Shown piece by piece: positions 1-64,000 of a DNA stretch of 64,000 nucleotides. Below the pieces are notes generated by a model, which was not told the DNA's origin, made no database searches, and saw nothing but the letters and a program-made list of their open reading frames with translations. The DNA is taken from positions 62,001 to 126,000 of the forward strand of contig JAFQBX010000018.1 in assembly GCA_017399535.1 (NCBI GenBank), written 5' to 3'. The stretch is from Clostridia bacterium. GTDB lineage: Bacteria > Bacillota > Clostridia > Oscillospirales > Acutalibacteraceae. The translations under genes were made by a program, and so were the position numbers. Position 1 is the first letter of the stretch. Every line of letters starts with the position of its first letter.

Positions 1-563
1 AGATATTTTGCCATTGCGCCGACATTCTTAGAAATAGACATCTTGTTGTCATTGAGGATTATTATCAGGTTTTCTTTGGAACGTCCAATGTTATTCAAAG
101 CTTCATACGCCAAACCGCCCGTAAGAGCGCCGTCACCTATTACGCAAATAACCCTACCCTCTTTACCAAGCATAGAGTTTGCTTTTGCAATACCAAATCC
201 GCTCGATAAAGACGTACTGCTGTGACCTGAAATAAACGGATCATAAATACTTTCATTTGGATTCATGAAGCCCGAAAGTCCGTCGGCTTTTCTTAATGTA
301 GAAAATTTATCATAACGTCCCGTAAGCATCTTATGAACATAACTCTGATGTCCAACGTCAAATATAACAGAGTCCTCAGGGCAGTTAAAAACGAAATGCA
401 AAGCAACGGTCAACTCAACAACACCTAAATTAGATGCGAGATGGCCGCCTGTATTTGATACCGTTGAAACAAGCTCACTTCTGATTTCATCACAAAGTTT
501 AGGTAGCTCGTTTTCGGAAATTTTCTTTAAATCGTCAGGACTCTTAATATCTTTTAAAAACAT
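1..563 (-). CDS. dxs: 1-deoxy-D-xylulose-5-phosphate synthase, N-terminal part
   Basis: First enzyme of the MEP isoprenoid pathway, condensing pyruvate with glyceraldehyde 3-phosphate using thiamine diphosphate, in the cytoplasm. The 187 visible residues show GGHLASN (39-45), DVGHQ (69-73), SGHSSTS (112-118) and the TPP/Mg motif GDGALTGG (143-150) followed by NDNK (171-174), all typical of Dxs. The gene leaves the window at its left edge, so the central and C-terminal transketolase-like domains are not seen. The ATG at 563 lies 17 bases after ispA and has only a weak upstream AGTGG. It is the last visible gene of the nusB operon. Identification is firm. Confidence 0.95.
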   Translation of the reverse strand, partial: MFLKDIKSPDDLKKISENELPKLCDEIRSELVSTVSNTGGHLASNLGVVELTVALHFVFNCPEDSVIFDVGHQSYVHKMLTGRYDKFSTLRKADGLSGFMNPNESIYDPFISGHSSTSLSSGFGIAKANSMLGKEGRVICVIGDGALTGGLAYEALNNIGRSKENLIIILNDNKMSISKNVGAMAKY

Positions 564-580
564 TATATAACCACTTTATT

Positions 581-1459
581 TTAATTATTTCTATATGCCA
601 GATAATCGGCTAAATCACACAAATCATTTGCTTTATCGCCTAAAAAAGCAAGAGATTCCTTTGCCGCTTTTGTCAATTCGCAAATCTTATTTTCCGCATC
701 TTCGATAGATAAAAATGATAAGAATGTTGATTTGTTTTCCTCTTTGTCACTGCCAATCGGCTTACCGAGTAATTCACGATCACCGATGACGTCGAGAATG
801 TCATCGCGAATTTGGAATGCCAGACCGATATTTTCGGCATATTTTAAGCACAAATCAATCTCGTCATCACTTGCTCCGCCGAGAATACAGCCAATTTTTA
901 CAGCCGCTTCAATAAGTTTGCCCGTTTTTAATCGTTGTAAAAGTATTAGCGTATCAAGCGGAATTTGCTTGTTTTCACTTTCTAAATCAATGACCTGACC
1001 GCCAACCATACCGTTTATTCCACAGCGTTCGGCTAGACAAGCGATTGATTTGACAATTTTATCGCTATCCGCGTTCATTTTCGCCATTATTTCGAATGCA
1101 AGGGATTGCAACCCATCACCTGCAAGCAAAGCGATATCCTCACCAAAAGCAATATGGCACGATGGTTTTCCACGCCTGAAATCATCATTGTCCATGCAAG
1201 GCAGGTCATCGTGAATGAGTGAGTATGTATGTATCATCTCGATTGCACAAGCGGCAGGAACAGAAACGCCGAAATCGTCGCTGAAAATGCGGCAAAATTC
1301 CATTAAAAGCGCAGGTCTGATTCTCTTTCCTCCTGCGGATAAGCTGTGATTCGCGGCGTTAATTACCGACGAATATTCAACAGTGTTTTCTGGAATGAAC
1401 TCGCCGATATGTTCATCAAAAACACGCGAATATTTTAACAACAAACTTTCAGCGCTCAT
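581..1459 (-). CDS. ispA: Farnesyl diphosphate synthase (polyprenyl synthetase)
   Basis: 292-residue short-chain trans-prenyltransferase that extends DMAPP with IPP to C15 (possibly C20) diphosphate, a precursor of undecaprenyl phosphate and quinones. Visible marks are GGKRIRP (43-49), the first Asp-rich motif HDDLPCMDNDD (83-93) and the second, DDILD (219-223). Tyr79, five residues before the first Asp, is the small-pocket arrangement of FPP synthases such as E. coli IspA, so C15 is the likely product (inference). The ATG shares one base with the xseB stop (TAATG), so the two are translationally coupled. Length and motifs are normal. Confidence 0.95.
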   Translation of the reverse strand: MSAESLLLKYSRVFDEHIGEFIPENTVEYSSVINAANHSLSAGGKRIRPALLMEFCRIFSDDFGVSVPAACAIEMIHTYSLIHDDLPCMDNDDFRRGKPSCHIAFGEDIALLAGDGLQSLAFEIMAKMNADSDKIVKSIACLAERCGINGMVGGQVIDLESENKQIPLDTLILLQRLKTGKLIEAAVKIGCILGGASDDEIDLCLKYAENIGLAFQIRDDILDVIGDRELLGKPIGSDKEENKSTFLSFLSIEDAENKICELTKAAKESLAFLGDKANDLCDLADYLAYRNN

Positions 1460-1662
1460 TATTCATTTTCTCCCGAAGAAATTTCAACAATATTCGTGAT
1501 TTTCAGTTGAGCGTTATTCAGTTTTTCGTTGCAAATCTTTGCGAGGGTTGTTCCTTCATCAAACAATTCCATTGATGCTTCAAGCTCACAATCACCCTTT
1601 TCGAGAGTTGTAACTATTTCTTCGAGGCGTGAAAGCATTTCGCTAAATTTCTTTTCACTCAT
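1459..1662 (-). CDS. xseB: Exodeoxyribonuclease VII small subunit
   Basis: 67-residue XseB, the small helical subunit that decorates XseA in the exonuclease degrading single-stranded DNA to short acid-soluble oligonucleotides. The body (SEKKFSEMLSRLEEIV, then LEKGDCELEASMELFDEG) is the family signature. The frame is open further upstream to 1740, but that part lies inside the end of xseA; the ATG at 1662 gives the usual length and N-terminus and overlaps the xseA stop by 8 bases. Position between xseA and ispA is the common Firmicute order. Confidence 0.92.
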   Translation of the reverse strand: MSEKKFSEMLSRLEEIVTTLEKGDCELEASMELFDEGTTLAKICNEKLNNAQLKITNIVEISSGENE

Positions 1663-2878
1663 TGATATTCTCCTCATTAGTGGATTTAACGGTACATTCT
1701 GCCTTTCCGTCGGCGAGAATGAGAAGTAAACTATCTCCAATATTTATTGATTTAACCGATTTTATCGGCTTACTATCCTTATACGCTACCGAGTATCCGC
1801 GAGAAATGGTCGCAAGTGGACTTAGTGCGTTCAGTTTGGCGCATTTTTCGGCAAAGCATTCACTATTCTGATGTAATAGAGTCGAGTAAGCGCTTGATAG
1901 TTTGTTAAAAGTAAAATTCAGTTTTTCGCTCAAATTGGAAAGATAGTTGATCGGATTTTTAAGCACGTAATTTTCGGCATAGAATTTCAGCCGTGCTTTA
2001 TGCTGATTGATAATATTCAAATATGCCGTTTCGAGATTATCTTCCGTTTTTGCGAGTAGATACTTTACATCGGTGATATCAGGAACGGCAAGTTCGGCGG
2101 CTGCGGAAGGTGTTGGTGCTCGTAAATCGGCAACAAAATCGGAAATAGTGTAGTCAATTTCGTGTCCGACAGCCGAAATAACAGGAATTCTTGACCGAAA
2201 TATTTCACGTGCAAGCTCCTCGTCATTAAATGCCCACAAATCTTCAATAGAGCCGCCACCGCGACCGATAATGATAACGTCAGCCGCATTTGTATCGTTT
2301 ACCCTTTTTACCGCGTCAATCAACTGCTCGGCGGCACCGTCGCCCTGAACGAGCACGGGGCACATAATCATTTCGGCGCATGGGAAACGACGGGTTAAAA
2401 CATTCGTAATATCCTGAATTGCCGCACCTGTAGGTGAAGTGATTACAGCAATTTTTTCGGGATAGCTTGGTATTTTCTTTTTATATTTCTCGTCAAAAAG
2501 TCCTTCTGCCTTCAACTTTTCAACAAGCTGCTCAAAGGCAATCTGCAAAGCGCCGACACCATCGGGCTGCATATCCTCGATATAAAACTGAAAACTGCCA
2601 TCTCTTTCGAAAAGCGATGCCCTACCCCTGCATATTACCTTCATTCCGTTTTGCGGCTCAAATTTAATCCTGGCTGCGCTTGAACGGAACATAACGGCTT
2701 TAATAGCCGCCTTTTCATCCTTTAAAGTGAGATAAAAATGCCCTGTTTTGTAATGATTAGTAAAATTCGAAATCTCGCCCACAACATAAATATAGTTGAG
2801 ATACGGGTCATTGTCGATAATATTTTTAACATAATTATTTAATTGTGAAACTGTATAAGTGAGCTTATCACTACTCAT
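1655..2878 (-). CDS. xseA: Exodeoxyribonuclease VII large subunit
   Basis: 407-residue catalytic subunit of exonuclease VII, active on single-stranded DNA in repair. Residues 1-100 form the OB-fold DNA-binding domain (TYTVSQLNNYVKNII, VVGEISNFT). The catalytic region shows GRGGGSIEDLWAFNDE (205-220), VISAVGHEIDYT (233-244) and DLRAPTPSAAAE (251-262), all hallmark motifs. The C-terminal third is a long helical section that binds XseB. Its start overlaps the preceding TsaD-like gene by 4 bases (ATGA) and its end overlaps xseB, so it sits in the middle of a tightly packed operon. Confidence 0.96.
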   Translation of the reverse strand: MSSDKLTYTVSQLNNYVKNIIDNDPYLNYIYVVGEISNFTNHYKTGHFYLTLKDEKAAIKAVMFRSSAARIKFEPQNGMKVICRGRASLFERDGSFQFYIEDMQPDGVGALQIAFEQLVEKLKAEGLFDEKYKKKIPSYPEKIAVITSPTGAAIQDITNVLTRRFPCAEMIMCPVLVQGDGAAEQLIDAVKRVNDTNAADVIIIGRGGGSIEDLWAFNDEELAREIFRSRIPVISAVGHEIDYTISDFVADLRAPTPSAAAELAVPDITDVKYLLAKTEDNLETAYLNIINQHKARLKFYAENYVLKNPINYLSNLSEKLNFTFNKLSSAYSTLLHQNSECFAEKCAKLNALSPLATISRGYSVAYKDSKPIKSVKSINIGDSLLLILADGKAECTVKSTNEENINE

Positions 2879-3804
2879 ATTTGTTTCTCCTTCAAGGCAG
2901 CTAAAACAGCTATACCAACCGCATTATCTGATGAAAATTCGGGTTTTGCAAAGCTGCATTCGTACTTTTCAATCATGCATTTTCTGATTATGGAATTGCT
3001 CATAACTCCACCTGCATAAACAAGCGGCAACCGACCATATTCATTCAAAATCATCGCGGTCATATTATCAACGACAGAAAGCGTATAACTAACGGCATAC
3101 TTTGCAATATCCTCTTTACCAGCGCCTTCGTTGTGCATTTTTATACACTTATTTTCAACACCCGAAAAACTCGGATTCAGTCCGGAAAATGACGGCTTAA
3201 TCTTAAATTCAGCGTTACTCTTGCACGCGAGCTCATCAATATATTTTCCGCATGGAAACGGAAGTCCAAGCATAACTCCTGCTCTGTCAATCGACTGACC
3301 CGCTTTTAAATCGCTTGAACTTGCTATAACGTTGCATTTAATTATCTTTTCCTCATCGGGCTCAACGATTATGGCATCACTAGTACCGCCCGAAAAATGA
3401 AACGCAATAAATCTTTGGTCGATTAAATTAAGCTTATTGCAGGAATAAAGTGCGGCCGCAACGTGACCTCTTTGATGCGAAAATGTAAAAAGCTTCGCAT
3501 TTAGTGCGCCGGAAATCGCCTCGGCAATCGTTTGACCAACCATAAAGCAAGGCATATAGCTACCATCGTTATCGCACGGCGAAATCGAAACACCAACCGA
3601 TGAAATATCGGTCGTAATCTTAAAAGCTTCCTTCAAAAGCTCCCTGATTTGCATGGTATGATGGAACACAGCGTCGCTTTGTCTAAGCCCTTTTTCGCCA
3701 CTTTTCACCGGCAAAAGCTTTTTAAAATTATAAGCTATTTTATTTTCCTCGTCGTATAAAGCGACAGAGGTCGTATAATTGCTGGTATCAATACCTAAAA
3801 TCAT
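2875..3804 (-). CDS. TsaD/Kae1-family (peptidase M22-like) paralogue
   Basis: 309-residue protein of the ASKHA-fold TsaD/TsaB family. The N-terminus MILGIDTSNYTTSVALYDEE is the phosphate-1 loop, HQRGH (110-114) keeps the HxxxH metal pair, and HFSGGTSDA and YAGGVMSNS are the later nucleotide-binding loops. Authentic TsaD (tRNA N6-threonylcarbamoyladenosine synthesis) is usually a little longer and carries HMEGH or HLEGH; here the motif reads HQRGH. Clostridia often have such a second TsaD-like gene beside xseA/nusB, so I read it as a paralogue of unknown function rather than the essential tsaD. Overlaps of 4 bases with nusB and xseA place it in the same transcript. Confidence 0.8.
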   Translation of the reverse strand: MILGIDTSNYTTSVALYDEENKIAYNFKKLLPVKSGEKGLRQSDAVFHHTMQIRELLKEAFKITTDISSVGVSISPCDNDGSYMPCFMVGQTIAEAISGALNAKLFTFSHQRGHVAAALYSCNKLNLIDQRFIAFHFSGGTSDAIIVEPDEEKIIKCNVIASSSDLKAGQSIDRAGVMLGLPFPCGKYIDELACKSNAEFKIKPSFSGLNPSFSGVENKCIKMHNEGAGKEDIAKYAVSYTLSVVDNMTAMILNEYGRLPLVYAGGVMSNSIIRKCMIEKYECSFAKPEFSSDNAVGIAVLAALKEKQI

Positions 3805-4196
3805 GATTTTGACTTAATTATTGCGCCTAATATTCCGTTGATGAAGCCGGGCTCGTCGTCTCCGCAATATTTCTTAGCCAATTCGACTGCTTCGTTAGCA
3901 ACAACTCCGTCGGGAGTTTCGTCGCAAAAGTTAATTTCATATACCGCAAGGCGCAGGATAGCAAGAGCAGTTTTTGATATTCTGCCTACGCTCCAACCCT
4001 TTAAATTCTGTGAAATTTTATCATCAATAGCTTCCATATTATCAATAACGCCGTTAATAAGCCCTGTTGCAAACGCGTTAATCTTTACTCCTTCACATTC
4101 CTCAGAAAGAGCGATAAGAGCTGCCGCCGGCTCGTCGTTTATCGATTTTTCGAATATAATTGCAAATGCTTTTTCTCTTGCCTCAGTACGAATCAT
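3801..4196 (-). CDS. nusB: Transcription antitermination factor NusB
   Basis: 131-residue all-helical NusB, which binds boxA RNA with NusE/S10 in antitermination complexes, mainly on rRNA operons. The start MIRTEAREKAFAIIFE and the C-terminal LRLAVYEINF, NEAVELAKKYC and FINGILGAI are family features. ATG at 4196 follows AAAGGTAG. It is the first gene of the operon running to dxs, with a clear sigma-A promoter upstream. The Asp23-like gene immediately upstream matches the Bacillus yqhY-nusB order, but a strong terminator separates the two here. Confidence 0.93.
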   Translation of the reverse strand: MIRTEAREKAFAIIFEKSINDEPAAALIALSEECEGVKINAFATGLINGVIDNMEAIDDKISQNLKGWSVGRISKTALAILRLAVYEINFCDETPDGVVANEAVELAKKYCGDDEPGFINGILGAIIKSKS

Positions 4197-4232
4197 AAAA
4201 ATTTTAACTACCTTTCATTGTTTATCCTGAAT

Positions 4233-4261
4233 ATTATACATTATATGCAAAAAAAATGCAA
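4233..4261 (-). promoter_or_regulatory. Sigma-A promoter of the nusB operon
   Basis: On the minus strand TTGCAT (4261-4256), a 17-base spacer and TATAAT (4238-4233). The 37 bases to the nusB ATG leave room for a short leader only. It lies just after the terminator of the upstream gene, so it should drive nusB through dxs. Confidence 0.75.
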
Positions 4262-4273
4262 TACAGATATATA

Positions 4274-4305
4274 AAAAGAACGATGCTAATTTGCATCGTT
4301 CTTTT
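4274..4305 (-). terminator. Intrinsic terminator after the Asp23-like gene
   Basis: Perfect 13-bp stem (4274-4286 with 4293-4305) around the loop TAATTT, with A/T-rich flanks giving a U-tract on either strand. It lies 15 bases after the Asp23-like stop and before the nusB promoter, so it separates the two units. Confidence 0.85.
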
Positions 4306-4319
4306 GCTCTAATATGTGA

Positions 4320-4667
4320 TTATTTATCGTCTTCGTTAATTTCGATATCGACAACGTGAATATTGATTTTTGTAACTGCCTTACCCGTCATATTCTGTAA
4401 AGTTTCTTTAATAGTTTTTTGAGCGTTTTCGCATACGGTGACAATTTCTGCACCTTCTTTTAACTTAACGAAAACGTCGATAAACATTGCATTATTGCTG
4501 AATTTAGCGATAACCGATTTTGCCGATTTACCTTTTATCAAGCCCTTTATATTTGTAGGTTTAAATGCCAATTCGGCAATTCCATCTACTTCAAGTGCTG
4601 CAGTTGCAACCATTTTTGTTATAACATCTTCGGAAATTGCGATTCCTGTATCGTTTTTATATCCCAT
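4320..4667 (-). CDS. yqhY: Asp23/Gls24 family protein (YqhY-like)
   Basis: 115-residue Asp23-domain protein. The family is cytoplasmic and membrane-associated; YqhY in Bacillus lies beside the acetyl-CoA carboxylase genes and affects fatty-acid synthesis, while other members respond to envelope stress. Visible are the N-terminal GIAISEDVITKMVATAALEV, the middle FIDVFVKLKEGAEI and the C-terminal INIHVVDIEI, which alternate as in the domain. ATG follows AAAGGAGG at ideal spacing. The position between spoIIIAH and nusB matches the Bacillus neighbourhood except that accB and accC are absent. The molecular role here is unproven. Confidence 0.85.
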   Translation of the reverse strand: MGYKNDTGIAISEDVITKMVATAALEVDGIAELAFKPTNIKGLIKGKSAKSVIAKFSNNAMFIDVFVKLKEGAEIVTVCENAQKTIKETLQNMTGKAVTKINIHVVDIEINEDDK

Positions 4668-4690
4668 AAGAAATAACCTCCTTTTTGACT

Positions 4691-4718
4691 ATTATAACAC
4701 AAAAAATCAGTAAAACAA
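4691..4718 (-). promoter_or_regulatory. Sigma-A-like promoter of the Asp23-like gene
   Basis: TTGTTT (4718-4713), a 16-base spacer and a perfect TATAAT (4696-4691) on the minus strand. It overlaps a weak AT-rich hairpin (4709-4730 with U-tract at 4701-4706) at the end of spoIIIAH that may act as terminator for the sporulation operon. Confidence 0.6.
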
Positions 4719-4725
4719 CTGTTTT

Positions 4726-5259
4726 TTACTCAACAGCGATAATTTTAATATTTTCTGAAGTAAATTCGGTCTGCTCACTGACAATTTCGTTTATCTGCAT
4801 AGTCTGTTGAGATGTGACTTCCTTTGCTTTAATAATAATATTTGCGCTTTTTTCATTCAGTACAGCGATGCATTTTTCGAAGCCCTTTGCTTTAATTAAG
4901 GTTTCTATGTTCGCCTCTTTTTCTATGTTAAGTGCAATTGCACTCTTGTTTTTCTCTGCCTTTTGCCTTGATTCGCTTGACGAGTTCTTATCGCTGATTA
5001 TTTCGTTAAGCTCTGCAATTGTATTCTTTCGTGATTTTTCCCTATCACCTACCGCAATAGAAAAGTAATCCTGTTCATCGGTTGTCGAAACGGTGTTATT
5101 AACATAAATAGATTTTCCAAGGTCGGCATCGTTCTTATTCGAATTTTGAGTAATGCCGTTTCCTTGATATTGCCAGTTAAGATAAATAGCAGCAGAAAGC
5201 GCCAATACAAGCCCACACATTACAATTGATTTTTTATTGATGATAACTGATTTTCTCAT
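4726..5259 (-). CDS. spoIIIAH: Stage III sporulation protein AH
   Basis: 177-residue single-pass membrane protein of the engulfing mother cell. Its extracellular part, a YscJ/FliF-like fold, binds forespore SpoIIQ to build the channel or feeding tube between the two cells. Residues 13-29 form the membrane segment after a short basic N-terminus (MRKSVIINKK); a Ser/Asn-rich linker follows, then the ring-building domain ending NEIVSEQTEFTSENIKIIAV. Last gene of the spoIIIA operon, 14 bases after spoIIIAG, with SD AAAGGGG. Somewhat shorter than the Bacillus protein, as in many Clostridia. Confidence 0.9.
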   Translation of the reverse strand: MRKSVIINKKSIVMCGLVLALSAAIYLNWQYQGNGITQNSNKNDADLGKSIYVNNTVSTTDEQDYFSIAVGDREKSRKNTIAELNEIISDKNSSSESRQKAEKNKSAIALNIEKEANIETLIKAKGFEKCIAVLNEKSANIIIKAKEVTSQQTMQINEIVSEQTEFTSENIKIIAVE

Positions 5260-5273
5260 AATATATTTCCCCT

Positions 5274-5819
5274 TTAATTTAATTTTTTAGATACAAATAT
5301 TTTACTGCTGCTGATGTCCAGAGCGGCCATTACTGCCGATTTAATTTCATCATCAATTTGGACACCGTTATAATCATAAATAATTACCACGCCTCTTATT
5401 TTCGGCGATAGTGTCGTTACTATTAAGGGTCTCTCATTACCTGATGAATCCTCGACAATTATGTATTTTTCACTTGAATTATCCTTCTTTTTTGTTTCAG
5501 AATTGTTTTCGTTAGTGTAATCATTTGATATATCCTTCTCATTCAGATATACATATTCATACGATGAATCGAGAGTAACTATTACCTTTGAATTATCATT
5601 TCCTGTCAGCGACTTTATAATTTCAGTAATTTTGGATTCTATCAGTGAGCAATATTCGCTTTCCGAAAGGTTCGCTTCGGGGCTGATGGAAGCTTCATTT
5701 GCATCATTTTTTGTGAACATATCAGAAATAAATATTAGCAAAATGCCAATAATTCCAATAACAAATATTGTCATAGAAACCTTTTTGTTATTAAGCAGTA
5801 ATTTTAGCGAACTATTCAA
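5274..5819 (-). CDS. spoIIIAG: Stage III sporulation protein AG
   Basis: 181-residue protein with one N-terminal membrane helix (about 16-32) and an extracellular domain that in Bacillus forms a large secretin-like ring in the mother cell-forespore channel. The sequence shows the acidic Ser/Asn-rich insertion (about 95-115) and the C-terminal ring-building segment PKIRGVVIIYDYNGVQI. The start is TTG at 5819, preceded by AAGGTGAT at good spacing; it overlaps the spoIIIAF end by 8 bases, favouring coupled translation. Confidence 0.9.
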   Translation of the reverse strand: MNSSLKLLLNNKKVSMTIFVIGIIGILLIFISDMFTKNDANEASISPEANLSESEYCSLIESKITEIIKSLTGNDNSKVIVTLDSSYEYVYLNEKDISNDYTNENNSETKKKDNSSEKYIIVEDSSGNERPLIVTTLSPKIRGVVIIYDYNGVQIDDEIKSAVMAALDISSSKIFVSKKLN

Positions 5820-6213
5820 TTTTAATCACCTTGCATTTTATTCCGAATTTTTCATAAACAGCGTCCCGAATTATATTTACGTCACCATTCGTGACCGATA
5901 AAATTACCTCTGAATCGCTGATTTGAGTGCGACAATGGGTGTCATATACGCTTTCAATATATGAATCGATATCGTCGCTTATTCTATCGCCCAGCATTTG
6001 ATTGAAAACGCTGCTTTCAGTAACAATTTCGTCGCTGTTAAATTCAAAATCAAATTCAATAGTCATTATCGAAGCGACAATAATAGAGACGATAATAATC
6101 TTTGACATCATGATTAAATGCGGCCTGTATTTATTATCAGGAAAGCACAATGACAGGACAGAAATAAACACAGATACAACCGAAATTGACACTAATACCG
6201 AATTAAAGTCCAT
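5812..6213 (-). CDS. spoIIIAF: Stage III sporulation protein AF
   Basis: 133-residue protein with two N-terminal membrane helices (VLVSISVVSVFISVLSLC and IIIVSIIVASIMT) and a C-terminal extracellular domain ending VYEKFGIKCKVIKIE, the layout of SpoIIIAF. The frame stays open upstream to 6276, but the ATG at 6213 (MDFNSVL) overlaps the spoIIIAE stop as TAATG and gives the family length. Its function is as a structural part of the SpoIIIA-SpoIIQ transenvelope complex. Confidence 0.87.
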   Translation of the reverse strand: MDFNSVLVSISVVSVFISVLSLCFPDNKYRPHLIMMSKIIIVSIIVASIMTIEFDFEFNSDEIVTESSVFNQMLGDRISDDIDSYIESVYDTHCRTQISDSEVILSVTNGDVNIIRDAVYEKFGIKCKVIKIE

Positions 6214-7304
6214 TATTTTACACCACCAAAAACAAGGATAGCCGAAATTGATAAAACCATACCGATAAATACACATATAGTCGCCGAAAGCAGTACCGTA
6301 ATAACATCGTCAAAAGCGACTATTATACCTTGACCAATATCGTTTTCTGTACCAAATGATATTACCTGGCATAATTTTATCCCTATTTTCCAAACCAGAA
6401 GCTCAGCTATCACCGGCAAAAACATAATTACTATTACTATTATCGCAAACAGTCCAATCCCTGACTTCATAACTGTTAATGAGCCGATTACGGTGTTCAT
6501 AACCTCGCCGACATATCCGCCGACAACGGGCACAGATGAACCAACTATAAACTTACCTGTTTTAATAGCAACCGTATCAGCGGCAGAAGTTATTATTGAT
6601 TGCACAGACGTAATTGCAGTAAAAATCGACGTAATCAGCCCAAGTATCCATATAATCAGTTTTTTAACCGAATTGAGCAGATTATTAAATATTCCGTCAC
6701 TTACCGAGGATACAACTTTCATTGTGAAAATAGAGGCAGAAAGCGGGGTCAAAACCGACTTTGAGACAAACACCGTAATCTCGGTAAAAAAATATGTAGT
6801 TGAGGTATATGCAACCGCCGATGTGCCCGGATTTGACGTAACCAAAAATGATGCAAAAATCGGTAAAAACGAAAACATGAACACGCCACTTGAATTAAGG
6901 CATTCCGTGACCGAAAATATTATATTTTTAAGCGGTTCAGCAATTGTAACGCAGATAATTAGCGAACAAATAATCTGTGCAATTTTTTTAGTTTCCGGCT
7001 TTTCTATAAGTAATTGTAAAGAACTGCTTATTGTTAATATTAAAAGCAATGTTAAAACCGATTTGAACGGTAAGCTATAATCAGAAAATGCAACCTTTAT
7101 TAGAGCAAAAACGCCGTCATTGCTGATAATATCAATTACATCCTGAAAGCTGTCAATTTCGTATTCCGTGTCAATTAACGTGTCCTTTACTTCATTGGGA
7201 ATTATGTCATAAACCGAACTGAAATCATCCTCTTCAGCATAGCAATTTATCGGAAACAAGATTAGTATAATAACAGAAAAAACGATTGATAATATTTTCT
7301 TCAT
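6213..7304 (-). CDS. spoIIIAE: Stage III sporulation protein AE
   Basis: 363-residue polytopic membrane protein, the largest SpoIIIA component. A cleavable-looking signal sequence (MKKILSIVFSVIILILF...CYAEE) is followed by an exported segment and several hydrophobic helices, including VLTLLLILTISSSLQLLIE, LIIWILGLITSIFTAITSV and LFAIIVIVIMFLPVIAELLV. This is the usual SpoIIIAE architecture, proposed to form a pore in the mother-cell membrane facing the forespore. ATG overlaps the spoIIIAD stop by 4 bases. Confidence 0.93.
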   Translation of the reverse strand: MKKILSIVFSVIILILFPINCYAEEDDFSSVYDIIPNEVKDTLIDTEYEIDSFQDVIDIISNDGVFALIKVAFSDYSLPFKSVLTLLLILTISSSLQLLIEKPETKKIAQIICSLIICVTIAEPLKNIIFSVTECLNSSGVFMFSFLPIFASFLVTSNPGTSAVAYTSTTYFFTEITVFVSKSVLTPLSASIFTMKVVSSVSDGIFNNLLNSVKKLIIWILGLITSIFTAITSVQSIITSAADTVAIKTGKFIVGSSVPVVGGYVGEVMNTVIGSLTVMKSGIGLFAIIVIVIMFLPVIAELLVWKIGIKLCQVISFGTENDIGQGIIVAFDDVITVLLSATICVFIGMVLSISAILVFGGVK

Positions 7305-7690
7305 ATATTAAATAGTCCTTGTATTATTTCAACGAGTTTTTCGACAATCGGCAGAGTAAGCGAAAGTAGGATTACCTTTGTCACAACGTCAATACATACC
7401 GCAATCGAGCCATTTCCACTATCTTTACAAATATTTGACGTAAGGTCGGATAACACGCATATCACGATAGCTTTAAGCAGTATTTTTACAAATTCAGGTG
7501 CATAATCAATCGTTCCGAGCGAATCCATTATATTTTCGATCAAGCCAAATAGATAATTTATTGCAACGGTGATTATAATTACAGCAAAAATTATTATTAA
7601 AAGCACAGAATATGTTGGATTATTTTGCTTAATCAAGATCGCGAGTACAGATACAATTACCGAAATTATGATTATAGAAAATATATTCAT
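7301..7690 (-). CDS. spoIIIAD: Stage III sporulation protein AD
   Basis: 129-residue, almost wholly hydrophobic protein with about four membrane helices, of the SpoIIIAC/AD family. Starts MNIFSIIIISVIVSVLAILI and contains the conserved DYAPEFVKILLKAIVICVL region. It overlaps spoIIIAC upstream and spoIIIAE downstream by 4 bases each. Family proteins are inner parts of the SpoIIIA export complex. Confidence 0.92.
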   Translation of the reverse strand: MNIFSIIIISVIVSVLAILIKQNNPTYSVLLIIIFAVIIITVAINYLFGLIENIMDSLGTIDYAPEFVKILLKAIVICVLSDLTSNICKDSGNGSIAVCIDVVTKVILLSLTLPIVEKLVEIIQGLFNI

Positions 7691-7887
7691 AAATCAAACA
7701 TCTTTTTTACAGTATCGAAAAGGTTACTGATTTCACCTATTATCATCATCATTACCACAATCAGACCTGCAATCGTTGTCATCATCGCTTGGTCCTCTCT
7801 ACCCGAACGAATGAGCAACTGATTAAATACGGCTACGATAATGCCGATAGCGGCTATTTTGAATATAAAATCAACGTCCATGACCAA
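7687..7887 (-). CDS. spoIIIAC: Stage III sporulation protein AC
   Basis: 66-residue, two-helix membrane protein. The body DVDFIFKIAAIGIIVAVFNQLL, then GREDQAMMTTIAGLIVVMMM, is the near-invariant SpoIIIAC sequence. It sits 11 bases after spoIIIAB and overlaps spoIIIAD by 4. Short but unmistakable, and part of the same complex. Confidence 0.93.
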   Translation of the reverse strand: MVMDVDFIFKIAAIGIIVAVFNQLLIRSGREDQAMMTTIAGLIVVMMMIIGEISNLFDTVKKMFDL

Positions 7888-7898
7888 CCTCCGTTATT

Positions 7899-8288
7899 TT
7901 AGATAAGCAAAATGAATATAGTAACTCCAATTGATGCTCCCGTTGAAACCACTATCTTCCCCTTTTGTGAAAAATCGTCTTTTTCCTTCTTTTCCCTTTC
8001 GGTAAATTCCTTTATGAGTCGATTACAATCATCGGTAATTAAGGACGAATTTGACGTTGTCAAGCTGTCATAAAACGATTTTAACTGTGATGACTCAATG
8101 TCGCTTAAATATTGATAATTAAAGTTAATAAAATTACCCGATTTAATCGATAACAATGACAATATTTTTTCTAAATTCATCCTCACGTTTTTTATAGCCA
8201 TAATTCGCTTATGCGCAGAAAAATAGATATACAACGACATTGCAATCGGACACAAACTGATAAACAAAATCCCGGTTAATCTAATCAT
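7899..8288 (-). CDS. spoIIIAB: Stage III sporulation protein AB
   Basis: About 129 residues with an N-terminal membrane helix (IRLTGILFISLCPIAMSLYI), a cytoplasmic helical domain and a C-terminal hydrophobic tail (IVVSTGASIGVTIFILL), resembling the GspF-like architecture given for SpoIIIAB. Several in-frame ATGs lie between 8288 and 8324; I choose 8288 (MIRLTG) because it begins at the membrane helix and overlaps the spoIIIAA end by only 8 bases. It is shorter than the Bacillus protein, which is common in Clostridia. SpoIIIAB probably couples the SpoIIIAA ATPase to the membrane complex. Confidence 0.85.
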   Translation of the reverse strand: MIRLTGILFISLCPIAMSLYIYFSAHKRIMAIKNVRMNLEKILSLLSIKSGNFINFNYQYLSDIESSQLKSFYDSLTTSNSSLITDDCNRLIKEFTEREKKEKDDFSQKGKIVVSTGASIGVTIFILLI

Positions 8289-9177
8289 TTGCATAGGTAT
8301 AATCATAACGTGGAAGGTCGCCAATGTTATCCAGATGAACTATCGTCGGAGTAAAACCTACGTTCGAGAGCTGATTAAGAATAAATGAGTTTGAACTGTC
8401 TCCAAAGCTATGTAATGTAGCGATAACAAAAACGCCCGAGTTTGATAATTTTTTTAAGATATCGACATCATTAAACCCAATTTCATCAAAAATGATTACG
8501 TCAGGTGACATTGTCCTTATTGCAATTTCAGCCGAAACATGCTTTTTACAATTACTAATCACATCGCAAAAAGGGCCTAAACCAAATTCATATCTTCCGT
8601 TAAATCCTGCGGCAATTTCGTTTCGTTCATCGGAAACAAGAACCTTTATTTTATTTGATGACAGCTCCGACGCAATATCTCTGAGCAGCGTTGTTTTGCC
8701 TGATGCAGGTTTGCCGGTTATGAGCAAGTGATTTCGTGAGTTTATAAAGTTTTCTGCAATATATTTGCCGTATGTTTTTATATGTCGGGCAATTCGGACG
8801 TTCATTGAATAAATATCGTTGCAGGAAATAATTTCACCATTGTTGGAAAACAAGCCACAAACGCCTACTCTATGTCCGTTTTTGAGGGTCAAATAGCCCT
8901 CGTTAATTTGATTTTCAAAGGTGAAAAAGGAATAATTGCACATTTTTTTAAGACATTCGTTAAACTCGTTTCGATCAACCGATGTGCAGTTGTGAGGAAT
9001 ATTTGACAGCCCTAAATCACTTAAATAATAGCGGTCATTGAGCGTAATAATCGTAATTGGTTGATTGACCTTGATACGAATTTCTGTTACGATTGATTTG
9101 ATTTTATTCGGAATAGAATTGAGCTTTGATTTGAGCGAAAAATCGAAATATTCGGCTACCTCGTTAAATCTTTGCAT
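8281..9177 (-). CDS. spoIIIAA: Stage III sporulation protein AA, secretion-type ATPase
   Basis: 298-residue cytoplasmic AAA+/GspE-like ATPase that powers the SpoIIIA channel in the mother cell. Walker A is GKPASGKT (155-162), the arginine-bearing segment SDERNEIAAG follows, and Walker B is VIIFDEIG (227-234); an N-terminal oligomerisation domain precedes. First gene of the eight-gene operon, with a strong GGGAGGAGG ribosome site just before the ATG and a sigma-E-type promoter upstream. Confidence 0.95.
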   Translation of the reverse strand: MQRFNEVAEYFDFSLKSKLNSIPNKIKSIVTEIRIKVNQPITIITLNDRYYLSDLGLSNIPHNCTSVDRNEFNECLKKMCNYSFFTFENQINEGYLTLKNGHRVGVCGLFSNNGEIISCNDIYSMNVRIARHIKTYGKYIAENFINSRNHLLITGKPASGKTTLLRDIASELSSNKIKVLVSDERNEIAAGFNGRYEFGLGPFCDVISNCKKHVSAEIAIRTMSPDVIIFDEIGFNDVDILKKLSNSGVFVIATLHSFGDSSNSFILNQLSNVGFTPTIVHLDNIGDLPRYDYTYAND

Positions 9178-9194
9178 ACTTGTCCTCCTCCCTG

Positions 9195-9223
9195 TTGTAA
9201 AATATGAAACGATGTGCTATAAT
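9195..9223 (+). promoter_or_regulatory. Sigma-A promoter of the DivIVA-like gene
   Basis: TTGTAA (9195-9200), a 17-base spacer and a perfect TATAAT (9218-9223), 29 bases before the ATG at 9252. It is physically interleaved with the sigma-E-type promoter reading the other way. Confidence 0.8.
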
Positions 9224-9227
9224 ATGA
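9199..9227 (-). promoter_or_regulatory. Sigma-E-type promoter of the spoIIIA operon
   Basis: Minus strand TCATATT (9227-9221), 14 bases, then CATATTTT (9206-9199). The established sigma-E consensus is KMATATT, 14-15 bases, CATACAHT: the -35 matches fully and the -10 in six of eight positions. Known biology (spoIIIA is a mother-cell sigma-E operon) supports the call. Confidence 0.7.
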
Positions 9228-9251
9228 TAAAAAATATTGGAGGGAAAAATC

Positions 9252-9695
9252 ATGAAAGGAAAGTTAAAGACAGTTTTATTCGGATTTGATAAAAAAGAAA
9301 CCCTTAATTATATCGAAAATTATCAGAGAGAAAGTCAACGTAAAATATCGGCATTAGAAGATGAAATTTCGGCGATAAAGGAGCAAGCAGAAGCACTTAA
9401 ATCGGAAAATGAAGCATTTGAAAAGGAACTGACTACTGTTAAAGACAGACTCGAAGCTGCCGAAAATGAGGCAATTGCTATCAAAAAAGCTTCTGACGAA
9501 AAGGATAAGAGATATATTTACGAAATCAACGAAACATATCAGCAGCTCGAAATTATGCGCGATAATATGAAAACCGCACTTGACAGCTTTATTAAACAGG
9601 TCGATAACATTAACGATAACCTCGAAAATACAAAAAATGCCATCGACACAAACTCACAAAATGAATCGGTCAATGACAAGATAATGTATATTTAA
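9252..9695 (+). CDS. DivIVA-like coiled-coil protein
   Basis: 147 residues. The N-terminus KTVLFGFDKKETLNYIENYQ resembles the DivIVA lipid-binding head (GF, then a YI pair); from about residue 25 to 95 the sequence is charged and heptad-like (ALEDEISAIKEQAEALKSEN), a predicted coiled coil, followed by a Thr/Asn-rich tail. A cell-division or septum-placement role is inferred from family only. ATG at 9252 follows GGAGGG; an ATG further upstream would place the start before the ribosome site. It is transcribed divergently from spoIIIA and upstream of pyrR, with no clear terminator between. Confidence 0.65.
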   Translation: MKGKLKTVLFGFDKKETLNYIENYQRESQRKISALEDEISAIKEQAEALKSENEAFEKELTTVKDRLEAAENEAIAIKKASDEKDKRYIYEINETYQQLEIMRDNMKTALDSFIKQVDNINDNLENTKNAIDTNSQNESVNDKIMYI

Positions 9696-9706
9696 TCAAA
9701 AAACTC

Positions 9707-9736
9707 TTTACAAATACGCAATATATGTTATTATAT
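9707..9736 (+). promoter_or_regulatory. Probable pyrR operon promoter
   Basis: TTTACA (9707-9712) with TTATAT (9731-9736) 18 bases on; overlapping alternative -10 hexamers exist in this AT-rich run. The position, just before the PyrR-type leader, fits a transcript beginning near 9744. Confidence 0.5.
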
Positions 9737-9749
9737 AAATATGTAACAT

Positions 9750-9845
9750 AACTTTTAAATCGGTACCGAGATGCTGAAAAGGTTTTTGCGTTATAGATAT
9801 AAAATGTAAAACACCTTGTTCGTTATGTGACAAGGTGTTTTTTTG
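9750..9845 (+). promoter_or_regulatory. PyrR-type attenuator leader of pyrR/uracil permease
   Basis: The stretch CCGAGATGCTGAAAAGG (9766-9782) resembles the PyrR RNA-binding loop (consensus ARUCCNGNGAGGYU and its downstream purine-rich side). It is followed by an intrinsic terminator: an 11-bp stem 9809-9819 with 9830-9840 and the U-run 9841-9844, ending 13 bases before the pyrR ATG. Established Firmicute biology: PyrR with UMP bound stabilises the anti-antiterminator, so uridine excess stops transcription here. The match to the loop consensus is partial and judged by eye. Confidence 0.7.
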
Positions 9846-9857
9846 TGAGGTTTACGA

Positions 9858-10385
9858 ATGACTATTAAGGTAATGTTCGACGAAAAGTCGGTATTCAGGA
9901 CACTTGCGCGACTTTCACACGAAATAATTGAAAAAAATGATGACGAAAATGAATTATATATTATTGGTATTCGTTCACGAGGAGTTTCTATTGCAAAGCT
10001 GCTTGCCGAAAATATAAAGAAATTTTCGGACATCTCGGTTTATCTCGGCGAGCTTGATATTTCACTCCACCGCGACGATATTGATAAGAATGATGTTATC
10101 GAATCAAAAACAAAGATTGATTTTTCCGTCGCAGGAAAAACGGTTATTCTCGTTGACGACGTGCTTTACACGGGACGAACTGTACGAGCTGCACTTGACG
10201 CAATAGTCGAGATGGGACGTCCCTCGTGCATTCAGCTTGCCGTTCTGGTTGACCGAGGTCATCGTGAGTTCCCTGTTCACGGCGATTACGTGGGAAAGAA
10301 TATCCCAACCTCACGAAACGAAAAAATTATCGTTAATATGAACGATTATGACGGAAAAACATCCATTGAGTTGCTTGGTAATTGA
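9858..10385 (+). CDS. pyrR: Bifunctional pyr operon regulator / uracil phosphoribosyltransferase PyrR
   Basis: 175-residue type I phosphoribosyltransferase fold. The PRPP loop VILVDDVLYTGRT (about 96-108) is intact, with the family-typical RSRGVSIAKLLAENI and VDRGHREFPVHGDYVGKNIP. PyrR binds the leader RNA of pyrimidine genes when UMP is high and also converts uracil to UMP. ATG at 9858 follows GAGG. The upstream attenuator and the downstream permease give the pyrR-pyrP order seen at the start of the Bacillus pyr operon; the biosynthetic pyr genes are not here. Confidence 0.95.
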   Translation: MTIKVMFDEKSVFRTLARLSHEIIEKNDDENELYIIGIRSRGVSIAKLLAENIKKFSDISVYLGELDISLHRDDIDKNDVIESKTKIDFSVAGKTVILVDDVLYTGRTVRAALDAIVEMGRPSCIQLAVLVDRGHREFPVHGDYVGKNIPTSRNEKIIVNMNDYDGKTSIELLGN

Positions 10386-10448
10386 TTAAATCAGCAATAT
10401 ATAAATAGCTGTTTTAATATAAAAAAATTATTAGAGGTGTGGAAAAAA

Positions 10449-12044
10449 ATGAAGTTAATTTACGACGTAAACGACAAACCAAAATTTGGGCAACGAATTA
10501 TTTTTGCCTTTCAGCAGTTGCTCGCAATCATGGCGGCTACCCTGGTAGTACCGGTAATTATCAATAACGGCGCAAATTTACAAGGTGACGACATGATGAG
10601 TACCGCAGCCGCACTCTTCGGCGCAGGTGTTGGTACCCTCGTTTACATTCTTTTCACAAAGAAAAAGAGTCCCGTTTTCCTTGGTTCCTCATTCGCATTT
10701 TTAGGTTCAATGGCAGCAGCATTTGCCGGAGCAATAACGGTTGCAGTTGGCTATCTCGGACTCATTATCGGCGCAATTTTTGCCGGACTTGTATACGTTG
10801 TTATAGCACTCATTGTAAAGATTTCGGGTGTAAACTGGATTAACAAGCTTATGCCTGCGGTAGTTATCGGTCCGACAGTAGCTATAATCGGATTGTCACT
10901 TGCAGGAAACGCTATTGGTGATCTTAATAAGGCCAATTATGTTACAAGTTATGATGTTAACAATTATCAAATTGTAGAAACAGCAGATGCTAAGAATTTA
11001 GAAATCATTGATGAAGAAGGAAAATATAATCTTTATGAAGACATTGCTGCTGATGGCGTAGTAGTAATTGATAAGGACATTGATTTAGCTTCAAAAATTG
11101 ATGTTAAAAATGTTCGTACCGAATTGACAGTTACTAATCAAGATAATGGTTACGCTTTGTCAAGCACTCTTGGCTCTCCCTATGTTGCTATAATCTGCGG
11201 ACTTGTTACACTCTTTGTAACTACCATCTGCTCAACATACGGAAAGAAAACTGCAAAGCTCATTCCCTTTATCATCGGTATTTGCTCGGGCTATCTAACC
11301 GCATCAATCTTCTACGTAATCGGTTCATTGGCTGATATACCATCACTCATGATTATCGACTATTCACCGATTACCAATCTGTTTGCAAATGGATTCAAGC
11401 TTGAATCAGTATTAGCAGTTCCTGATTTTACATTCTGGACCGCAATCGGCGGATTTAAGGATATTGACGCAGCTTACATTGGCTCAATCGCCGTAGCTTA
11501 CGTTCCGGTTGCCTTCGTTGTTTTCGCCGAGCATATTGCCGACCACAAAAATATTTCGACCATTATCGAAAAAGACCTCCTCGAAGAACCGGGTCTTTCA
11601 CGTACACTTCTCGGTGACGGTGTTGGCTCAATGGCAGGCGCGTTTTTCGGCGGCTGCCCGAATACTACCTACGGCGAATCTGTTGGTTGCGTAGCTATTA
11701 CACGTAATGCTTCGGTCTGCACAATTAGTACCGCGGCTGTTTTGGCTATGATAATCTCTTTCCTCTCGCCTTTTGTAGCGTTTGTTAATTCAATCCCTTC
11801 ATGCGTAATGGGCGGCGTTTGCATGGCGCTTTACGGATTTATCGCAGTTAGTGGACTTAAAATGCTCAAAGAGGTTGACCTTAATGAAGAAAAAAATCTC
11901 TTTACCGCATCGGTTATTCTTATTGCAGGTATCGGTGGCCTGAGCGTTACATTTGGCAAGGTTACACTTACCTCTATTGCTTGTGCATTGATTCTCGGCA
12001 TTATCGTTAATGTAATGCTTTCCAAAAAGAAATCAGACGCATAA
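10449..12044 (+). CDS. pyrP: Uracil permease (NCS2 / UraA family) with a large loop insertion
   Basis: 531-residue NCS2 nucleobase:H+ symporter. Core motifs are present: QQLLAIMAATLVVPVI at the start, FAEHIADHKN carrying the TM8 glutamate and TTYGESVGCVAITR carrying the TM10 glutamate that hold uracil in UraA. Usual relatives have about 430 residues; the surplus is a hydrophilic Asp/Asn-rich block at about 160-239 between two membrane helices, encoded by DNA of about 30% GC against 42-50% in sampled flanks. ATG at 10449 is chosen because AGAGGTG lies just upstream. Substrate is inferred from pyrR linkage. Confidence 0.88.
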   Translation: MKLIYDVNDKPKFGQRIIFAFQQLLAIMAATLVVPVIINNGANLQGDDMMSTAAALFGAGVGTLVYILFTKKKSPVFLGSSFAFLGSMAAAFAGAITVAVGYLGLIIGAIFAGLVYVVIALIVKISGVNWINKLMPAVVIGPTVAIIGLSLAGNAIGDLNKANYVTSYDVNNYQIVETADAKNLEIIDEEGKYNLYEDIAADGVVVIDKDIDLASKIDVKNVRTELTVTNQDNGYALSSTLGSPYVAIICGLVTLFVTTICSTYGKKTAKLIPFIIGICSGYLTASIFYVIGSLADIPSLMIIDYSPITNLFANGFKLESVLAVPDFTFWTAIGGFKDIDAAYIGSIAVAYVPVAFVVFAEHIADHKNISTIIEKDLLEEPGLSRTLLGDGVGSMAGAFFGGCPNTTYGESVGCVAITRNASVCTISTAAVLAMIISFLSPFVAFVNSIPSCVMGGVCMALYGFIAVSGLKMLKEVDLNEEKNLFTASVILIAGIGGLSVTFGKVTLTSIACALILGIIVNVMLSKKKSDA

Positions 12045-12058
12045 TAAATATAAATAAT

Positions 12059-12092
12059 AAAGAAGCAGGTTGATTGCTCAACCTGCTTCTTT
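12059..12092. terminator. Bidirectional terminator between pyrP and the fumarase subunit
   Basis: Perfect 15-bp stem AAAGAAGCAGGTTGA with its complement around the loop TTGC, flanked by A/T-rich sequence on both sides. It serves the convergent uracil permease and fumarase beta genes. Confidence 0.88.
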
Positions 12093-12093
12093 A

Positions 12094-12624
12094 TTATTTT
12101 TTAAACAAATTTCCACCAACGGAATCAATAGCTACAATGAGCGGAAAATTTTTGAATTCCAACTTTTTTACCGATTCGCAACCTAAATCCTCGTAGGCAA
12201 TTACCTCGCAGGAAACAATACTTTTCGCCGCCAGAGCCCCTGCACCGCCAATAGCACAAAGATATACAGCGCCATTTTTTATTATAGCATCGCAAACCGA
12301 CCTGTTTCGTTCACCTTTGCCAATCATGCATTTGAGCCCGTTTTCCATAAGCAAAGGTGCATAAGGGTCCATTCGCGATGAAGTAGTAGGTCCACAGCTT
12401 CCGATTGATAATCCATCGGGCGTCGGAGTCGGTCCCGCGTAATAAATCACGGAATTATTTAAATCAAATGGTAATTCAGCATTATTTTTCAACGCATCTG
12501 CAATTCGTTTATGAGCGGCATCACGTGCGGTATAAACAATCCCGCTTAAAAACACTCTGTCCCTTGCTTTGACGGTTTTTACCCACGAGGAGATATCCGA
12601 TGTATTAAGATAGTATTCCTTCAA
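12094..12624 (-). CDS. Fumarate hydratase (Fe-S class I) beta subunit / C-terminal domain
   Basis: 176-residue class I fumarase/tartrate dehydratase beta domain, the swivelling part that completes the active site on the [4Fe-4S] alpha subunit. Markers are YTARDAAHKRI, YYAGPTPTPDG, IGSCGPTTSSRMDPY and MIGKGERN. The frame is open up to 12672, but a perfect sigma-A promoter occupies that part, so the start is TTG at 12624 with CACCT-complement SD (AGGTG) 7 bases ahead. The alpha subunit, normally adjacent, is not in this window. Substrate (fumarate or tartrate) cannot be settled from the beta part alone. Confidence 0.85.
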   Translation of the reverse strand: MKEYYLNTSDISSWVKTVKARDRVFLSGIVYTARDAAHKRIADALKNNAELPFDLNNSVIYYAGPTPTPDGLSIGSCGPTTSSRMDPYAPLLMENGLKCMIGKGERNRSVCDAIIKNGAVYLCAIGGAGALAAKSIVSCEVIAYEDLGCESVKKLEFKNFPLIVAIDSVGGNLFKK

Positions 12625-12643
12625 AATTAAACACCTCATTGAC

Positions 12644-12672
12644 ATTATATCGACAAGGCGAAAATAATTCAA
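12644..12672 (-). promoter_or_regulatory. Sigma-A promoter of the fumarase beta gene
   Basis: TTGAAT (12672-12667), 17 bases, TATAAT (12649-12644) on the minus strand. The -35 begins 6 bases after the spo0A stop. It shows the gene is expressed independently of spo0A and decides the TTG start. Confidence 0.82.
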
Positions 12673-12677
12673 CTAAA

Positions 12678-13448
12678 TTATGATACTTTCAGTCGCAATC
12701 TCAATTTATCAGCAATCATAGCAATAAATTCGCTATTTGTCGGCTTACCTCTTTCGTTGTGAATGGTATAACCGAAATATGAATTGAGCACGTCAATATC
12801 CCCTCTGTCCCACGCAACCTCGATAGCGTGTCGGATGGCTCTTTCTACACGTGATGAGGTAGTTTGGTATTTCTTTGCCACCATAGGATAGAGCTGCTTT
12901 GTTACAGAATTGATTATATCAGCATTATTGACGGCTATTGTAATCGCCTCGCGGATATAATGATATCCCTTAATATGAGCAGGAACACCGATTTGATGAA
13001 TAATTTCGGTAATCATCAGTTCGAGGTCGCTGTCCTTGCTGTTATTAAAGCTATGTATAACAGTAAGATCAGCTTCTTTATTATTCATTTTAAGAATTCG
13101 CTCGGCAAGGATTTCAAAGTCAAACGGTTTTATCAGATAGTACGATGCTCCGTTTTCGATAACCTGCTTTTCAAGTAGCGGGTTGTCGTATCCTGACATA
13201 ATCATAATAATCGGAAGTTCTTTTCTTTTTGACTTTAAATTATCTATTACGCCAAATGAATCAATATTCGGCATAAACATATCCATAAGAACTACATTCG
13301 GCCGTACTCTTTCAATCTCCTGTATGGCCTTAACCCCGTCCTTTGCGCATAAAACGACCTCAAATCCGTAGCTTTTGAGTACATTTGCGCAATTACGACT
13401 GAATTCCGTAGCATCGTCTGCAATTAGTACTTTAATTTTGTTTTCCAT
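12678..13448 (-). CDS. spo0A: Sporulation master regulator Spo0A
   Basis: 256-residue response regulator. The receiver domain has acidic Asp11-Asp12 and phosphoacceptor Asp56 (VLMDMFMP) with the conserved lysine in YYLIKPFD; the C-terminal sigma-A-contacting DNA-binding domain shows [12 protein letters not shown] and [20 protein letters not shown], the Spo0A signature. Phosphorylated Spo0A turns on early sporulation genes by binding 0A boxes. Here it does not directly follow spoIVB as in most sporulators: a GH20 gene lies between. SD AAGGAG precedes the ATG. Confidence 0.97.
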
Positions 13449-13484
13449 GTTAATTCTCCTTGGTTGGTAATTTTTGGTAATGTT

Positions 13485-13513
13485 TTTATAACATAAATTT
13501 CCAGTAATTACAA
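13485..13513 (-). promoter_or_regulatory. Probable vegetative promoter of spo0A
   Basis: TTGTAA (13513-13508), 17 bases, TATAAA (13490-13485) on the minus strand. No convincing sigma-H promoter or 0A box was visible in the rest of the 220-base intergenic stretch, though degenerate sites could be missed by eye. The stretch also holds a short repeat, GGTAATTTTT then GGTAATGTTTTT. Confidence 0.55.
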
Positions 13514-13605
13514 GTGGAATTTTGAGAAATTTTAATTTTAGATAAAAACTGTCAAATTTTATAATCGTTATATGAAAAGGTTAAATAATTTAACTAATTT
13601 AAAAC

Positions 13606-13643
13606 AAAAAATACCCACCCATTTTACAGGCAGGTATTTTTTT
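13606..13643. terminator. Terminator between the GH20 gene and spo0A
   Basis: Stem AAAAATACC with GGTATTTTT, plus an inner CC/GG pair, A-run on one side and T-run on the other. It lies 25 bases beyond the TAA that ends the GH20 frame when the TAG at 13761 is ignored. Confidence 0.7.
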
Positions 13644-13667
13644 CGTCATATTATAACAGACATGATT

Positions 13668-13760
13668 TTAGTTTTCTTCCAAATAATTGAACATTTCCTC
13701 TATTTTTTGGAATTCGTCCTTTTTGTTCTTTTCTTTCCATTTGCGACGATATTTGTCGAG
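13668..13760 (-). other. In-frame continuation of the GH20 gene beyond a TAG codon
   Basis: After the TAG at 13763-13761 the same frame stays open for 30 codons to TAA (13670-13668). It encodes a charged, helix-like tail beginning LDKYRRKWKEKN and ending FNYLEEN, which looks like the usual C-terminal helix of this glycosidase group rather than noise. A single C-to-T change (CAG to TAG) would explain it. It could be a nonsense mutation, a sequencing error or a readthrough codon. Confidence 0.6.
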
Positions 13761-15374
13761 CTATTCATTCGTGTCGGTAATTCGGACAATTTGCTCACCT
13801 AAAATTTTTGCCGTGAGTTCAGCCATAACACAAACCCCTTCGGCAGAAATAAGCAGCTCCTGACGAAATTCGTCGTTTTTCCATTGTGCTTTTTCGAGCA
13901 TTTCTCTAATAGAAAAATATTCCCTTTGGATTGCATTCAGATTTTCGAAAGCGGAGCGATTATAATAGGTGTGTGAATCATATCGATATTCAAAATAATT
14001 GTTGCAGAAATGGAACCAATTCACTTTTTCGTGAAGAGCACTAACTTCCTTTAAAAGCTGATAGCCATTTTCATTTTCGTAAAGAATAAAGTTAACTGCA
14101 TCAATGAATTCATCGTTAATTTCGGTTGAAGCGTCCCACGATTTTGCCGCGCCGAGAACCATACCGTACATCGCAAGTTCAATCGAACAAGGATTTCCCC
14201 AATCTCCCCAATTTGTATTAAGTACGCCGATTGCATTGTTTTCACGACCGAGACTTATCATATTAGTGATATTTTTTTCTTCAACGTTTACGTTTTCACA
14301 AAGTCGTGCCCAGCTCGATGTACCCGGACAAACAATTTGTTTAACGCCCATTTTACCGAATTCTCTTATTGGCTCAGCATCGGGCGTTTCGTCATATCCC
14401 CAGCTAAGAAAATACGTATCTTTCGGTATTTTTTTAATTACTTCGGGGTGTTTAAGAAGCAACGGGTCTGCCCATAGCATAGCCGTTTTGCCAAGTGAAT
14501 TCACATGCTTGATGAGTTTACTCACAAAGTCGATATGCATCGTTGCAATATCATTTTTTCCATTATCAAGTTTTTTAAGATCGAATGTTTCGTCACAGCA
14601 AATATTGAAGATATCACTTTCAAAATTGGAAGAGTATTGATCAATCATACTTTTGACAAGTTCAAAACCTTCATTAACCAATGGGCTTACAGTGTGATGA
14701 ATCATTCTGCCGTACCAAAAGTTACTATACGGAACAAAGTCCTTAAAAATACGCAAATGCTTGTATTTATCCTGCTGTAAAAGCTCGTAGAGATGACCAA
14801 AAGTAGCAAGCGATGGGATGAAATCAATGAAATTAGATTTACAATATGCATCTATTTCGCGGATTTCTTGCTTTGTCAAATATCCGGTGTGCTCAATAAT
14901 ATCCTTATATTCCTCTAATTCAAAGGTGTGCTCAACATAAAGCTGCAACGAATTATTTTTATAATATGCCAAATTGTCAATTAAATTTTTTATGGTTTCA
15001 ACTGTGGGAATTTTTCCTCTCGAAACGTCGTGATAAAATCCGCGATATTCAAAATCGGGCTTATCAGCGATATGTAAACAAGGCACATGTTCTTCTTTAA
15101 AAATTTGCTTTAATGTCTGAATAGCGTAAAAAGCTCCTGCACTATCCCCTGCCTTAATAATTATCGAATCAGCTGTTATCGTAAGCTCATATTCCTCTTT
15201 ATTCAAATCTATGATTTCAATTGAAACTGTCGTACCATCAGTCGATTTATCAAACAATGAAAGCGCATCGATAAGTCGACTGTCGCAGTTTAAATTGCTG
15301 ATATTCAGCGATTTATTCGCTAAAAGTCCGTCTTTAATTTCAATGAATTTAACCTGCGGAATAAGTTTAATCAT
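13761..15374 (-). CDS. GH20-like beta-N-acetylhexosaminidase, stopped by an in-frame TAG
   Basis: 537 residues to the TAG (568 with the continuation). An N-terminal GH20-associated alpha/beta domain (about 1-105, ADSIIIKAGDSAGAFYAIQT) is followed by a TIM barrel starting FEYRGFYHDVSRGKIPT. The Asp-Glu pair at 261-262 (NICCDETFDL) fits the GH20 catalytic D-E of substrate-assisted cleavage. No signal peptide is visible, so a cytoplasmic role on imported GlcNAc glycosides or muropeptides is likely (inference). ATG at 15374 is preferred over an upstream TTG because GGTG lies 6 bases ahead. It has its own promoter and terminators on both sides and interrupts the usual spoIVB-spo0A pair. Confidence 0.75.
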   Translation of the reverse strand: MIKLIPQVKFIEIKDGLLANKSLNISNLNCDSRLIDALSLFDKSTDGTTVSIEIIDLNKEEYELTITADSIIIKAGDSAGAFYAIQTLKQIFKEEHVPCLHIADKPDFEYRGFYHDVSRGKIPTVETIKNLIDNLAYYKNNSLQLYVEHTFELEEYKDIIEHTGYLTKQEIREIDAYCKSNFIDFIPSLATFGHLYELLQQDKYKHLRIFKDFVPYSNFWYGRMIHHTVSPLVNEGFELVKSMIDQYSSNFESDIFNICCDETFDLKKLDNGKNDIATMHIDFVSKLIKHVNSLGKTAMLWADPLLLKHPEVIKKIPKDTYFLSWGYDETPDAEPIREFGKMGVKQIVCPGTSSWARLCENVNVEEKNITNMISLGRENNAIGVLNTNWGDWGNPCSIELAMYGMVLGAAKSWDASTEINDEFIDAVNFILYENENGYQLLKEVSALHEKVNWFHFCNNYFEYRYDSHTYYNRSAFENLNAIQREYFSIREMLEKAQWKNDEFRQELLISAEGVCVMAELTAKILGEQIVRITDTNE

Positions 15375-15404
15375 AGCGTTCACCAAGTTTCAAATATTTA
15401 TTAC

Positions 15405-15433
15405 ATTATCGCAAAATAAAAATATATTGTCAA
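15405..15433 (-). promoter_or_regulatory. Sigma-A promoter of the GH20 gene
   Basis: Perfect TTGACA (15433-15428), 17 bases, GATAAT (15410-15405) on the minus strand, 31 bases before the ATG. It is among the strongest-looking promoters in the window. Confidence 0.82.
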
Positions 15434-15441
15434 TAAATAAT

Positions 15442-15487
15442 AATAAAAATACGCACCCGAACTACCAATTCAGTTGCGTATTTTATT
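15442..15487 (-). terminator. Terminator after spoIVB
   Basis: Stem AATAAAAATACGCA with TGCGTATTTTATT around a 19-base loop, directly after the spoIVB stop. Both strands end in A/T-rich runs. Confidence 0.75.
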
Positions 15488-15490
15488 AAA

Positions 15491-16651
15491 TTATGAGCAA
15501 TCTAATGCTGTTTCGAGCATATTCTCGATAAATATACCATAACCACTCGTTGAATCATTTACTAGTACATGCGTAACGGCTCCAATTAGTTTATCGTTTT
15601 GAATTAAAGGACTGCCGCTCATTCCTTGAATTATTCCACCGGTTTTATCTAATAATTCTTTATCGGTTATCCTTACTATTAGATTTTTTGATTTATCATT
15701 ATATTTGATTTTTTCAATTACACAGTCATAATATCTGCATTCTTCGCCGTTGAGTGACAAATAAATTTGTGCATTTCCTATTTTTATTTCGCTTGAATGA
15801 CCAATGTCAACCATTTTTCCATCATATTCTACACCGCTAAAATAAACGCCGTTATCGGAATTTTTAATTATTTTACCGCAATTTTCGCTTGATAAATTTC
15901 CGCTAATATCGCCGATTATACCATCAGATGAACGCGAAACAACATAATTATCAACTCCACAAACCGCACCATCACTTAGCGGCATCAAAAGGTTTGTTTC
16001 ATTATCATATACGCCGTGACCAAGTCCGGCAGCTATTCCCGTTTCTTTGATATAAAATGTTGCCGTACCAATTCCAGCAATGCTATCCTTTATCCACATT
16101 CCGAGTTTTTTTGAATTATCTGCTGCGCATATCACCGAATATGCAGTTGTCGTGTATTTTTTATCATTTCTTTCATAAACTATTTTTAGCTTTTCATCAG
16201 AATTTTTTACAATTCGCTCTATATCCGAATTACAGGAGATTGGCTCATCATTTATAGACAAAATAACGTCACCTTTTCTGATACCCGAGTCATAAGCTGG
16301 ATTTTTGCAACCGTTTTCGGTTAAAACGCCCGATATTGATGTTACAATCGAACCTGATGAATATATTTTAATTCCAAATTGATTCCCGCATAATACTACT
16401 TTTTTAATGTCATTATTTTTAATTTTAATATTTTTTACAGGAAAAATGCTAAAGAATTTCAGCTCGTAATTTTCGCTACTGCCGTTAATATTCGAAACTG
16501 AACATTTTATATCTTCATCGGTAAGTGTAATGGTTTTTTTGTCAGTAAAAACAATGTTCGGAGTGTTCTCTGTCAGATAATAAATATTAGTAAAAACATA
16601 GCTACAAACAATAAGTAATATGACCGATATTACCCTTATCAATCTTTTCAT
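15491..16651 (-). CDS. spoIVB: SpoIVB peptidase (S55 family)
   Basis: 386-residue forespore-secreted serine protease that triggers the SpoIVFB-dependent activation of pro-sigma-K. A single N-terminal membrane/signal segment (VISVILLIVCSYVFTNIYY) is followed by a PDZ domain (DSGIRKGDVILSINDEPI) and the S55 protease domain. The catalytic His is in AAGLGHGVYD and the Ser in IQGMSGSPLIQ, followed by the invariant GAVTHVLVNDSTSGYGI. Normal length and all active-site motifs are present. Expected to be read by forespore sigma-F/sigma-G; a CATTTTA matching the sigma-G -10 lies upstream but no good -35 was found. Confidence 0.95.
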   Translation of the reverse strand: MKRLIRVISVILLIVCSYVFTNIYYLTENTPNIVFTDKKTITLTDEDIKCSVSNINGSSENYELKFFSIFPVKNIKIKNNDIKKVVLCGNQFGIKIYSSGSIVTSISGVLTENGCKNPAYDSGIRKGDVILSINDEPISCNSDIERIVKNSDEKLKIVYERNDKKYTTTAYSVICAADNSKKLGMWIKDSIAGIGTATFYIKETGIAAGLGHGVYDNETNLLMPLSDGAVCGVDNYVVSRSSDGIIGDISGNLSSENCGKIIKNSDNGVYFSGVEYDGKMVDIGHSSEIKIGNAQIYLSLNGEECRYYDCVIEKIKYNDKSKNLIVRITDKELLDKTGGIIQGMSGSPLIQNDKLIGAVTHVLVNDSTSGYGIFIENMLETALDCS

Positions 16652-16783
16652 TTTATCACCGCCAAAAGTATTATTGACCTAAAATGAAAATTAAAATTTA
16701 GTTTAAATATCTTTATAAGGAAAATTGAGTTTTTTTTATCATAATTAAAGCGGTTACCAAAATAATCGCTAAAAATTTCATTA

Positions 16784-16822
16784 AAAAAGCACCGAAAAGC
16801 ATTTTGCCTTTCAGTGCTTTGA
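16784..16822 (-). terminator. Terminator of the nucleoside transporter operon
   Basis: Minus-strand stem AAAGCACTGAAAGGC pairing with GCTTTTCGGTGCTTT (two wobble/mismatch steps), loop AAAAT, then a T-run. It lies 11 bases past the stop of the last permease gene. The rest of the 180 bases up to spoIVB shows nothing else I can name. Confidence 0.82.
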
Positions 16823-16832
16823 TTAAAAAAAA

Positions 16833-17789
16833 TTATCTTTCTTCTCTAAAATACGGCAGACCGAGACTTTTTGGCGGCTGACTGTTTTTACTATCACGAG
16901 CGCTTGTAAATACAAGTACGATAATTGTTACGACATAAGGTAGCATTTCGAAAAGCTCCTTTGCGGCGAAGCTGATGCCTGTAATATAACTGCTGACAAT
17001 ATATAGAGCGCCAAAGAGAATTGAACCAATAATAGCCAAATTCGGCTTCCATACTGTAAAGATAACAAGTGCAATACACAACCAACCGATTGCGTCGATA
17101 CAATATTCCCAGTTACCGTTAAGATAGTCCATAATAAAGGACAAACCGCTTAAACCGGCAATCGCTGAGCCGATACAGGTTGCCGAATATCTATACAGCG
17201 AAACGTTAATCCCTGCGGCATCGGCAGCGGCAGGATCCTCGCCGACAGAGCGCAGGTTGAGACCGATACGTGTGTGATTAAGCACAAACGACGTCAAAAG
17301 AGCGATTATAATCGACAAATAAATTAATACGCCGTGGGAAAATAATATTTCACCAACAATACCTAATTCATCAGCAAAAGGCAACGGCTCAGTAAAATAA
17401 CGGCTACCTTTACTGTAAATCGGACCGGTTTCCGAAATCATATAATCAGAAACGCCTATACCAAATGTTGTCAAAGCGAGACCTGTAACATTCTGATTAG
17501 CGCGGAGTGAAACGGTTAAAAAGCTGAATATAAGTCCCATAAGCGCTCCACCTGCAAGTGTAGCAACAATAGGAATTAAAATCGCTAAAAAGGGCGAAGC
17601 GGTAATGCGCATTTCTCGCATTTGACTTAAATACAGATATTCAGCATAACAGCCACAAGAAGCTCCAACACACATTACACCGGGAATGCCGAGGTTAAGA
17701 TGACCTGATTTTTCAGTAATTGTTTCGCCTGTTGAACCAAACAAAAAGGTCATTCCAAGTCGAATTGCGCTTATAAGAAAGGCCAACAT
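16833..17789 (-). CDS. Nucleoside ABC transporter permease (YufQ/NupQ-like)
   Basis: 318-residue inner-membrane permease of the BPD_transp_2 family with about eight to nine helices. FLFGSTGETITEKSGHLNLGIPG at the start and the EAA-like loop VGEDPAAADAAGINVSLYR are standard for the second permease of BMP-dependent nucleoside transporters. It pairs with the permease encoded just upstream, whose stop overlaps its ATG by one base. Substrate is inferred as purine nucleosides from linkage with xpt. A short cytoplasmic tail ends GLPYFREER. Confidence 0.9.
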   Translation of the reverse strand: MLAFLISAIRLGMTFLFGSTGETITEKSGHLNLGIPGVMCVGASCGCYAEYLYLSQMREMRITASPFLAILIPIVATLAGGALMGLIFSFLTVSLRANQNVTGLALTTFGIGVSDYMISETGPIYSKGSRYFTEPLPFADELGIVGEILFSHGVLIYLSIIIALLTSFVLNHTRIGLNLRSVGEDPAAADAAGINVSLYRYSATCIGSAIAGLSGLSFIMDYLNGNWEYCIDAIGWLCIALVIFTVWKPNLAIIGSILFGALYIVSSYITGISFAAKELFEMLPYVVTIIVLVFTSARDSKNSQPPKSLGLPYFREER

Positions 17790-18853
17790 TAGTTATTCTC
17801 CTTTCTGCTTTTTGAAGCAACAATTTTGTACTGAAGGAAAAACTCACAACCAATAATAAAGAATAAAATGATTCCGGTTATAATATCAGAAATAGCATTT
17901 GGAAGTCTGAAATCGGTAGAAACCTGATTAGCTCCATTCTGCAAAAATACGATTAAGAATGAAGTAAAAATCATAAACACGGGATTGAACTTTGCAAGCC
18001 ATGATACCATGATTGCAGTAAATCCACGTCCGTCAACGGTAGTTGTGCTGATGGTGTGGTTTGTACCGCCGACAAGTAAAAGTCCTGCAATACCACAAAT
18101 AGCGCCGGATACAACAAGTGTTCTGATAATGACCTTTTTTACGTTGATACCAATGTATTTTGCAGTGTTTTCACTTTCGCCGACGACAGAAATTTCGTAG
18201 CCCTGCTTAGTTCTCTTTAAATAAATATAAACAAGCACTGTTAAAACGGCTACGGTAATAATATTCAGAATGTACGAGTGTCCAATAACAGGCAATCCGT
18301 ACTCCTCCATCGGTGTTAAAACGCCCGAACCGTTTTTTACAAAATATTTAAGGAAAAATGCAACCAGCTGAATGGCAACATAGTTCATCATTAGTGTAAA
18401 GAGCGTTTCGTTAGTATTCCAGATTGCTTTAAAAATAGCGGGTATAACCGCCCAAATAATTCCAGCCGCAACCGATGCAATTATCATTACAACAACGAGA
18501 ACAGGATAAGGCAGTTTATCTCCCAAAAACATCATAACCGAAACGTTAGCCAATCCGCCAACGAGAACCTGTCCTTCTGCTCCACAGTTCCAAAATCGCA
18601 TTTTAAAAGCAGGGGTCACGGCTAACGAAATACATAGCAAGATGGCTACATTCTGAGCCAAGCTCCACATACGAAGCTCTGAACCAAAAGCTCCGTTAAT
18701 CATTGAGGCATAAATCTTCAACGGATTTGTGCTGGTTAATAGTGTTATAACAACCGCGGATAAGAGAAGAGATGCGATAATAGCAACCGCCCTAACGAGC
18801 ATACTTTTAAGCCACGGCATTGGTTCCCTTTTTACAATATGTAAACCAAACAT
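17789..18853 (-). CDS. Nucleoside ABC transporter permease (YufP/NupP-like)
   Basis: 354-residue BPD_transp_2 permease, slightly longer at the N-terminus than its partner, with about ten hydrophobic helices. The coupling-helix region VGESENTAKYIGINVKKVIIR and the following GAICGIAGLLLVGGTNHTI are typical of BMP-type nucleoside importers. It lies 5 bases after the ATPase gene. Together with the 318-residue permease it forms the heterodimeric channel. Confidence 0.9.
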   Translation of the reverse strand: MFGLHIVKREPMPWLKSMLVRAVAIIASLLLSAVVITLLTSTNPLKIYASMINGAFGSELRMWSLAQNVAILLCISLAVTPAFKMRFWNCGAEGQVLVGGLANVSVMMFLGDKLPYPVLVVVMIIASVAAGIIWAVIPAIFKAIWNTNETLFTLMMNYVAIQLVAFFLKYFVKNGSGVLTPMEEYGLPVIGHSYILNIITVAVLTVLVYIYLKRTKQGYEISVVGESENTAKYIGINVKKVIIRTLVVSGAICGIAGLLLVGGTNHTISTTTVDGRGFTAIMVSWLAKFNPVFMIFTSFLIVFLQNGANQVSTDFRLPNAISDIITGIILFFIIGCEFFLQYKIVASKSRKENN

Positions 18854-18858
18854 TTTTA

Positions 18859-20403
18859 TTATTCGCTCTCCTTTCCTTCATTAGAAACCGTCTTTGTCAT
18901 AAGCAATCCGATTTCTTCCTTTGTTGTGTTTCTGGCATCGACAACACCGGTAATAGAACCCGAGCCGATAACGAGAATTCTATCGCAAAGCTCAATCAAA
19001 ACGTCAAGGTCCTCGCCGACAAATATAACGGCAACTCCCTTTTTCTTTTGAGAATTGAGCAAATTATAAATGGTGTACGATGCGCCGATATCGAGTCCTC
19101 TAACAGGATATGCAGCCATAAGTACCGTCGGTGCCGATGCAATTTCGCGCCCGACGAGAATCTTTTGAATATTGCCGCCTGAAAGACGTCTTACGGGTGT
19201 ATTTTCGTTAGGTGTGACAACCTCTAAATCCTCAATAATATGCAGCGCCAAATCCTTTGGTTGCTTTCTCTCGAGGAAAAGCGACTTTCCTTTATGGTAG
19301 CTACGGAGCATCATATTATCAACAATATCCATATTACCGACGAGACCCATTCCAAGTCGGTCCTCCGGCACAAACGAAAGACGAACACCTAAATCACGAA
19401 TTTGAAGCGGTGTTTTATCCCTTAAATTGTCGCATGAATGAGTCTTTGGATTGTTATAAAGAATCTCTCCATCGTTAATATGCTGAAGTCCGGCAATCGC
19501 TTCAAGAAGCTCGCGCTGACCGGAACCTGCAATACCTGCGATACCAAGGATTTCACCCGAACGAGCAACGAACGAAATATCGTTGAGAATTTTTTTACCT
19601 TCGCGATTAACGCAATTGAGTCCGTTTACAACCAATCTGTGCTCGCAATTTTCAGGTTCGCTTCTTTCAATATTTAATGAGATTTTTTTACCAACCATCA
19701 TCTCGGTAAGCTCTGATTCATTAGTTTTTGCCGTTTCAACAGTGCCAACATATTCACCCTTGCGGAGAACTGCAACCTTGTCCGACAATGAAAGTACCTC
19801 ATGTAGCTTATGTGTGATTATGATAATCGATTTGCCATCTTCCTTCATTCTTCTGATGATGGCAAATAATTTCTGGGTTTCCTGAGGAGTTAATACGGCA
19901 GTAGGTTCGTCGAGAATGAGAATATCTGCTCCGCGATATAATACCTTGATAATTTCAACCGTCTGCTTTTCAGAAACGGACATTTCATGGATTTTCTTCA
20001 TCGGGTCGATGTCAAATCCGTATTTATCGCTGATTTCCTTTACACGCATCGCTGCGGCTTTGAGATTATATCTGCCCTTTTCATTTAAGCCGAGAATAAT
20101 GTTTTCAGTAGCCGAAAATACATCAATGAGCTTAAAATGCTGATGAATCATACCGATTCCGTATTTAAAAGCATCCTTAGGTGAACGGATAGCAACCTCT
20201 TCGCCATTTATGAAAATTTGACCTTCATCGGGAAAATAAATTCCCGAAATCATATTCATCAGAGTAGTCTTTCCGCTTCCGTTTTCGCCTAAAATGGAAA
20301 GAATCTCTCCGCGGTTGACAGTAAGGTTAACATTCTTGTTAGCCATATTGCCACCAAAGGATTTTGAAATATTTTTAAGTTCAATTGCGACGTTATTATT
20401 CAA
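18859..20403 (-). CDS. Nucleoside ABC transporter ATPase, double ABC domain (YufO/NupO-like)
   Basis: 514-residue fused tandem ATPase. The first domain has an intact Walker A GENGSGKTT (about 39-47), VSEKQTVEI near the signature and DEPTAVLTP as Walker B. The second has the degenerate GIAGSGQRELLEAIAG and AAYPVRGLDIGA usual for this family, so one of the two ATP sites is probably inactive as in sugar and nucleoside importers. The start is TTG at 20403 with SD GGGGGA 7 bases ahead. It is separated from the binding-protein gene by 119 bases containing a stable hairpin. Confidence 0.92.
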   Translation of the reverse strand: MNNNVAIELKNISKSFGGNMANKNVNLTVNRGEILSILGENGSGKTTLMNMISGIYFPDEGQIFINGEEVAIRSPKDAFKYGIGMIHQHFKLIDVFSATENIILGLNEKGRYNLKAAAMRVKEISDKYGFDIDPMKKIHEMSVSEKQTVEIIKVLYRGADILILDEPTAVLTPQETQKLFAIIRRMKEDGKSIIIITHKLHEVLSLSDKVAVLRKGEYVGTVETAKTNESELTEMMVGKKISLNIERSEPENCEHRLVVNGLNCVNREGKKILNDISFVARSGEILGIAGIAGSGQRELLEAIAGLQHINDGEILYNNPKTHSCDNLRDKTPLQIRDLGVRLSFVPEDRLGMGLVGNMDIVDNMMLRSYHKGKSLFLERKQPKDLALHIIEDLEVVTPNENTPVRRLSGGNIQKILVGREIASAPTVLMAAYPVRGLDIGASYTIYNLLNSQKKKGVAVIFVGEDLDVLIELCDRILVIGSGSITGVVDARNTTKEEIGLLMTKTVSNEGKESE

Positions 20404-20484
20404 TTCGTATTCCCCCTTAAACCCTTAAAAAATCACCTTCTATGATGCTCAAAAGATAATTTTTTAATTGCTTAAATAAGTTTA

Positions 20485-20511
20485 GGCGGGACAGTATTAT
20501 CCTGTCCCGCC
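20485..20511 (-). other. Intercistronic hairpin between binding protein and ATPase genes
   Basis: Perfect 10-bp GC-rich stem GGCGGGACAG/CTGTCCCGCC with a 7-base loop, 12 bases after the BMP stop, but followed by TAAACTT rather than a T-run. It looks like an mRNA 3-prime stabiliser or processing barrier that would raise binding-protein message over the membrane components, not a full terminator. Confidence 0.7.
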
Positions 20512-20522
20512 ATTAAAGTTAC

Positions 20523-21797
20523 TTAAAATTCCTGGTTGAGAAGTGTGATTCCGTCAATTCTAAGATCGAAGCAAGGAGCTGAACGATATTCAGATTCGTG
20601 GAAATAGCCATCAGCGATAACTTCTGTATCACCAGTGAAGGCAGCGTCGGTGTCAACGTCTGCGAGGTAGGTAGTTACTTCCTTACCTTCAACGGTGAAG
20701 TTCTTTGTATCAAATACCTTGATGGTGCCGTTCTTGATATCTTCAACTGCCTTCTTGATAGCGTCGAAGGTGCCCTTTGCAGCAACATCCTGGTTGATAC
20801 CGGTGAGAACTACAGAACCTTCTGCGATACCGCCGCACCAGTCAGCAGCAATCTTTTCGCCCTTAACATAGCTACCGATAATGTAGTTGTAGTAAGGAGC
20901 CCAGTTGATAGCAGAAGAAATGATGAATGTTTCGTAACATGAATCGTATGTGCTTCCGTTGTAAGAAACGTTAGGAACGCCGGCCTTTTCACAAGCGCCG
21001 GGAGCACCCATTGAGTCAGCGTGCTGGCTGATGAGCTTGCAGTCTCTTGCAATGAGAGCTTCTGCTGCGTTCTTTTCCTTCGGAGCGTCATACCATGAAC
21101 CTGTAAACTGAACGTCCATTGTTACGGTCGGGCAAACTGACTTTGCGCCGAGGTAGAATGAGGTGTAACCTGACATAACTTCGGCATAGGTAAATGCGCC
21201 AACATAACCAATCTTAGCTTCGGCAGCGGTGAATTCGCCGTTTTCGATCATTTCGTTGAGCTTCATACCTGCTGCAACACCTGCGAGGTAACGACCTTCG
21301 TAGATAGAAGCAAATGCATTGTGGTAGTTGTCAAGTTTTTCGGTGTGTGCCTTTGTACCTGTGGCGTGGCAGAATTCAACATCAGGGAATTCCTTTGCTG
21401 CCTTGATCATAAAGTCTTCATGACCGAAATAGTTAGCAAAGATAATGTTACAACCTGTGTCAACGAGGTCCTTAGCAGCAACGTAGCATTCGTCACCTTC
21501 GGGAACGTTTGTCTTAATAACAACCTGATCGTTAGAAAGCTTTAAAGTCTTCTGAATGGTCTTAACTGCGTTGATAAAGTTAAGGTCGTAGGTTGAGTTT
21601 TCATCGTGCAAGCAGATGAAACCAATCTTGAAGTTACTGGGAATTTCGTAATCAACGGTTAATTCAACTTCATCAATCGGTGATTTGCTCATTCCGAGTT
21701 CGGTAGGAGCATCTGTTTTGTTCGGATCGCCGCTACATCCAACAAGCGCTCCAAGAACAAGAAGTACTGAGAGAACAAGTGCTAAAATCTTTTTCAT
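20523..21797 (-). CDS. BMP-family nucleoside-binding lipoprotein
   Basis: 424-residue extracellular substrate-binding lipoprotein. The signal MKKILALVLSVLLVLGALVGC ends in a lipobox with Cys21, followed by a Ser/Gly/Asp linker. The Bmp fold shows FKIGFICLHDENSTYD, IFANYFGHEDFMIKAAKEFP, ATGTKAHTEKL, GVAAGMKLNEM and SQHADSMGAPGACEK. Relatives bind purine nucleosides; linkage to xpt points to guanosine, inosine or xanthosine (inference). Codon use is skewed to preferred codons, as expected for an abundant protein. SD AGGAGG is optimal. Confidence 0.92.
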   Translation of the reverse strand: MKKILALVLSVLLVLGALVGCSGDPNKTDAPTELGMSKSPIDEVELTVDYEIPSNFKIGFICLHDENSTYDLNFINAVKTIQKTLKLSNDQVVIKTNVPEGDECYVAAKDLVDTGCNIIFANYFGHEDFMIKAAKEFPDVEFCHATGTKAHTEKLDNYHNAFASIYEGRYLAGVAAGMKLNEMIENGEFTAAEAKIGYVGAFTYAEVMSGYTSFYLGAKSVCPTVTMDVQFTGSWYDAPKEKNAAEALIARDCKLISQHADSMGAPGACEKAGVPNVSYNGSTYDSCYETFIISSAINWAPYYNYIIGSYVKGEKIAADWCGGIAEGSVVLTGINQDVAAKGTFDAIKKAVEDIKNGTIKVFDTKNFTVEGKEVTTYLADVDTDAAFTGDTEVIADGYFHESEYRSAPCFDLRIDGITLLNQEF

Positions 21798-21860
21798 TGT
21801 TTTTTTGCCTCCTAAAATTTATATTTTTAAAATTATTAAACGGCTTAACGCCAATTTAAA

Positions 21861-22433
21861 CTAACAAAACTCTACACCGTCTTCAAGTGTCATTGATTTA
21901 ATTTTTGCAAGGGATTCAACGCGAATTCCCATATCGCGAACAATATTACCGCCATTTTGGTATGCCTTTTCAATCAAAATTCCAGCACCAACAGTCTTTG
22001 CTCCGGCGTTTTCAATCAAGCTGATCAGTCCTAACAAGGCACTTCCCTTTGCAAGAAAATCGTCGATAATCAAAATTCGTTCATCTTGTTTTAAAAACTG
22101 TTTTGAAACAACGATATCGTATGTAACGCCATGAGTGTAGGATTCAACCTTACCCTTGTAAACATCGGAATAAATATTATTCGTCTTAGTCTTTTTTGCA
22201 AATACAACAGGTACGTTAAAATACTGAGCAGTAATACAAGCAACACCGATTCCTGATGCTTCAATAGTCAGTATTTTATCAATTTTTTCATCCTTAAAAA
22301 GACGAAAAAACTCCTTTCCAACTTCATTCATAAAATTAACGTCAATTTGATGATTGACAAAGCTGTCAACCTTTAAAACGTTGCCTTCGCCAATCTTTCC
22401 GTCTTTTATAATTCTGTCTTCAAGAAGTTTCAT
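21861..22433 (-). CDS. xpt: Xanthine phosphoribosyltransferase
   Basis: 190-residue purine PRTase. MKLLEDRIIKDGKIGEGNVLKVDSF is the Xpt N-terminus, EASGIGVACITAQYF the substrate loop, and ILIIDDFLAKGSALL the PRPP-binding loop. It turns xanthine (and less well guanine) into the nucleotide, completing salvage of bases or nucleosides brought in by the adjacent ABC system. In Bacillus xpt is under a guanine riboswitch; here the sigma-A promoter lies about 40 bases from the start and leaves no room for one. Probably co-transcribed with the transporter, 63 bases downstream. Confidence 0.93.
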   Translation of the reverse strand: MKLLEDRIIKDGKIGEGNVLKVDSFVNHQIDVNFMNEVGKEFFRLFKDEKIDKILTIEASGIGVACITAQYFNVPVVFAKKTKTNNIYSDVYKGKVESYTHGVTYDIVVSKQFLKQDERILIIDDFLAKGSALLGLISLIENAGAKTVGAGILIEKAYQNGGNIVRDMGIRVESLAKIKSMTLEDGVEFC

Positions 22434-22473
22434 ACCTATACCCCAGCAAACAAGATAAAATAAAACTATTACT

Positions 22474-22502
22474 ATTTTAAACTATATTTCGACTTTTTTC
22501 AA
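22474..22502 (-). promoter_or_regulatory. Sigma-A promoter of xpt and probably the ABC operon
   Basis: TTGAAA (22502-22497), 17 bases, TAAAAT (22479-22474) on the minus strand. The resulting leader is only about 30 bases. Confidence 0.72.
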
Positions 22503-22536
22503 TATAGCTGATGTGTAAAAAATAATACTTATATGG

Positions 22537-22596
22537 GTCATAACTTTGGTTATTATGACAAATATTGTATAACAAAATCAAAATATACAAGATATT
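22537..22596. repeat. Two tandem inverted repeats upstream of xpt
   Basis: First: GTCATAA (22537-22543) with TTATGAC (22553-22559). Second: AATATTGTATA (22561-22571) with TATACAA (22584-22590), extended by four more pairs across a two-base bulge. On the minus strand a TTTTTT run lies about 14 bases later. They may end the TIM-barrel transcript weakly or serve as operator sites for xpt. Nothing else is visible in this 185-base gap. Confidence 0.45.
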
Positions 22597-22617
22597 GTGG
22601 TTTGGACACCTCTGATT

Positions 22618-23394
22618 TTAATAAATAAGCGCTTCCAGCTGACGAGCAGAATTTATTACTTCGTCAAAGTTTTTATACGCTGAATTATAGACCTCAACCA
22701 TTTTTGTTGCTCTTTTAATTATATCTGAATAATTCAAAAATGATATAAAATCAAAATTGCCCTGCAAAGGAAGCATGCAATCAAATTTACCATTATGATC
22801 GCTCAAATGAATATGCCTTAAAGCATCACCCATTGCATCAGCCATTTCATAAATATCAACGCCCGAACGTACACACTGTTTTATATCCAGCACGAAATTC
22901 GCCTTATCGCCGAGATATTTTTTCATATCGGAAACAAAGGACGGTGAACTGCTTCTAAACTGATTAACATTTTCTTGAGCAAGTTTTACACCTACCTCTA
23001 TTCCCCTATTGTATAAGGTTAAAAACCGCTCAAAATAAACCTCATCACTTATTTTGCCGGTAGTTCTGCCGCCGTGAATAATTGCGTATTTGGCACCGAG
23101 AACGGCACCTGCATCAAATAAACTGTCAACAAACGGAAGACAATCATCAAATCTGCGTTCATAATCGGAAAAAATCAAATACGGCTCGTATGAACAAAAA
23201 TACGAATGAACCGAAACTATTCGCATGTCGTTAGAGTCGGCTATTTTCTTAATCTTGCTCAAAAAACGCACGTTTGTTTCCGACTGACTGTTAAAAAATA
23301 TTTCAATTTCTTTAACTCCGCTTTCGGCGAGATAAGCGACAGATTTTTCGGTTAAATTCGGGTAAAAACACGCGGTAGAAACTCCAATTGCCAT
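22618..23394 (-). CDS. Sugar phosphate isomerase/epimerase-like TIM barrel (AP endonuclease family 2 fold)
   Basis: 258 residues. Begins AIGVSTACFYPNLTEKSVAYL and carries ESGVKEIEIFFN, KYAIIHGGR, ENVNQFRSS and HIHLSDHNGKFDCMLPL, the spaced His/Glu/Asp residues of Xylose_isom-like barrels that bind divalent metal. Substrate is unknown; relatives act on sugars, inosose or abasic DNA. The ATG at 23394 has GGGAGT ahead. It is divergent from a small membrane-protein gene, and an 8-bp inverted repeat surrounds its -10 region. Confidence 0.75.
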   Translation of the reverse strand: MAIGVSTACFYPNLTEKSVAYLAESGVKEIEIFFNSQSETNVRFLSKIKKIADSNDMRIVSVHSYFCSYEPYLIFSDYERRFDDCLPFVDSLFDAGAVLGAKYAIIHGGRTTGKISDEVYFERFLTLYNRGIEVGVKLAQENVNQFRSSSPSFVSDMKKYLGDKANFVLDIKQCVRSGVDIYEMADAMGDALRHIHLSDHNGKFDCMLPLQGNFDFISFLNYSDIIKRATKMVEVYNSAYKNFDEVINSARQLEALIY

Positions 23395-23432
23395 TTTAAT
23401 ACTCCCATTCCAAATAGTTTGCATTGAAACAC

Positions 23433-23464
23433 ATCACCAAAACTGTGAAAATTATATTGGTGAT
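23433..23464. promoter_or_regulatory. Inverted repeat in the TIM-barrel / small membrane protein divergent promoter region
   Basis: ATCACCAA (23433-23440) and its exact complement TTGGTGAT (23457-23464), 16 bases apart. On the minus strand the arms flank a perfect TATAAT (23456-23451); on the plus strand the right arm holds the likely SD of the 81-residue gene. A candidate operator or RBS-sequestering hairpin. Confidence 0.5.
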
Positions 23465-23467
23465 AAA

Positions 23468-23713
23468 ATGAACAAAATAATAAAATTTATAAACGGCATA
23501 AATGATTTAACATACATATTCTTTATGACATCAATATTAACTGCCATTCTGGTTATGTCACTTTCGATATATTATACATCGACAGCTCATACATTTTCAA
23601 ATCCAATATTTTTCCTGCGAGTCGGAAGTGAGCTTTTAATCGGTGCAAAGGATATGATAATTTCAGCATGCGTATATAGTGCGGTTATTGAGTTTATGTT
23701 ACGCAATAAATAA
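23468..23713 (+). CDS. Small two-helix membrane protein of unknown function
   Basis: 81 residues. A short N-terminal amphipathic segment (MNKIIKFINGINDL) is followed by two hydrophobic spans, FFMTSILTAILVMSLSIYY and MIISACVYSAVIEFML, separated by a polar loop. I do not recognise the family. Support for a real gene: GGTGAT 4 bases before ATG, a well-formed terminator right after the stop, and lack of an overlapping gene. No convincing sigma-A promoter was found on this strand. Confidence 0.55.
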   Translation: MNKIIKFINGINDLTYIFFMTSILTAILVMSLSIYYTSTAHTFSNPIFFLRVGSELLIGAKDMIISACVYSAVIEFMLRNK

Positions 23714-23740
23714 AAAAGGTTGCGAAAAGCAACCTTTTTT
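23712..23740. terminator. Bidirectional terminator between small membrane gene and gtrA-like gene
   Basis: AAAAAAGGTTGC, loop GAAAA, GCAACCTTTTTT. Works for both convergent genes and overlaps the stop codons of both. Confidence 0.88.
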
Positions 23741-24209
23741 ATTTGAATATAAGCAATTTTTTGCTCAGATAATTCCATACGACTACAAGTAAGGTCGCAC
23801 TAATTTTTCCGAGCGAGTCGGATTCAAGGAAAAGTGAATTAAAGCGCGACAAATCAAGCATCTCGAAAAGATACATGAACACTCCGGTAAATATAACGGT
23901 TAAAATCAATCCTATTACACTTGAAAGGGCAAATAAAATAAGCGCCTTTGCACCTTTTCCATTCTCTCGCTGATAATCCGCATTGAAAACAAAAATAAGC
24001 AGCAAAAAATAATTTACAATAACACCAACAGTATAGCCAATTATATTAGCAACCGTAGTTAAAACCGTATGGTCGCCACCATCCTGGGCAAAAATTATTC
24101 TATTAAAAATCAAAAAAGTAATATAGTCGATTGCGAAAGAGACTAAACCGACAATAACAAACTTTACGGTTTCGATAAATATACTTTTACACTTATCTGA
24201 TACTACCAA
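23739..24209 (-). CDS. GtrA-family membrane protein
   Basis: 156-residue GtrA-like protein with four helices (FVIVGLVSFAIDYITFLIF, IIGYTVGVIVNYFLLLIFVF, ALILFALSSVIGLILTVIF and a last one near 130-150 ending YLSKKLLIF). Family members help flip or anchor polyprenyl-linked sugars for cell-surface glycosylation. The start is TTG at 24209 with GGGAGATG ahead inside the PHP gene end. It is the last gene of the sensory-hydrogenase operon, one base after the PHP stop; whether it is functionally part of that system is unclear. Confidence 0.8.
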   Translation of the reverse strand: MVVSDKCKSIFIETVKFVIVGLVSFAIDYITFLIFNRIIFAQDGGDHTVLTTVANIIGYTVGVIVNYFLLLIFVFNADYQRENGKGAKALILFALSSVIGLILTVIFTGVFMYLFEMLDLSRFNSLFLESDSLGKISATLLVVVWNYLSKKLLIFK

Positions 24210-24210
24210 G

Positions 24211-24906
24211 TTAACATCTCCCGTTACTCAAATACTCAATAAGACAACTTGCGGTATTTTCTTCTAATTCAATAAACCGCTCTTTTTCTAAAATATTCTC
24301 TAAATAATGTGCGTCCGAATTCGTAATCGAAGGATAATCGTAATTATCAGGATTACCAGACCTGCTAACCTCAATAAAGTCAAAGTTGCATTCCTCAACA
24401 ATTTCACCAAGCACGGCAATAATGCTGTACGAATCCCGATTCACGTGCGCAGGCAAAGCAACCCCACCGAATGAATTAACAATTTTCTTTACATCCATTA
24501 CGCTAATATCGCACGAACTGATAAGAAGCATGTCCACCTCGTCGATAATTTCGTCATTTTCGTCCATTACGTATTGATGACCGAAAATATCGGCCTCGTT
24601 TGGAATCTTCATAAGCCGCTCATATACATAACCGTCAAACGCCTCAGCCGATTCCAAATCAGGAAACAGACAAACAACGTGAATATCCTCCGACGTCGTA
24701 AGCTCCATTCCCGGAACAACAGTAACACCTACCTCGTTGCCAACCTTAATGGCAGCCGAGCAGTTTTTACAACTATTGTGATCGGTGATTGCAATAATAT
24801 CAAGCTCATTGAGCTTCGCCATATTCACAATGTTATTAGGCGTCATATCATTATCGCCGCACGGACTTAGCGAAGAATGAATGTGTAAATCGTAATATAA
24901 CCTCAT
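24211..24906 (-). CDS. PHP-domain phosphoesterase
   Basis: 231-residue PHP protein. Metal-binding motifs DLHIHSSLSPCG (6-17), AITDHNSC and GMELTT, plus PAHVNRD and NSDAHYLEN, make the trinuclear-metal site complete. Relatives cleave phosphodiesters or phosphomonoesters, including 3',5'-nucleotide bisphosphates. Its start overlaps the DRTGG gene by 4 bases, in an operon with a hydrogenase homologue and an anti-sigma-type ATPase, which suggests a signalling nucleotide or phosphate-ester substrate, but the true substrate is unknown. Confidence 0.85.
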   Translation of the reverse strand: MRLYYDLHIHSSLSPCGDNDMTPNNIVNMAKLNELDIIAITDHNSCKNCSAAIKVGNEVGVTVVPGMELTTSEDIHVVCLFPDLESAEAFDGYVYERLMKIPNEADIFGHQYVMDENDEIIDEVDMLLISSCDISVMDVKKIVNSFGGVALPAHVNRDSYSIIAVLGEIVEECNFDFIEVSRSGNPDNYDYPSITNSDAHYLENILEKERFIELEENTASCLIEYLSNGRC

Positions 24907-25244
24907 TTTATCAATTTGTCAATATCCACGCATAATTCAAATTGTGGAATATCGGTTTGAATAACGGGTATATCATGCTCATTTGCCTTTATTTTAGCGT
25001 CATCGTCAAGTAACGAATTTTCAGCCAAAACTATGCAGGAAATATCGGCCAGTACAGCTACCGCAACAGCATTTACGTTACCCATTACAGTAACCCAAGC
25101 CGAATTTTCACCAGCTCGTCCCATTACCCAGCTCAAAAGGTCGCCGCAATAACCGCATTCAACTATGTTATCAAGTCCGCCTTCGCCTGCGAGTAATTTG
25201 GCTCCGAGCGCTTCTTTTAATTCTCTGACTGTCAAACTATTCAC
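24903..25244 (-). CDS. DRTGG-domain protein (second copy)
   Basis: 113 residues forming a single DRTGG domain, a fold otherwise found beside CBS domains and in phosphotransacetylase and HPr-kinase N-termini. Seen: LTVRELKEALGAKLLAGEGGL, CGYCGDLLSWVMGRAGENSA, VTVMGNVNAVAVAVLADISC and NEHDIPVIQTD. GTG start at 25244 overlaps the hydrogenase stop by 8 bases. A paralogue lies at the start of the operon (27005-27352); the two share a plan but are diverged. Function unknown; ligand sensing is a reasonable guess. Confidence 0.8.
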   Translation of the reverse strand: MNSLTVRELKEALGAKLLAGEGGLDNIVECGYCGDLLSWVMGRAGENSAWVTVMGNVNAVAVAVLADISCIVLAENSLLDDDAKIKANEHDIPVIQTDIPQFELCVDIDKLIK

Positions 25245-26562
25245 ATTCCTTTAAATCATTATTATCTGCTCGATTGTCGCCCAAATTCATGCCCAAAAGA
25301 GACATCTGCTTTGCAAAATGCTGAACCTGGTCACGCATGATGAAAACGCAATCATTTTCATTAGAATAACCGAGCGCAACGTCTTCGGCAAAGGTTTTGC
25401 AGCTCGGAGAACCGCAAGCACCGCAATCGAGTCCGGGTAATTTCTTTTCAATGCCGTCAATTTTTTGCATTATAGCCAATGCTTCAAAGAGATTGTCCGA
25501 CAGCTTCATACCCTCAACCGCATTCAAGGTTGCGCCAAACAGCATATCCTTTGGAACATCATCAGTTTCCAGATGATTCATTGATACCGGTAAATATTTT
25601 CGTAAAATTTGGGTTCGTGCCTTTGCCATAAAAGGATTCTTTACAGTAAGAATTCCGCCGACACAACCGGCATCACAAGCCCTAAGTTCAACAAAATGCA
25701 AACGTTTAAATTTCTTTTCCTCAATTTCTTCGAGGACGTTCATAACGTTTTCGATTCCACCGGCTGACAAATAATGCGATGACATAAGTGCGGCAGATTC
25801 GCCGCCGTCAATAGCCCAGCTAACGCCAATCAGCCCCGAATTAGCAATGGCATCCACCTTATCAAGCTTTTCCATTGTTGCAACTAGCTGATGGTACACC
25901 TCACAAATACCGATTACACCATCAATACCTGTTTCGCAGTCTATAATAGGATTTTTCGCTTCTGTGACCTCGGAAGTACAAGGAGATATGTAAAACACAC
26001 CGATTTTTTCAGCATCAAGCCCTGTTTTGTTTACGGCTTCCTCCCTAGCCATTTTTGCCGCAATATGCATGGGAGATTTTATGGGCAAAACGTGGCTGCA
26101 CAAATCGGGAAATTTAAGCTGAATAAGCTTCACCACCGTGGGACAAGCAGAGGAAATTACGGGATATTCATAAGCGCTGGAATTCATATATTTACGGGTT
26201 GCTTCCGAAATAAGCTCAGCTGCACGTGACGTTTCAAAAACGTCGTCGAAACCTATTTTTTTAAAAGCAGTCATTACGTAATCAAGATCCTCTAAATTAC
26301 GAATTTGTCCGAATATGGTTGGAGATAATAAAGCAATCTTGTACTCGTAGCCCTCAGTAACATTGAGGTGGTCATAAACCGCCCTCATCGCGTGGGATGG
26401 GCATACTCTGATACATTCGCCACAATCAATACAAAGCTCCTTTAACACCTTTGCCTTTCCTGCACGAATACGAATAGCCCCCGTAGGACAGCGTTTTATA
26501 CAGTTAATGCATCCTGTACATTTATCAGAATCAAGTCGAACCGCATGGAACATCTTTTCCAT
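25237..26562 (-). CDS. Putative sensory [FeFe]-hydrogenase homologue (group C-like)
   Basis: 441 residues: two N-terminal [4Fe-4S] motifs (Cys15-18-21-25 and 44-47-50-54), an H-cluster domain, and a C-terminal 4Cys Fe-S motif (Cys380, 383, 388, 405; GLDCGACGSPSCKTFAED). The four cluster-ligand cysteines appear kept (Cys140, 195, 296, 300), but L1 reads SSACP, with Ala139 where catalytic enzymes have the proton-shuttling Cys; L2 reads SPCTSEVTEAK in place of MPCxxKxxE and L3 is ELRACDAGCVGG. Established knowledge: this Ala replacement marks sensory group C enzymes such as HydS. No PAS domain is fused; signalling may use the neighbouring ATPase and DRTGG proteins. No small accessory subunit domain follows. 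Confidence 0.85.
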   Translation of the reverse strand: MEKMFHAVRLDSDKCTGCINCIKRCPTGAIRIRAGKAKVLKELCIDCGECIRVCPSHAMRAVYDHLNVTEGYEYKIALLSPTIFGQIRNLEDLDYVMTAFKKIGFDDVFETSRAAELISEATRKYMNSSAYEYPVISSACPTVVKLIQLKFPDLCSHVLPIKSPMHIAAKMAREEAVNKTGLDAEKIGVFYISPCTSEVTEAKNPIIDCETGIDGVIGICEVYHQLVATMEKLDKVDAIANSGLIGVSWAIDGGESAALMSSHYLSAGGIENVMNVLEEIEEKKFKRLHFVELRACDAGCVGGILTVKNPFMAKARTQILRKYLPVSMNHLETDDVPKDMLFGATLNAVEGMKLSDNLFEALAIMQKIDGIEKKLPGLDCGACGSPSCKTFAEDVALGYSNENDCVFIMRDQVQHFAKQMSLLGMNLGDNRADNNDLKECE

Positions 26563-26579
26563 AACAACAGCTCCTTAAA

Positions 26580-27005
26580 TTAAGTAAAATTCACCTTCAT
26601 ATATACCGTTGTGCCGACACCGATCTCTGTATCAATTTTCATATCGTCGGTGTATTTTTTTATGTTAGGCAAACCCATTCCTGCGCCGAAACCGAGCGCT
26701 CTGATATGGTCCCTCGCAGTAGAATAACCTTCCTGCATAGCAAGATCAATATCCTTTATCCCGGGGCCTTTATCTTTAAGCCAGATTTCGATACAGGTTG
26801 GAGAAATTTCGGCTTCGATTACCCCACCGTTTGCGTGAATAACCATGTTAATTTCGCCCTCATAAACAGCAATCGAAACTCGGCGAACAATTTCCATATC
26901 AATACCAAGCTTTTTAAGCGTTCTCTTTATAGCGCCGGAGGCCTCTCCTGCATGAGTAAAATCGTCAGACGATACGTCGTATGTAAGTTTTACCGCTTCG
27001 CTCAT
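26580..27005 (-). CDS. RsbW-like serine/histidine kinase-type ATPase
   Basis: 141-residue GHKL ATPase resembling anti-sigma-factor kinases. N-box VSIAVYEGEINMVIHANG, G1 box DKGPGIKDID and G2 box GFGAGMGLPNIKKY are all present, and there is no dimerisation/phosphoacceptor domain. ATG at 27005 (MSEAVKL) is chosen over one nine bases upstream because AAGGAGG sits 9 bases ahead; it overlaps the stop of the first DRTGG gene as ATGA. Probably transduces the state of the hydrogenase-like protein by phosphorylation or protein binding; partner not visible here. Confidence 0.85.
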   Translation of the reverse strand: MSEAVKLTYDVSSDDFTHAGEASGAIKRTLKKLGIDMEIVRRVSIAVYEGEINMVIHANGGVIEAEISPTCIEIWLKDKGPGIKDIDLAMQEGYSTARDHIRALGFGAGMGLPNIKKYTDDMKIDTEIGVGTTVYMKVNFT

Positions 27006-27352
27006 CAACCGCATCCTCCTTTTAGACCGTTCTGGTATAAAAGTCCGCAGGCGGTAAACATTCTATGCGGTGTGGTCATTAAAACAATACCTCTATCCTT
27101 AGCTAGAGCAACGATAGTTTCGTCCGGCTGTTTTCCGCGAACAAAAACAACGCAAGGCATATCCATCATTTCGGCAGTTCTGACAACCTGAGGATTAACA
27201 AGTCCTGTCAAAAGCACCGACTGATCCTTTACATAAGCGAGAACGTCGCTCATCATGTCAGAGCCACAAGCCGAATTGATTTCGGTATCAATAAGATTTT
27301 CGCAGCAGATGCATTCAGCATCTAATATTTTTTGAACGTCAGAAACAAGCAT
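27005..27352 (-). CDS. DRTGG-domain protein (first copy)
   Basis: 115 residues with ILDAECICCENLIDTEINSA, GSDMMSDVLAYVKDQSVLLTG, MDMPCVVFVRGKQPDET and ALAKDRGIVLMTT, a stand-alone DRTGG domain. It is cysteine-rich near both ends (ECICC; YQNGLKGGCG), which could allow metal or redox sensing (inference). First gene of the operon, with a sigma-A promoter and SD GGAGG. Confidence 0.8.
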   Translation of the reverse strand: MLVSDVQKILDAECICCENLIDTEINSACGSDMMSDVLAYVKDQSVLLTGLVNPQVVRTAEMMDMPCVVFVRGKQPDETIVALAKDRGIVLMTTPHRMFTACGLLYQNGLKGGCG

Positions 27353-27380
27353 GATAAAACCTCCAAACCTAATTTATCAT

Positions 27381-27409
27381 ATTATATCACCAAATTCCAC
27401 CATATTCAA
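27381..27409 (-). promoter_or_regulatory. Sigma-A promoter of the sensory-hydrogenase operon
   Basis: TTGAAT (27409-27404), 17 bases, TATAAT (27386-27381) on the minus strand. The spacer holds CACCA twice on the plus strand (27388-27392 and 27398-27402), ten bases apart, one helical turn, a possible regulator site. Confidence 0.78.
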
Positions 27410-27457
27410 GGTATTATTTTTTACAAACTGCACAAGCATAAATCGTAACATTTATTA

Positions 27458-27486
27458 TTGCCAAATCGAGAATGATAGGTTATAAT
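27458..27486 (+). promoter_or_regulatory. Sigma-A promoter of gltX
   Basis: TTGCCA (27458-27463), 17 bases, TATAAT (27481-27486). Because the promoter covers 27458-27486, the open frame reaching back to 27472 cannot be translated from its first codon. Confidence 0.78.
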
Positions 27487-27516
27487 AATCAGTTAGAAAA
27501 GGAGATGTTTCGTTTG

Positions 27517-29178
27517 ATGACCGAAAATCAAAGAATAGCCGAGCTTATATTCGGCAACCTTAACAAAAATGTTGAGGATTACGAAATTGAATATCCCCCT
27601 GTTGAATTAAAAGAGGGTCAGCGTGTCACACGAATTGCTCCCAGCCCGACAGGTTATCTCCATTTAGGAGTTTTATTCACAGCTTTAATCAACCGCAGAA
27701 CAGCCGACGCAACCGACGGTATGTTTTATCTTCGTGTAGAAGATACCGATGCAAAACGAGAGGTTGACGGCGGTATGGCCGACATAATTAATGGACTCGT
27801 TCACTTTGGTGTTAATATCGACGAGGGTTACGTTTCCCCCACCGAAACAAAGGGTAATTACGGTCCGTATAAGCAAAGTGAACGCGGCGACATTTATCAC
27901 GTGTTTGTCAAGAAACTGATGGAGGAAGGATACGCCTATCCCTGCTTCTGTACCGAGCAAAAACTCACCGATAACCGTACAATCCAGGAATCGAACAAGG
28001 AAAGAACCGGTTACTATGGAAAATATGCTTTTTGCCGCAATTTAAGCTTCGACGAGATAAAGGCAAAGATTGATGAAGGTACACCTTACGTTGTTCGCCT
28101 TCGTTCACCCGGCGACGAAAGCAGAAGAATCACCTTTGATGACGGAATAAAGGGAAAAATCGAAATGCCCGAAAATGACGAGGATTTCGTATTACTCAAA
28201 TCTGACGGAATCCCGACATATCACTTTGCTCACGCAGTTGACGACCATCTAATGAGAACCACCCACGTAATCCGTGGTGACGAGTGGATTTCTTCGGTAC
28301 CGAAGCATATTCAGTTGTTCAAGCTACTCGGCTTCAAGGCGCCGAAATATTGCCACGTTTCGCCGATAATGAAAGAGGAAAACGGCTCAAAGAGAAAGCT
28401 ATCCAAGAGAAAAGACCCCGAAGCAGCCGTTCATTTCTATGCAGAGCAAGGTTATCCCGCTGATTCGGTTACGGAATATTTGCTTACGATAGCTAACTCC
28501 GATTTCGAGGATTGGCGTCGAGCCAACCCCACCCTTTCAAACAAGGAATTTAAGCTCAATTTAAAGAAAATGAGCGTTTCGGGCGCCCTTTTTGACATTG
28601 TTAAGTTGAATGATGTGAGCAAAAATGTTATTTCGAAATTCACTGCCGAGAGAGTAGTTTCCGAACTTCTCGATTGGGCGAAGGAATATGATACCGATTA
28701 CTACGCTCTGCTTTCGAGAGATGTCGAATTTACCAGAAATATTTTCAATATCGACCGTGACACACCAAAGCCGCGAAAGGATATTGCAAAATGGAATGAA
28801 GCAAAGGAATATTTGGCTTATTTCTTTGACGAATTGTATCATAATAATTACGAATTACCCGAAAAGTTAAATGCATCTGATGCAGTAAACATTCTGACCG
28901 AATATCTTTCGGTTTATGACGAAAAGGATAGCAAGGAAGAATGGTTTAACAAGATTAAGGAAATTTGCCCCAAATGCAACTTCTGTCCCGATGTAAAGGA
29001 ATATAAGAAAAATCCGGATACCTTCAAAGGTCACGTCGGCGATGCCGCAACCATTATCAGAGTTGCAATCACCGGCAGAACAAACAGCCCTGACCTTTGC
29101 TCGATTATGGCTTTAATCGGACGCGAAAAGGTAATTGCACGAATCAACCAAGCCATCGCACATTTTAAAGAGGTGTAA
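27517..29178 (+). CDS. gltX: Glutamate--tRNA ligase
   Basis: 553-residue class I synthetase charging tRNA-Glu. The HIGH motif is in [13 protein letters not shown], the KMSKS loop reads [11 protein letters not shown], and [10 protein letters not shown] and [11 protein letters not shown] complete the catalytic core. It belongs to a longer GltX form with an N-terminal extension of about 40 residues ([20 protein letters not shown]) seen in some Clostridia. ATG at 27517 follows AAGGAGAT. glnS follows after 2 bases, so the two synthetases are co-expressed. Confidence 0.93.
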
Positions 29179-29180
29179 TA

Positions 29181-30851
29181 ATGGAAGAGATAATCAAGGA
29201 ACAAGGTAATTTTATAGAAGAATTTGTTAAAGCCGACCTTTCGGAAGGTGTATATAACTGCGTTCAGACACGTTTTCCACCCGAACCGAACGGATACCTT
29301 CATATCGGTCACGCAAAGGCGATTTGCATCGACTTTGGTATTGCTGATAAGTTCGGTGGCACCTGCAATCTCCGTCTCGACGACACCAATCCGTCGAAAG
29401 AGGACGTCGAATACGTTGACTCAATTATGGAAGATATCAAGTGGCTCGGCTTCAACTGGGACAACGTTTATTATGCATCCGACTACTTTGACTTTATATA
29501 CGAATGCGCAATAAAGCTTATCAAAAAAGGACTTGCTTACGTTTGCGACCTTTCTGCTGATGAAATCCGTGAATACCGCGGAACCCTCACCGAAGCAGGT
29601 AAAAACAGCCCTTATCGTGACCGCTCGGTTGAAGAAAATCTCGACCTTTTTGAAAGAATGACAAAGGGCGAATTTGAGAACGGCGAAAAAGTTCTTCGTG
29701 CAAAGATTGATATGGCATCACCCAACCTTAATATGCGTGACCCTGTCATTTACCGCATTATGAAGGTACCGCATCACCGTGCAGGTGACAAGTGGGTTGT
29801 ATATCCTATGTATGATATGGCTCACCCCCTTTCTGACGCTTATGAAGGTGTAAGCCACTCTCTCTGTTCGCTCGAATTCGAAAATCATAGACCGCTTTAT
29901 AATTGGTTCCTCGAAAAGTGCGATATCGAAACTCCGCCGCGACAGATTGAGTTTGCACGCATGAACGTAAACTACACATTGACAAGCAAGAGAAAGTGCT
30001 TAAAGCTTGTTAACGACGGACTCGTAGGCGGCTGGGATGATCCTCGAATGGCTACCATTTGCGGTATGAGACGTCGCGGCTATCCTGCCGAAGCAATTCG
30101 CGACTTTTGCGAAAAGATTGGCGTTTCAAAGGCATTCAGCGTAATTGATATTGCCCTTCTTGAATCCTGTGTTCGCGACAACCTTAATATAAATGCTGAG
30201 AGAGCTATGGCTGTTCTCCGTCCTGTTGAGGTTGTCATTGATAATTATCCCGATGACCTTATTGAAGAAATCGAGGTCGAAATCAATCCGAATAAACCTG
30301 AACTCGGCACCAGAAAGACATATTTTTCAAAAAATATCTTTATCGAAGCCGACGATTTCTGCGAAGAACCGCCTAAGGGATATTTCCGACTTTGCCCCGA
30401 GCGTGAGGTTCGCTTAAAGGGTGCATATTTCGTAAAATACGCTTCATGCGAAAAGGACGAAAACGGCAATATTACAAAAATTCATTGTACCTACGACCCC
30501 GAAACAAAGGGTGGAAACGCTCCCGACGGACGCAAGGTAAAAGGAACAATCCATTGGGTCAGCAAGGAAAATTCAGTGGATGCAACGGTTAATCTCTATG
30601 ACCGACTCTTCCTCGTCGAAAATCCGTCGGACGAAGATGAAAACGGCGAATTTTCAAGCAATCTCAATCCCGAATCACTTACCGTTCTCACCGGCTGTAA
30701 GATTGAAAAGGATTTAGCTTCCTCCGACCCCGAAAAGAAGTATCAGTTTATGCGTCAGGGCTATTTCTGTGCTGATATTACATCAACAAATGACAACCCT
30801 GTTTTCAACAGAACTGTTGCGCTTAAGGATTCGTGGGCAAAGAAAAAATAA
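29181..30851 (+). CDS. glnS: Glutamine--tRNA ligase
   Basis: 556-residue Gln[16 protein letters not shown] is the HIGH motif, [12 protein letters not shown] the tRNA/amino-acid pocket, and LTSKRK the KMSKS equivalent; the C-terminal half has the two beta-barrel anticodon-binding domains ([20 protein letters not shown]). Many Firmicutes lack GlnRS and use GatCAB; its presence here indicates direct charging of tRNA-Gln, and suggests old horizontal acquisition in this lineage (established for bacterial GlnRS in general). Codon use matches the neighbours. Confidence 0.95.
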
Positions 30852-30859
30852 AAAAACAT

Positions 30860-30887
30860 TTGATTTTACGTCAATATGTGATAAAAT
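30860..30887 (+). promoter_or_regulatory. Probable murA promoter
   Basis: TTGATT (30860-30865), 16 bases, TAAAAT (30882-30887), about 50 bases before the murA start. Confidence 0.55.
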
Positions 30888-30936
30888 AATTTAGATTGCA
30901 AATTCTTATAAATACAAAATTTAGGGGTGCAAATCT

Positions 30937-32193
30937 TTGGAAAAGCTGGTTATTAACGGCAAAAATCGCCTTCAAGGCGAAATCAGCATTAGCGGCGCAA
31001 AGAACGCTGCTGTCGCAATAATTCCTGCTGCAATTCTCTCTGACGGCATCTGCCGAATCGAGAATTTACCTGATATAAGTGACGTCAACGAGCTCATTGC
31101 TATTTTAGGTGAGCTTGGTGCCGGCGTTAAACAGATAAACAGTTCAACCATCGAGGTTGATTCATCGACAATTACATCCTATATCGTCCCTGCTGAAATG
31201 AGTAAAAAACTCAGAGCAAGCAGTTATTTGATGGGTGCGATGCTCGGCCGCTTTTCAAAGGCAAAGGTTGCCCCTCCGGGCGGCTGCGACTTTGGCGTTA
31301 GACCTATTGACCAGCATATAAAAGGATTTGAGCTTCTCGGCTCGACTGTTACTATTGCCGACGATTTGGTTAATATTGACGCTAAAAAATTGGTCGGCAA
31401 TCAAATCTACCTCGACGTTGTTTCGGTTGGCGCGACAGTCAACATTATGCTCGCCGCAGTAAAAGCGCAGGGACTCACTGTAATCGAAAATGCAGCAAAA
31501 GAACCGCACATTGTTGATTTAGCAAACTTCCTTGTATCAATGGGTGCTGATATTCGCGGTGCAGGTACCAATACAATTAAAATTCGTGGTGTTTCACAGC
31601 TTCACGGCACAACATACAGCATCATTCCTGACCAAATTGAAGCAGGAACATATATGGCTGCCGTTGTTGCCGCATCGGGTGACGTTATTATAAAGAACGT
31701 CATTCCAAAGCATCTCGAATCGATTACCGCAAAGCTCGTTGAGATGGGCGCAACCATTGATGACCTTGACGATGCATTAAGAGTCAGAAGTAATGGCAAA
31801 ATTCGCCGTTGCAATATAAAGACCATGCCGCATCCCGGTTTTCCGACCGATATGCAACCGCAGATTGCTACCGTTTTGACCATCGCTGACGGTAAGAGTG
31901 TAATCACCGAAAGTATTTGGGACAACCGCTTCAAATACGCCGAGCAGCTTAATAAGCTCGGTGCATTCATTAAAGCAGAAGGCAAGGTTGCCGAAGTTTA
32001 TGGTGTTGAAGGTCTCACCGGAAACACCGTAAAAGCAACAGATTTGCGTGCAGGTGCCGCTATGGTTATAGCCGGTCTCATCGCAAAGGGTGAAACTGTA
32101 ATTGAGGATATTCATCACATTCAGCGCGGATACGAAAAGATTGTAGAAAAGCTTTCAAACGTCGGCGCGGATATTAAAATCATTAACGAATAA
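30937..32193 (+). CDS. murA: UDP-N-acetylglucosamine 1-carboxyvinyltransferase
   Basis: 418-residue MurA, first committed step of peptidoglycan synthesis (enolpyruvyl transfer from PEP). GKNRLQGEISISGAKNAAVA carries the substrate Lys/Asn, and PPGGCDFGVRPID carries the catalytic Cys that is the fosfomycin target, so the enzyme should be sensitive in principle. HPGFPTDMQPQ and DLRAGAAMVIAGL are later family motifs. The start is TTG at 30937 with AGGGGTG 6 bases ahead. Normal length. Confidence 0.95.
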   Translation: MEKLVINGKNRLQGEISISGAKNAAVAIIPAAILSDGICRIENLPDISDVNELIAILGELGAGVKQINSSTIEVDSSTITSYIVPAEMSKKLRASSYLMGAMLGRFSKAKVAPPGGCDFGVRPIDQHIKGFELLGSTVTIADDLVNIDAKKLVGNQIYLDVVSVGATVNIMLAAVKAQGLTVIENAAKEPHIVDLANFLVSMGADIRGAGTNTIKIRGVSQLHGTTYSIIPDQIEAGTYMAAVVAASGDVIIKNVIPKHLESITAKLVEMGATIDDLDDALRVRSNGKIRRCNIKTMPHPGFPTDMQPQIATVLTIADGKSVITESIWDNRFKYAEQLNKLGAFIKAEGKVAEVYGVEGLTGNTVKATDLRAGAAMVIAGLIAKGETVIEDIHHIQRGYEKIVEKLSNVGADIKIINE

Positions 32194-32203
32194 ATATTTC
32201 AAA

Positions 32204-32241
32204 CGGCTGTTCTAATTTTTATCTAAAAAATAGAAGAGCCG
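32204..32241 (+). terminator. Possible weak terminator after murA
   Basis: CGGCT and TTCTA with their complements TAGAA and AGCCG around an A/T-rich loop, one internal G/G mismatch, followed by CTTGTTTTG, a poor U-tract. Partial readthrough into yycJ is likely. Confidence 0.45.
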
Positions 32242-32269
32242 CTTGTTTTGTATTTGATGAGGTATAAAA

Positions 32270-33055
32270 ATGGTAAGATTCTGTCCACTTTTTAGCGGAA
32301 GCAGCGGAAACAGTACATATATATCAAACGGCTCATTTTCAATTCTAATTGATATTGGAGTAAGCGCAAAGGCAATTACTGATGCACTGCTTGAAATCGG
32401 CGTAAAACCAGATGAAATTGACGCGATTTTTATTACTCATGAACATACCGATCATATTAAAGGAGTTCGCGTATTTGCCTCTAAATTCGATATTCCCGTT
32501 TATGCTAACATTGCGACAATGAATGAACTTTTGAAGGATGAGAAATTTGCTAGTAACGTTGAATATCGTGTAATTGATTCACCCGTTTGCATCAACGGAA
32601 ATACGATAAAAGCTTTTTCCACGCCGCACGACAGCGTTTCAAGCTGCGGCTATCGTATTGAAACAAATGACGAGCGTGTGATTACAGTTTGCACCGATAT
32701 TGGTTGTGTCACCGATGATATTCGAAATGCGCTAAACGGTGCTGATATCATACTTTTTGAATCCAATCACGAAACTAATATGCTGATGAATGGCACCTAT
32801 CCATATCCGCTAAAACTGAGAATAGCATCGGATATCGGTCACCTTTCCAATCGATGCTGTGCCGAGGAGTTACCAAAGCTTGTCAAAAACGGTACAACAC
32901 GCATTGTTTTGGGTCACGTCAGCAAGGATAACAATACTCCCCTTTTAGCCGAAACAACGGCAGTAACAACATTAAAAATGCACGGTTTTGAACGCGATTT
33001 GGACTACATTCTATCGGTAGCAAAGCCAAGCGGAAACGGAATTATAATTGTATAA
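32270..33055 (+). CDS. yycJ: MBL-fold metallohydrolase YycJ/WalJ
   Basis: 261-residue metallo-beta-lactamase-fold protein. FSGSSGNSTYI at the start and ITHEHTDHIKGV (HxHxDH) make the two-metal site, with TDIGC and LGHVSKDNN as later ligands. The family is linked to the WalKR cell-wall regulon in Bacillus and has 5'-exonuclease-like features; exact role here unknown. Its stop overlaps the rlmH start (TAATG), a common pairing. Confidence 0.9.
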   Translation: MVRFCPLFSGSSGNSTYISNGSFSILIDIGVSAKAITDALLEIGVKPDEIDAIFITHEHTDHIKGVRVFASKFDIPVYANIATMNELLKDEKFASNVEYRVIDSPVCINGNTIKAFSTPHDSVSSCGYRIETNDERVITVCTDIGCVTDDIRNALNGADIILFESNHETNMLMNGTYPYPLKLRIASDIGHLSNRCCAEELPKLVKNGTTRIVLGHVSKDNNTPLLAETTAVTTLKMHGFERDLDYILSVAKPSGNGIIIV

Positions 33056-33537
33056 TGATTAAGGTAACAGTAATTGCGGTCGGCAAGCTGAAAGAAAAAT
33101 ATTTTCGCGACGGCTGCGCCGAATATGAAAAGAGATTATCAAGCTTTTGCAAGCTTAATATAATTGAAATAGACGAAACAAAGTGCCCTTCCAACCCTTC
33201 ACAAGCCGAAATCAACAAGGTTATTGAAGGTGAAGGAGATAAAATTCTTTCAAAGATTCAAAAGGGTACATATGTTATTGCTATGTGCATCGAAGGAAAT
33301 GAAATCAGCTCCAATAAATTGGCTGACATGATCGAGAATGTTTCGGCATACGGTGACAGTCACATTGTATTTGTAATTGGTGGGTCATACGGGCTTTCTG
33401 ACAGGGTTAAAAATATTTCCAAATTCAAGCTTTCAATGTCTCCGTTGACCTTTCCTCACATGATGGCTCGAATGATGCTCTTGGAACAAATTTATCGAGC
33501 TTTTATGATAAATTCCGGCTCGGAATATCATAAATAA
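33055..33537 (+). CDS. rlmH: 23S rRNA (pseudouridine1915-N3)-methyltransferase
   Basis: 160-residue SPOUT methyltransferase that modifies pseudouridine 1915 in helix 69 of 23S rRNA. IKVTVIAVGKLKEKYFRDGC is the usual N-terminus; FVIGGSYGLSDRV forms the knotted SAM site and the C-terminus MLLEQIYRAFMINSGSEYHK ends in the invariant YHK. Coupled to yycJ by overlapping stop/start. Confidence 0.96.
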   Translation: MIKVTVIAVGKLKEKYFRDGCAEYEKRLSSFCKLNIIEIDETKCPSNPSQAEINKVIEGEGDKILSKIQKGTYVIAMCIEGNEISSNKLADMIENVSAYGDSHIVFVIGGSYGLSDRVKNISKFKLSMSPLTFPHMMARMMLLEQIYRAFMINSGSEYHK

Positions 33538-33586
33538 ACTTTTTACTACTTTTTTATATATTATAGTAGATTTTTTGAAACGAGTA

Positions 33587-33595
33587 TGTTATAAT
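33587..33595 (+). promoter_or_regulatory. Extended -10 promoter of the hydrogenase operon
   Basis: TGTTATAAT is a perfect extended -10 element; the -35 region 17 bases upstream (TAGATT, 33567-33572) is poor. Such promoters often need an activator or rely on the TGn contact. Predicted start near 33602 gives a leader of about 125 bases. Confidence 0.6.
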
Positions 33596-33601
33596 ATTAA
33601 C

Positions 33602-33710
33602 AATTATATCGGTATGGATATGTTTTCGGGCAAATCCATGCCTGTATTTTAGCGTTTGGATATCAAATGCGGCATTAAATTTTGTATAATTTAAGTCGAT
33701 TTTCGACTGG
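33602..33710 (+). ncRNA. Structured 5' leader of the hnd hydrogenase operon (candidate cis-regulatory RNA)
   Basis: Three hairpins in series: GGTATGGAT (33611-33619) with ATCCATGCC (33634-33642), 9 pairs; GCGTTTG (33652-33658) with CAAATGC (33664-33670), 7 pairs; AGTCGA (33694-33699) with TCGACT (33703-33708), 6 pairs, ending 2 bases before the ribosome site region. I do not recognise a described riboswitch class. Structure by eye only. Confidence 0.4.
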
Positions 33711-33726
33711 AAAGGCAAGGAATTAT

Positions 33727-34221
33727 ATGTTAAAGAAAATCAGTTCGCTGCCGTTTAACGGCACGCCTGAGCAAGAGGCACAGCTTGTCAAATTCATTGA
33801 CGGTATTCGCACTCAGCAGGGTTGCTTGATGCCTATCATGCAGGAAGCACAGTCAATCTATGGCTACCTTCCCCTCGAGGTTCAGCAAATCATTGCCAGA
33901 GAGCTCGAAATCTCCGTTGAAGAAGTTTACGGCATTTCTACCTTCTATGCTCAGTTCGCTCTCTCACCGAAAGGCAAATACAATATTTCTGTTTGTCTCG
34001 GTACCGCTTGCTACGTAAAAGGTGCGCAGGCGCTTGTTGACAGAATCACTCAAATCCTTGGTATCGGCCCTGACGAATGCACTGCTGACGGAATGTTCTC
34101 ACTCGAAGCTTGCCGTTGCATCGGTGCTTGCGGTCTGGCTCCCGTACTCACCGTTAACGACGATGTTTACGGCCGTCTTGTCGAAAAGGACGTTGACGAT
34201 ATTATCAAAAAGTATCAATAA
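33727..34221 (+). CDS. hndA: NAD(P)-linked hydrogenase subunit A (NuoE-like)
   Basis: 164-residue thioredoxin-like [2Fe-2S] protein of the NuoE/HndA family, an electron carrier between the flavin subunit and the hydrogenase. The four cluster cysteines are in CLGTAC and EACRCIGACGLAP. The N-terminal helical bundle (PEQEAQLVKFIDGI, GYLPLEVQQIIAREL, VYGISTFYAQF) is typical. ATG at 33727 (MLKKISS) is preferred over an upstream ATG at 33682 because AAGGCAAGGA precedes it and the upstream part has no family similarity. Confidence 0.92.
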   Translation: MLKKISSLPFNGTPEQEAQLVKFIDGIRTQQGCLMPIMQEAQSIYGYLPLEVQQIIARELEISVEEVYGISTFYAQFALSPKGKYNISVCLGTACYVKGAQALVDRITQILGIGPDECTADGMFSLEACRCIGACGLAPVLTVNDDVYGRLVEKDVDDIIKKYQ

Positions 34222-34252
34222 TCAATTTGGCAATTTAAAGGACTGATTATCA

Positions 34253-34795
34253 ATGCGCGAATTATCCCTTAATGTTCTCGATATTGTCCAAAATTCAATT
34301 ACAGCAAATGCAAACCTTATCGAAATAGAATTGATTGAAGAAATAAACAACGATATTCTCAAAATCAATATTTTCGATAACGGAAAAGGTATGACCGACG
34401 AACAAATAAAAAGTGTCACCGACCCTTTTTATACAACACGTACAACTCGCAAAATCGGACTCGGCATTCCCCTCTTCAAAATGGCGGCAGAAATGTCGGG
34501 CGGCTCCTTTAAAATCGTGTCAACCGTCGGCGTCGGAACAAAAATTTATACCAGCTATATTCATTCTAGCATTGACAGAATGCCTGTCGGTAACATTAAC
34601 GAAACGGTTTCGATGCTGATTCGAATGAATCCTGATATTGATTTTGTTTACACACATACCTTTAATGAAAAAAGCTATTCCCTCGACACTCGTGAATTAC
34701 GCGAACAGCTCGAGGACGTACCGCTCGACACTCCCGAAGTAATTGACTGGATAAACGAATATTTAACGGAAAACGATTCAATGATTACAGTCTGA
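34253..34795 (+). CDS. Orphan GHKL ATPase within the hydrogenase operon
   Basis: 180 residues. Histidine-kinase-type ATPase domain only: N-box LDIVQNSITANA, G1 FDNGKGMTD, F-box-like DPFYTTRTTRK and G2 IGLGIPLFKMAAEMSGG, with an unassigned C-terminal 70 residues rich in acidic residues. No sensor, dimerisation or phosphoacceptor His domain. The gene regularly sits between hndA and hndB in clostridial hydrogenase operons, so it probably regulates hydrogenase activity or expression, but the mechanism is not established. Confidence 0.85.
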   Translation: MRELSLNVLDIVQNSITANANLIEIELIEEINNDILKINIFDNGKGMTDEQIKSVTDPFYTTRTTRKIGLGIPLFKMAAEMSGGSFKIVSTVGVGTKIYTSYIHSSIDRMPVGNINETVSMLIRMNPDIDFVYTHTFNEKSYSLDTRELREQLEDVPLDTPEVIDWINEYLTENDSMITV

Positions 34796-34831
34796 TTCAC
34801 TTAATAATAATTCAGAAACGGAGGATAAAAA

Positions 34832-35203
34832 ATGAAATCTCTTGCTGAACTTAAAGCTATAAAGGAAAAGGCACAAGCTGAATTGGCAGCTCGTGAGAAT
34901 AGTGTTGACGGAACACGCGTTCTCGTTGGTATGGCTACCTGCGGTATCGCCGCCGGCGCTCGTCCCATTCTCACAAAGTTCGTTGACGAAATCACCAGAA
35001 GAGGTATCGCCAACGTAAAGGTAACCCAGACAGGTTGTATCGGCATCTGCCAGTACGAGCCGGTTGTTGAGGTTATTTTGCCCGGACAGGAAAAGGTTAC
35101 ATACGTTAAAATGACCGAAGATAAGGTTGACAGAATCATCACCGAACATATCGTTAACGGCAAGGTTGTTGACGAATACACAATCGGTAACTGCAAGTTA
35201 TAA
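34832..35203 (+). CDS. hndB: NAD(P)-linked hydrogenase subunit B, [2Fe-2S] thioredoxin-like
   Basis: 123-residue thioredoxin-like ferredoxin. MATCGIAAGARPI and TQTGCIGICQYEP carry the four cysteines of a [2Fe-2S] cluster. Preceded by a helical N-terminus (SLAELKAIKEKAQAELAARE). In HndABCD it forms part of the electron-transfer arm that separates the flavin site from the hydrogenase. Strong SD GGAGGA. Confidence 0.9.
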   Translation: MKSLAELKAIKEKAQAELAARENSVDGTRVLVGMATCGIAAGARPILTKFVDEITRRGIANVKVTQTGCIGICQYEPVVEVILPGQEKVTYVKMTEDKVDRIITEHIVNGKVVDEYTIGNCKL

Positions 35204-35292
35204 TTCAGTTAAATAAACATCAATCGATTTACCATGCAAAACCGATTGAGATTAAAAAAATATGATAACTGCATGGAGAAATGGTGGAAATA

Positions 35293-37107
35293 ATGTATCG
35301 TTCACAGGTTCTCATTTGCGGCGGTACCGGATGTACATCATCAAACAGCCAGAAAATTATCGATGCGATGGAAGTTGCTCTCGATAAAGCCGGTCTTAGC
35401 GAAGAAGTAAAGGTTGTTAAAACCGGTTGTTTCGGTCTTTGTGCATTAGGTCCGATCGTAATTGTATATCCCGAAGGTTGTTTTTACAGCCGTGTTGAAG
35501 TTGATGATGTTGACGAAATCGTTAATGAGCATCTTCTCAAAGGTCGTATTGTTAAGCGCTTAATTTACAATGAAACACTCGACGTCGAAAATGACACAAT
35601 TAAGTCACTTAACGAGACCGCATTCTATAAGACACAGCAGCGTATCGCTTTGCGTAACTGCGGTGTTATCAATCCCGAAAATATTGAAGAATATATTGCA
35701 AACGACGGTTACGCAGCTCTCGGTAAGGTTGTAACCGAAATGAAGCCCGAAGAGGTTATTCAGATCATCCTCGATTCAGGTCTCCGCGGTCGTGGCGGCG
35801 CCGGCTTCCCCACCGGTCTCAAATGGAAATTTGCTGCCGGAAATGACGCAGACCAGAAATACGTTTGCTGTAACGCCGACGAAGGTGACCCCGGTGCATT
35901 CATGGACCGTTCAATACTCGAAGGTGACCCCCACGCTCTTATCGAAGCTATGGCAATCGCAGGTTATGCTATCGGTGCTACTCAGGGCTACGTTTACGTA
36001 CGTGCTGAATACCCGATTGCTGTAAATCGTCTCCAAATTGCCATCGACCAGGCACGTGAATACGGTCTCCTCGGTAACAATATCTTTGATACTGATTTCA
36101 GTTTCGACCTCGGCATCCGTCTCGGCGCAGGTGCATTCGTTTGCGGTGAAGAAACTGCACTCATGACATCTATCGAAGGTAAGCGCGGTGAACCGCGTCC
36201 CCGTCCTCCGTTCCCTGCTGTAAAGGGACTTTTCGGCAAGCCGACCGTACTTAACAACGTTGAAACATACGCAAATATTCCTCAGATTATCCTCAAAGGT
36301 TCTGATTGGTTCAATTCAATCGGTACCGAAAAGTCAAAGGGTACTAAGGTATTTGCTCTCGGTGGTAAGATTGAGCACACAGGACTCGTTGAAGTTCCGA
36401 TGGGAACCACTCTCCGTCAGATTGTCGAGGATATCGGCGGCGGTATTCCTAACGGCAAAAAGTTCAAGGCAGCTCAGACAGGTGGACCTTCCGGCGGATG
36501 TATCCCGGCAAGTCTCATGGACGTTGAAATCGACTACGATAACCTCCTTGCTATCGGCTCGATGATGGGTTCAGGCGGACTTATCGTTATGGACGAAGAT
36601 ACCTGTATGGTTGACATCGCTAAGTTCTTCCTTGAATTTACCGTTGACGAATCATGCGGTAAGTGTACTCCCTGCCGTATCGGTACCAGAAGAATGCTTG
36701 AAATTCTCGACAAGATTACCGAAGGTAAGGCAACAATGGAAGACCTTGATAAACTTGAAGCTCTCTGCGATTATATCAAGGAAAATTCACTTTGCGGTCT
36801 CGGACAGACTGCTCCTAACCCGGTAATTTCCACATTAAAGTACTTCCGCGACGAATATATCGCTCACATCGTTGACAAGAAGTGTCCTGCCGGTGCTTGT
36901 AAGAACCTTCTGAATTACAGCATCGTCAAGGATAAGTGCTTCGGTTGCGGAATGTGCGCTAAGCAGTGTCCTGCTGATGCAATCATGGTTACCGACTATA
37001 TCGCACCCGGTAAGAAGCTCGCCGCTTACGAAATTGATACAGAAAAGTGTATCAAGTGTGGCGCTTGTGTTGCTTCGTGTAAATTTAAGGCCATTATTAA
37101 GGAATAA
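35293..37107 (+). CDS. hndC: NAD(P)-linked hydrogenase flavin subunit (NuoF-like, HndC)
   Basis: 604 residues in four parts: an N-terminal thioredoxin-like [2Fe-2S] domain (GGTGCTSSNS, KTGCFGLCALGP), the NuoF FMN/NAD(P)H domain (GRGGAGFPTGLKW, CNADEGDPGAFMDR, GAGAYVC-like GAGAFVCGEETA), the NuoF [4Fe-4S] motif SCGKCTPCRIG, and a C-terminal two-cluster ferredoxin (CFGCGMCAKQCPADAI, CIKCGACVASCKFKAI). It exchanges electrons with NAD(P)H and is the presumed bifurcating flavin site. ATG at 35293 has GGTGG ahead. Highly biased, preferred codons suggest strong expression. Confidence 0.95.
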   Translation: MYRSQVLICGGTGCTSSNSQKIIDAMEVALDKAGLSEEVKVVKTGCFGLCALGPIVIVYPEGCFYSRVEVDDVDEIVNEHLLKGRIVKRLIYNETLDVENDTIKSLNETAFYKTQQRIALRNCGVINPENIEEYIANDGYAALGKVVTEMKPEEVIQIILDSGLRGRGGAGFPTGLKWKFAAGNDADQKYVCCNADEGDPGAFMDRSILEGDPHALIEAMAIAGYAIGATQGYVYVRAEYPIAVNRLQIAIDQAREYGLLGNNIFDTDFSFDLGIRLGAGAFVCGEETALMTSIEGKRGEPRPRPPFPAVKGLFGKPTVLNNVETYANIPQIILKGSDWFNSIGTEKSKGTKVFALGGKIEHTGLVEVPMGTTLRQIVEDIGGGIPNGKKFKAAQTGGPSGGCIPASLMDVEIDYDNLLAIGSMMGSGGLIVMDEDTCMVDIAKFFLEFTVDESCGKCTPCRIGTRRMLEILDKITEGKATMEDLDKLEALCDYIKENSLCGLGQTAPNPVISTLKYFRDEYIAHIVDKKCPAGACKNLLNYSIVKDKCFGCGMCAKQCPADAIMVTDYIAPGKKLAAYEIDTEKCIKCGACVASCKFKAIIKE

Positions 37108-37125
37108 GAAAGGAGTGTGCCAATA

Positions 37126-38868
37126 ATGGAAAATGTTAATATTACAATAAACGGCATGCCCCTTAGCGTGCCTGCAAATTACACAATTCTCGAAGCTGCC
37201 AGACTCGCAGGAATCGAGATTCCTACCCTCTGTCACATGAAGGGTAAAAACGAAATCGGCGCTTGCCGTATTTGTGTTGTTGAAGTTGAAAGAGCTCGTT
37301 CACTCGTTGCTGCTTGCGTAATGCCCGTATCGGAAGGAATGGTTATCAAAACCAATTCTCCGAAGGTTATGCAGTCGAGAAAAATGACCGTTGAGCTTCT
37401 CCTTTCAAACCACAACAGAAGCTGCTTACAGTGTGTACGTAGCGGAAACTGCGAACTTCAGACACTCGCTTATGAATTCGGTGTAGAAGATGCCGGTTGC
37501 TTCGACGGAGTAAAAACTGAATCTGTTGAAGATAAATCGGCTGCTCACCTCATTCGTGACAATTCAAAGTGTATTCTTTGCCGCAGATGTGTTGCCGCAT
37601 GTAAGACACAGACTGCAGTTATCGGAGCTAACAACCGCGGATTTGACTCTGCAATCGGTTCTTGCTTCAATATGGACCTCAACGACGTTGCATGTATCTC
37701 ATGCGGTCAGTGTATCAATGTCTGCCCGACAGGCGCTCTCAGAGAAAGAGACGACACTCAAAAGGTATTTGACGCTATCAACGACCCGACAAAGCACGTT
37801 GTAATCCAGACCGCTCCTGCTGTTCGTGCCGCTCTCGGCGAAGAATTCGGCATGGAAATCGGTACAAACGTTGAAGGTAAAATGGTTGCCGCCCTCCGTA
37901 GACTCGGCTTTGATAAGGTATTCGATACCGACTTTGCTGCCGACCTTACAATTATGGAAGAAGCTACCGAATTCCTCGACAGAGTTCAGAATGGTGGCAC
38001 ATTACCGCTTATCACATCCTGCTCACCCGGCTGGATCAGATACTGTGAACAGTTCTATCCCGACATGATTGACAACCTTTCATCATGCAAGTCACCTCAG
38101 CAGATGTTCGGCGCAGTTATCAAAACATACTACGCAGAAAAGAACGGCATTGACCCGAAGGATATCTTCTCGGTATCGGTTATGCCCTGTACCGCTAAAA
38201 AGTACGAAATCGCAAGAGATGATCAGTCAGCAGCAGGCGTTCCTGACCTCGATGCTACAATCACCACTCGTGAGCTTGCTCGTATGATTAAAAAGGCGCG
38301 CATCCAGTTTACAAAGCTTCCTGACGAAGAATATGATAATCCGCTCGGTGCTGATACCGGTGCAGCTGTCATCTTCGGTGTTACAGGCGGCGTTATGGAA
38401 GCTGCTCTCCGTACAGCTGTTGATACCCTCACAGGCAAGGACAATGAAAACTATGAATTCACCGAAGTTCGCGGTCTCGAAGGCGTTAAGGAAGCTACCT
38501 ACAACGTAAACGGACTCGAAGTTAACGTTGCAGTTGCCAGCGGCGCTGACAATGCAAAGAAGGTTCTCGACGCAGTTAAGAACGGCGAAAAGAACTATCA
38601 CTTCATCGAAATCATGGGTTGTCCCGGCGGATGTATCAATGGTGGCGGTCAGCCGATTCATACTCAGAGCGAATGGGCTACCATCGACATCAAGGCACTT
38701 CGTGCAAAGGCACTTTACGACCAGGATAAGTCAATGGCTATCAGAAAGTCTCATAAGAATCCGATGATCAAGACCATCTATGATGAGTACTTCGAAAAGC
38801 CCGGCAGCCACAAGGCACATAAGATTCTCCACACATCTTATAAAGCCCAGACAAACACAATAAAATAA
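37126..38868 (+). CDS. hndD: [FeFe]-hydrogenase catalytic subunit (HndD/HydA-like)
   Basis: 580 residues: N-terminal [2Fe-2S] domain (Cys36, 47, 50, 64), a NuoG-type Cys3His cluster region (NRSCLQCVRSGNCELQ), two [4Fe-4S] motifs (CILCRRCVAACK, CISCGQCINVCPTGAL), the H-cluster domain and a C-terminal small-subunit domain. L2 is MPCTAKK (Cys355) and L3 MGCPGGCINGGG (Cys499, Cys503). L1 reads TSCSPGW, Cys299 then Ser300, rather than TSCCPxW. It makes or oxidises H2 with HndABC. ATG at 37126 follows AAAGGAG; the upstream GTG at 37117 is too close to it. Confidence 0.95.
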   Translation: MENVNITINGMPLSVPANYTILEAARLAGIEIPTLCHMKGKNEIGACRICVVEVERARSLVAACVMPVSEGMVIKTNSPKVMQSRKMTVELLLSNHNRSCLQCVRSGNCELQTLAYEFGVEDAGCFDGVKTESVEDKSAAHLIRDNSKCILCRRCVAACKTQTAVIGANNRGFDSAIGSCFNMDLNDVACISCGQCINVCPTGALRERDDTQKVFDAINDPTKHVVIQTAPAVRAALGEEFGMEIGTNVEGKMVAALRRLGFDKVFDTDFAADLTIMEEATEFLDRVQNGGTLPLITSCSPGWIRYCEQFYPDMIDNLSSCKSPQQMFGAVIKTYYAEKNGIDPKDIFSVSVMPCTAKKYEIARDDQSAAGVPDLDATITTRELARMIKKARIQFTKLPDEEYDNPLGADTGAAVIFGVTGGVMEAALRTAVDTLTGKDNENYEFTEVRGLEGVKEATYNVNGLEVNVAVASGADNAKKVLDAVKNGEKNYHFIEIMGCPGGCINGGGQPIHTQSEWATIDIKALRAKALYDQDKSMAIRKSHKNPMIKTIYDEYFEKPGSHKAHKILHTSYKAQTNTIK

Positions 38869-38885
38869 TTTCCACATAAGTAATT

Positions 38886-38921
38886 ACAGGGTTAGTTGAT
38901 TTAAACTAACCCTGTAATTTT
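38886..38921 (+). terminator. Terminator of the hydrogenase operon
   Basis: Perfect 12-bp stem ACAGGGTTAGTT with its complement, loop of 6, then AATTTTTG. It closes the hnd unit 18 bases after the stop of hndD. Confidence 0.88.
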
Positions 38922-38937
38922 TGTTATATTTGAACAG

Positions 38938-38966
38938 TTGTAATTAACGATAATGTATTATATAAT
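38938..38966 (+). promoter_or_regulatory. Sigma-A promoter of the glycosyltransferase-dnaD-dnaI unit
   Basis: TTGTAA (38938-38943), 17 bases, TATAAT (38961-38966), 30 bases before the GTG start. Confidence 0.78.
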
Positions 38967-38996
38967 GTAGTTATCTATGTTTAGGAGGTGTGCTTT

Positions 38997-40001
38997 GTGA
39001 AACCGAAGGTTTCATTTATTATTATTGCATATAACGCCGCATCGCACCTTGATAACATTTTAGATGATCTGAAAAAGCAGACATTCGACCATAGTTTAAT
39101 CGAAATCATATTAGTCGACAGCAAATCAACCGATAATACAGCCAAAATTTTTGATAATTTTAAGATAAACAATGATTTTTTGTGCTGTAAAACACTCAAC
39201 AATCCTAAAAAGGTTCTTCCTGCCGGCTGGAATATTGCACTTGATAATGCTGATGGCGAAATTATACTTCGCGTAGATGCTCATTCAAGGATTCCCAGTG
39301 ACTTTATCGAAAATAATGTCAAGAACATCGATAACGGTGAGGATATTGTAGGCGGTCAACGTATCACCGTGTTTGATAATTATTCAAAATGGAAAGCCGC
39401 ACTCGCCGCAGCAGAAAGCTCTGCTTTTGGAAGTGGAATTGCCGTTTATCGCCGCAAATTTGAAAAGCAATACACCGTCACTCTTGCTCACGCGGCTTAT
39501 AAAAAATCCGTTTTTGACAGAGTTGGACGTTATAACGAGACACTCCGCCGAACAGAAGATAACGATATGCATTACCGTATGAGAAAGGCAGGATATAAAT
39601 TCTGTCTTTGCGACGACATTGTTTCGTACCACCACGTACGAAGCAATCTTAAAACCATGCTAAAACAAAAATATGGAAACGGATACTGGATTGGACTGAC
39701 CTTATCAGTTCAGCCAAAATGCTTTTCATTATACAATTTTGTTCCCTTTCTGTTTGTTCTTGCGCTCATCGGCTGTTCAATATTTTCAATCATTTCGGTG
39801 TGGCCGCTTGTTTTACTTTTGTCGCTTTATTTTACTGCGGCGATATTATACGGCTTAAAGTCGCTGACATATAAAAGCAACCGACATTTTCCCTATCCGC
39901 TTTTTCCGATATTCTTCCTGATGCATTTATTTTACGGAGTCGGAACATTGGTCGGAATACTAGCAATCCCCTATTTTAAGCATAAAAATAAAGAGGTGTA
40001 A
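38997..40001 (+). CDS. Glycosyltransferase family 2 (ExoA-like, membrane-anchored)
   Basis: 334 residues. GT-A fold from the N-terminus (VSFIIIAYNAASHLDNI, IILVDSKSTDNTAKIF), the DxD-type RVDAHSRIP and the acceptor-side ED in RRTEDNDMHYRMRKAG; the C-terminal 90 residues contain three hydrophobic helices (FVPFLFVLALIGCSIFSII onward). It resembles succinoglycan-type transferases that add sugars to lipid-linked exopolysaccharide. Start is GTG at 38997, AGGAGG 8 bases ahead. Why it precedes replication genes is unclear; the dnaD-like gene starts after one base. Confidence 0.85.
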   Translation: MKPKVSFIIIAYNAASHLDNILDDLKKQTFDHSLIEIILVDSKSTDNTAKIFDNFKINNDFLCCKTLNNPKKVLPAGWNIALDNADGEIILRVDAHSRIPSDFIENNVKNIDNGEDIVGGQRITVFDNYSKWKAALAAAESSAFGSGIAVYRRKFEKQYTVTLAHAAYKKSVFDRVGRYNETLRRTEDNDMHYRMRKAGYKFCLCDDIVSYHHVRSNLKTMLKQKYGNGYWIGLTLSVQPKCFSLYNFVPFLFVLALIGCSIFSIISVWPLVLLLSLYFTAAILYGLKSLTYKSNRHFPYPLFPIFFLMHLFYGVGTLVGILAIPYFKHKNKEV

Positions 40002-40002
40002 T

Positions 40003-40914
40003 ATGGATTTTGCACTGAATCAGGAGCATTTTCTGAATATGTTTGCGGTGCCGACCGTTGTAGCTGATAAGCATCTCAAATTATCAAACGAAGCCCAGCT
40101 AAAAGTATTGCTTTACGTGCTAAAAAACGGAATTCAAAACTACGATATAAGCAGTATCAAACGAGCAACCGGTCTCGATGAAAGAGATATAACCGACTCG
40201 ATTACATATTGGATAAACAATGGTGTATTTGTATCATTGGGATCAAAAGCTGAGCCGGCACACACCGAGAAAAAGACAGCTGTGCTAAACATTCAAAAGC
40301 CATCGCGCGAAGAAATTACAAAGCGTGGCATCGAGGACGAAAACATCGCCTTTTTATTACAACAGGCGCAGATAAAATTCGGCAGAATGCTTAAACAAAA
40401 CGAGGCGTCAACTCTCGTTTGGCTGTACGATAACGAAGGGCTCAACGTATCGGTTATTTTAATGATAATTGAATATGCGCTGAGCGAAGACCGCTTGACA
40501 GCAGGATTTATCGAACAAACGGCTGTAAAATGGATTAACGATGGTGTAACTGACGTTCAATCAGCAGATAAACAGATTGTAAAGATGCGTAACGAATCGC
40601 AAGCGTGGAAAACAGTTTGCTCCGTTATGGGAATAGAAAAAAGAAAACCAAGCAAAAAAGAAATGGATGCTGTGATGAAGTGGATTGCTGAATGGAAATT
40701 CAGCCGCGAAATGCTTAAAGCCGCCTATGACGAATGTATCGACCACACACAAAAATACAGCTGGCAGTATATTAACTCAATTCTAATGGCGTGGCATAAA
40801 AACGGAATTAAAACGCCCGATGAAATAAATAAAAAATCCGAAACCAAGCAGGTTGAAAAAGAAAAAGAATCATACAGCATTGACGAAATTGAAAAAATAC
40901 TTTTCGGCAAATAA
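40003..40914 (+). CDS. DnaD-domain replication initiation protein
   Basis: 303 residues with an N-terminal winged-helix-like part (about 1-85, FLNMFAVPTVVADKHLKLSN) and two DnaB/DnaD C-terminal-like domains (LVWLYDNEGLNVSVILMIIEYAL and VMKWIAEWKFSREMLKAAYDECI). YSWQYINSILMAWHKNGI is the YxxxIxxxW motif of the DnaD family that binds DNA. It likely plays the DnaD/DnaB primosome role, handing the helicase to the origin. The adjacent DnaI-like loader supports this. Confidence 0.88.
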   Translation: MDFALNQEHFLNMFAVPTVVADKHLKLSNEAQLKVLLYVLKNGIQNYDISSIKRATGLDERDITDSITYWINNGVFVSLGSKAEPAHTEKKTAVLNIQKPSREEITKRGIEDENIAFLLQQAQIKFGRMLKQNEASTLVWLYDNEGLNVSVILMIIEYALSEDRLTAGFIEQTAVKWINDGVTDVQSADKQIVKMRNESQAWKTVCSVMGIEKRKPSKKEMDAVMKWIAEWKFSREMLKAAYDECIDHTQKYSWQYINSILMAWHKNGIKTPDEINKKSETKQVEKEKESYSIDEIEKILFGK

Positions 40915-40926
40915 AAGGAGGAAATT

Positions 40927-41886
40927 ATGGGTTATAAAAAGGAATACTACATAAAAGCCCTCGCTGATGTTGCAAAGCATCGTCTGACCGCCGACGAAAC
41001 AGCCAAAAATAATTTACTTTCTGTATATTTAGCGCATCCGGATATAAAAGAGCTTGATGAAAAAATGAATGCTCTCGGACTATTGGCAGTTAAAAGTGCG
41101 GTAAAATTAAGCGGAGCTGATGAGATAATCAATCTCAAAAGTGAATATGAGAAAATCGACGAAAACAAGCAGGAGCTTTTGACAAAATATAATATATCCG
41201 CTTCCACGCTCAAACCCAATTATTGCTGTAAAAATTGCAGTGATACAGGATATATTAACGGCGAATTGTGCGACTGTGTCAAGAGAATTGCTAAGGAATA
41301 CTATTACAACGATTTGTGCGAAAAAATGCCTCTGGAAAAGTCAAACTTCGAGACGTTTGATATTTCGCTATATCCTGACGACGCACGAGTCAATATGCAG
41401 GAAATATTTAATTTCAGCAAGGAATACGCCGATACTTTCAACACCACGTCAAAAAACTTATTATTCCTCGGTCGTACAGGGCTGGGCAAAACTCACCTGT
41501 CACTTTCAATTGCTAATATTGCGATTGATAAAGGATTTGGTGTAATTTACGGCTCATCTCAAAACTTTTTTAATCAAATTCAGGATGAAGCATTTGGCAG
41601 AAAGCAAGGCGACACACTTAATGCCTTACTCGAATGCGACCTGCTGATTCTTGACGATTTCGGCACCGAATTCATGTCGACCTATATTTCTTCGGCTATT
41701 TATAATATTATAAATTCCCGAATTCTGCGTTCAATACCGACAATTATAAGCACCAACCTTTCTCTCGGCGAAATAAATAGCCAATACGGAGAAAGGATTA
41801 TGTCGAGAATTTTAGGCAACTACGTTATAAAGCAATTCACCGGCAAGGATATTCGGCAAATTCAAATGTTAAAGAATAACACTTGA
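40927..41886 (+). CDS. DnaC/DnaI-like helicase loader ATPase
   Basis: 319-residue AAA+ protein. A helical N-terminus and a cysteine zinc-binding element (CCKNCSDTGYINGELCDC, about 97-114) precede the ATPase core: Walker A LGRTGLGKTHLS, Walker B LLILDDFGTE, and the sensor/Arg-finger region ERIMSRILGNY. This zinc-plus-AAA layout is that of DnaI. It should load the replicative helicase with the DnaD-like protein encoded 12 bases upstream. SD AAAGGAGG is ideal. Confidence 0.9.
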   Translation: MGYKKEYYIKALADVAKHRLTADETAKNNLLSVYLAHPDIKELDEKMNALGLLAVKSAVKLSGADEIINLKSEYEKIDENKQELLTKYNISASTLKPNYCCKNCSDTGYINGELCDCVKRIAKEYYYNDLCEKMPLEKSNFETFDISLYPDDARVNMQEIFNFSKEYADTFNTTSKNLLFLGRTGLGKTHLSLSIANIAIDKGFGVIYGSSQNFFNQIQDEAFGRKQGDTLNALLECDLLILDDFGTEFMSTYISSAIYNIINSRILRSIPTIISTNLSLGEINSQYGERIMSRILGNYVIKQFTGKDIRQIQMLKNNT

Positions 41887-41911
41887 CGGTAAAAATAATA
41901 TCTGATACAAT
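41883..41911 (+). promoter_or_regulatory. Promoter of rnpB
   Basis: TTGACG (41883-41888), 17 bases, TACAAT (41906-41911), with transcription expected at about 41918, exactly where the P1 helix of the RNA begins. The -35 overlaps the dnaI-like stop codon. Confidence 0.85.
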
Positions 41912-41917
41912 CAAAAA

Positions 41918-42254
41918 TTGAGCGAGTCAGACAACTGCGTAGCATAAATTATGTTATGAGGAAAGTCCGAGCTCCACAGGGCAGGATAACGGCTAACAGC
42001 CGCCGAGGGCGACCTCAGGGAAAGTGCAACAGAAATAAACCGCCTGATTCTTTCAGGTAAGGATGGAAAGGCGAGGTAAGAGCTCACCGGCGCATAGGAG
42101 ACTATGCGGCCATGTAAACCCTATCCGGAGCAACACCGATAAAAAGCTATACATTTGCCCGATGTGCTTTTGAAAGGTGGCAGGAGCATATAAGCAATTA
42201 TATGCCTAGATAGATAGTTGTCCACGACAGAACTCGGCTTATCGACTCGGTCAA
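41918..42254 (+). ncRNA. rnpB: RNase P RNA, bacterial type A
   Basis: Catalytic RNA of ribonuclease P, which removes tRNA 5' leaders. The conserved cores are visible: GAGGAAAGTCCGAGCTCC and ACAGGGCAGGATAACGGC near the 5' third, GAGGGCGACCTCAGGGAAAG, GCAACAGAAATAAACCGCC, GGTAAGGATGGAAAGG and, at the 3' end, CCACGACAGAACTCGGC. P1 is formed by TTGAGCGAGTC at the start and GACTCGGTCAA at the end, fixing the limits to within a few bases. About 337 nt is normal. It is flanked by its own promoter and terminator. Confidence 0.95.
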
Positions 42255-42263
42255 TTTATATAT

Positions 42264-42296
42264 GAAAAGAGACACCGAAAAACGGTGTCTCTTTTC
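42264..42296 (+). terminator. Terminator of rnpB
   Basis: 13-bp perfect stem AAAAGAGACACCG/CGGTGTCTCTTTT with loop AAAAA. Also usable by the converging lipoprotein gene on the minus strand. Confidence 0.85.
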
Positions 42297-42310
42297 TATT
42301 TTATGTTAAA

Positions 42311-43003
42311 TTATTCTGTCCAAACGTGTACGTTATATATTGTTGTATAGAAAAGCTTATCATTCGAATCAAAGAAGAAATTGAGCATATAATCGCCATA
42401 CTGATATGAAAGCATCTTTGAATTGACAAGCGGCTCAACCATAAAGAACATATCATCGATTTCAGCAATTTTATCAGAAACGGGTTGCGCTTCAATGGTA
42501 CCCTTAACATCGGTATAGGTACTGTGACCAATCATATATCCGAATGAATCAATTGACTGCGCAATATAAGCAATTCCGCTCATGGGCGACGCGTTATAGT
42601 AAAAATAACGTGTATCGTATGAATACATTTTAATAATTCTGTCGCCTGTATCGAGTCCTCGAATGGTCAAATCATAAGTAATTTCATCGTCTAATTCAGG
42701 AATAGATATGGTTTCTGATGATGTATCAGCATCAGAAACTTCCTCATCTGATGAAAGATGCGCTCCGTGCTCATCAACAGCAGGTCCGTTTCCGTTATAA
42801 TGCTCGACTACCTCATCGACCGAAGCGCCGACAGGAAAAATCACAGTATCAATCATTCCCTTTGAAGCGTATTCGGGAACAAGTTTATTATATTCGACAA
42901 TCGAGACAGTTTCAGATGATAGATCATTTTGCGGCTTTTCTCCGCATGATGCGAAGCTGAATATAATTAACGAAACTAAAAGTATTGATAATGTTTTTTT
43001 CAT
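42311..43003 (-). CDS. Lipoprotein of unknown function
   Basis: 230 residues. MKKTLSILLVSLIIFSFASC is a lipoprotein signal with the acylated Cys20. An acidic, Ser/Asp-rich linker (HLSSDEEVSDADTSSETISI) precedes a beta-rich domain ending IYNVHVWTE. I do not recognise the domain. The frame is open to 43060, but the ATG at 43003 has GGGGGAG ahead and starts the signal. It follows pncB by 14 bases in the same direction, so the two are probably co-transcribed. Confidence 0.75.
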   Translation of the reverse strand: MKKTLSILLVSLIIFSFASCGEKPQNDLSSETVSIVEYNKLVPEYASKGMIDTVIFPVGASVDEVVEHYNGNGPAVDEHGAHLSSDEEVSDADTSSETISIPELDDEITYDLTIRGLDTGDRIIKMYSYDTRYFYYNASPMSGIAYIAQSIDSFGYMIGHSTYTDVKGTIEAQPVSDKIAEIDDMFFMVEPLVNSKMLSYQYGDYMLNFFFDSNDKLFYTTIYNVHVWTE

Positions 43004-43017
43004 ACTAAACTCCCCCA

Positions 43018-44466
43018 TTATTCGCTGCATTTTTTGATAAGATCGTGCTTTAAACTCCATAAATCATTTGACAGGTCGACGTAATAATCGTGCGGATTTT
43101 CGAAGCGCAGAACCTCGTCCCACAGATGCTCAACCTGCTTCTGACAATAACGCTGAATTTCGTCCACCGAATAATCGGTATAAACTAATTTTCCTGCCTT
43201 GAAAATGGGTTTAGTGAGTCGACGAGCAATAAAATTAGTTACTATCTTCCTTTTCCAAGTATATTCGGGGTCGAAAATCTCATACGGCTGTGTATCGTCA
43301 ATTTCTTCATTAAAAAGTGTTACTACATCCGCGATTGCCTTTCCGCTTGAACGGTCAAAAAGACGCCAAACTGACTTAAATCCCGGTGTAGTTATCTTTG
43401 ATACATTTTCGCTTAGCTTAATTTTAGGGATAATCTCTCCATCATCACCGACAATGGCACTCAGCTTATAAACTCCGCCCATTACAGGTGATGAAGCCGA
43501 AGTAATCAATCTTTCGCCAACGCCGAATGTATCAACCTTTGCCCCTTGAAGAAGCATATCGGAAATAATGTGTTCATCAAGCGAATTTGACGCGACGATA
43601 TGGCAATCGGGATAACCTGCTTCGTCTAGCATCTTTCTGGCACGCTTTGATAAATAAGTAATGTCACCGCTATCAATACGAATGCCGACGGGACGTTTAC
43701 CAAGCGGTTTAAGCACATCGTCAAACACTCTAATAGCATTTTTTATTCCCGATTTAAGCACATTATAGGTGTCAACGAGAAGGGTGCAATTATCGGGATA
43801 AATTCTGGCATACGCGGCAAAAGCATCGTATTCGTTGTCAAACATTTGAATCCAGCTATGAGCCATCGTACCGGCAGGATTAAGTCCAAACTTCTGTGTC
43901 GCAAGTACGCACGAGGTTGATGCACAGCCACCTATAATAGCAGCCCTTGCTCCATAAATAGCTGCATCATAACCTTGCGCTCGTCTGGCGCCAAATTCCA
44001 CAACAGGACGTCCCTGAGCAGCTCTGACAATTCTATTTGCCTTTGTTGCGATAAGTGATTGGTGATTAAAGCTGATAAGTACAAGCGTTTCGATAAGCTG
44101 TGCCTCAATAATAGGTCCTTTTACAGTTAAAACCGGCTCGTTAGGAAAAATCGGAGTACCCTCGGGAATAGCCCAAACATCGCAAGAAAAAGAGAAGTTA
44201 CTCAAATAATTTAAAAACTCGTCATTAAACCCTTTCTCCTTCAAAAAAGCGATGTCGTCGCTATCAAAGGAAAGCTCGGTAATATACTCAATAATTTGTT
44301 TAAGTCCGCACATAATTGCAAATCCGCCGTCATCAGGGACCCGTCTAAAAAACAAATCAAATATGCCGACAGTATCCTTTTTACCTTCGGATAGATAGCC
44401 GTTTGACATTGTCAATTCATAAAAATCGGTCAACATTGACAGATTTCGAGAAAAATGAGCGCTCAT
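43018..44466 (-). CDS. pncB: Nicotinate phosphoribosyltransferase
   Basis: 482-residue NAPRTase, rate-limiting for NAD salvage from nicotinate (Preiss-Handler pathway). LTDFYELTMSNGYL at the N-terminus, VVEFGARRAQGYDAA with the catalytic His replaced-neighbour region GTMAHSWIQMF, and VGIRIDSGDITYLSKRARKML are family motifs. The Clostridia form of about 480 residues is normal. SD GGAGGAG precedes the ATG. Divergent from the small XRE regulator. Confidence 0.93.
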   Translation of the reverse strand: MSAHFSRNLSMLTDFYELTMSNGYLSEGKKDTVGIFDLFFRRVPDDGGFAIMCGLKQIIEYITELSFDSDDIAFLKEKGFNDEFLNYLSNFSFSCDVWAIPEGTPIFPNEPVLTVKGPIIEAQLIETLVLISFNHQSLIATKANRIVRAAQGRPVVEFGARRAQGYDAAIYGARAAIIGGCASTSCVLATQKFGLNPAGTMAHSWIQMFDNEYDAFAAYARIYPDNCTLLVDTYNVLKSGIKNAIRVFDDVLKPLGKRPVGIRIDSGDITYLSKRARKMLDEAGYPDCHIVASNSLDEHIISDMLLQGAKVDTFGVGERLITSASSPVMGGVYKLSAIVGDDGEIIPKIKLSENVSKITTPGFKSVWRLFDRSSGKAIADVVTLFNEEIDDTQPYEIFDPEYTWKRKIVTNFIARRLTKPIFKAGKLVYTDYSVDEIQRYCQKQVEHLWDEVLRFENPHDYYVDLSNDLWSLKHDLIKKCSE

Positions 44467-44495
44467 CTTACTCCTCCAATTAAATTATCATATTT

Positions 44496-44523
44496 ATTAT
44501 ATCACAAATATATTATAAATCAA
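44496..44523 (-). promoter_or_regulatory. Promoter of pncB
   Basis: TTGATT (44523-44518), 16 bases, TATAAT (44501-44496) on the minus strand. Its spacer contains ACAAATATA (44504-44512, plus strand), the same 9-mer that forms each arm of the palindrome in the aconitase promoter. Confidence 0.7.
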
Positions 44524-44542
44524 TTTTTTATATAAAATTTAA

Positions 44543-44571
44543 ATGACAAATTATTTTTAATGTGATATAAT
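44543..44571 (+). promoter_or_regulatory. Promoter of the XRE regulator gene
   Basis: ATGACA (44543-44548), 17 bases, TATAAT (44566-44571). The spacer begins ACAAATTAT, close to but not the same as the ACAAATATA half-site of the neighbouring promoters. Confidence 0.7.
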
Positions 44572-44600
44572 AAGCGCATAAACAGGATTGGAGACGTGTA

Positions 44601-44867
44601 ATGAGAATAAGAAAAATGCCTCTCGGTAACGCTAATATGATCGGTGAACGCGTTGAACAACTCAGAAACATAAATAACATGAAGCAAAAGGACCTGCTGT
44701 ACCACCTAAATTCAAAAGGAATTATCATGACTGCTTCATCACTTTCAAAGCTCGAAGGTCAGGTTAGGCAGGTAAATGATTTTGAAATAGTTGCACTTGC
44801 CGATATTTTTGGAATATCAGTGGCAAAATTGCTTGGTATTGAGCAAAATATTAACAATCATAATTGA
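44601..44867 (+). CDS. Small XRE-family transcriptional regulator
   Basis: 88 residues, nearly all helix-turn-helix: IGERVEQLRNINNMKQKDLLYHL is helices 1-2 and MTASSLSKLEGQVRQVND the recognition region, followed by FEIVALADIFGISVAKLLG. No effector domain. ATG with GGAGA ahead. It lies between pncB (divergent) and the aconitase operon (downstream), and its stop codon overlaps the -35 of the aconitase promoter, which carries a perfect palindrome. Autoregulation or control of aconitase is inferred from position only. Confidence 0.85.
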   Translation: MRIRKMPLGNANMIGERVEQLRNINNMKQKDLLYHLNSKGIIMTASSLSKLEGQVRQVNDFEIVALADIFGISVAKLLGIEQNINNHN

Positions 44868-44892
44868 CAAATATACATATATTTGTTAGAAT
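44864..44892 (+). promoter_or_regulatory. Aconitase operon promoter with palindromic operator
   Basis: TTGACA (44864-44869), 17 bases, TAGAAT (44887-44892). Between and overlapping the -35 lies ACAAATATA-CA-TATATTTGT (44867-44886), two perfect 9-bp arms with a two-base centre. A dimeric repressor bound there would block RNA polymerase. Confidence 0.78.
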
Positions 44893-44906
44893 ATATATCA
44901 AAAAAT

Positions 44907-44932
44907 AAGAGGTTCTGTGTAACCTCTTTTTT
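44907..44932 (+). terminator. Terminator-like hairpin in the aconitase leader
   Basis: AAGAGGTT, loop CTGTGT, AACCTCTT and a T-run, between the aconitase promoter (start near 44899) and the aconitase ATG at 44954. It may end XRE transcripts, but it also stands in the path of the aconitase transcript, so attenuation is possible. Confidence 0.7.
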
Positions 44933-44953
44933 CTTGTGTTAAAGGGTGATTTT

Positions 44954-46888
44954 ATGGGACTTACATTAGCAGAAAAAATTTTAAAAGCACATGTAGTTGA
45001 CGGTGAATTTAAAAAAGGTGCCGAGATTGGGTTAAGAATTGACCAAACTCTGACCCAGGACGCCACAGGAACAATGGCTTACCTCGAATTCGAGGCAATG
45101 GGTATTCCACGCGTAAAAACCGACAGATCGGTTGCCTACATCGATCACAACACACTCCAATCAGGATTCGAAAACGCTGACGACCATCGTTTTATCGGCT
45201 CGGTAGCAAAAAAGCACGGCGTTTATTTCAGCCGTCCCGGTAACGGAATTTGCCACCAGGTTCATTTGGAACGTTTCGGCATTCCGGGAAAGACGCTCAT
45301 CGGCTCTGACAGTCACACACCGACCGGTGGCGGACTCGGTATGATTGCCATTGGCGCAGGTGGACTTGACGTTGCAGTTGCAATGGGCGGCGGCGCTTAT
45401 TACATTACATATCCAAAAATTGTTAACGTAAAGCTCAGCGGTAAATTACAGCCCTGGGTAGCGGCAAAGGACGTTATCCTCAAGGTGCTTCAAATCATGA
45501 CCGTTAAAGGCGGCGTTGGAAAGATTATCGAATACACCGGTGACGGCGTTGCTACTCTTTCCGTTCCCGAAAGAGCCACCATTACAAATATGGGAGCCGA
45601 GCTTGGCGCTACAACATCAATTTTCCCTTCTGACGAAATTACTCGTTCCTTCCTCAAAGCACAGGGTCGCGAGGACGTTTGGTCGGAGCAAAAAGCCGAC
45701 GCCGACGCTGAATATGACGAAATTATTGAAATCAATCTTTCTGAGCTTGAACCGATGATTGCTTGTCCTCATTCCCCTGACAATGTTAAGCCGGTCAGCG
45801 AAATCGAAGGCATGAAGATTGACCAGGTATGTATCGGCTCATGCACAAACTCTTCACTTCTCGATATGATGAAGGTTGCTCATATTTTAAAGGGCAAAAC
45901 TGTTCATCCCGATGTTTCACTTGCAATAGCCCCCGGCTCAAAGCAGGTACTTAATATGATTGCTGATAACGGATGTCTTTCTAACATAATTGATGCAGGT
46001 GCACGTATTCTCGAAAGTGCTTGCGGTCCCTGTATCGGTATGGGACAGTCGCCTAATTCAAAGGGTGTTTCGCTCCGTACCTTCAACCGTAACTTTGAAG
46101 GACGTTCTGGTACAAAGGACGGTCAAATCTATCTCGTATCTCCCGAAGTAGCCGCCATTTCGGCAATCAATGGCTACCTCACAGACCCGAGAAAGATTGG
46201 CGATATGCCCGAATTTACACTTCCCGAGCAGTTTGATATCAATGATAATATGGTTGCTTTGCCCTCAGACGAAGCAAATATGAACGACGTCGAAGTGTTA
46301 AGAGGACCAAATATTAAGCCCTTCCCTGTAACCACTCCTCTCGACAGCGTAATTGATTGCAAATGCTCGCTCAAGGTTGGCGACAATATCACAACCGACC
46401 ACATTATGCCCGCAGGAGCAAAAATTCTTCCCCTTCGCTCTAACATTCCCGCTATTTCGAAATATTGCTTCACCGTTTGTGACGAAAACTTTCCCGAAAG
46501 AGCTGAATCACTCGGAAAGAGCATTATAATCGGCGGCTCAAACTACGGGCAGGGTTCGTCACGTGAACACGCAGCGCTTGCGCCCTTGCATCTCGGAGTT
46601 AAGGCCGTTGTTGTAAAATCGTTTGCTCGTATCCATCACTCAAATCTTATCAACGCAGGTATTTTACCCCTTACGTTTAAAAACGAAACCGATTACGACC
46701 TCGTTAACGAAGGCGACGATTTAATCATCGAAAACGTAATTGACTGTGTTAAGAACGATGCTCAGATGGTAATTAAGAATAAGTCAAACGGAGCTAACAT
46801 CGAGGTTGATTGCGAACTCAGCGGTCGCGCAAAGGATATTATTCTTTCGGGCGGACTCCTTAACTACACAAAAGAGAAATTAAACTAA
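44954..46888 (+). CDS. acnA: Aconitate hydratase
   Basis: 644-residue aconitase of the bacterial/mitochondrial-like group, isomerising citrate to isocitrate. Cluster cysteines lie in IGSCTNSSLLDM and ESACGPCIGMGQSP; DSHTPTGGGLG and the domain-4 GGSNYGQGSSREHAALAP carry substrate residues. ATG at 44954 has AAAGGGTG ahead; the frame opens 18 bases earlier without support. Forms an operon with isocitrate dehydrogenase (13 bases), supplying 2-oxoglutarate for glutamate. Confidence 0.94.
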   Translation: MGLTLAEKILKAHVVDGEFKKGAEIGLRIDQTLTQDATGTMAYLEFEAMGIPRVKTDRSVAYIDHNTLQSGFENADDHRFIGSVAKKHGVYFSRPGNGICHQVHLERFGIPGKTLIGSDSHTPTGGGLGMIAIGAGGLDVAVAMGGGAYYITYPKIVNVKLSGKLQPWVAAKDVILKVLQIMTVKGGVGKIIEYTGDGVATLSVPERATITNMGAELGATTSIFPSDEITRSFLKAQGREDVWSEQKADADAEYDEIIEINLSELEPMIACPHSPDNVKPVSEIEGMKIDQVCIGSCTNSSLLDMMKVAHILKGKTVHPDVSLAIAPGSKQVLNMIADNGCLSNIIDAGARILESACGPCIGMGQSPNSKGVSLRTFNRNFEGRSGTKDGQIYLVSPEVAAISAINGYLTDPRKIGDMPEFTLPEQFDINDNMVALPSDEANMNDVEVLRGPNIKPFPVTTPLDSVIDCKCSLKVGDNITTDHIMPAGAKILPLRSNIPAISKYCFTVCDENFPERAESLGKSIIIGGSNYGQGSSREHAALAPLHLGVKAVVVKSFARIHHSNLINAGILPLTFKNETDYDLVNEGDDLIIENVIDCVKNDAQMVIKNKSNGANIEVDCELSGRAKDIILSGGLLNYTKEKLN

Positions 46889-46901
46889 GAAGGTGAATTA
46901 A

Positions 46902-48116
46902 ATGGCAGATAAAATTCAGATGAAAACACCGCTCGTCGAAATGGACGGCGACGAAATGACCAGAATCATCTGGCAATGGATAAAGGATATTCTCATTCTA
47001 CCCTACGTTGACCTCAAAACCGAATATTACGACCTTGGACTCGTTCACAGAAACGAAACTGATGACAAGGTTACATTCGATTCAGCCGAGGCAACCAAGA
47101 AATACGGCGTTGCAGTAAAATGTGCAACAATTACTCCCAACGCCGCTAGAATGCCCGAATACAACTTAAAGGAAATGTGGAAATCTCCTAACGGCACAAT
47201 CCGTGCCATTCTCGATGGCACCGTTTTCCGAGCTCCCATTCTCGTAAAAGGCATTGTTCCCTATATACCGACATGGACAAGCCCGATTACTATCGCTCGT
47301 CACGCTTATGGCGACGTTTATAAGAATTCTGAAATTCAGGTTTCTGACGGCACAAAGTGCGAGCTCGTTTGCACCGACAAGGATGGCAACGAAACCAGAC
47401 AACTCATCCACGAATTCAAGGGTTCGGACGGTATTATTCAGGGACTTCATAATATTGACAAGTCAATTTCGAGCTTTGCAAGATGCTGCTTCAATTACGC
47501 ACTCGACACAAAGCAAGACCTTTGGTTTGCTACAAAGGACACCATCTCAAAGAAATACGACCACAGATTCAAGGATATATTTAACGAAATTTTTGAAGCT
47601 GAATATAAAGAGAAATTTGATGCCGCAAATATCGAATACTTCTACACCCTTATCGACGATGCCGTTGCTCGCGTGATTCGTTCAAACGGTGGCTACATCT
47701 GGGCTTGTAAGAACTATGACGGCGACGTTATGTCGGATATGGTAGCAACCGCTTACGGTTCACTCGCTATGATGACAAGCGTACTTGTTTCGCCCGACGG
47801 AGTTTACGAATACGAAGCCGCTCATGGCACAGTTCAGCGTCATTATTATAAGCATCTCAAAGGCGAAGAAACTTCCACCAACTCGGTCGCAACAATTTTC
47901 GCTTGGACAGGCGCATTGAGAAAACGCGGTGAACTCGACGGCACACCCGAGCTTTCTCGCTTTGCCGATATGCTTGAAAAAGCAACCATCGACACAATCG
48001 AAAGCGGTGTAATGACCGGTGACCTTTATTCGATGTCAACCCTAGAGAAAAAGAAAAAGGTTAACACAAAGGAATTCTTAATCGAAATTAACGAAAACCT
48101 CAAGAAACTCGTATAA
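46902..48116 (+). CDS. icd: NADP-dependent isocitrate dehydrogenase, eukaryote-like type
   Basis: 404 residues. [69 protein letters not shown] and [12 protein letters not shown] place it in the type II (cytosolic eukaryote-like) homodimeric NADP-IDH group, not the E. coli Icd group. It converts isocitrate to 2-oxoglutarate with NADPH. Being downstream of aconitase, it completes the oxidative branch from citrate. Length is normal. Confidence 0.94.
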
Positions 48117-48131
48117 TAAAACACAATAATA

Positions 48132-48180
48132 AACCTCTCGACATATAATAAACTATGAAATTATGTCGGGAGGTTAATTT
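48132..48180 (+). terminator. Terminator after icd that contains the asnB ribosome site
   Basis: 14-bp stem AACCTCTCGACATA with TATGTCGGGAGGTT (one G/T wobble) and AATTTT after it. The right arm holds GGGAGG, the SD of asnB, whose ATG is at 48182, so the structure could both end icd transcripts and mask asnB translation. Confidence 0.75.
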
Positions 48181-48181
48181 T

Positions 48182-50014
48182 ATGTGTTCAATATGCGGAT
48201 TTGCAAATTTCGAAAAAGAGACTGATATTGATTGTAATATAATATATAAAATGGGCAAAAAAATGAAGCACCGAGGCCCTGACTCGACCGAAAAATTCGT
48301 AGATAAAAACGTTTCGCTTCATCATAATCGCCTTTCTGTAATGGATATCGATAACGGAAAACAACCTATGTCAGCCGAATATTTGGGCAAAAAATATGTA
48401 ATAGTTTACAACGGAGAAATTTACAATACCTCTGAATTAAAACAGCAGATTTATAATGATTTCAAAATAGAAATGAAAACCAACTGCGACACCGAGGTTG
48501 TGCTATGGACATACATTCTGTATAAAGAAAAATGCCCCGAAATGCTCAACGGAATTTTTGCCTTTGCGGTGTATGATACTTACGCTAACAAATTATTTAT
48601 AGCACGTGACAGATTCGGAATAAAGCCACTATTCTATTCAGTAAAAAACGGTACGCTAATTTTCGCATCCGAAATCAAAGCAATGCTCGAATACCCCGAA
48701 ATTGAGCCCGTAATTGATAAAAAGGGATTATGGCAATTGTTATTCTTGTCGCCGGTAAAAATCAACGGAAGCGGCATTTTTAAGGATATTAGCGAGATCA
48801 AGCCCGGTTATTGCGGAGTGTATAATAAATCAGGATTAAAATTAAAAAAATATTGGGAATTAAAAGCTGAAGAACTGAACGTAAACTCCCTTGATGCTGC
48901 CGAGCATACAAAATATTTACTCACCGATGCAATAAAGAGACAGCTTGTCAGTGACGTTCCACTATGTGTATTTCTTTCGGGTGGACTTGACTCATCGGTA
49001 ATTTCGGCAGTAGCCGCAGAGGAATATAAAAAAGAAAACAGAACACTTTCATCCTACTCATTTGAATATGAGGGAAACAAAACGAGTTTTAAGTCAACCC
49101 TTTTTCAGCCGCAAGGCGATGACGAGTATGCAGTATATTTAGCTGATTATTTAGGCACCAATCACACCATTTTAACTGCACCTACAAAGTCGGTAGTAAA
49201 AGCATTATTTGACGCTACAGATCATCGCGATTTTCCCGGTCAAGCCGATATTGATTCGTCACTACTATACTTTTGCAATCAGGTAAAGAAAAATCATACT
49301 GTTGCCATTTCGGGTGAATGCTCGGACGAAATTTTTGGCGGTTATCCGTGGTTTTATCGACCCGAAATGCTTTACAAGGACTTTTTCCCTTGGATACACG
49401 ACCCTTATGCTAGAATTCGGCTGTTTGACGACTCGGTTGTGCGCTCAAAGGACGGCTACGAATACACTTCGTCTATATATAAAAGCAGCATAAACGAATG
49501 TCCGGTAGTTGACGACGAAACCGACGATATGCGTTGCTCACGAATAGCAACATATTTATCGGTAAATTACTTTATGACCTCCCTGCTCGAAAGAAAGGAC
49601 AGAATGAGTATGGCAAGCGGTCTCGAAGTTCGTGTTCCTTTTGGCGACCATAGAATTCTTGAATACGTTTTTAACGTTCCGTGGCGAATCAAATTTGAAA
49701 ACAGCACCGAAAAAGCATTACTACGTAATGCAATGAAGGATTATTTACCCGAAAAAATTCTATGGCGTAAAAAGAGCCCTTATCCAAAAACGCACAACCC
49801 AAAATATCTCGAATCGGTTTCAAATATTCTCCAAAATCGCATTAAATCGAATAAAGGTATCCTTAGCGAGATTATGAATAAAACTGCATTGGAGTCGCTT
49901 TTAAGCGGCGAAAATGTCACCTGGTTCGGTCAACTGATGTCAACGCCTCAGCTTTTGGCGTGGCTTATTCAATTTGATTATTGGTTTGAGAAATATAAGG
50001 TAAAAATAGTATAA
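48182..50014 (+). CDS. asnB: Asparagine synthetase (glutamine-hydrolysing)
   Basis: 610-residue AsnB. Residue 2 is the catalytic Cys of the class II glutaminase domain (MCSICGFANF), followed by KHRGPDS, HNRLSVMD and YNGEIYN; the synthetase half has the PP-loop FLSGGLDSSVIS and DRMSMASGLEVRVPFGD. It makes Asn from Asp, Gln and ATP. The ATG at 48182 is required to expose Cys2; the frame opens further upstream. Follows the TCA-branch genes, both concerned with nitrogen assimilation. Confidence 0.94.
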   Translation: MCSICGFANFEKETDIDCNIIYKMGKKMKHRGPDSTEKFVDKNVSLHHNRLSVMDIDNGKQPMSAEYLGKKYVIVYNGEIYNTSELKQQIYNDFKIEMKTNCDTEVVLWTYILYKEKCPEMLNGIFAFAVYDTYANKLFIARDRFGIKPLFYSVKNGTLIFASEIKAMLEYPEIEPVIDKKGLWQLLFLSPVKINGSGIFKDISEIKPGYCGVYNKSGLKLKKYWELKAEELNVNSLDAAEHTKYLLTDAIKRQLVSDVPLCVFLSGGLDSSVISAVAAEEYKKENRTLSSYSFEYEGNKTSFKSTLFQPQGDDEYAVYLADYLGTNHTILTAPTKSVVKALFDATDHRDFPGQADIDSSLLYFCNQVKKNHTVAISGECSDEIFGGYPWFYRPEMLYKDFFPWIHDPYARIRLFDDSVVRSKDGYEYTSSIYKSSINECPVVDDETDDMRCSRIATYLSVNYFMTSLLERKDRMSMASGLEVRVPFGDHRILEYVFNVPWRIKFENSTEKALLRNAMKDYLPEKILWRKKSPYPKTHNPKYLESVSNILQNRIKSNKGILSEIMNKTALESLLSGENVTWFGQLMSTPQLLAWLIQFDYWFEKYKVKIV

Positions 50015-50043
50015 AAAAAACAGCCCATACGGGCTGTTTTTTT
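50013..50043. terminator. Bidirectional terminator between asnB and polC
   Basis: AAAACAGCCC, loop ATAC, GGGCTGTTTT, flanked by A- and T-runs; serves both convergent genes. Confidence 0.9.
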
Positions 50044-50044
50044 A

Positions 50045-53000
50045 TTAGAATAATGACATTTGTAATGAATCGGGTAAAAAGTCGAGAACGTGAAGCTCAG
50101 TGAGAGTTTCGAGAATTCCCTTTGGTATTCCGCCGTCGATTTGTAAATCTTCCTTCGACAGATAGCCGCCTTTTTTAGCAGCATTTGCAATTAAAACGGC
50201 AGCATTTTCACCAATTCCGTCGATTGAAGCGAATGGCAATCGAATCTTTCCATCCTCGACAAGATATTTTGTTGCATCGGATTTATAGAAATCAATCGGC
50301 AGGAATTCAATTCCCCTTGCCATAAGCTCGTTTACAATCATAAGTGTCGAGAATTGGGCGTTTTCTTTTGCAGATGCTTCCTTGCCCTTTGCTTTAATCG
50401 CGAGCATCGCGTCCTTTACAGTCTTTCGCGAAGTGAGCAATCGAGCGTTCATTTCCTCTCCGCGAGCGCTAAAATAAGCAGCGTAGTATGCAACCGGCTG
50501 ATGCACCTTATACCAACCAAGTCGAAGGGTCGAAATCATATAAGCCGCGGCGTGTGCCTTCGGGAACATATACTTGATTTTAAAACAGGAATCAATATAC
50601 CAATCGGGTACGCCATGTTCTTTCATAGCAGTAATATGCTCATCGGTAAGCAACTTTTTTGCATTACCCTTTCGCGTAATTTCCATTATTTTAAAGGCCA
50701 TTTTCGGCGGCAACCCTTTGTGCATTAAATAGGTCATAATGGAGTCACGTGTTCCTATAACCTCAGAAATTGTGCAGGTTCCATCCTTTATCAAATCCTG
50801 CGCATTTCCAAGCCAAACATCAGTACCATGCGAAAGTCCCGAAATTTGTAACAGGTCAGAAAATGTCTTTGGCTGTGTTTCGAGCAGCATTCCGCGAACA
50901 AAGTTTGTTCCTACCTCGGGTAGCGATAACGAGCCGGTTTGTGACTTTATTTCCTCCTCGTCATCGGTGAGAGCTAAATCCGCCTTTGTGATACCAAGTG
51001 CTTCCGTGGAGGTGAACAAGCTCATAACATCGGGATCACTCATAGAAACATCCATAACGGGTATTCCCGTATAGTCCTCAAGATACTTATAAATTGTGGG
51101 CACATCGTGTCCAAGTATATCGAGCTTTAAAATAGTATCGTGGATTGAATGGAAGTCGAAATGTGTCGTCTTTGTATCCGAGTTGGCATCGTCAGCAGGA
51201 TGCTGAATGGGGCAAAAATCATAAATATCAAATTCACGAGGAACAACTACCATTCCTCCCGGATGCTGACCGGTAGTTCGTTTGATACCTGTGCAACCAT
51301 TTTTGAGATGCTCAATTTCCGCCTTGTTTTTCATCTGACCGCGTTCGTCGCAGTATTTTCTTACATAGCCATAAGCAGTTTTTTCTGCAACAGTGGCGAT
51401 AGTACCTGCCTTAAAGACGTTTTCACTACCGAAAAGAAACTCGGTGAACTTGTGAGCATTCGACTGATATTCGCCAGAGAAGTTAAGGTCAATATCAGGC
51501 GTTTTGTCTCCGTCAAAGCCAAGGAAGGTCTCGAACGGAATATCGTGTCCGTCACGATTAAGCGGAGTATTACATTCGGGACAATTCTTTGGCGGTAAAT
51601 CGAACCCTGAGCCGTAGCTACCATCCGTAATGGGCTCAAAATACTTGCAATTAGGGCAAACATAATGCGGTTCAAGCGGATTTACCTCCGAAATACCTGC
51701 CATCGTTGCTACAAATGACGAGCCGACCGAGCCACGAGAACCAACCAAATAACCATGCTCAACCGAGTCTGCAACAAGCTTCTGTGCTGTAACGTACATA
51801 ATCGAAAATCCATTCTTGATTATAGAGCCGAGCTCTTTATCAAGTCGCTTTTGAATCAGCGGCGGAAGCGGATCGCCGTATATTTCACGTGCTTTTTTAT
51901 ACGTTACTTCTTCGATAATTTCGTCGGAGCCGGGAATGCTAGGCGGAAAGTTACCTTCCGGAACAGGTCGAATTTCCTCAACTAAATCGGCAATAAGATT
52001 GGTGTTTTTTACAACAACCTCATACGCTTTTTGCTTACCTAAATAGTCAAAGTCACTGAGCATCTCGTCGGTTGTTTTGAAATATAAGGGTGCTTGATTA
52101 TCAACGTCCTTATACCCTGCACCTGCCTGTAAAATCGAACGATAAGCCGCGTCAGTTTTGTTAAGAAAATGAACGTCACCCGTCGCGACAACCGGCTTAC
52201 CGAGTCGGTCGGCAATTTTGATAATCGTCTTGTTAATATCAATTAGCTTATTTTCGTTCTGAACAATTCGTTCACGAATCATAAATTCGTTGTTGCCATT
52301 CGGCTGAATTTCAAGATAGTCGTAGAAAGATGCTATATCGAGCAAATCGCCCCATTCTCTACCCTGCAAAATCGCCTGATAAAGTTCACCCTGCTCACAC
52401 GCACTACCGATAATAAGCCCGTCGCGATGCTTCATAAGTTCACTTTTCGGAATTCTGGGACGCCTGCTGAAATATTCAAGGTGCGCCTTTGAAACAAGCT
52501 TATATAAATTTTTGAGTCCGACGCTGTTTCTTGCCAAAATAATCATGTGGTGATACTTAATTCTGCGCGGGTCACCACCGGCAAGCATTGAATTAAGTTC
52601 ACCGATATTATAACAGCCGGTGTTGGCGTGGACCATATCAAGCAAACGTACAAAAATTTTTGCCAACACTTCGGCATCGTCAACGGCACGATGGTGATTG
52701 AACCCACCAAGCTTTAATGCGTCAGCAATTGAATCAAGTGTATGCTTTTTCAGTTCACGAAGGGTTGAACGCGAAATCGGCACAGTATCACAATACGGAT
52801 TATTAAACTGTAAGCCGTTTCTTTCGGCAACCGCACGAATAAACGAAACATCAAAATTCGCATTATGAGCAACGAGCATACGACCGTCGGCGAATTCAAG
52901 AAATTTTTTAACAACATCAACATCATCGGGCGCATCGACAACCATTTCGTTAGTTATTCCGGTGAGTTTAATGATTTTTTCGCTTATTTCCATATGCGGA

Positions 53001-54346
53001 TTGACAAAGGAGCTAAATGTATCCTTTACTTCACCGCCGCTAATAAGCAAAGCGCCTATTTCGGTAATTCGATCGTTTGCGCTGCTAAGCCCTGTTGTTT
53101 CAATGTCAAACACGATAAATTCGCCATCAAACTTCTCGTTGCTTTCGCCGTAAACAGCAGGAACAGTATCGTTAACAAAATATGCCTCACAACCATATAT
53201 CGGCTTGATATTCTTTCCCGATTTTTTCAGTCCGTCAATGGTTTTCATAACTTCGGGAAATGCCTGAACAACGCCGTGATCGGTAATTGCAATTGCCTTG
53301 TGTCCCCAATCGGCAGCTCTTTTTATAAGGTCAGAAGCAGGTGTAAGCGCGTCCATCTGCGACATATTGGTATGTAAATGCAGCTCGACACGTTTTTCGT
53401 CAGCGGTATCGGTCACCATAACTCTTTCAACAATATCAATACCGTCGGGACGGATAATATTATCCTTTTCCCAATCGTCGTATTTTAGCTCACCTTTTAC
53501 AAGTATCGAAACGCCATTTTTGAGCTTTGCAATTTTTTCTTCATCCTCAAGCTTTATCGCCATCTTTAACTGATGCGAATTAGTGCCGTCGGTAAAGAAA
53601 ACGCTGACGCGATATTTGTCACCTTTTTTAGTAAGCGCCTTATCAAAATAAAATATTTCGCCCCAAATAACGTGTTTGCTGCCATCGGCTTCTAAATCTG
53701 ACATATTTATCGGCAAACCATTTACTTTATATCCCCAAATATGTTCAGCAGAGGTCAACTTGATTGGTAAATTTCCTTCATCAAGTGTAACAATTTCCTT
53801 CTTTTCAACAGGTTCATTAGTAATTTTCGGCTCATAAACAAATACAGGTTCAGATTCGGGAATATCAACAAACTCAGTTTCCTTAACGCCCGAAAAGGTG
53901 ATATTAACCTCTCTATCAAAAGAGTTTAAAATAGCATCGGCAAACTTGTTATCATAATTCATATCAATCAAAAACTGATAACCGCCGTGCTTTAAACCGA
54001 TGTCAACATTGTCTTCATTTGCTGAGATATCGGCATCATAAATAAATCCGCCAATATAAGAATCAGCAGATTGATTGAATAAATATCCAACCGCCTTTGA
54101 ATCGTAGCAAGACTCATCAAACTTATATTTAAAAACTAGCGATGACAGGTTAAATGACCGCTTAATAGCATTTTTTATGTACGCCAGCTCGTCTAAAACT
54201 TGATTATCTTTAACAAATAAACCTATGGACATAGCTCGTTTGGCCTTATCAACGTCCAATGACGTTATATAAAGCTTGTCCTTTAATTTATCCGAATATC
54301 CGTTTAACTGACGAGCAAATAGCTCATAAAACGGTACCATGTTCAC
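50045..54346 (-). CDS. polC: DNA polymerase III PolC, Gram-positive type alpha subunit
   Basis: 1433-residue replicative polymerase with built-in proofreading. In order: N-terminal domain and OB fold (SDLEADGSKHVIWGEIFYFD), PHP part (VELHLHTNMSQMDALTPASD), DEDDh 3'-5' exonuclease inserted (VFDIETTGLSSANDRITEIG, AHNANFDVSFI), the rest of PHP, a zinc site (CPNCKYFEP, CPECNTPL), and the palm with PDIDLNFSGEYQ. The last residues QMSLF form a beta-clamp-binding motif. Start is GTG at 54346 (AAAGGATG ahead) or ATG at 54340. Last gene of the rpsB-to-polC cluster. Confidence 0.96.
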   Translation of the reverse strand: MNMVPFYELFARQLNGYSDKLKDKLYITSLDVDKAKRAMSIGLFVKDNQVLDELAYIKNAIKRSFNLSSLVFKYKFDESCYDSKAVGYLFNQSADSYIGGFIYDADISANEDNVDIGLKHGGYQFLIDMNYDNKFADAILNSFDREVNITFSGVKETEFVDIPESEPVFVYEPKITNEPVEKKEIVTLDEGNLPIKLTSAEHIWGYKVNGLPINMSDLEADGSKHVIWGEIFYFDKALTKKGDKYRVSVFFTDGTNSHQLKMAIKLEDEEKIAKLKNGVSILVKGELKYDDWEKDNIIRPDGIDIVERVMVTDTADEKRVELHLHTNMSQMDALTPASDLIKRAADWGHKAIAITDHGVVQAFPEVMKTIDGLKKSGKNIKPIYGCEAYFVNDTVPAVYGESNEKFDGEFIVFDIETTGLSSANDRITEIGALLISGGEVKDTFSSFVNPHMEISEKIIKLTGITNEMVVDAPDDVDVVKKFLEFADGRMLVAHNANFDVSFIRAVAERNGLQFNNPYCDTVPISRSTLRELKKHTLDSIADALKLGGFNHHRAVDDAEVLAKIFVRLLDMVHANTGCYNIGELNSMLAGGDPRRIKYHHMIILARNSVGLKNLYKLVSKAHLEYFSRRPRIPKSELMKHRDGLIIGSACEQGELYQAILQGREWGDLLDIASFYDYLEIQPNGNNEFMIRERIVQNENKLIDINKTIIKIADRLGKPVVATGDVHFLNKTDAAYRSILQAGAGYKDVDNQAPLYFKTTDEMLSDFDYLGKQKAYEVVVKNTNLIADLVEEIRPVPEGNFPPSIPGSDEIIEEVTYKKAREIYGDPLPPLIQKRLDKELGSIIKNGFSIMYVTAQKLVADSVEHGYLVGSRGSVGSSFVATMAGISEVNPLEPHYVCPNCKYFEPITDGSYGSGFDLPPKNCPECNTPLNRDGHDIPFETFLGFDGDKTPDIDLNFSGEYQSNAHKFTEFLFGSENVFKAGTIATVAEKTAYGYVRKYCDERGQMKNKAEIEHLKNGCTGIKRTTGQHPGGMVVVPREFDIYDFCPIQHPADDANSDTKTTHFDFHSIHDTILKLDILGHDVPTIYKYLEDYTGIPVMDVSMSDPDVMSLFTSTEALGITKADLALTDDEEEIKSQTGSLSLPEVGTNFVRGMLLETQPKTFSDLLQISGLSHGTDVWLGNAQDLIKDGTCTISEVIGTRDSIMTYLMHKGLPPKMAFKIMEITRKGNAKKLLTDEHITAMKEHGVPDWYIDSCFKIKYMFPKAHAAAYMISTLRLGWYKVHQPVAYYAAYFSARGEEMNARLLTSRKTVKDAMLAIKAKGKEASAKENAQFSTLMIVNELMARGIEFLPIDFYKSDATKYLVEDGKIRLPFASIDGIGENAAVLIANAAKKGGYLSKEDLQIDGGIPKGILETLTELHVLDFLPDSLQMSLF

Positions 54347-54351
54347 CTTAT

Positions 54352-55404
54352 TTACATCCTTTCAATTTCATCAATAAGAGCATCGACAAGCTTATCCTCG
54401 TCGACTTTTTTTATAACTTCGCCTTTTTTAATAAGTACGCCGCAGCCCTCTCCGCCTGCGATGCCAATATCGGCTTCCCTGGCTTCACCGGGTCCGTTTA
54501 CAACACAGCCCATTACCGCAACGCGAATGTCTTTTTCACAATTTTGAAGGCGGTTTTCCACTTCATTTGCAATTTTTATTAAATCAATCCTCGTTCTGCC
54601 GCAGGTTGGACACGAAACAATGGTCGGTCCCGATTTTTTGAGTCCAAGCGATTTTAACAGCGCAATTCCTGCTTTAACCTCTTCGATAGGGTCATCGGTC
54701 AGCGAAATACGAATGGTATCGCCAATTCCGTTTAAAAGCAAGCCGCCAAGCACAGAGGATGATTTTATTATTCCGTTATATCTGGTTCCTGCCTCGGTCA
54801 CACCTAAATGAAGCGGATAGTCGCATCGCGATGCAATAAGCGAATATGTATCATAGGCAATAACCGGGTCGGATGATTTTAATGATAAAACAATATTATC
54901 AAAATCAAATTTTTCAAGCAAAGATGCGTGATAAAGTGCGCTTTCCACAATTGCCTCAGCGCAAGGTGTGCCGTATTTATTTAAAATACTCTTTTCAAGT
55001 GAGCCGGAATTTACCCCAATTCTAATGGGTATATTTTTAGCAGCACATGCGTTTGCAACAAGCTTCACCTTTTCATCGTCGCCGATATTGCCCGGGTTAA
55101 TGCGAATTTTATCAATACCTGCCGCAACACATTCAAGCGCAAGCTTATAATCGAAATGAATATCGGCAACAAGCGGAATATCCACAGCCGACTTTATTGC
55201 ATTCACGAGCGAAACGGCTTTCATATCGGGTACGGCAATTCGTACAATGTCACAACCGGCATCCTTTAACGCCATTGCCTGATTAACTGATGCCGTGACA
55301 TCAGTTGACTGTACCGATATCATCGACTGGACTGTTATAGGATTATCCGAGCCGATTTTTATATCTCCTATTGCGAAATTTTTAGTTTTTCTACGTGAAA
55401 TCAT
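54352..55404 (-). CDS. ispG: 4-hydroxy-3-methylbut-2-en-1-yl diphosphate synthase (IspG/GcpE)
   Basis: 350-residue [4Fe-4S] enzyme of the MEP pathway converting MEcPP to HMBPP. NPITVQSMISV at the start, ADIHFDYKLAL and RINPGNIG form the barrel; cluster cysteines are in SCPTCGRTRIDL and GCVVNGPGEA. Short bacterial form. It lies between rseP and polC, 5 bases before the polC start, and complements dxr two genes upstream and dxs at the other end of the window. Confidence 0.96.
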   Translation of the reverse strand: MISRRKTKNFAIGDIKIGSDNPITVQSMISVQSTDVTASVNQAMALKDAGCDIVRIAVPDMKAVSLVNAIKSAVDIPLVADIHFDYKLALECVAAGIDKIRINPGNIGDDEKVKLVANACAAKNIPIRIGVNSGSLEKSILNKYGTPCAEAIVESALYHASLLEKFDFDNIVLSLKSSDPVIAYDTYSLIASRCDYPLHLGVTEAGTRYNGIIKSSSVLGGLLLNGIGDTIRISLTDDPIEEVKAGIALLKSLGLKKSGPTIVSCPTCGRTRIDLIKIANEVENRLQNCEKDIRVAVMGCVVNGPGEAREADIGIAGGEGCGVLIKKGEVIKKVDEDKLVDALIDEIERM

Positions 55405-55411
55405 ATTCTCA

Positions 55412-56455
55412 CTACCAAATTAAATTTATAATATCATTAAACGTTATAAAAATTATAAGCGCAAACAGTAACACAAATCCTATTCCGTGAATTAACCCTT
55501 CATATTTGGGTGGTATCGGCTTTCTTCTAATCATTTCGATAAAAAGGAACAGTATCCTTCCCCCATCTAATGCAGGTAACGGCAACAGATTCATTATACC
55601 GAGGTTTATTGTAATTACACACGCTAGATAAACAACATTCCACAGCGATTGCTTTGCGGCTTCGCTAACTGTAGCGGTAATGCCAACAGGTCCCGATAGC
55701 TGATTAAGCTGATATTTACCCGTTATCATATCGTAAAGCGACATATAAACTATTCTTGCATAGGAAACCGTTGTCTTTGCCGAATAGGACAATGTGCTTA
55801 AAAAAGTCTTTTCTTCGGGATAAACCTTGAAATCTGGAAAAATATATTTATTTCCATCATCAAGCGTTTCCATTTTAAATTCTACGTCTTTAAGTTCAAC
55901 AGTTTCTCCGTTACGTATTACTGTAAAGTCGAGCTTTCCGTCCCTGTCCGATGCAAACATATAGCTCAAATCACTGTAACAGAAAATACGGCGACCATTT
56001 GCCATAATAATCTCATCATCAACCGAAAGATTATGCTGATTACTAACGGCGTTTTCGTCAAAAATCGCAATCTTTGTCGTAGCAAATGCCGGTTGCGGAA
56101 AGGTCATTATAATAGCCAAAATAAAGCCGAGAATAATATTAAAAATAGCACCGGCGGCAACGATGATTAGGCGTCTCCACGGCTTTTTACTGCTGAACGC
56201 TTTCGGATCTGTACTTTCGCTGTCCTCACCTTCCATAGCGCAATAGCCGCCGAAAGGAATTAACCGGACCGAATACAGAGTTTCCTTACCCTGCTTCGAA
56301 AACAGCTTCGGTCCAAACCCTAATGAAAATTCATTTACCTTGACGCCGAGCAGTTTTGCAGAAATGAAATGGCCGAATTCGTGAATAATTATAACAATTA
56401 CGAACATAAGTATCGCAATAAGAATGGGCCATATATAATTCCAAATTTCAGCCAT
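55412..56455 (-). CDS. rseP: Site-2 intramembrane metalloprotease RseP/RasP
   Basis: 347 residues with four membrane helices. HEFGHFISAKLLGVKV near the N-terminus holds the zinc HExxH (here HEFGH), one PDZ domain (DDEIIMANGRRIFCYSDL) is in the middle, and LLPLPALDGGRILF is the conserved LDG third ligand. It cleaves anti-sigma factors and signal-peptide remnants in the membrane. Usual position between dxr and the next genes. Confidence 0.95.
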   Translation of the reverse strand: MAEIWNYIWPILIAILMFVIVIIIHEFGHFISAKLLGVKVNEFSLGFGPKLFSKQGKETLYSVRLIPFGGYCAMEGEDSESTDPKAFSSKKPWRRLIIVAAGAIFNIILGFILAIIMTFPQPAFATTKIAIFDENAVSNQHNLSVDDEIIMANGRRIFCYSDLSYMFASDRDGKLDFTVIRNGETVELKDVEFKMETLDDGNKYIFPDFKVYPEEKTFLSTLSYSAKTTVSYARIVYMSLYDMITGKYQLNQLSGPVGITATVSEAAKQSLWNVVYLACVITINLGIMNLLPLPALDGGRILFLFIEMIRRKPIPPKYEGLIHGIGFVLLFALIIFITFNDIINLIW

Positions 56456-56469
56456 AAACTATTCCTTCT

Positions 56470-57615
56470 CTAAATATTTGAATATACAAATTCGCGTGCC
56501 GCTTTATCAGCGCAATCAATATCGTATACAGATGTAATTTTACCGACATTCTGAGCGTCGGTAGCCGCCTTGACAAGTTCACCAATTTGCAAAAAGCTGA
56601 TTTTACCCTCTAAAAACAGTGCGACAGCGGCCTCGTTTGCGCCGTTAGCGGCAACCGGCTTTAATCCACCCTGCTTAATAGCATCAATGCAGGTGGATAA
56701 GCACTGAAAAGTCTCGTAATCGGGGTCGTAAAAGGTCATTCTAGCAGCTTTTGCGAGACTGAGTCGTTCACCTTGCGTTTCATATCTTTCAGGATATGTG
56801 AGAGCGTACTGAATTGGCACGTGCATATCAGCCGTACCTATTTGAGCGATAATCGCACCGTCGTCAAACTCAACCGCCGAATGCAAAAGACTTTCTCTCT
56901 GAACAATTACGTCGATTTTATCAGCGGAGACATTAAATAAATGAGCGGCTTCGATTACTTCCAGCCCCTTGTTCATCATTGTTGCGCTATCAATCGTAAT
57001 TTTCTTTCCCATACTCCAATTAGGATGTTTGAGCGCATCGGCAACAGTGACCTTTGTCAGCATATCCTTATTATATCCAAAAAACGGACCACCCGAAGCA
57101 GTTAAAATAATCTTATGAATTTTTCTTGACGGGGGTGCAGCGGCAAGACACTGAAAAATAGCCGAATGCTCGCTATCGACGGGAAAGAGATTTACACCCT
57201 TTTCCTTAACGGCAGGCATAACGAGTTCGCCACCTGTTACAAGCGTTTCCTTGTTAGCGAGAGCTATGTCCTTACCTGCTTTTATCGCCTCTAATGTCGG
57301 CTTTAAGCCAACCATTCCGACGACTGCATTTACAACTATATCCGACTTTTCAAAAGCAGCTGCTTCGCACAAACCATCTATACCCGAAACAACTTTTACA
57401 GGTATATCTGCCACTCGGAGCTTGAATTCGTTCGCGTATTTTTCGTCAAAAACGCAAACAAGTTCGGGCTTGAATTCGCGTGTCTGCTTTTCGAGTAAAT
57501 CGATATTTTTATTTGCTGTAAGCACATTTACCTTGAAATTAAATTTTCTTGCAATATCAAGGGTTTGCGTACCAATCGAACCGGTTGAGCCAAGTAAAGT
57601 AATTGATTTTATCAT
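56470..57615 (-). CDS. dxr: 1-deoxy-D-xylulose-5-phosphate reductoisomerase
   Basis: 381-residue NADPH-dependent Dxr, second step of the MEP pathway. ITLLGSTGSIGTQTLDIARK binds NADPH; PVDSEHSAIFQCL holds the metal ligands, HPNWSMGKKITIDSATMMNKGLE the substrate loop. Target of fosmidomycin in principle. 14 bases before rseP; coupled with cdsA (4-base gap). Confidence 0.96.
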   Translation of the reverse strand: MIKSITLLGSTGSIGTQTLDIARKFNFKVNVLTANKNIDLLEKQTREFKPELVCVFDEKYANEFKLRVADIPVKVVSGIDGLCEAAAFEKSDIVVNAVVGMVGLKPTLEAIKAGKDIALANKETLVTGGELVMPAVKEKGVNLFPVDSEHSAIFQCLAAAPPSRKIHKIILTASGGPFFGYNKDMLTKVTVADALKHPNWSMGKKITIDSATMMNKGLEVIEAAHLFNVSADKIDVIVQRESLLHSAVEFDDGAIIAQIGTADMHVPIQYALTYPERYETQGERLSLAKAARMTFYDPDYETFQCLSTCIDAIKQGGLKPVAANGANEAAVALFLEGKISFLQIGELVKAATDAQNVGKITSVYDIDCADKAAREFVYSNI

Positions 57616-57619
57616 AATT

Positions 57620-58435
57620 TTATTTTACCAAGGTAAATACCTGCATAATCATAACCATATACGCGGTTACCATCAGCATACTGTCAAAGCGGTCAAGCAC
57701 TCCGCCATGACCAGGCATAATATTTCCATAATCCTTTATCTTATAATATCTCTTTATCGCGGAAGCAAATAAATCTCCAACCACGCTCACAAGAGAGCCA
57801 AGTACGGCTACAAGGATTACAAGCAGATATGAAACACTCTCTACACTTTCGACAGAAAGACTGTAAATAAGGGCGAAAAGTATTGATAATACGAGATTTG
57901 ATACAATACCGCCGACTAACCCTTCGACAGTCTTTTTCGGGCTTAAAACAGGTGCTAGCTTATGCTTTCCGATAGCGCAACCGACAAAGTATGCGCCTGT
58001 ATCCGAGCCCCATGCAGAGAAGGCAATCAAAATGAAATAGAACATTCCGTGAGGATGGTCGATAATCGCAATCAAACTGCTGAAAGCAAACGAAATAAAC
58101 ATAATTAAAGTATATGCAGTAAACAGGACTGTCATTCTTACCTTTTCAAACGTATAAAGCACATAGCAACAGAACAGAATTGAATAAATAATAGCCAATA
58201 CATTATATGTTATACCAAATTCACTTCTTACCGAAAAAACCGACAAAACAGTAAATACCATTGAAACAACCATAAAAGGAATTTGACTGCCCATTTTTGT
58301 CGTATTGAGAATTTCGTAAGTAGCGATTAGAGCAATTAAACCAATTACAATGTCAAGCATTATCGTTGCCCTGAAAATAAGAGTAATTATAAGTAAAATT
58401 GCGCCGACTGCTCCTGAAATTATGCGTGTTTTCAT
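57620..58435 (-). CDS. cdsA: Phosphatidate cytidylyltransferase
   Basis: 271-residue integral membrane enzyme making CDP-diacylglycerol. Six or more hydrophobic helices (IISGAVGAILLIITLIF onward), the WGSDTGAYFVGCAIGKHKLAP motif and the C-terminal signature SAIKRYYKIKDYGNIMPGHGGVLDRFDS are all present. ATG at 58435 is chosen over a TTG at 58444 because GGGAG then lies 9 bases ahead. Confidence 0.95.
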   Translation of the reverse strand: MKTRIISGAVGAILLIITLIFRATIMLDIVIGLIALIATYEILNTTKMGSQIPFMVVSMVFTVLSVFSVRSEFGITYNVLAIIYSILFCCYVLYTFEKVRMTVLFTAYTLIMFISFAFSSLIAIIDHPHGMFYFILIAFSAWGSDTGAYFVGCAIGKHKLAPVLSPKKTVEGLVGGIVSNLVLSILFALIYSLSVESVESVSYLLVILVAVLGSLVSVVGDLFASAIKRYYKIKDYGNIMPGHGGVLDRFDSMLMVTAYMVMIMQVFTLVK

Positions 58436-58450
58436 ATCCTTCAACTCCCT

Positions 58451-59167
58451 TTATTTTGTTCCGCCGTATCGTCTATCTCTCTGTGCAAAGGCGGAAATTG
58501 CTTCGTCTATATCCTTTTCGCTGAAATCGGGCCACAAGCGGTCGGTAAACCAATATTCAGCATAGGCAGATTGCCAAATAAGAAAATTTGACAACCTATA
58601 TTCTCCACTCGGTCTAATAATCAGGTCGGTATCGGGCATTCCAGCTGTATATAAATTATCCGAAAGCATCGAATCTGTCAGCTCGGCAAGATTATCTCCG
58701 CGCTCAGCCATTTTTCTGACCGTTCTGACGATTTCGTCGCGACCTCCGTAATTGAGCGCTATGTTAAGATTTAATCCCGTGGCATCCTTTGAATCGTCCT
58801 CTGCTTTTTTAATCAAGCGGTTGAGCTCATCATCAAGCATTGCCATATCGCCCAGAAACTTTACCTTTATATTCTCGTCCTGAAAATTGACCGAATCGAC
58901 CAAATAATCGTGCAATAATTTCATAATTGCATCGACCTCGTCCTTCGGTCGTTTCCAATTTTCAGTGCTGAACGCATATACAGTAAGGTATTTTATCCCA
59001 ATCTTGTTACAGTATCGTGCAATTTTTTGAAAGGTTTTAGCACCCGAGGAATGACCGGCAGTACGCGGTAAACCTCTTTTTTTCGCCCATCTGCCGTTTC
59101 CGTCCATAATTATACCAATATGAGTCGGAAGAACATCGGGTAACCTTTTTTTCTTTTTAAAAAACAA
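58451..59167 (-). CDS. uppS: Isoprenyl (undecaprenyl) diphosphate synthase
   Basis: 238-residue cis-prenyltransferase making the C55 lipid carrier for cell-wall precursors. IGIIMDGNGRWAKKRGLPR with the catalytic Asp, TVYAFSTENWKRP, and RPSGEYRLSNFLIWQSAYAEYWF are hallmark motifs. Two starts are possible: ATG at 59188 lies directly on the tail of a terminator hairpin without an SD, while TTG at 59167 (MFFKKKKRLP) has GGCGGTG 7 bases ahead and matches the usual N-terminus, so I prefer TTG. Confidence 0.93.
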   Translation of the reverse strand: MFFKKKKRLPDVLPTHIGIIMDGNGRWAKKRGLPRTAGHSSGAKTFQKIARYCNKIGIKYLTVYAFSTENWKRPKDEVDAIMKLLHDYLVDSVNFQDENIKVKFLGDMAMLDDELNRLIKKAEDDSKDATGLNLNIALNYGGRDEIVRTVRKMAERGDNLAELTDSMLSDNLYTAGMPDTDLIIRPSGEYRLSNFLIWQSAYAEYWFTDRLWPDFSEKDIDEAISAFAQRDRRYGGTK

Positions 59168-59190
59168 TGAAACACACCGCCATTTCATAA

Positions 59191-59220
59191 AAAGGGACTG
59201 CGAAATACCACAGTCCCTTT
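59191..59220 (-). terminator. Hairpin between frr and uppS
   Basis: 10-bp perfect stem AAAGGGACTG/CAGTCCCTTT with a 10-base loop and a short T-run on the minus strand. It lies 20 bases past the frr stop and 2 bases before the first possible uppS ATG, so it probably reduces rather than stops readthrough into uppS. Confidence 0.7.
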
Positions 59221-59240
59221 AAATTAAATCTTATCAGAAA

Positions 59241-59795
59241 TTACAGAGACATAATTTCCTTTTCTTTTGCTTCGGCAACCTCATCGATTTTCTTAACAAA
59301 TTTATCTGTGAGCTTCTGAACGTCGGTTTCACCCTTTTTAACGTCATCTTCGGTGATTTCGCTATTCTTCTTCATTGCCTTTAACTTATCGTTAACGTCG
59401 CGGCGAATTGAACGAATGGCAACCTTTGATTCCTCGGCCATTTTGCTGATTTCTTTGCAAAGATCCTTGCGGCGTTCCTCTGTAAGCGGCGGGAAATTAA
59501 TTCTAATAATCTTTCCGTCGTTAGCAGGAGTGATACCAATATCAGAAGCCAAAATTGCCTTTTCGATATCCTTTAAAGTAGAAACGTCCCAGGGTTGGAT
59601 TTGAAGCATTCTTGCCTCAGGTACAGAAACTGCTGCCATCTGAATAATGGGTGTAGGTGTGCCATAATAATCAACGGTAACTCTATCAAGAATTGCAGGA
59701 TTTGCACGACCTGCGCGGATTGAGCCATACTCTTTTTCGAGTGCAGCTACTGATTTATTCATTTTTTCTTCTGCTGTTTTAAAAAGTTCGTTCAT
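59241..59795 (-). CDS. frr: Ribosome recycling factor
   Basis: 184-residue RRF, which with EF-G splits post-termination ribosomes. SIRAGRANPAILDRVTVDYYG is the family N-terminal motif and NFPPLTEERRKDLCKEISKMAEE the long helix. Length and order (pyrH-frr-uppS) are standard. SD AAAGGAG. Confidence 0.97.
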   Translation of the reverse strand: MNELFKTAEEKMNKSVAALEKEYGSIRAGRANPAILDRVTVDYYGTPTPIIQMAAVSVPEARMLQIQPWDVSTLKDIEKAILASDIGITPANDGKIIRINFPPLTEERRKDLCKEISKMAEESKVAIRSIRRDVNDKLKAMKKNSEITEDDVKKGETDVQKLTDKFVKKIDEVAEAKEKEIMSL

Positions 59796-59807
59796 AGCTA
59801 TTCTCCT

Positions 59808-60512
59808 TTAATTAACTATTGTACCAATTGTTTCGCCGCAAATTGCACGAACAATATTTTTTGGATCGTTGAGATTGAATACGAGGATGGGGATGTTATT
59901 ATCCATACAGAGAGATGCTGCTGTGCTGTCCATAACGTGAAGTCCCTGACTGAGAACGTCAATATATTTAAGCTCGTCATACTTTTTGCAATCGGGATTT
60001 GTTTTCGGGTCGCTGTCATATACGCCGTCGACGTTGGTTGCCTTAAAGATAATGTCGGCATCAATTTCGGCTGCGCGTAAGGATGCTGCCGTATCGGTTG
60101 AGAAGAAGGGATTGCCCGTTCCGCAGCCGAATACTACAACTCGTCCCTTTTCTAAATGACGGACTGCCTTATTGCGAATGTACGGCTCTGCAACCTGCTG
60201 CATTGAAATCGCTGTCTGAACTCGTACGTCAACTCCAAGATGTTCGAGTGCATCGCCAAGCGCAAGTGCGTTAATAACAGTAGCGAGCATTCCCATGTGG
60301 TCGGCACGTGTTCTATCCATTTTACCACTTGTTCTGCCTCGCCAGAAGTTACCTCCGCCAACAACTATGGCCACCTCTGCACCGAGCGAAACGCATTCCT
60401 TTATGCTTTCACAAATTTTAAGTACAGTTTCGAAGTCCAGACCAAAATGCTGTTCACCGGCCATGGCTTCGCCACTAACTTTAATGAGAACTCTCTTATA
60501 CTTCAGTTGCAT
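59808..60512 (-). CDS. pyrH: UMP kinase
   Basis: 234-residue amino-acid-kinase-fold UMP kinase. [44 protein letters not shown] and [20 protein letters not shown] hold the phosphate and UMP-binding residues. It feeds UDP/UTP synthesis, and with pyrR ties pyrimidine supply to growth. It has a sigma-A promoter of its own, 29 bases or so upstream. Confidence 0.97.
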
Positions 60513-60539
60513 AATACCACCCCTAATAAATATATTTAT

Positions 60540-60568
60540 ATTTTACTATATTTATCAGATATTGTAAA
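60540..60568 (-). promoter_or_regulatory. Sigma-A promoter of pyrH-frr and the downstream lipid genes
   Basis: TTTACA (60568-60563), 17 bases, TAAAAT (60545-60540) on the minus strand, after the tsf terminator. Confidence 0.72.
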
Positions 60569-60587
60569 GCAAATAAATCAAATTTAT

Positions 60588-60620
60588 AAAAAAATCACCC
60601 GACTTTTTTCAGTCGGGTGA
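60588..60620 (-). terminator. Terminator of tsf
   Basis: TCACCCGACT with AGTCGGGTGA (10 bp), loop of six, followed on the minus strand by TTTTTTT. It ends 12 bases after the tsf stop. Confidence 0.88.
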
Positions 60621-60632
60621 AAATGAGTTAAA

Positions 60633-61547
60633 TTATTTTACCATGCTGGCAACTTCGTCAGCAAAATTGTCGTTTCTCTTTTCGAGACCTTCGCCCTTTT
60701 CAAGACGAGCGAACTTAACAAGCTTGATTTCGCCGCCGAGCTTCTTAGCTTCAGCTTCGATGTATGCGCCAACCTTGAAATCGCCATTCTTAACGAATTC
60801 CTGCTCGATAAGACAAACTTCTGAGAAGAACTTGCCGAGCTTACCTTCAACGATTTTAGCAAGAACCTGCTCGGGCTTGTTAGCCATCTTAGGATCTTCC
60901 TTCATCTGAGAAATCATGATGCCCTTTTCATGCTCGATAGCATCGGCAGGAACAGAGTCACGATCGAGGTAAGTGGGGTTAACAGCAGCAATCTGCATAG
61001 CAATGTCCTTTGCGAGAGTCTTAAACTCTTCGGTAGCTGCGATTTCGGGAGTAGTCTCGAAATTAACAAGAACACCGATTTTACCGCCGCCGTGAACGTA
61101 TGAGCCAACAACGCCTTCGTAACGTTCAAAACGTCTGATCTTGATATTTTCGCGAACTGCAAGGAAAAGATCCTGAACAGCTTCGTTAACAGTCTTGCCA
61201 TCAAGAGTGCAGTTTCCGAGAGCTTCTACGTCGGCAGGATTCTGCTCAGCTACAACCTGAGCAACCTTCTTTGTGAGATCCTTGAAAAGATCGCCACCTG
61301 CTACGAAGTCGGTTTCTGCGTTAATTTCAACAGCTGCAGCTACGCCGTCAGCTTCGTATACAAGAACAGCACCTTCTGCTGCAATACGAGTTGATTTCTT
61401 TGCCTGCTGAGCGAGTCCCTTTTCTCTAAGGAAGTCAACAGCTTTGTCCATATCGCCATCACATTCGGTGAGAGCTTTTTTACAATCCATCATTCCGCAT
61501 CCGGTTTTTTCACGGAGTGCCTGTACATCTTTAGCTGTAAATGCCAT
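60633..61547 (-). CDS. tsf: Translation elongation factor Ts
   Basis: 304-residue EF-Ts, nucleotide exchange factor for EF-Tu. FTAKDVQALREKTGCGMMDC and KKALTECDGDMDKAVDFLREKG form the N-terminal UBA-like domain; EINAETDFVAGG starts the dimerisation core with TDF contacting EF-Tu. ATG at 61547 has GGAGG ahead; an earlier ATG at 61562 would sit on it. Strong codon bias. Confidence 0.97.
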   Translation of the reverse strand: MAFTAKDVQALREKTGCGMMDCKKALTECDGDMDKAVDFLREKGLAQQAKKSTRIAAEGAVLVYEADGVAAAVEINAETDFVAGGDLFKDLTKKVAQVVAEQNPADVEALGNCTLDGKTVNEAVQDLFLAVRENIKIRRFERYEGVVGSYVHGGGKIGVLVNFETTPEIAATEEFKTLAKDIAMQIAAVNPTYLDRDSVPADAIEHEKGIMISQMKEDPKMANKPEQVLAKIVEGKLGKFFSEVCLIEQEFVKNGDFKVGAYIEAEAKKLGGEIKLVKFARLEKGEGLEKRNDNFADEVASMVK

Positions 61548-61574
61548 TTTATATTCCTCCAATATTTATAATGT

Positions 61575-61618
61575 TGTAAAAAAAGAAATCAGTGCTCGCC
61601 CGCTCCGGGCGAGCACTG
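61575..61618 (-). terminator. Strong hairpin terminator/attenuator between rpsB and tsf
   Basis: 13-bp perfect GC-rich stem CAGTGCTCGCCCG with its complement around GAG, followed on the minus strand by ATTTCTTTTTTT. It will lower tsf expression relative to rpsB unless tsf has its own promoter, which I did not find. Confidence 0.85.
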
Positions 61619-61632
61619 TAAATTTTAAAAAA

Positions 61633-62376
61633 TTATTCAGCGTCGGTTGCTTCTTCTGCTTCTTCTGTTTCTTCGATAGCAGCAGAGCCCTGTTCGCCCT
61701 GGCGACCTTCGATAACTGCTGATGCCATAGCAGAAGCGATAAGCTTAACCGCACGGATAGCGTCATCGTTACCGGGAATTACGTAATCGATTTCATCAGG
61801 ATCACAGTTGGTATCAACAATAGCAACGATCGGAATACCGAGCTTCTTTGCTTCAGCAACAGCGATTCTTTCTTTTCTCGGGTCAACGATAAAGAGTGCA
61901 CCTGGAAGCTCCTTCATATCCTGGATACCGCCGAGGAACTTTTCGAGCTTTTCGATTTCGAGCTTGAGCTTGATAACTTCCTTTTTGGGAAGAAGTTCGA
62001 ATGTGCCGTCTTCTTCCATTTTGCGAAGCTGGTTAAGTCTTCTGATTCTGAGCTTGATGGTGGTGAAGTTGGTCATCATACCGCCAAGCCAACGAGCGTT
62101 AACGAAGGGCATTTCGCAACGGATAGCTTCTTCCTTAACTGAATCCTGGGCCTGCTTCTTTGTTCCTACGAAAAGGATTGACTTTCCTTCCATAGAAAGG
62201 TCGCGTACGAAATTGTACGCAGTTTCGAGATACTTAACGGTCTTCTGCAAGTCGATGATGTAGATACCGTTACGTTCAGCGAAAATGTACTCAGCCATTT
62301 TCGGGTTCCAGCGTCTTGTCTGATGGCCGAAATGTACGCCTGCTTCAAGAAGCTGTTTCATTGAGATTACTGACAT
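61633..62376 (-). CDS. rpsB: 30S ribosomal protein S2
   Basis: 247 residues. [26 protein letters not shown] is the S2 N-terminus, [20 protein letters not shown] the next block, and [28 protein letters not shown] near the end. The last 20 residues are an Ala/Glu-rich tail ([16 protein letters not shown]). SD AAAGGAGG. Codon use is highly biased. Confidence 0.98.
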
Positions 62377-62408
62377 TTTTAATATCCTCCTTTGGTTTTT
62401 ACGCCTCC

Positions 62409-62486
62409 GCCAAAATCAACTTTATCGACCACCCTAAAAGGCACCATTCGATAAATCATTTGGCGTGTGTATTTTGGCACCGAATC
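62409..62486 (-). ncRNA. Structured rpsB mRNA leader (possible S2 autoregulatory element)
   Basis: About 105-base untranslated region. Outer helix pairs 62471-62478 with 62409-62416 (GCCAAAAT/ATTTTGGC), and a nested helix pairs 62448-62455 with 62421-62428 (TTTATCGA/TCGATAAA). S2 is known to repress its own operon through leader RNA in other bacteria; I do not know whether this fold matches a described Firmicute class. Confidence 0.5.
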
Positions 62487-62515
62487 ATTTTATCACAGGT
62501 TGTCAAAAAAATCAA
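62487..62515 (-). promoter_or_regulatory. Promoter of rpsB
   Basis: TTGATT (62515-62510), 17 bases, TAAAAT (62492-62487) on the minus strand. An alternative TTGACA inside the spacer has no -10 at a proper distance. Confidence 0.65.
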
Positions 62516-62534
62516 GTAATTTTTATATAATTTT

Positions 62535-62822
62535 CTATTTTCCGAAAATTCGATTTATTACGCGCTTTTTGGGCGGCATAAAACCGCCCTGACACCTTAC
62601 TAAAATAGTGTCCTCACCTATTATTTCAATCTCATTCCAAGGAATTATACAATCATCACACCGACCGAGTAATCCAAAGCATTTCAGCCGTCCAAATACG
62701 ACGATAGCAATAACTCTTGCCGTCACTGTGTCTACCTCCACGTCGCCAACGCAGCCCAAAATCGCCCCGTTATGAAGGCACACAACCTCTTTATTACGTA
62801 AATCTTGAATTCGACAATTCAC
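62535..62822 (-). CDS. ylmC: YlmC/YmxH-family sporulation protein (PRC-barrel)
   Basis: 95-residue PRC-barrel protein. CRIQDLRNKEVVCLHNGAILG, DVEVDTVTARVIAIVVFG, then GLLGRCDDCIIPWNEIEIIGEDTILV are the conserved segments of YlmC/YmxH, expressed during sporulation with unknown function. Start is GTG at 62822 with GGGGGAG 9 bases ahead. A possible sigma-G promoter overlaps the end of rpoD just upstream. Confidence 0.88.
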   Translation of the reverse strand: MNCRIQDLRNKEVVCLHNGAILGCVGDVEVDTVTARVIAIVVFGRLKCFGLLGRCDDCIIPWNEIEIIGEDTILVRCQGGFMPPKKRVINRIFGK

Positions 62823-62846
62823 AAAAAATCACTCCCCCACATTTTT

Positions 62847-62874
62847 TATTATGCAAGGGAGCGAGTAATAATTC
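62847..62874 (-). promoter_or_regulatory. Possible sigma-G promoter of ylmC
   Basis: GAATT (62874-62870), 16 bases, CATAATA (62853-62847) on the minus strand. The -10 fits the sigma-G CATWHTA fully; the -35 fits GYATR only in part. The same stretch can form a weak hairpin with a T-run, a candidate rpoD terminator. Confidence 0.35.
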
Positions 62875-62876
62875 AT

Positions 62877-63938
62877 TTATTTATCTCTGAATTTGCTGCT
62901 GCGAACGGGATGACGAAGCTTTCTGAGTGCCTTTGCTTCAATCTGTCTGATACGCTCACGGGTAACGTTGAACTGGAGTCCAACCTGCTCGAGAGTGTGA
63001 CAACGTCCATCTTCGAGTCCGAAACGAAGTCTGATAACCGCTTCCTCACGCGGAGTGAGAGTTTTAAGAACGCTGTCGATATCTTCGTTAGTAATTGTTT
63101 TAAGCGCGGCTTCGTCAGGAGCAAGTGCATCTTCATCCCTGATAAAATCCATCAGTCGACTATCTTCCTCAGGGCCGATGGGAGTTTCCATAGAAACGGT
63201 TTCCTGAGCAACTCGCATAATCTCGCGTACACGTTCAATCGGCAAATCCATCGCTTCAGCAATCTGTTCCTCTGTTGGTTCACGTCCGTTTTCGTGTAAA
63301 AGCTGACTCTGCGCCTTTTTAAGCCGGTTAATTGTTTCGACCATGTGGACGGGAATACGAATTGTTCTCGCCTGGTCAGCAATCGCGCGGGTGATTGCCT
63401 GTCTGATCCACCATGTTGCGTATGTCGAGAACTTAAATCCCTTTGTATAATCAAATTTTTCAACCGCCTTAATCAAGCCGACGTTACCCTCTTGAATAAG
63501 GTCGAGGAAGTACATACCGCGTCCGACGTATCTCTTTGCAATGCTTACAACGAGTCGGAGATTGGCCTCGGCAAGTCGCTTTTTCGCCTTTTCGTCGCCT
63601 TCAATAATCTTCTTTGCGAGTTCAATTTCGTCCTCGGAAGAAAGGAGCTGAACGCGACCGATTTCCTTCAAATAAAGTTTAACAGGGTCATCGAGCGAAA
63701 CCGAGTCAACCGTAGCAAGACTTTCAATCGAATCATCAATTTCCTCATTTTCAACCTCGTTATCGAGTTCTTCGAGGTCCTCGGCAGTAGGTTCATCGCC
63801 CATAACATCAATATCAGCTACGGGAGGAAATTCCTCGATCTCGTTATCGGTAGCAATACTTGCACTGATGCTGTTAATATCATAATTTTCGGTCATCTCG
63901 GAATTATTGTCGTATCCCATTTCTGAATGCTTGTTCAT
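62877..63938 (-). CDS. rpoD: RNA polymerase primary sigma factor (sigma-A)
   Basis: 353 residues. A short acidic N-terminal region (about 1-75) is followed by [17 protein letters not shown] (region 1.2), [20 protein letters not shown] and [19 protein letters not shown] (region 2), [20 protein letters not shown] (2.3-2.4, -10 recognition), region 3, and the 4.2 helix-turn-helix [20 protein letters not shown]. This matches the TTGACA/TATAAT-like promoters seen across the window. Overlaps the dnaG stop (ATGA). Confidence 0.98.
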
Positions 63939-64000
63939 TTTTTACTCCCTCTTTTTATATCTGTAATTTTTTTAATCGTTTCTGCCCAATTTTCCTCATT
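63935..64000 (-). CDS. dnaG: C-terminal end of an upstream gene, probably DNA primase
   Basis: Twenty-one codons plus a TGA that overlaps the rpoD ATG. The peptide [20 protein letters not shown] is too short for identification by itself, but dnaG directly upstream of rpoD is nearly universal in Firmicutes and the helical, basic end fits the helicase-binding tail. The gene enters from beyond the right edge. Confidence 0.55.

Follow-up and report, generated by a model that had tools for sequence, protein, structure and literature searches.

The window, the 64,000-nucleotide stretch of DNA analysed here, carries on its minus strand six closely spaced genes, for a DRTGG-domain protein (DRTGG1), a GHKL ATPase, a homologue of [FeFe]-hydrogenases (HydS), a second DRTGG protein (DRTGG2), a PHP phosphoesterase and a GtrA-family membrane protein, and on its plus strand a hydABC operon (Table 1). 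The six open reading frames listed in a preliminary description of this DNA are all present at the positions given there, and their Pfam families agree with it. Of the five gene junctions in the operon, three are overlaps (of 10, 8 and 4 bases) and two are gaps (of 17 bases and of 1 base), a spacing that suggests a common transcript for all six genes. The sigma-A-type promoter that had been proposed ahead of the operon was found as TTGAAT-17-TATAAT, and it is kept in every genus-level sequence aligned (n=6, including one apparently duplicate record of the same genome).

Table 1. Positions of the genes and sequence features within the window.
Feature	Positions	Strand	Basis
Promoter TTGAAT-17-TATAAT, 5' of DRTGG1	27381-27409	-	Match in sequence; conserved within genus
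DRTGG1, 115 aa, first module gene	27005-27352	-	Pfam DRTGG, 30.7 bits (cut-off 25.2)
GHKL ATPase, 144 aa, RsbW/SpoIIAB-like	26580-27014	-	HATPase_c_2, 38.2 bits
HydS, 441 aa, group D-type [FeFe]-hydrogenase homologue	25237-26562	-	Fe_hyd_lg_C, 122.6 bits; Fer4 motifs; C-terminal PF04060
HydS L2 motif S193-P-C-T-S-E198	25969-25986	-	Codon positions, checked in sequence
DRTGG2, 113 aa	24903-25244	-	Pfam DRTGG, 22.2 bits (just under cut-off 25.2)
PHP phosphoesterase, 231 aa	24211-24906	-	Pfam PHP, 35.1 bits
GtrA-family membrane protein	23739-24209	-	Pfam GtrA, 59.1 bits
hydABC operon	33682-38868	+	ORFs, Pfam
HydC, NuoE-like	33682-34221	+	ORF, Pfam
GHKL2	34253-34795	+	ORF, Pfam
Trx-like ferredoxin	34832-35203	+	ORF, Pfam
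HydB	35281-37107	+	ORF, Pfam
HydA	37117-38868	+	ORF, Pfam; 742 bits vs HydA1 of 7q4v

HydS had first been described as a group C sensory hydrogenase with alanine in place of the proton-shuttle cysteine. The alanine is confirmed (A139 at C299 in CpI numbering, in which S193 and E198 correspond to M353 and K358); the group is not. In a tree of 41 rows, whose comparison groups are relatives classified by NCBIfam and Pfam and whose rows do not include TamHydS itself, the window HydS lies inside a clade of PAS-less HydS proteins with support 100/99, apart from groups A and B, as had been anticipated for a protein outside the catalytic groups, and apart from the PAS-bearing group C. TamHydS is the group D (M2e) [FeFe]-hydrogenase of Thermoanaerobacter mathranii (PMC8163306, PMC10407848, PMC13104023), and the marks of its group are the absence of a PAS domain, two N-terminal and one C-terminal Fe-S motif, a replaced C299, Ser or Thr at M353 and proton-path glutamates (PMC8163306, PMC10407848). 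By Pfam, the window HydS has no PAS domain, whereas the group C comparators do, and it has two N-terminal [4Fe-4S] motifs and a C-terminal Cx2Cx4Cx16C motif whose cysteines (C380, C383, C388 and C405) are kept in 200 of 200 relatives. Its E255 and E292 correspond to the proton-path residues E252 and E289 of TamHydS, all four H-cluster cysteines (C140, C195, C296 and C300) are in place, and every other Fe-S cysteine in the alignment is retained as well. The AlphaFold model (pLDDT 82) matches [FeFe]-hydrogenases of the PDB in Foldseek; a sequence search with HydS found no solved group D structure. On the tree and the sequence features tested we assign HydS to group D, with TamHydS itself compared by its published features. 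It shares with the group C sensory hydrogenases (TmHydS type) the replaced C299 and the C-terminal Fe-S motif and differs from them in lacking PAS and in its separate clade.

TamHydS carries an H-cluster and turns over H2, and it has already been proposed as an H2 sensor (PMC8163306). The window HydS differs from it by Glu at K358 and Gly at D265 (TamHydS numbering), and its genome by the absence of HydE, HydF and HydG, a divergent hydABC operon and an appended GtrA gene. Moreover, TamHydS was described with a flanking 'AraC regulator', whereas the window HydS is flanked by DRTGG proteins.

Among the 147 genomes of the order, 79 contain a HydS match at an E-value of at most 1e-30; 77 of these are close relatives, and the rest are distant PAS-type matches. 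The gene order DRTGG1-GHKL-HydS-DRTGG2-PHP was found at 20/20 HydS loci of a first set from the same taxonomic order as the window, at essentially all of 76 same-order loci wherever the contig was long enough, and at 80 loci from named records (e.g., Anaeromassilibacillus, Massiliimalia, Herbinix, Anaerocolumna and [Clostridium] citroniae). Of 20 loci sampled from further families of the phylum, most show the same gene order, and a few lack PHP, DRTGG1 or DRTGG2. The recurrence of the five-gene order at well over 100 loci is far above chance, and the linkage on which the preliminary description had relied is therefore not rare. Its six-gene unit shrinks to five: the GtrA gene follows PHP in congeners and at a 94%-identical locus (L145), was not seen in the other loci scanned, and is a genus-specific passenger rather than the component of the system it had been taken for.

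Usually, the hydABC operon (NuoE-GHKL2-TrxFd-HydB-HydA) directly follows the module. In one set of loci hydC lies ahead of the module, which is thus nested inside the hydABC operon, and in another set hydABC is divergent; in the window it lies 6.3 kb from the module on the opposite strand. By conservation and neighbourhood we recognise the five-gene unit as a signalling module that recurs in many clostridia together with the electron-bifurcating hydrogenase. Near the module, 4 loci encode an 84-aa protein (L197:14614-14868) that we take to resemble the TM1266-type 'hydrogenase system regulator'.

HydA of the window, a product of the neighbouring operon and not of the sensor module, is like HydA1 of 7q4v, which is presumably the subunit of the electron-bifurcating HydABC of Acetobacterium woodii. 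The likeness includes the L1 motif TSCSPGW, which places Ser at the H-cluster ligand C300. We considered this serine as a sign of a lost H-cluster and ruled it out, since it is present in all 49 HydA sequences compared and in the solved bifurcating hydrogenase; in the alignment, the H-cluster pocket of HydA in the window genome is complete. A second GHKL ATPase, GHKL2, is consistently encoded within the hydABC operons of these genomes. Some 80 bases ahead of hydC lies a Rex-like palindrome with 2 mismatches (ATGTTATAATATTAACAA, 33586-33603). We rejected Rex as a regulator of the module promoter: there is no site at that promoter, the site ahead of hydC is weak, and the total of matches in the window is at the level of chance. 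Elsewhere in the window (16833-22433), an ABC transporter with lipoprotein and permeases adjoins a phosphoribosyltransferase gene and is possibly a purine/nucleoside uptake operon.

In DRTGG1, the motifs ACGxDxMSDVLA, TGLxNxQ, RTAxM, RxK and a second ACG are conserved to at least 95% across 75 loci, with two cysteines strictly conserved, and DRTGG2 matches the DRTGG1 family with 99.0% probability in a profile-to-profile comparison (hhalign). The metal-binding His/Asp/Glu set of PHP is complete, and H8, H10, D42, H43, E68, H76, H154, D198 and H200 are 99 to 100% conserved in 73 loci. The GHKL protein matches SpoIIAB (1til, E=1e-6) and has the ATP boxes and the N-box YEGEIN with E52 and N56; this N-box, DxGxG, R105 and GFGAGMG vary little or not at all across 76 loci. 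The conserved order and the retained ATPase and metal-site residues bear out the view that the hydrogenase homologue, which is of a non-catalytic type, is coupled to the GHKL, the two DRTGG and the PHP proteins as a real unit. The partner switch invoked for this unit fares less well. The GHKL protein has the family, the N-box Glu and Asn and the ATP boxes in common with the anti-sigma kinases SpoIIAB and RsbW, but it scores 58.2 bits against a cut-off of 135 for the SpoIIAB/RsbW equivalog, and the gene clusters most often found near the module include no recurrent sigma factor, STAS protein or PP2C. Gene linkage thus lends no support to a partner switch as such.

The lack of such recurrent neighbours would also fit HydS and its partners being accessory or assembly factors of HydABC, acting on its structure, cluster loading or activity rather than in signalling. 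So would the slow evolution of DRTGG1 and GHKL and the fact that many genomes have the module nested between hydC and hydB. However, many of the sampled genomes have an [FeFe]-hydrogenase but no close HydS, and therefore the module is not required for the hydrogenase in general. In addition, GHKL proteins of the RsbW/SpoIIAB-like subfamily are mostly regulatory kinases. We regard an accessory role as improbable.

We did not find HydE, HydF or HydG in the window genome, which is 93.6% complete. In a genus-wide search made with HydF alone, none of five genomes (three with a completeness of 93% or more) exceeded the cut-off, whereas all five contain HydS. The pattern extends through the order: PF02906 is matched in 143 of the 147 genomes and HydF is present in 74, with HydE and HydG distributed in nearly the same way. 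About 70 of the 143 genomes with a hydrogenase domain are thus without HydF, and so are 33 of the 77 with a close HydS; these 33 come from 13 families, and 12 are at least 95% complete. Genomes with a hydrogenase but no maturases have been noted in 'a few species' (PMC3226654); here they make up about half of an order. Apart from that one sentence, we found nothing specific in the openly accessible literature on hydrogenase genomes without HydEFG, or on DRTGG proteins together with a hydrogenase. Incomplete assembly cannot explain the near-complete genomes that lack all three maturases, but maturases divergent enough to fall below the limits of the searches are possible. We looked for a relaxed H-cluster pocket in the genomes without HydF and found none, the pockets of HydA and HydS being equally conserved with and without it. 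If HydE, HydF and HydG are truly missing, these intact pockets would imply an as yet undescribed way of making or acquiring the H-cluster. Some of the HydF-less genomes of the order also have a group B hydrogenase. In one genome that is 97% complete (G010, locus L082), HydE, HydF and HydG are all present, and HydS, accompanied by its module, is the only protein to match PF02906.

The presence of the HydS operon in the 33 HydF-less genomes of the order raises the question of whether it substitutes for HydEFG as an alternative system of H-cluster maturation. In the sample of the phylum, 42 of 165 HydS genomes were without HydG, and the association between HydS and HydG is positive (odds ratio 3.8) and not inverse, and HydS as a substitute maturase was rejected on this ground; roughly half of the HydF-less hydrogenase genomes in the order sample also have no close HydS. 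We give this explanation next to no weight.

HydS itself has changed in the window genus. Among 200 other group D sequences, 199 have Lys at the position of K358, and the sole exception is the 94%-identical congener locus; within the genus the residue is Glu in the window HydS and Glu, Glu, Glu and Arg in four congeners. The surrounding L2 motif reads S/T-P-C-P-A-K in relatives and S-P-C-T-S-E in the window HydS. The K358 lysine holds a cyanide of the [2Fe] subcluster of the H-cluster. At D265 (TamHydS numbering), 197 of 200 group D sequences have Asp and the window HydS has Gly. This aspartate is a proposed proton-path residue of TamHydS (PMC10407848). Relative-rate tests of the window lineage against Anaeromassilibacillus sp. 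An250 with three outgroups gave 86 versus 38, 74 versus 39 and 74 versus 40 lineage-specific changes in HydS (p 2e-5 to 0.002), an approximately twofold rate on the window lineage; the same test found no acceleration in HydA and the four module partners. The lost lysine and the accelerated branch are what a decaying relic would show, but the dN/dS of HydS within the genus is 0.04-0.06. HydS is therefore under purifying selection and not decaying, and with an open reading frame that is intact in congeners and all Fe-S cysteines retained, we consider a relic highly improbable.

A further explanation is that HydS is a true H2 sensor like TamHydS, which would obtain its H-cluster by an unknown route, change its conformation upon binding H2 and act through the GHKL and DRTGG proteins on the regulation of HydABC. 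The position of HydS within the group D clade, the retained H-cluster cysteines and proton-path glutamates, the intact HydA pocket in genomes without HydF and the positive association with HydG in the phylum are all consistent with it, as are the H-cluster and H2 turnover of TamHydS (PMC8163306). Arguing against it are the missing HydEFG of the window genome, a loss of K358 that is limited to the window genus, and an acceleration confined to HydS within the operon. H2 sensing by HydS in this organism is therefore possible but doubtful. Unlikely too, in our estimate, is a combination in which HydEFG-less gut Clostridia build the H-cluster by an undescribed route while the HydS of the window genus has been converted, within the same module, to an Fe-S sensor free of the H-cluster.

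The reading to which we give about even chances is that HydS of the window genus has been repurposed as an Fe-S or redox input to the GHKL/DRTGG/PHP module, which would tune HydABC. Across the wider family, HydS is a slow, PAS-less group D homologue that bears an H-cluster and is proposed to report H2 to its partners by a conformational change. From the absence of HydEFG and the replacement of the cyanide-binding lysine by Glu or Arg we infer that the [2Fe] half of the H-cluster is very probably missing from HydS in the window genus. The protein would retain as many as four [4Fe-4S] clusters (two at the N-terminus, one at the C-terminus and the cubane of the H-domain) and may use them to sense the redox state of the cell, i.e., the level of reduced ferredoxin. 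We hypothesize that the signal is handed by contact from HydS to the GHKL ATPase and the DRTGG proteins, that these tune the synthesis or activity of HydABC, and that PHP hydrolyzes a phosphorylated or nucleotide product. The preliminary description had HydS read H2 or the redox state and pass the signal on. The redox input and the relay are kept here as a proposal, and direct reading of H2 is doubtful in the window organism: because K358 is lost and the HydEFG genes are absent, HydS probably no longer does so.

Several points weigh against the redox reading. HydA of the same genome has a complete H-cluster pocket, which suggests that the H-cluster may still be obtained, and HydS itself keeps E255, E292 and all four H-cluster cysteines. 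The exchange of Lys for Glu might be tolerated. Moreover, at 93.6% completeness the absence of a single gene is weak evidence in itself, and the genus-wide check covers HydF only.

How a group D hydrogenase signals without a PAS domain was posed as an open question in the study of TamHydS (PMC8163306). The fixed five-gene neighbourhood supplies candidate partners for HydS, namely a GHKL ATPase, two DRTGG proteins and a PHP enzyme, and with these candidates the question becomes directly testable. The wide absence of HydEFG among genomes with a hydrogenase also bears on the extent to which H2 metabolism can be read from hydrogenase genes alone. A maturase-less genus with an altered lysine is a natural experiment, in which the role of HydS as an Fe-S protein or scaffold is separated from the binding of H2.
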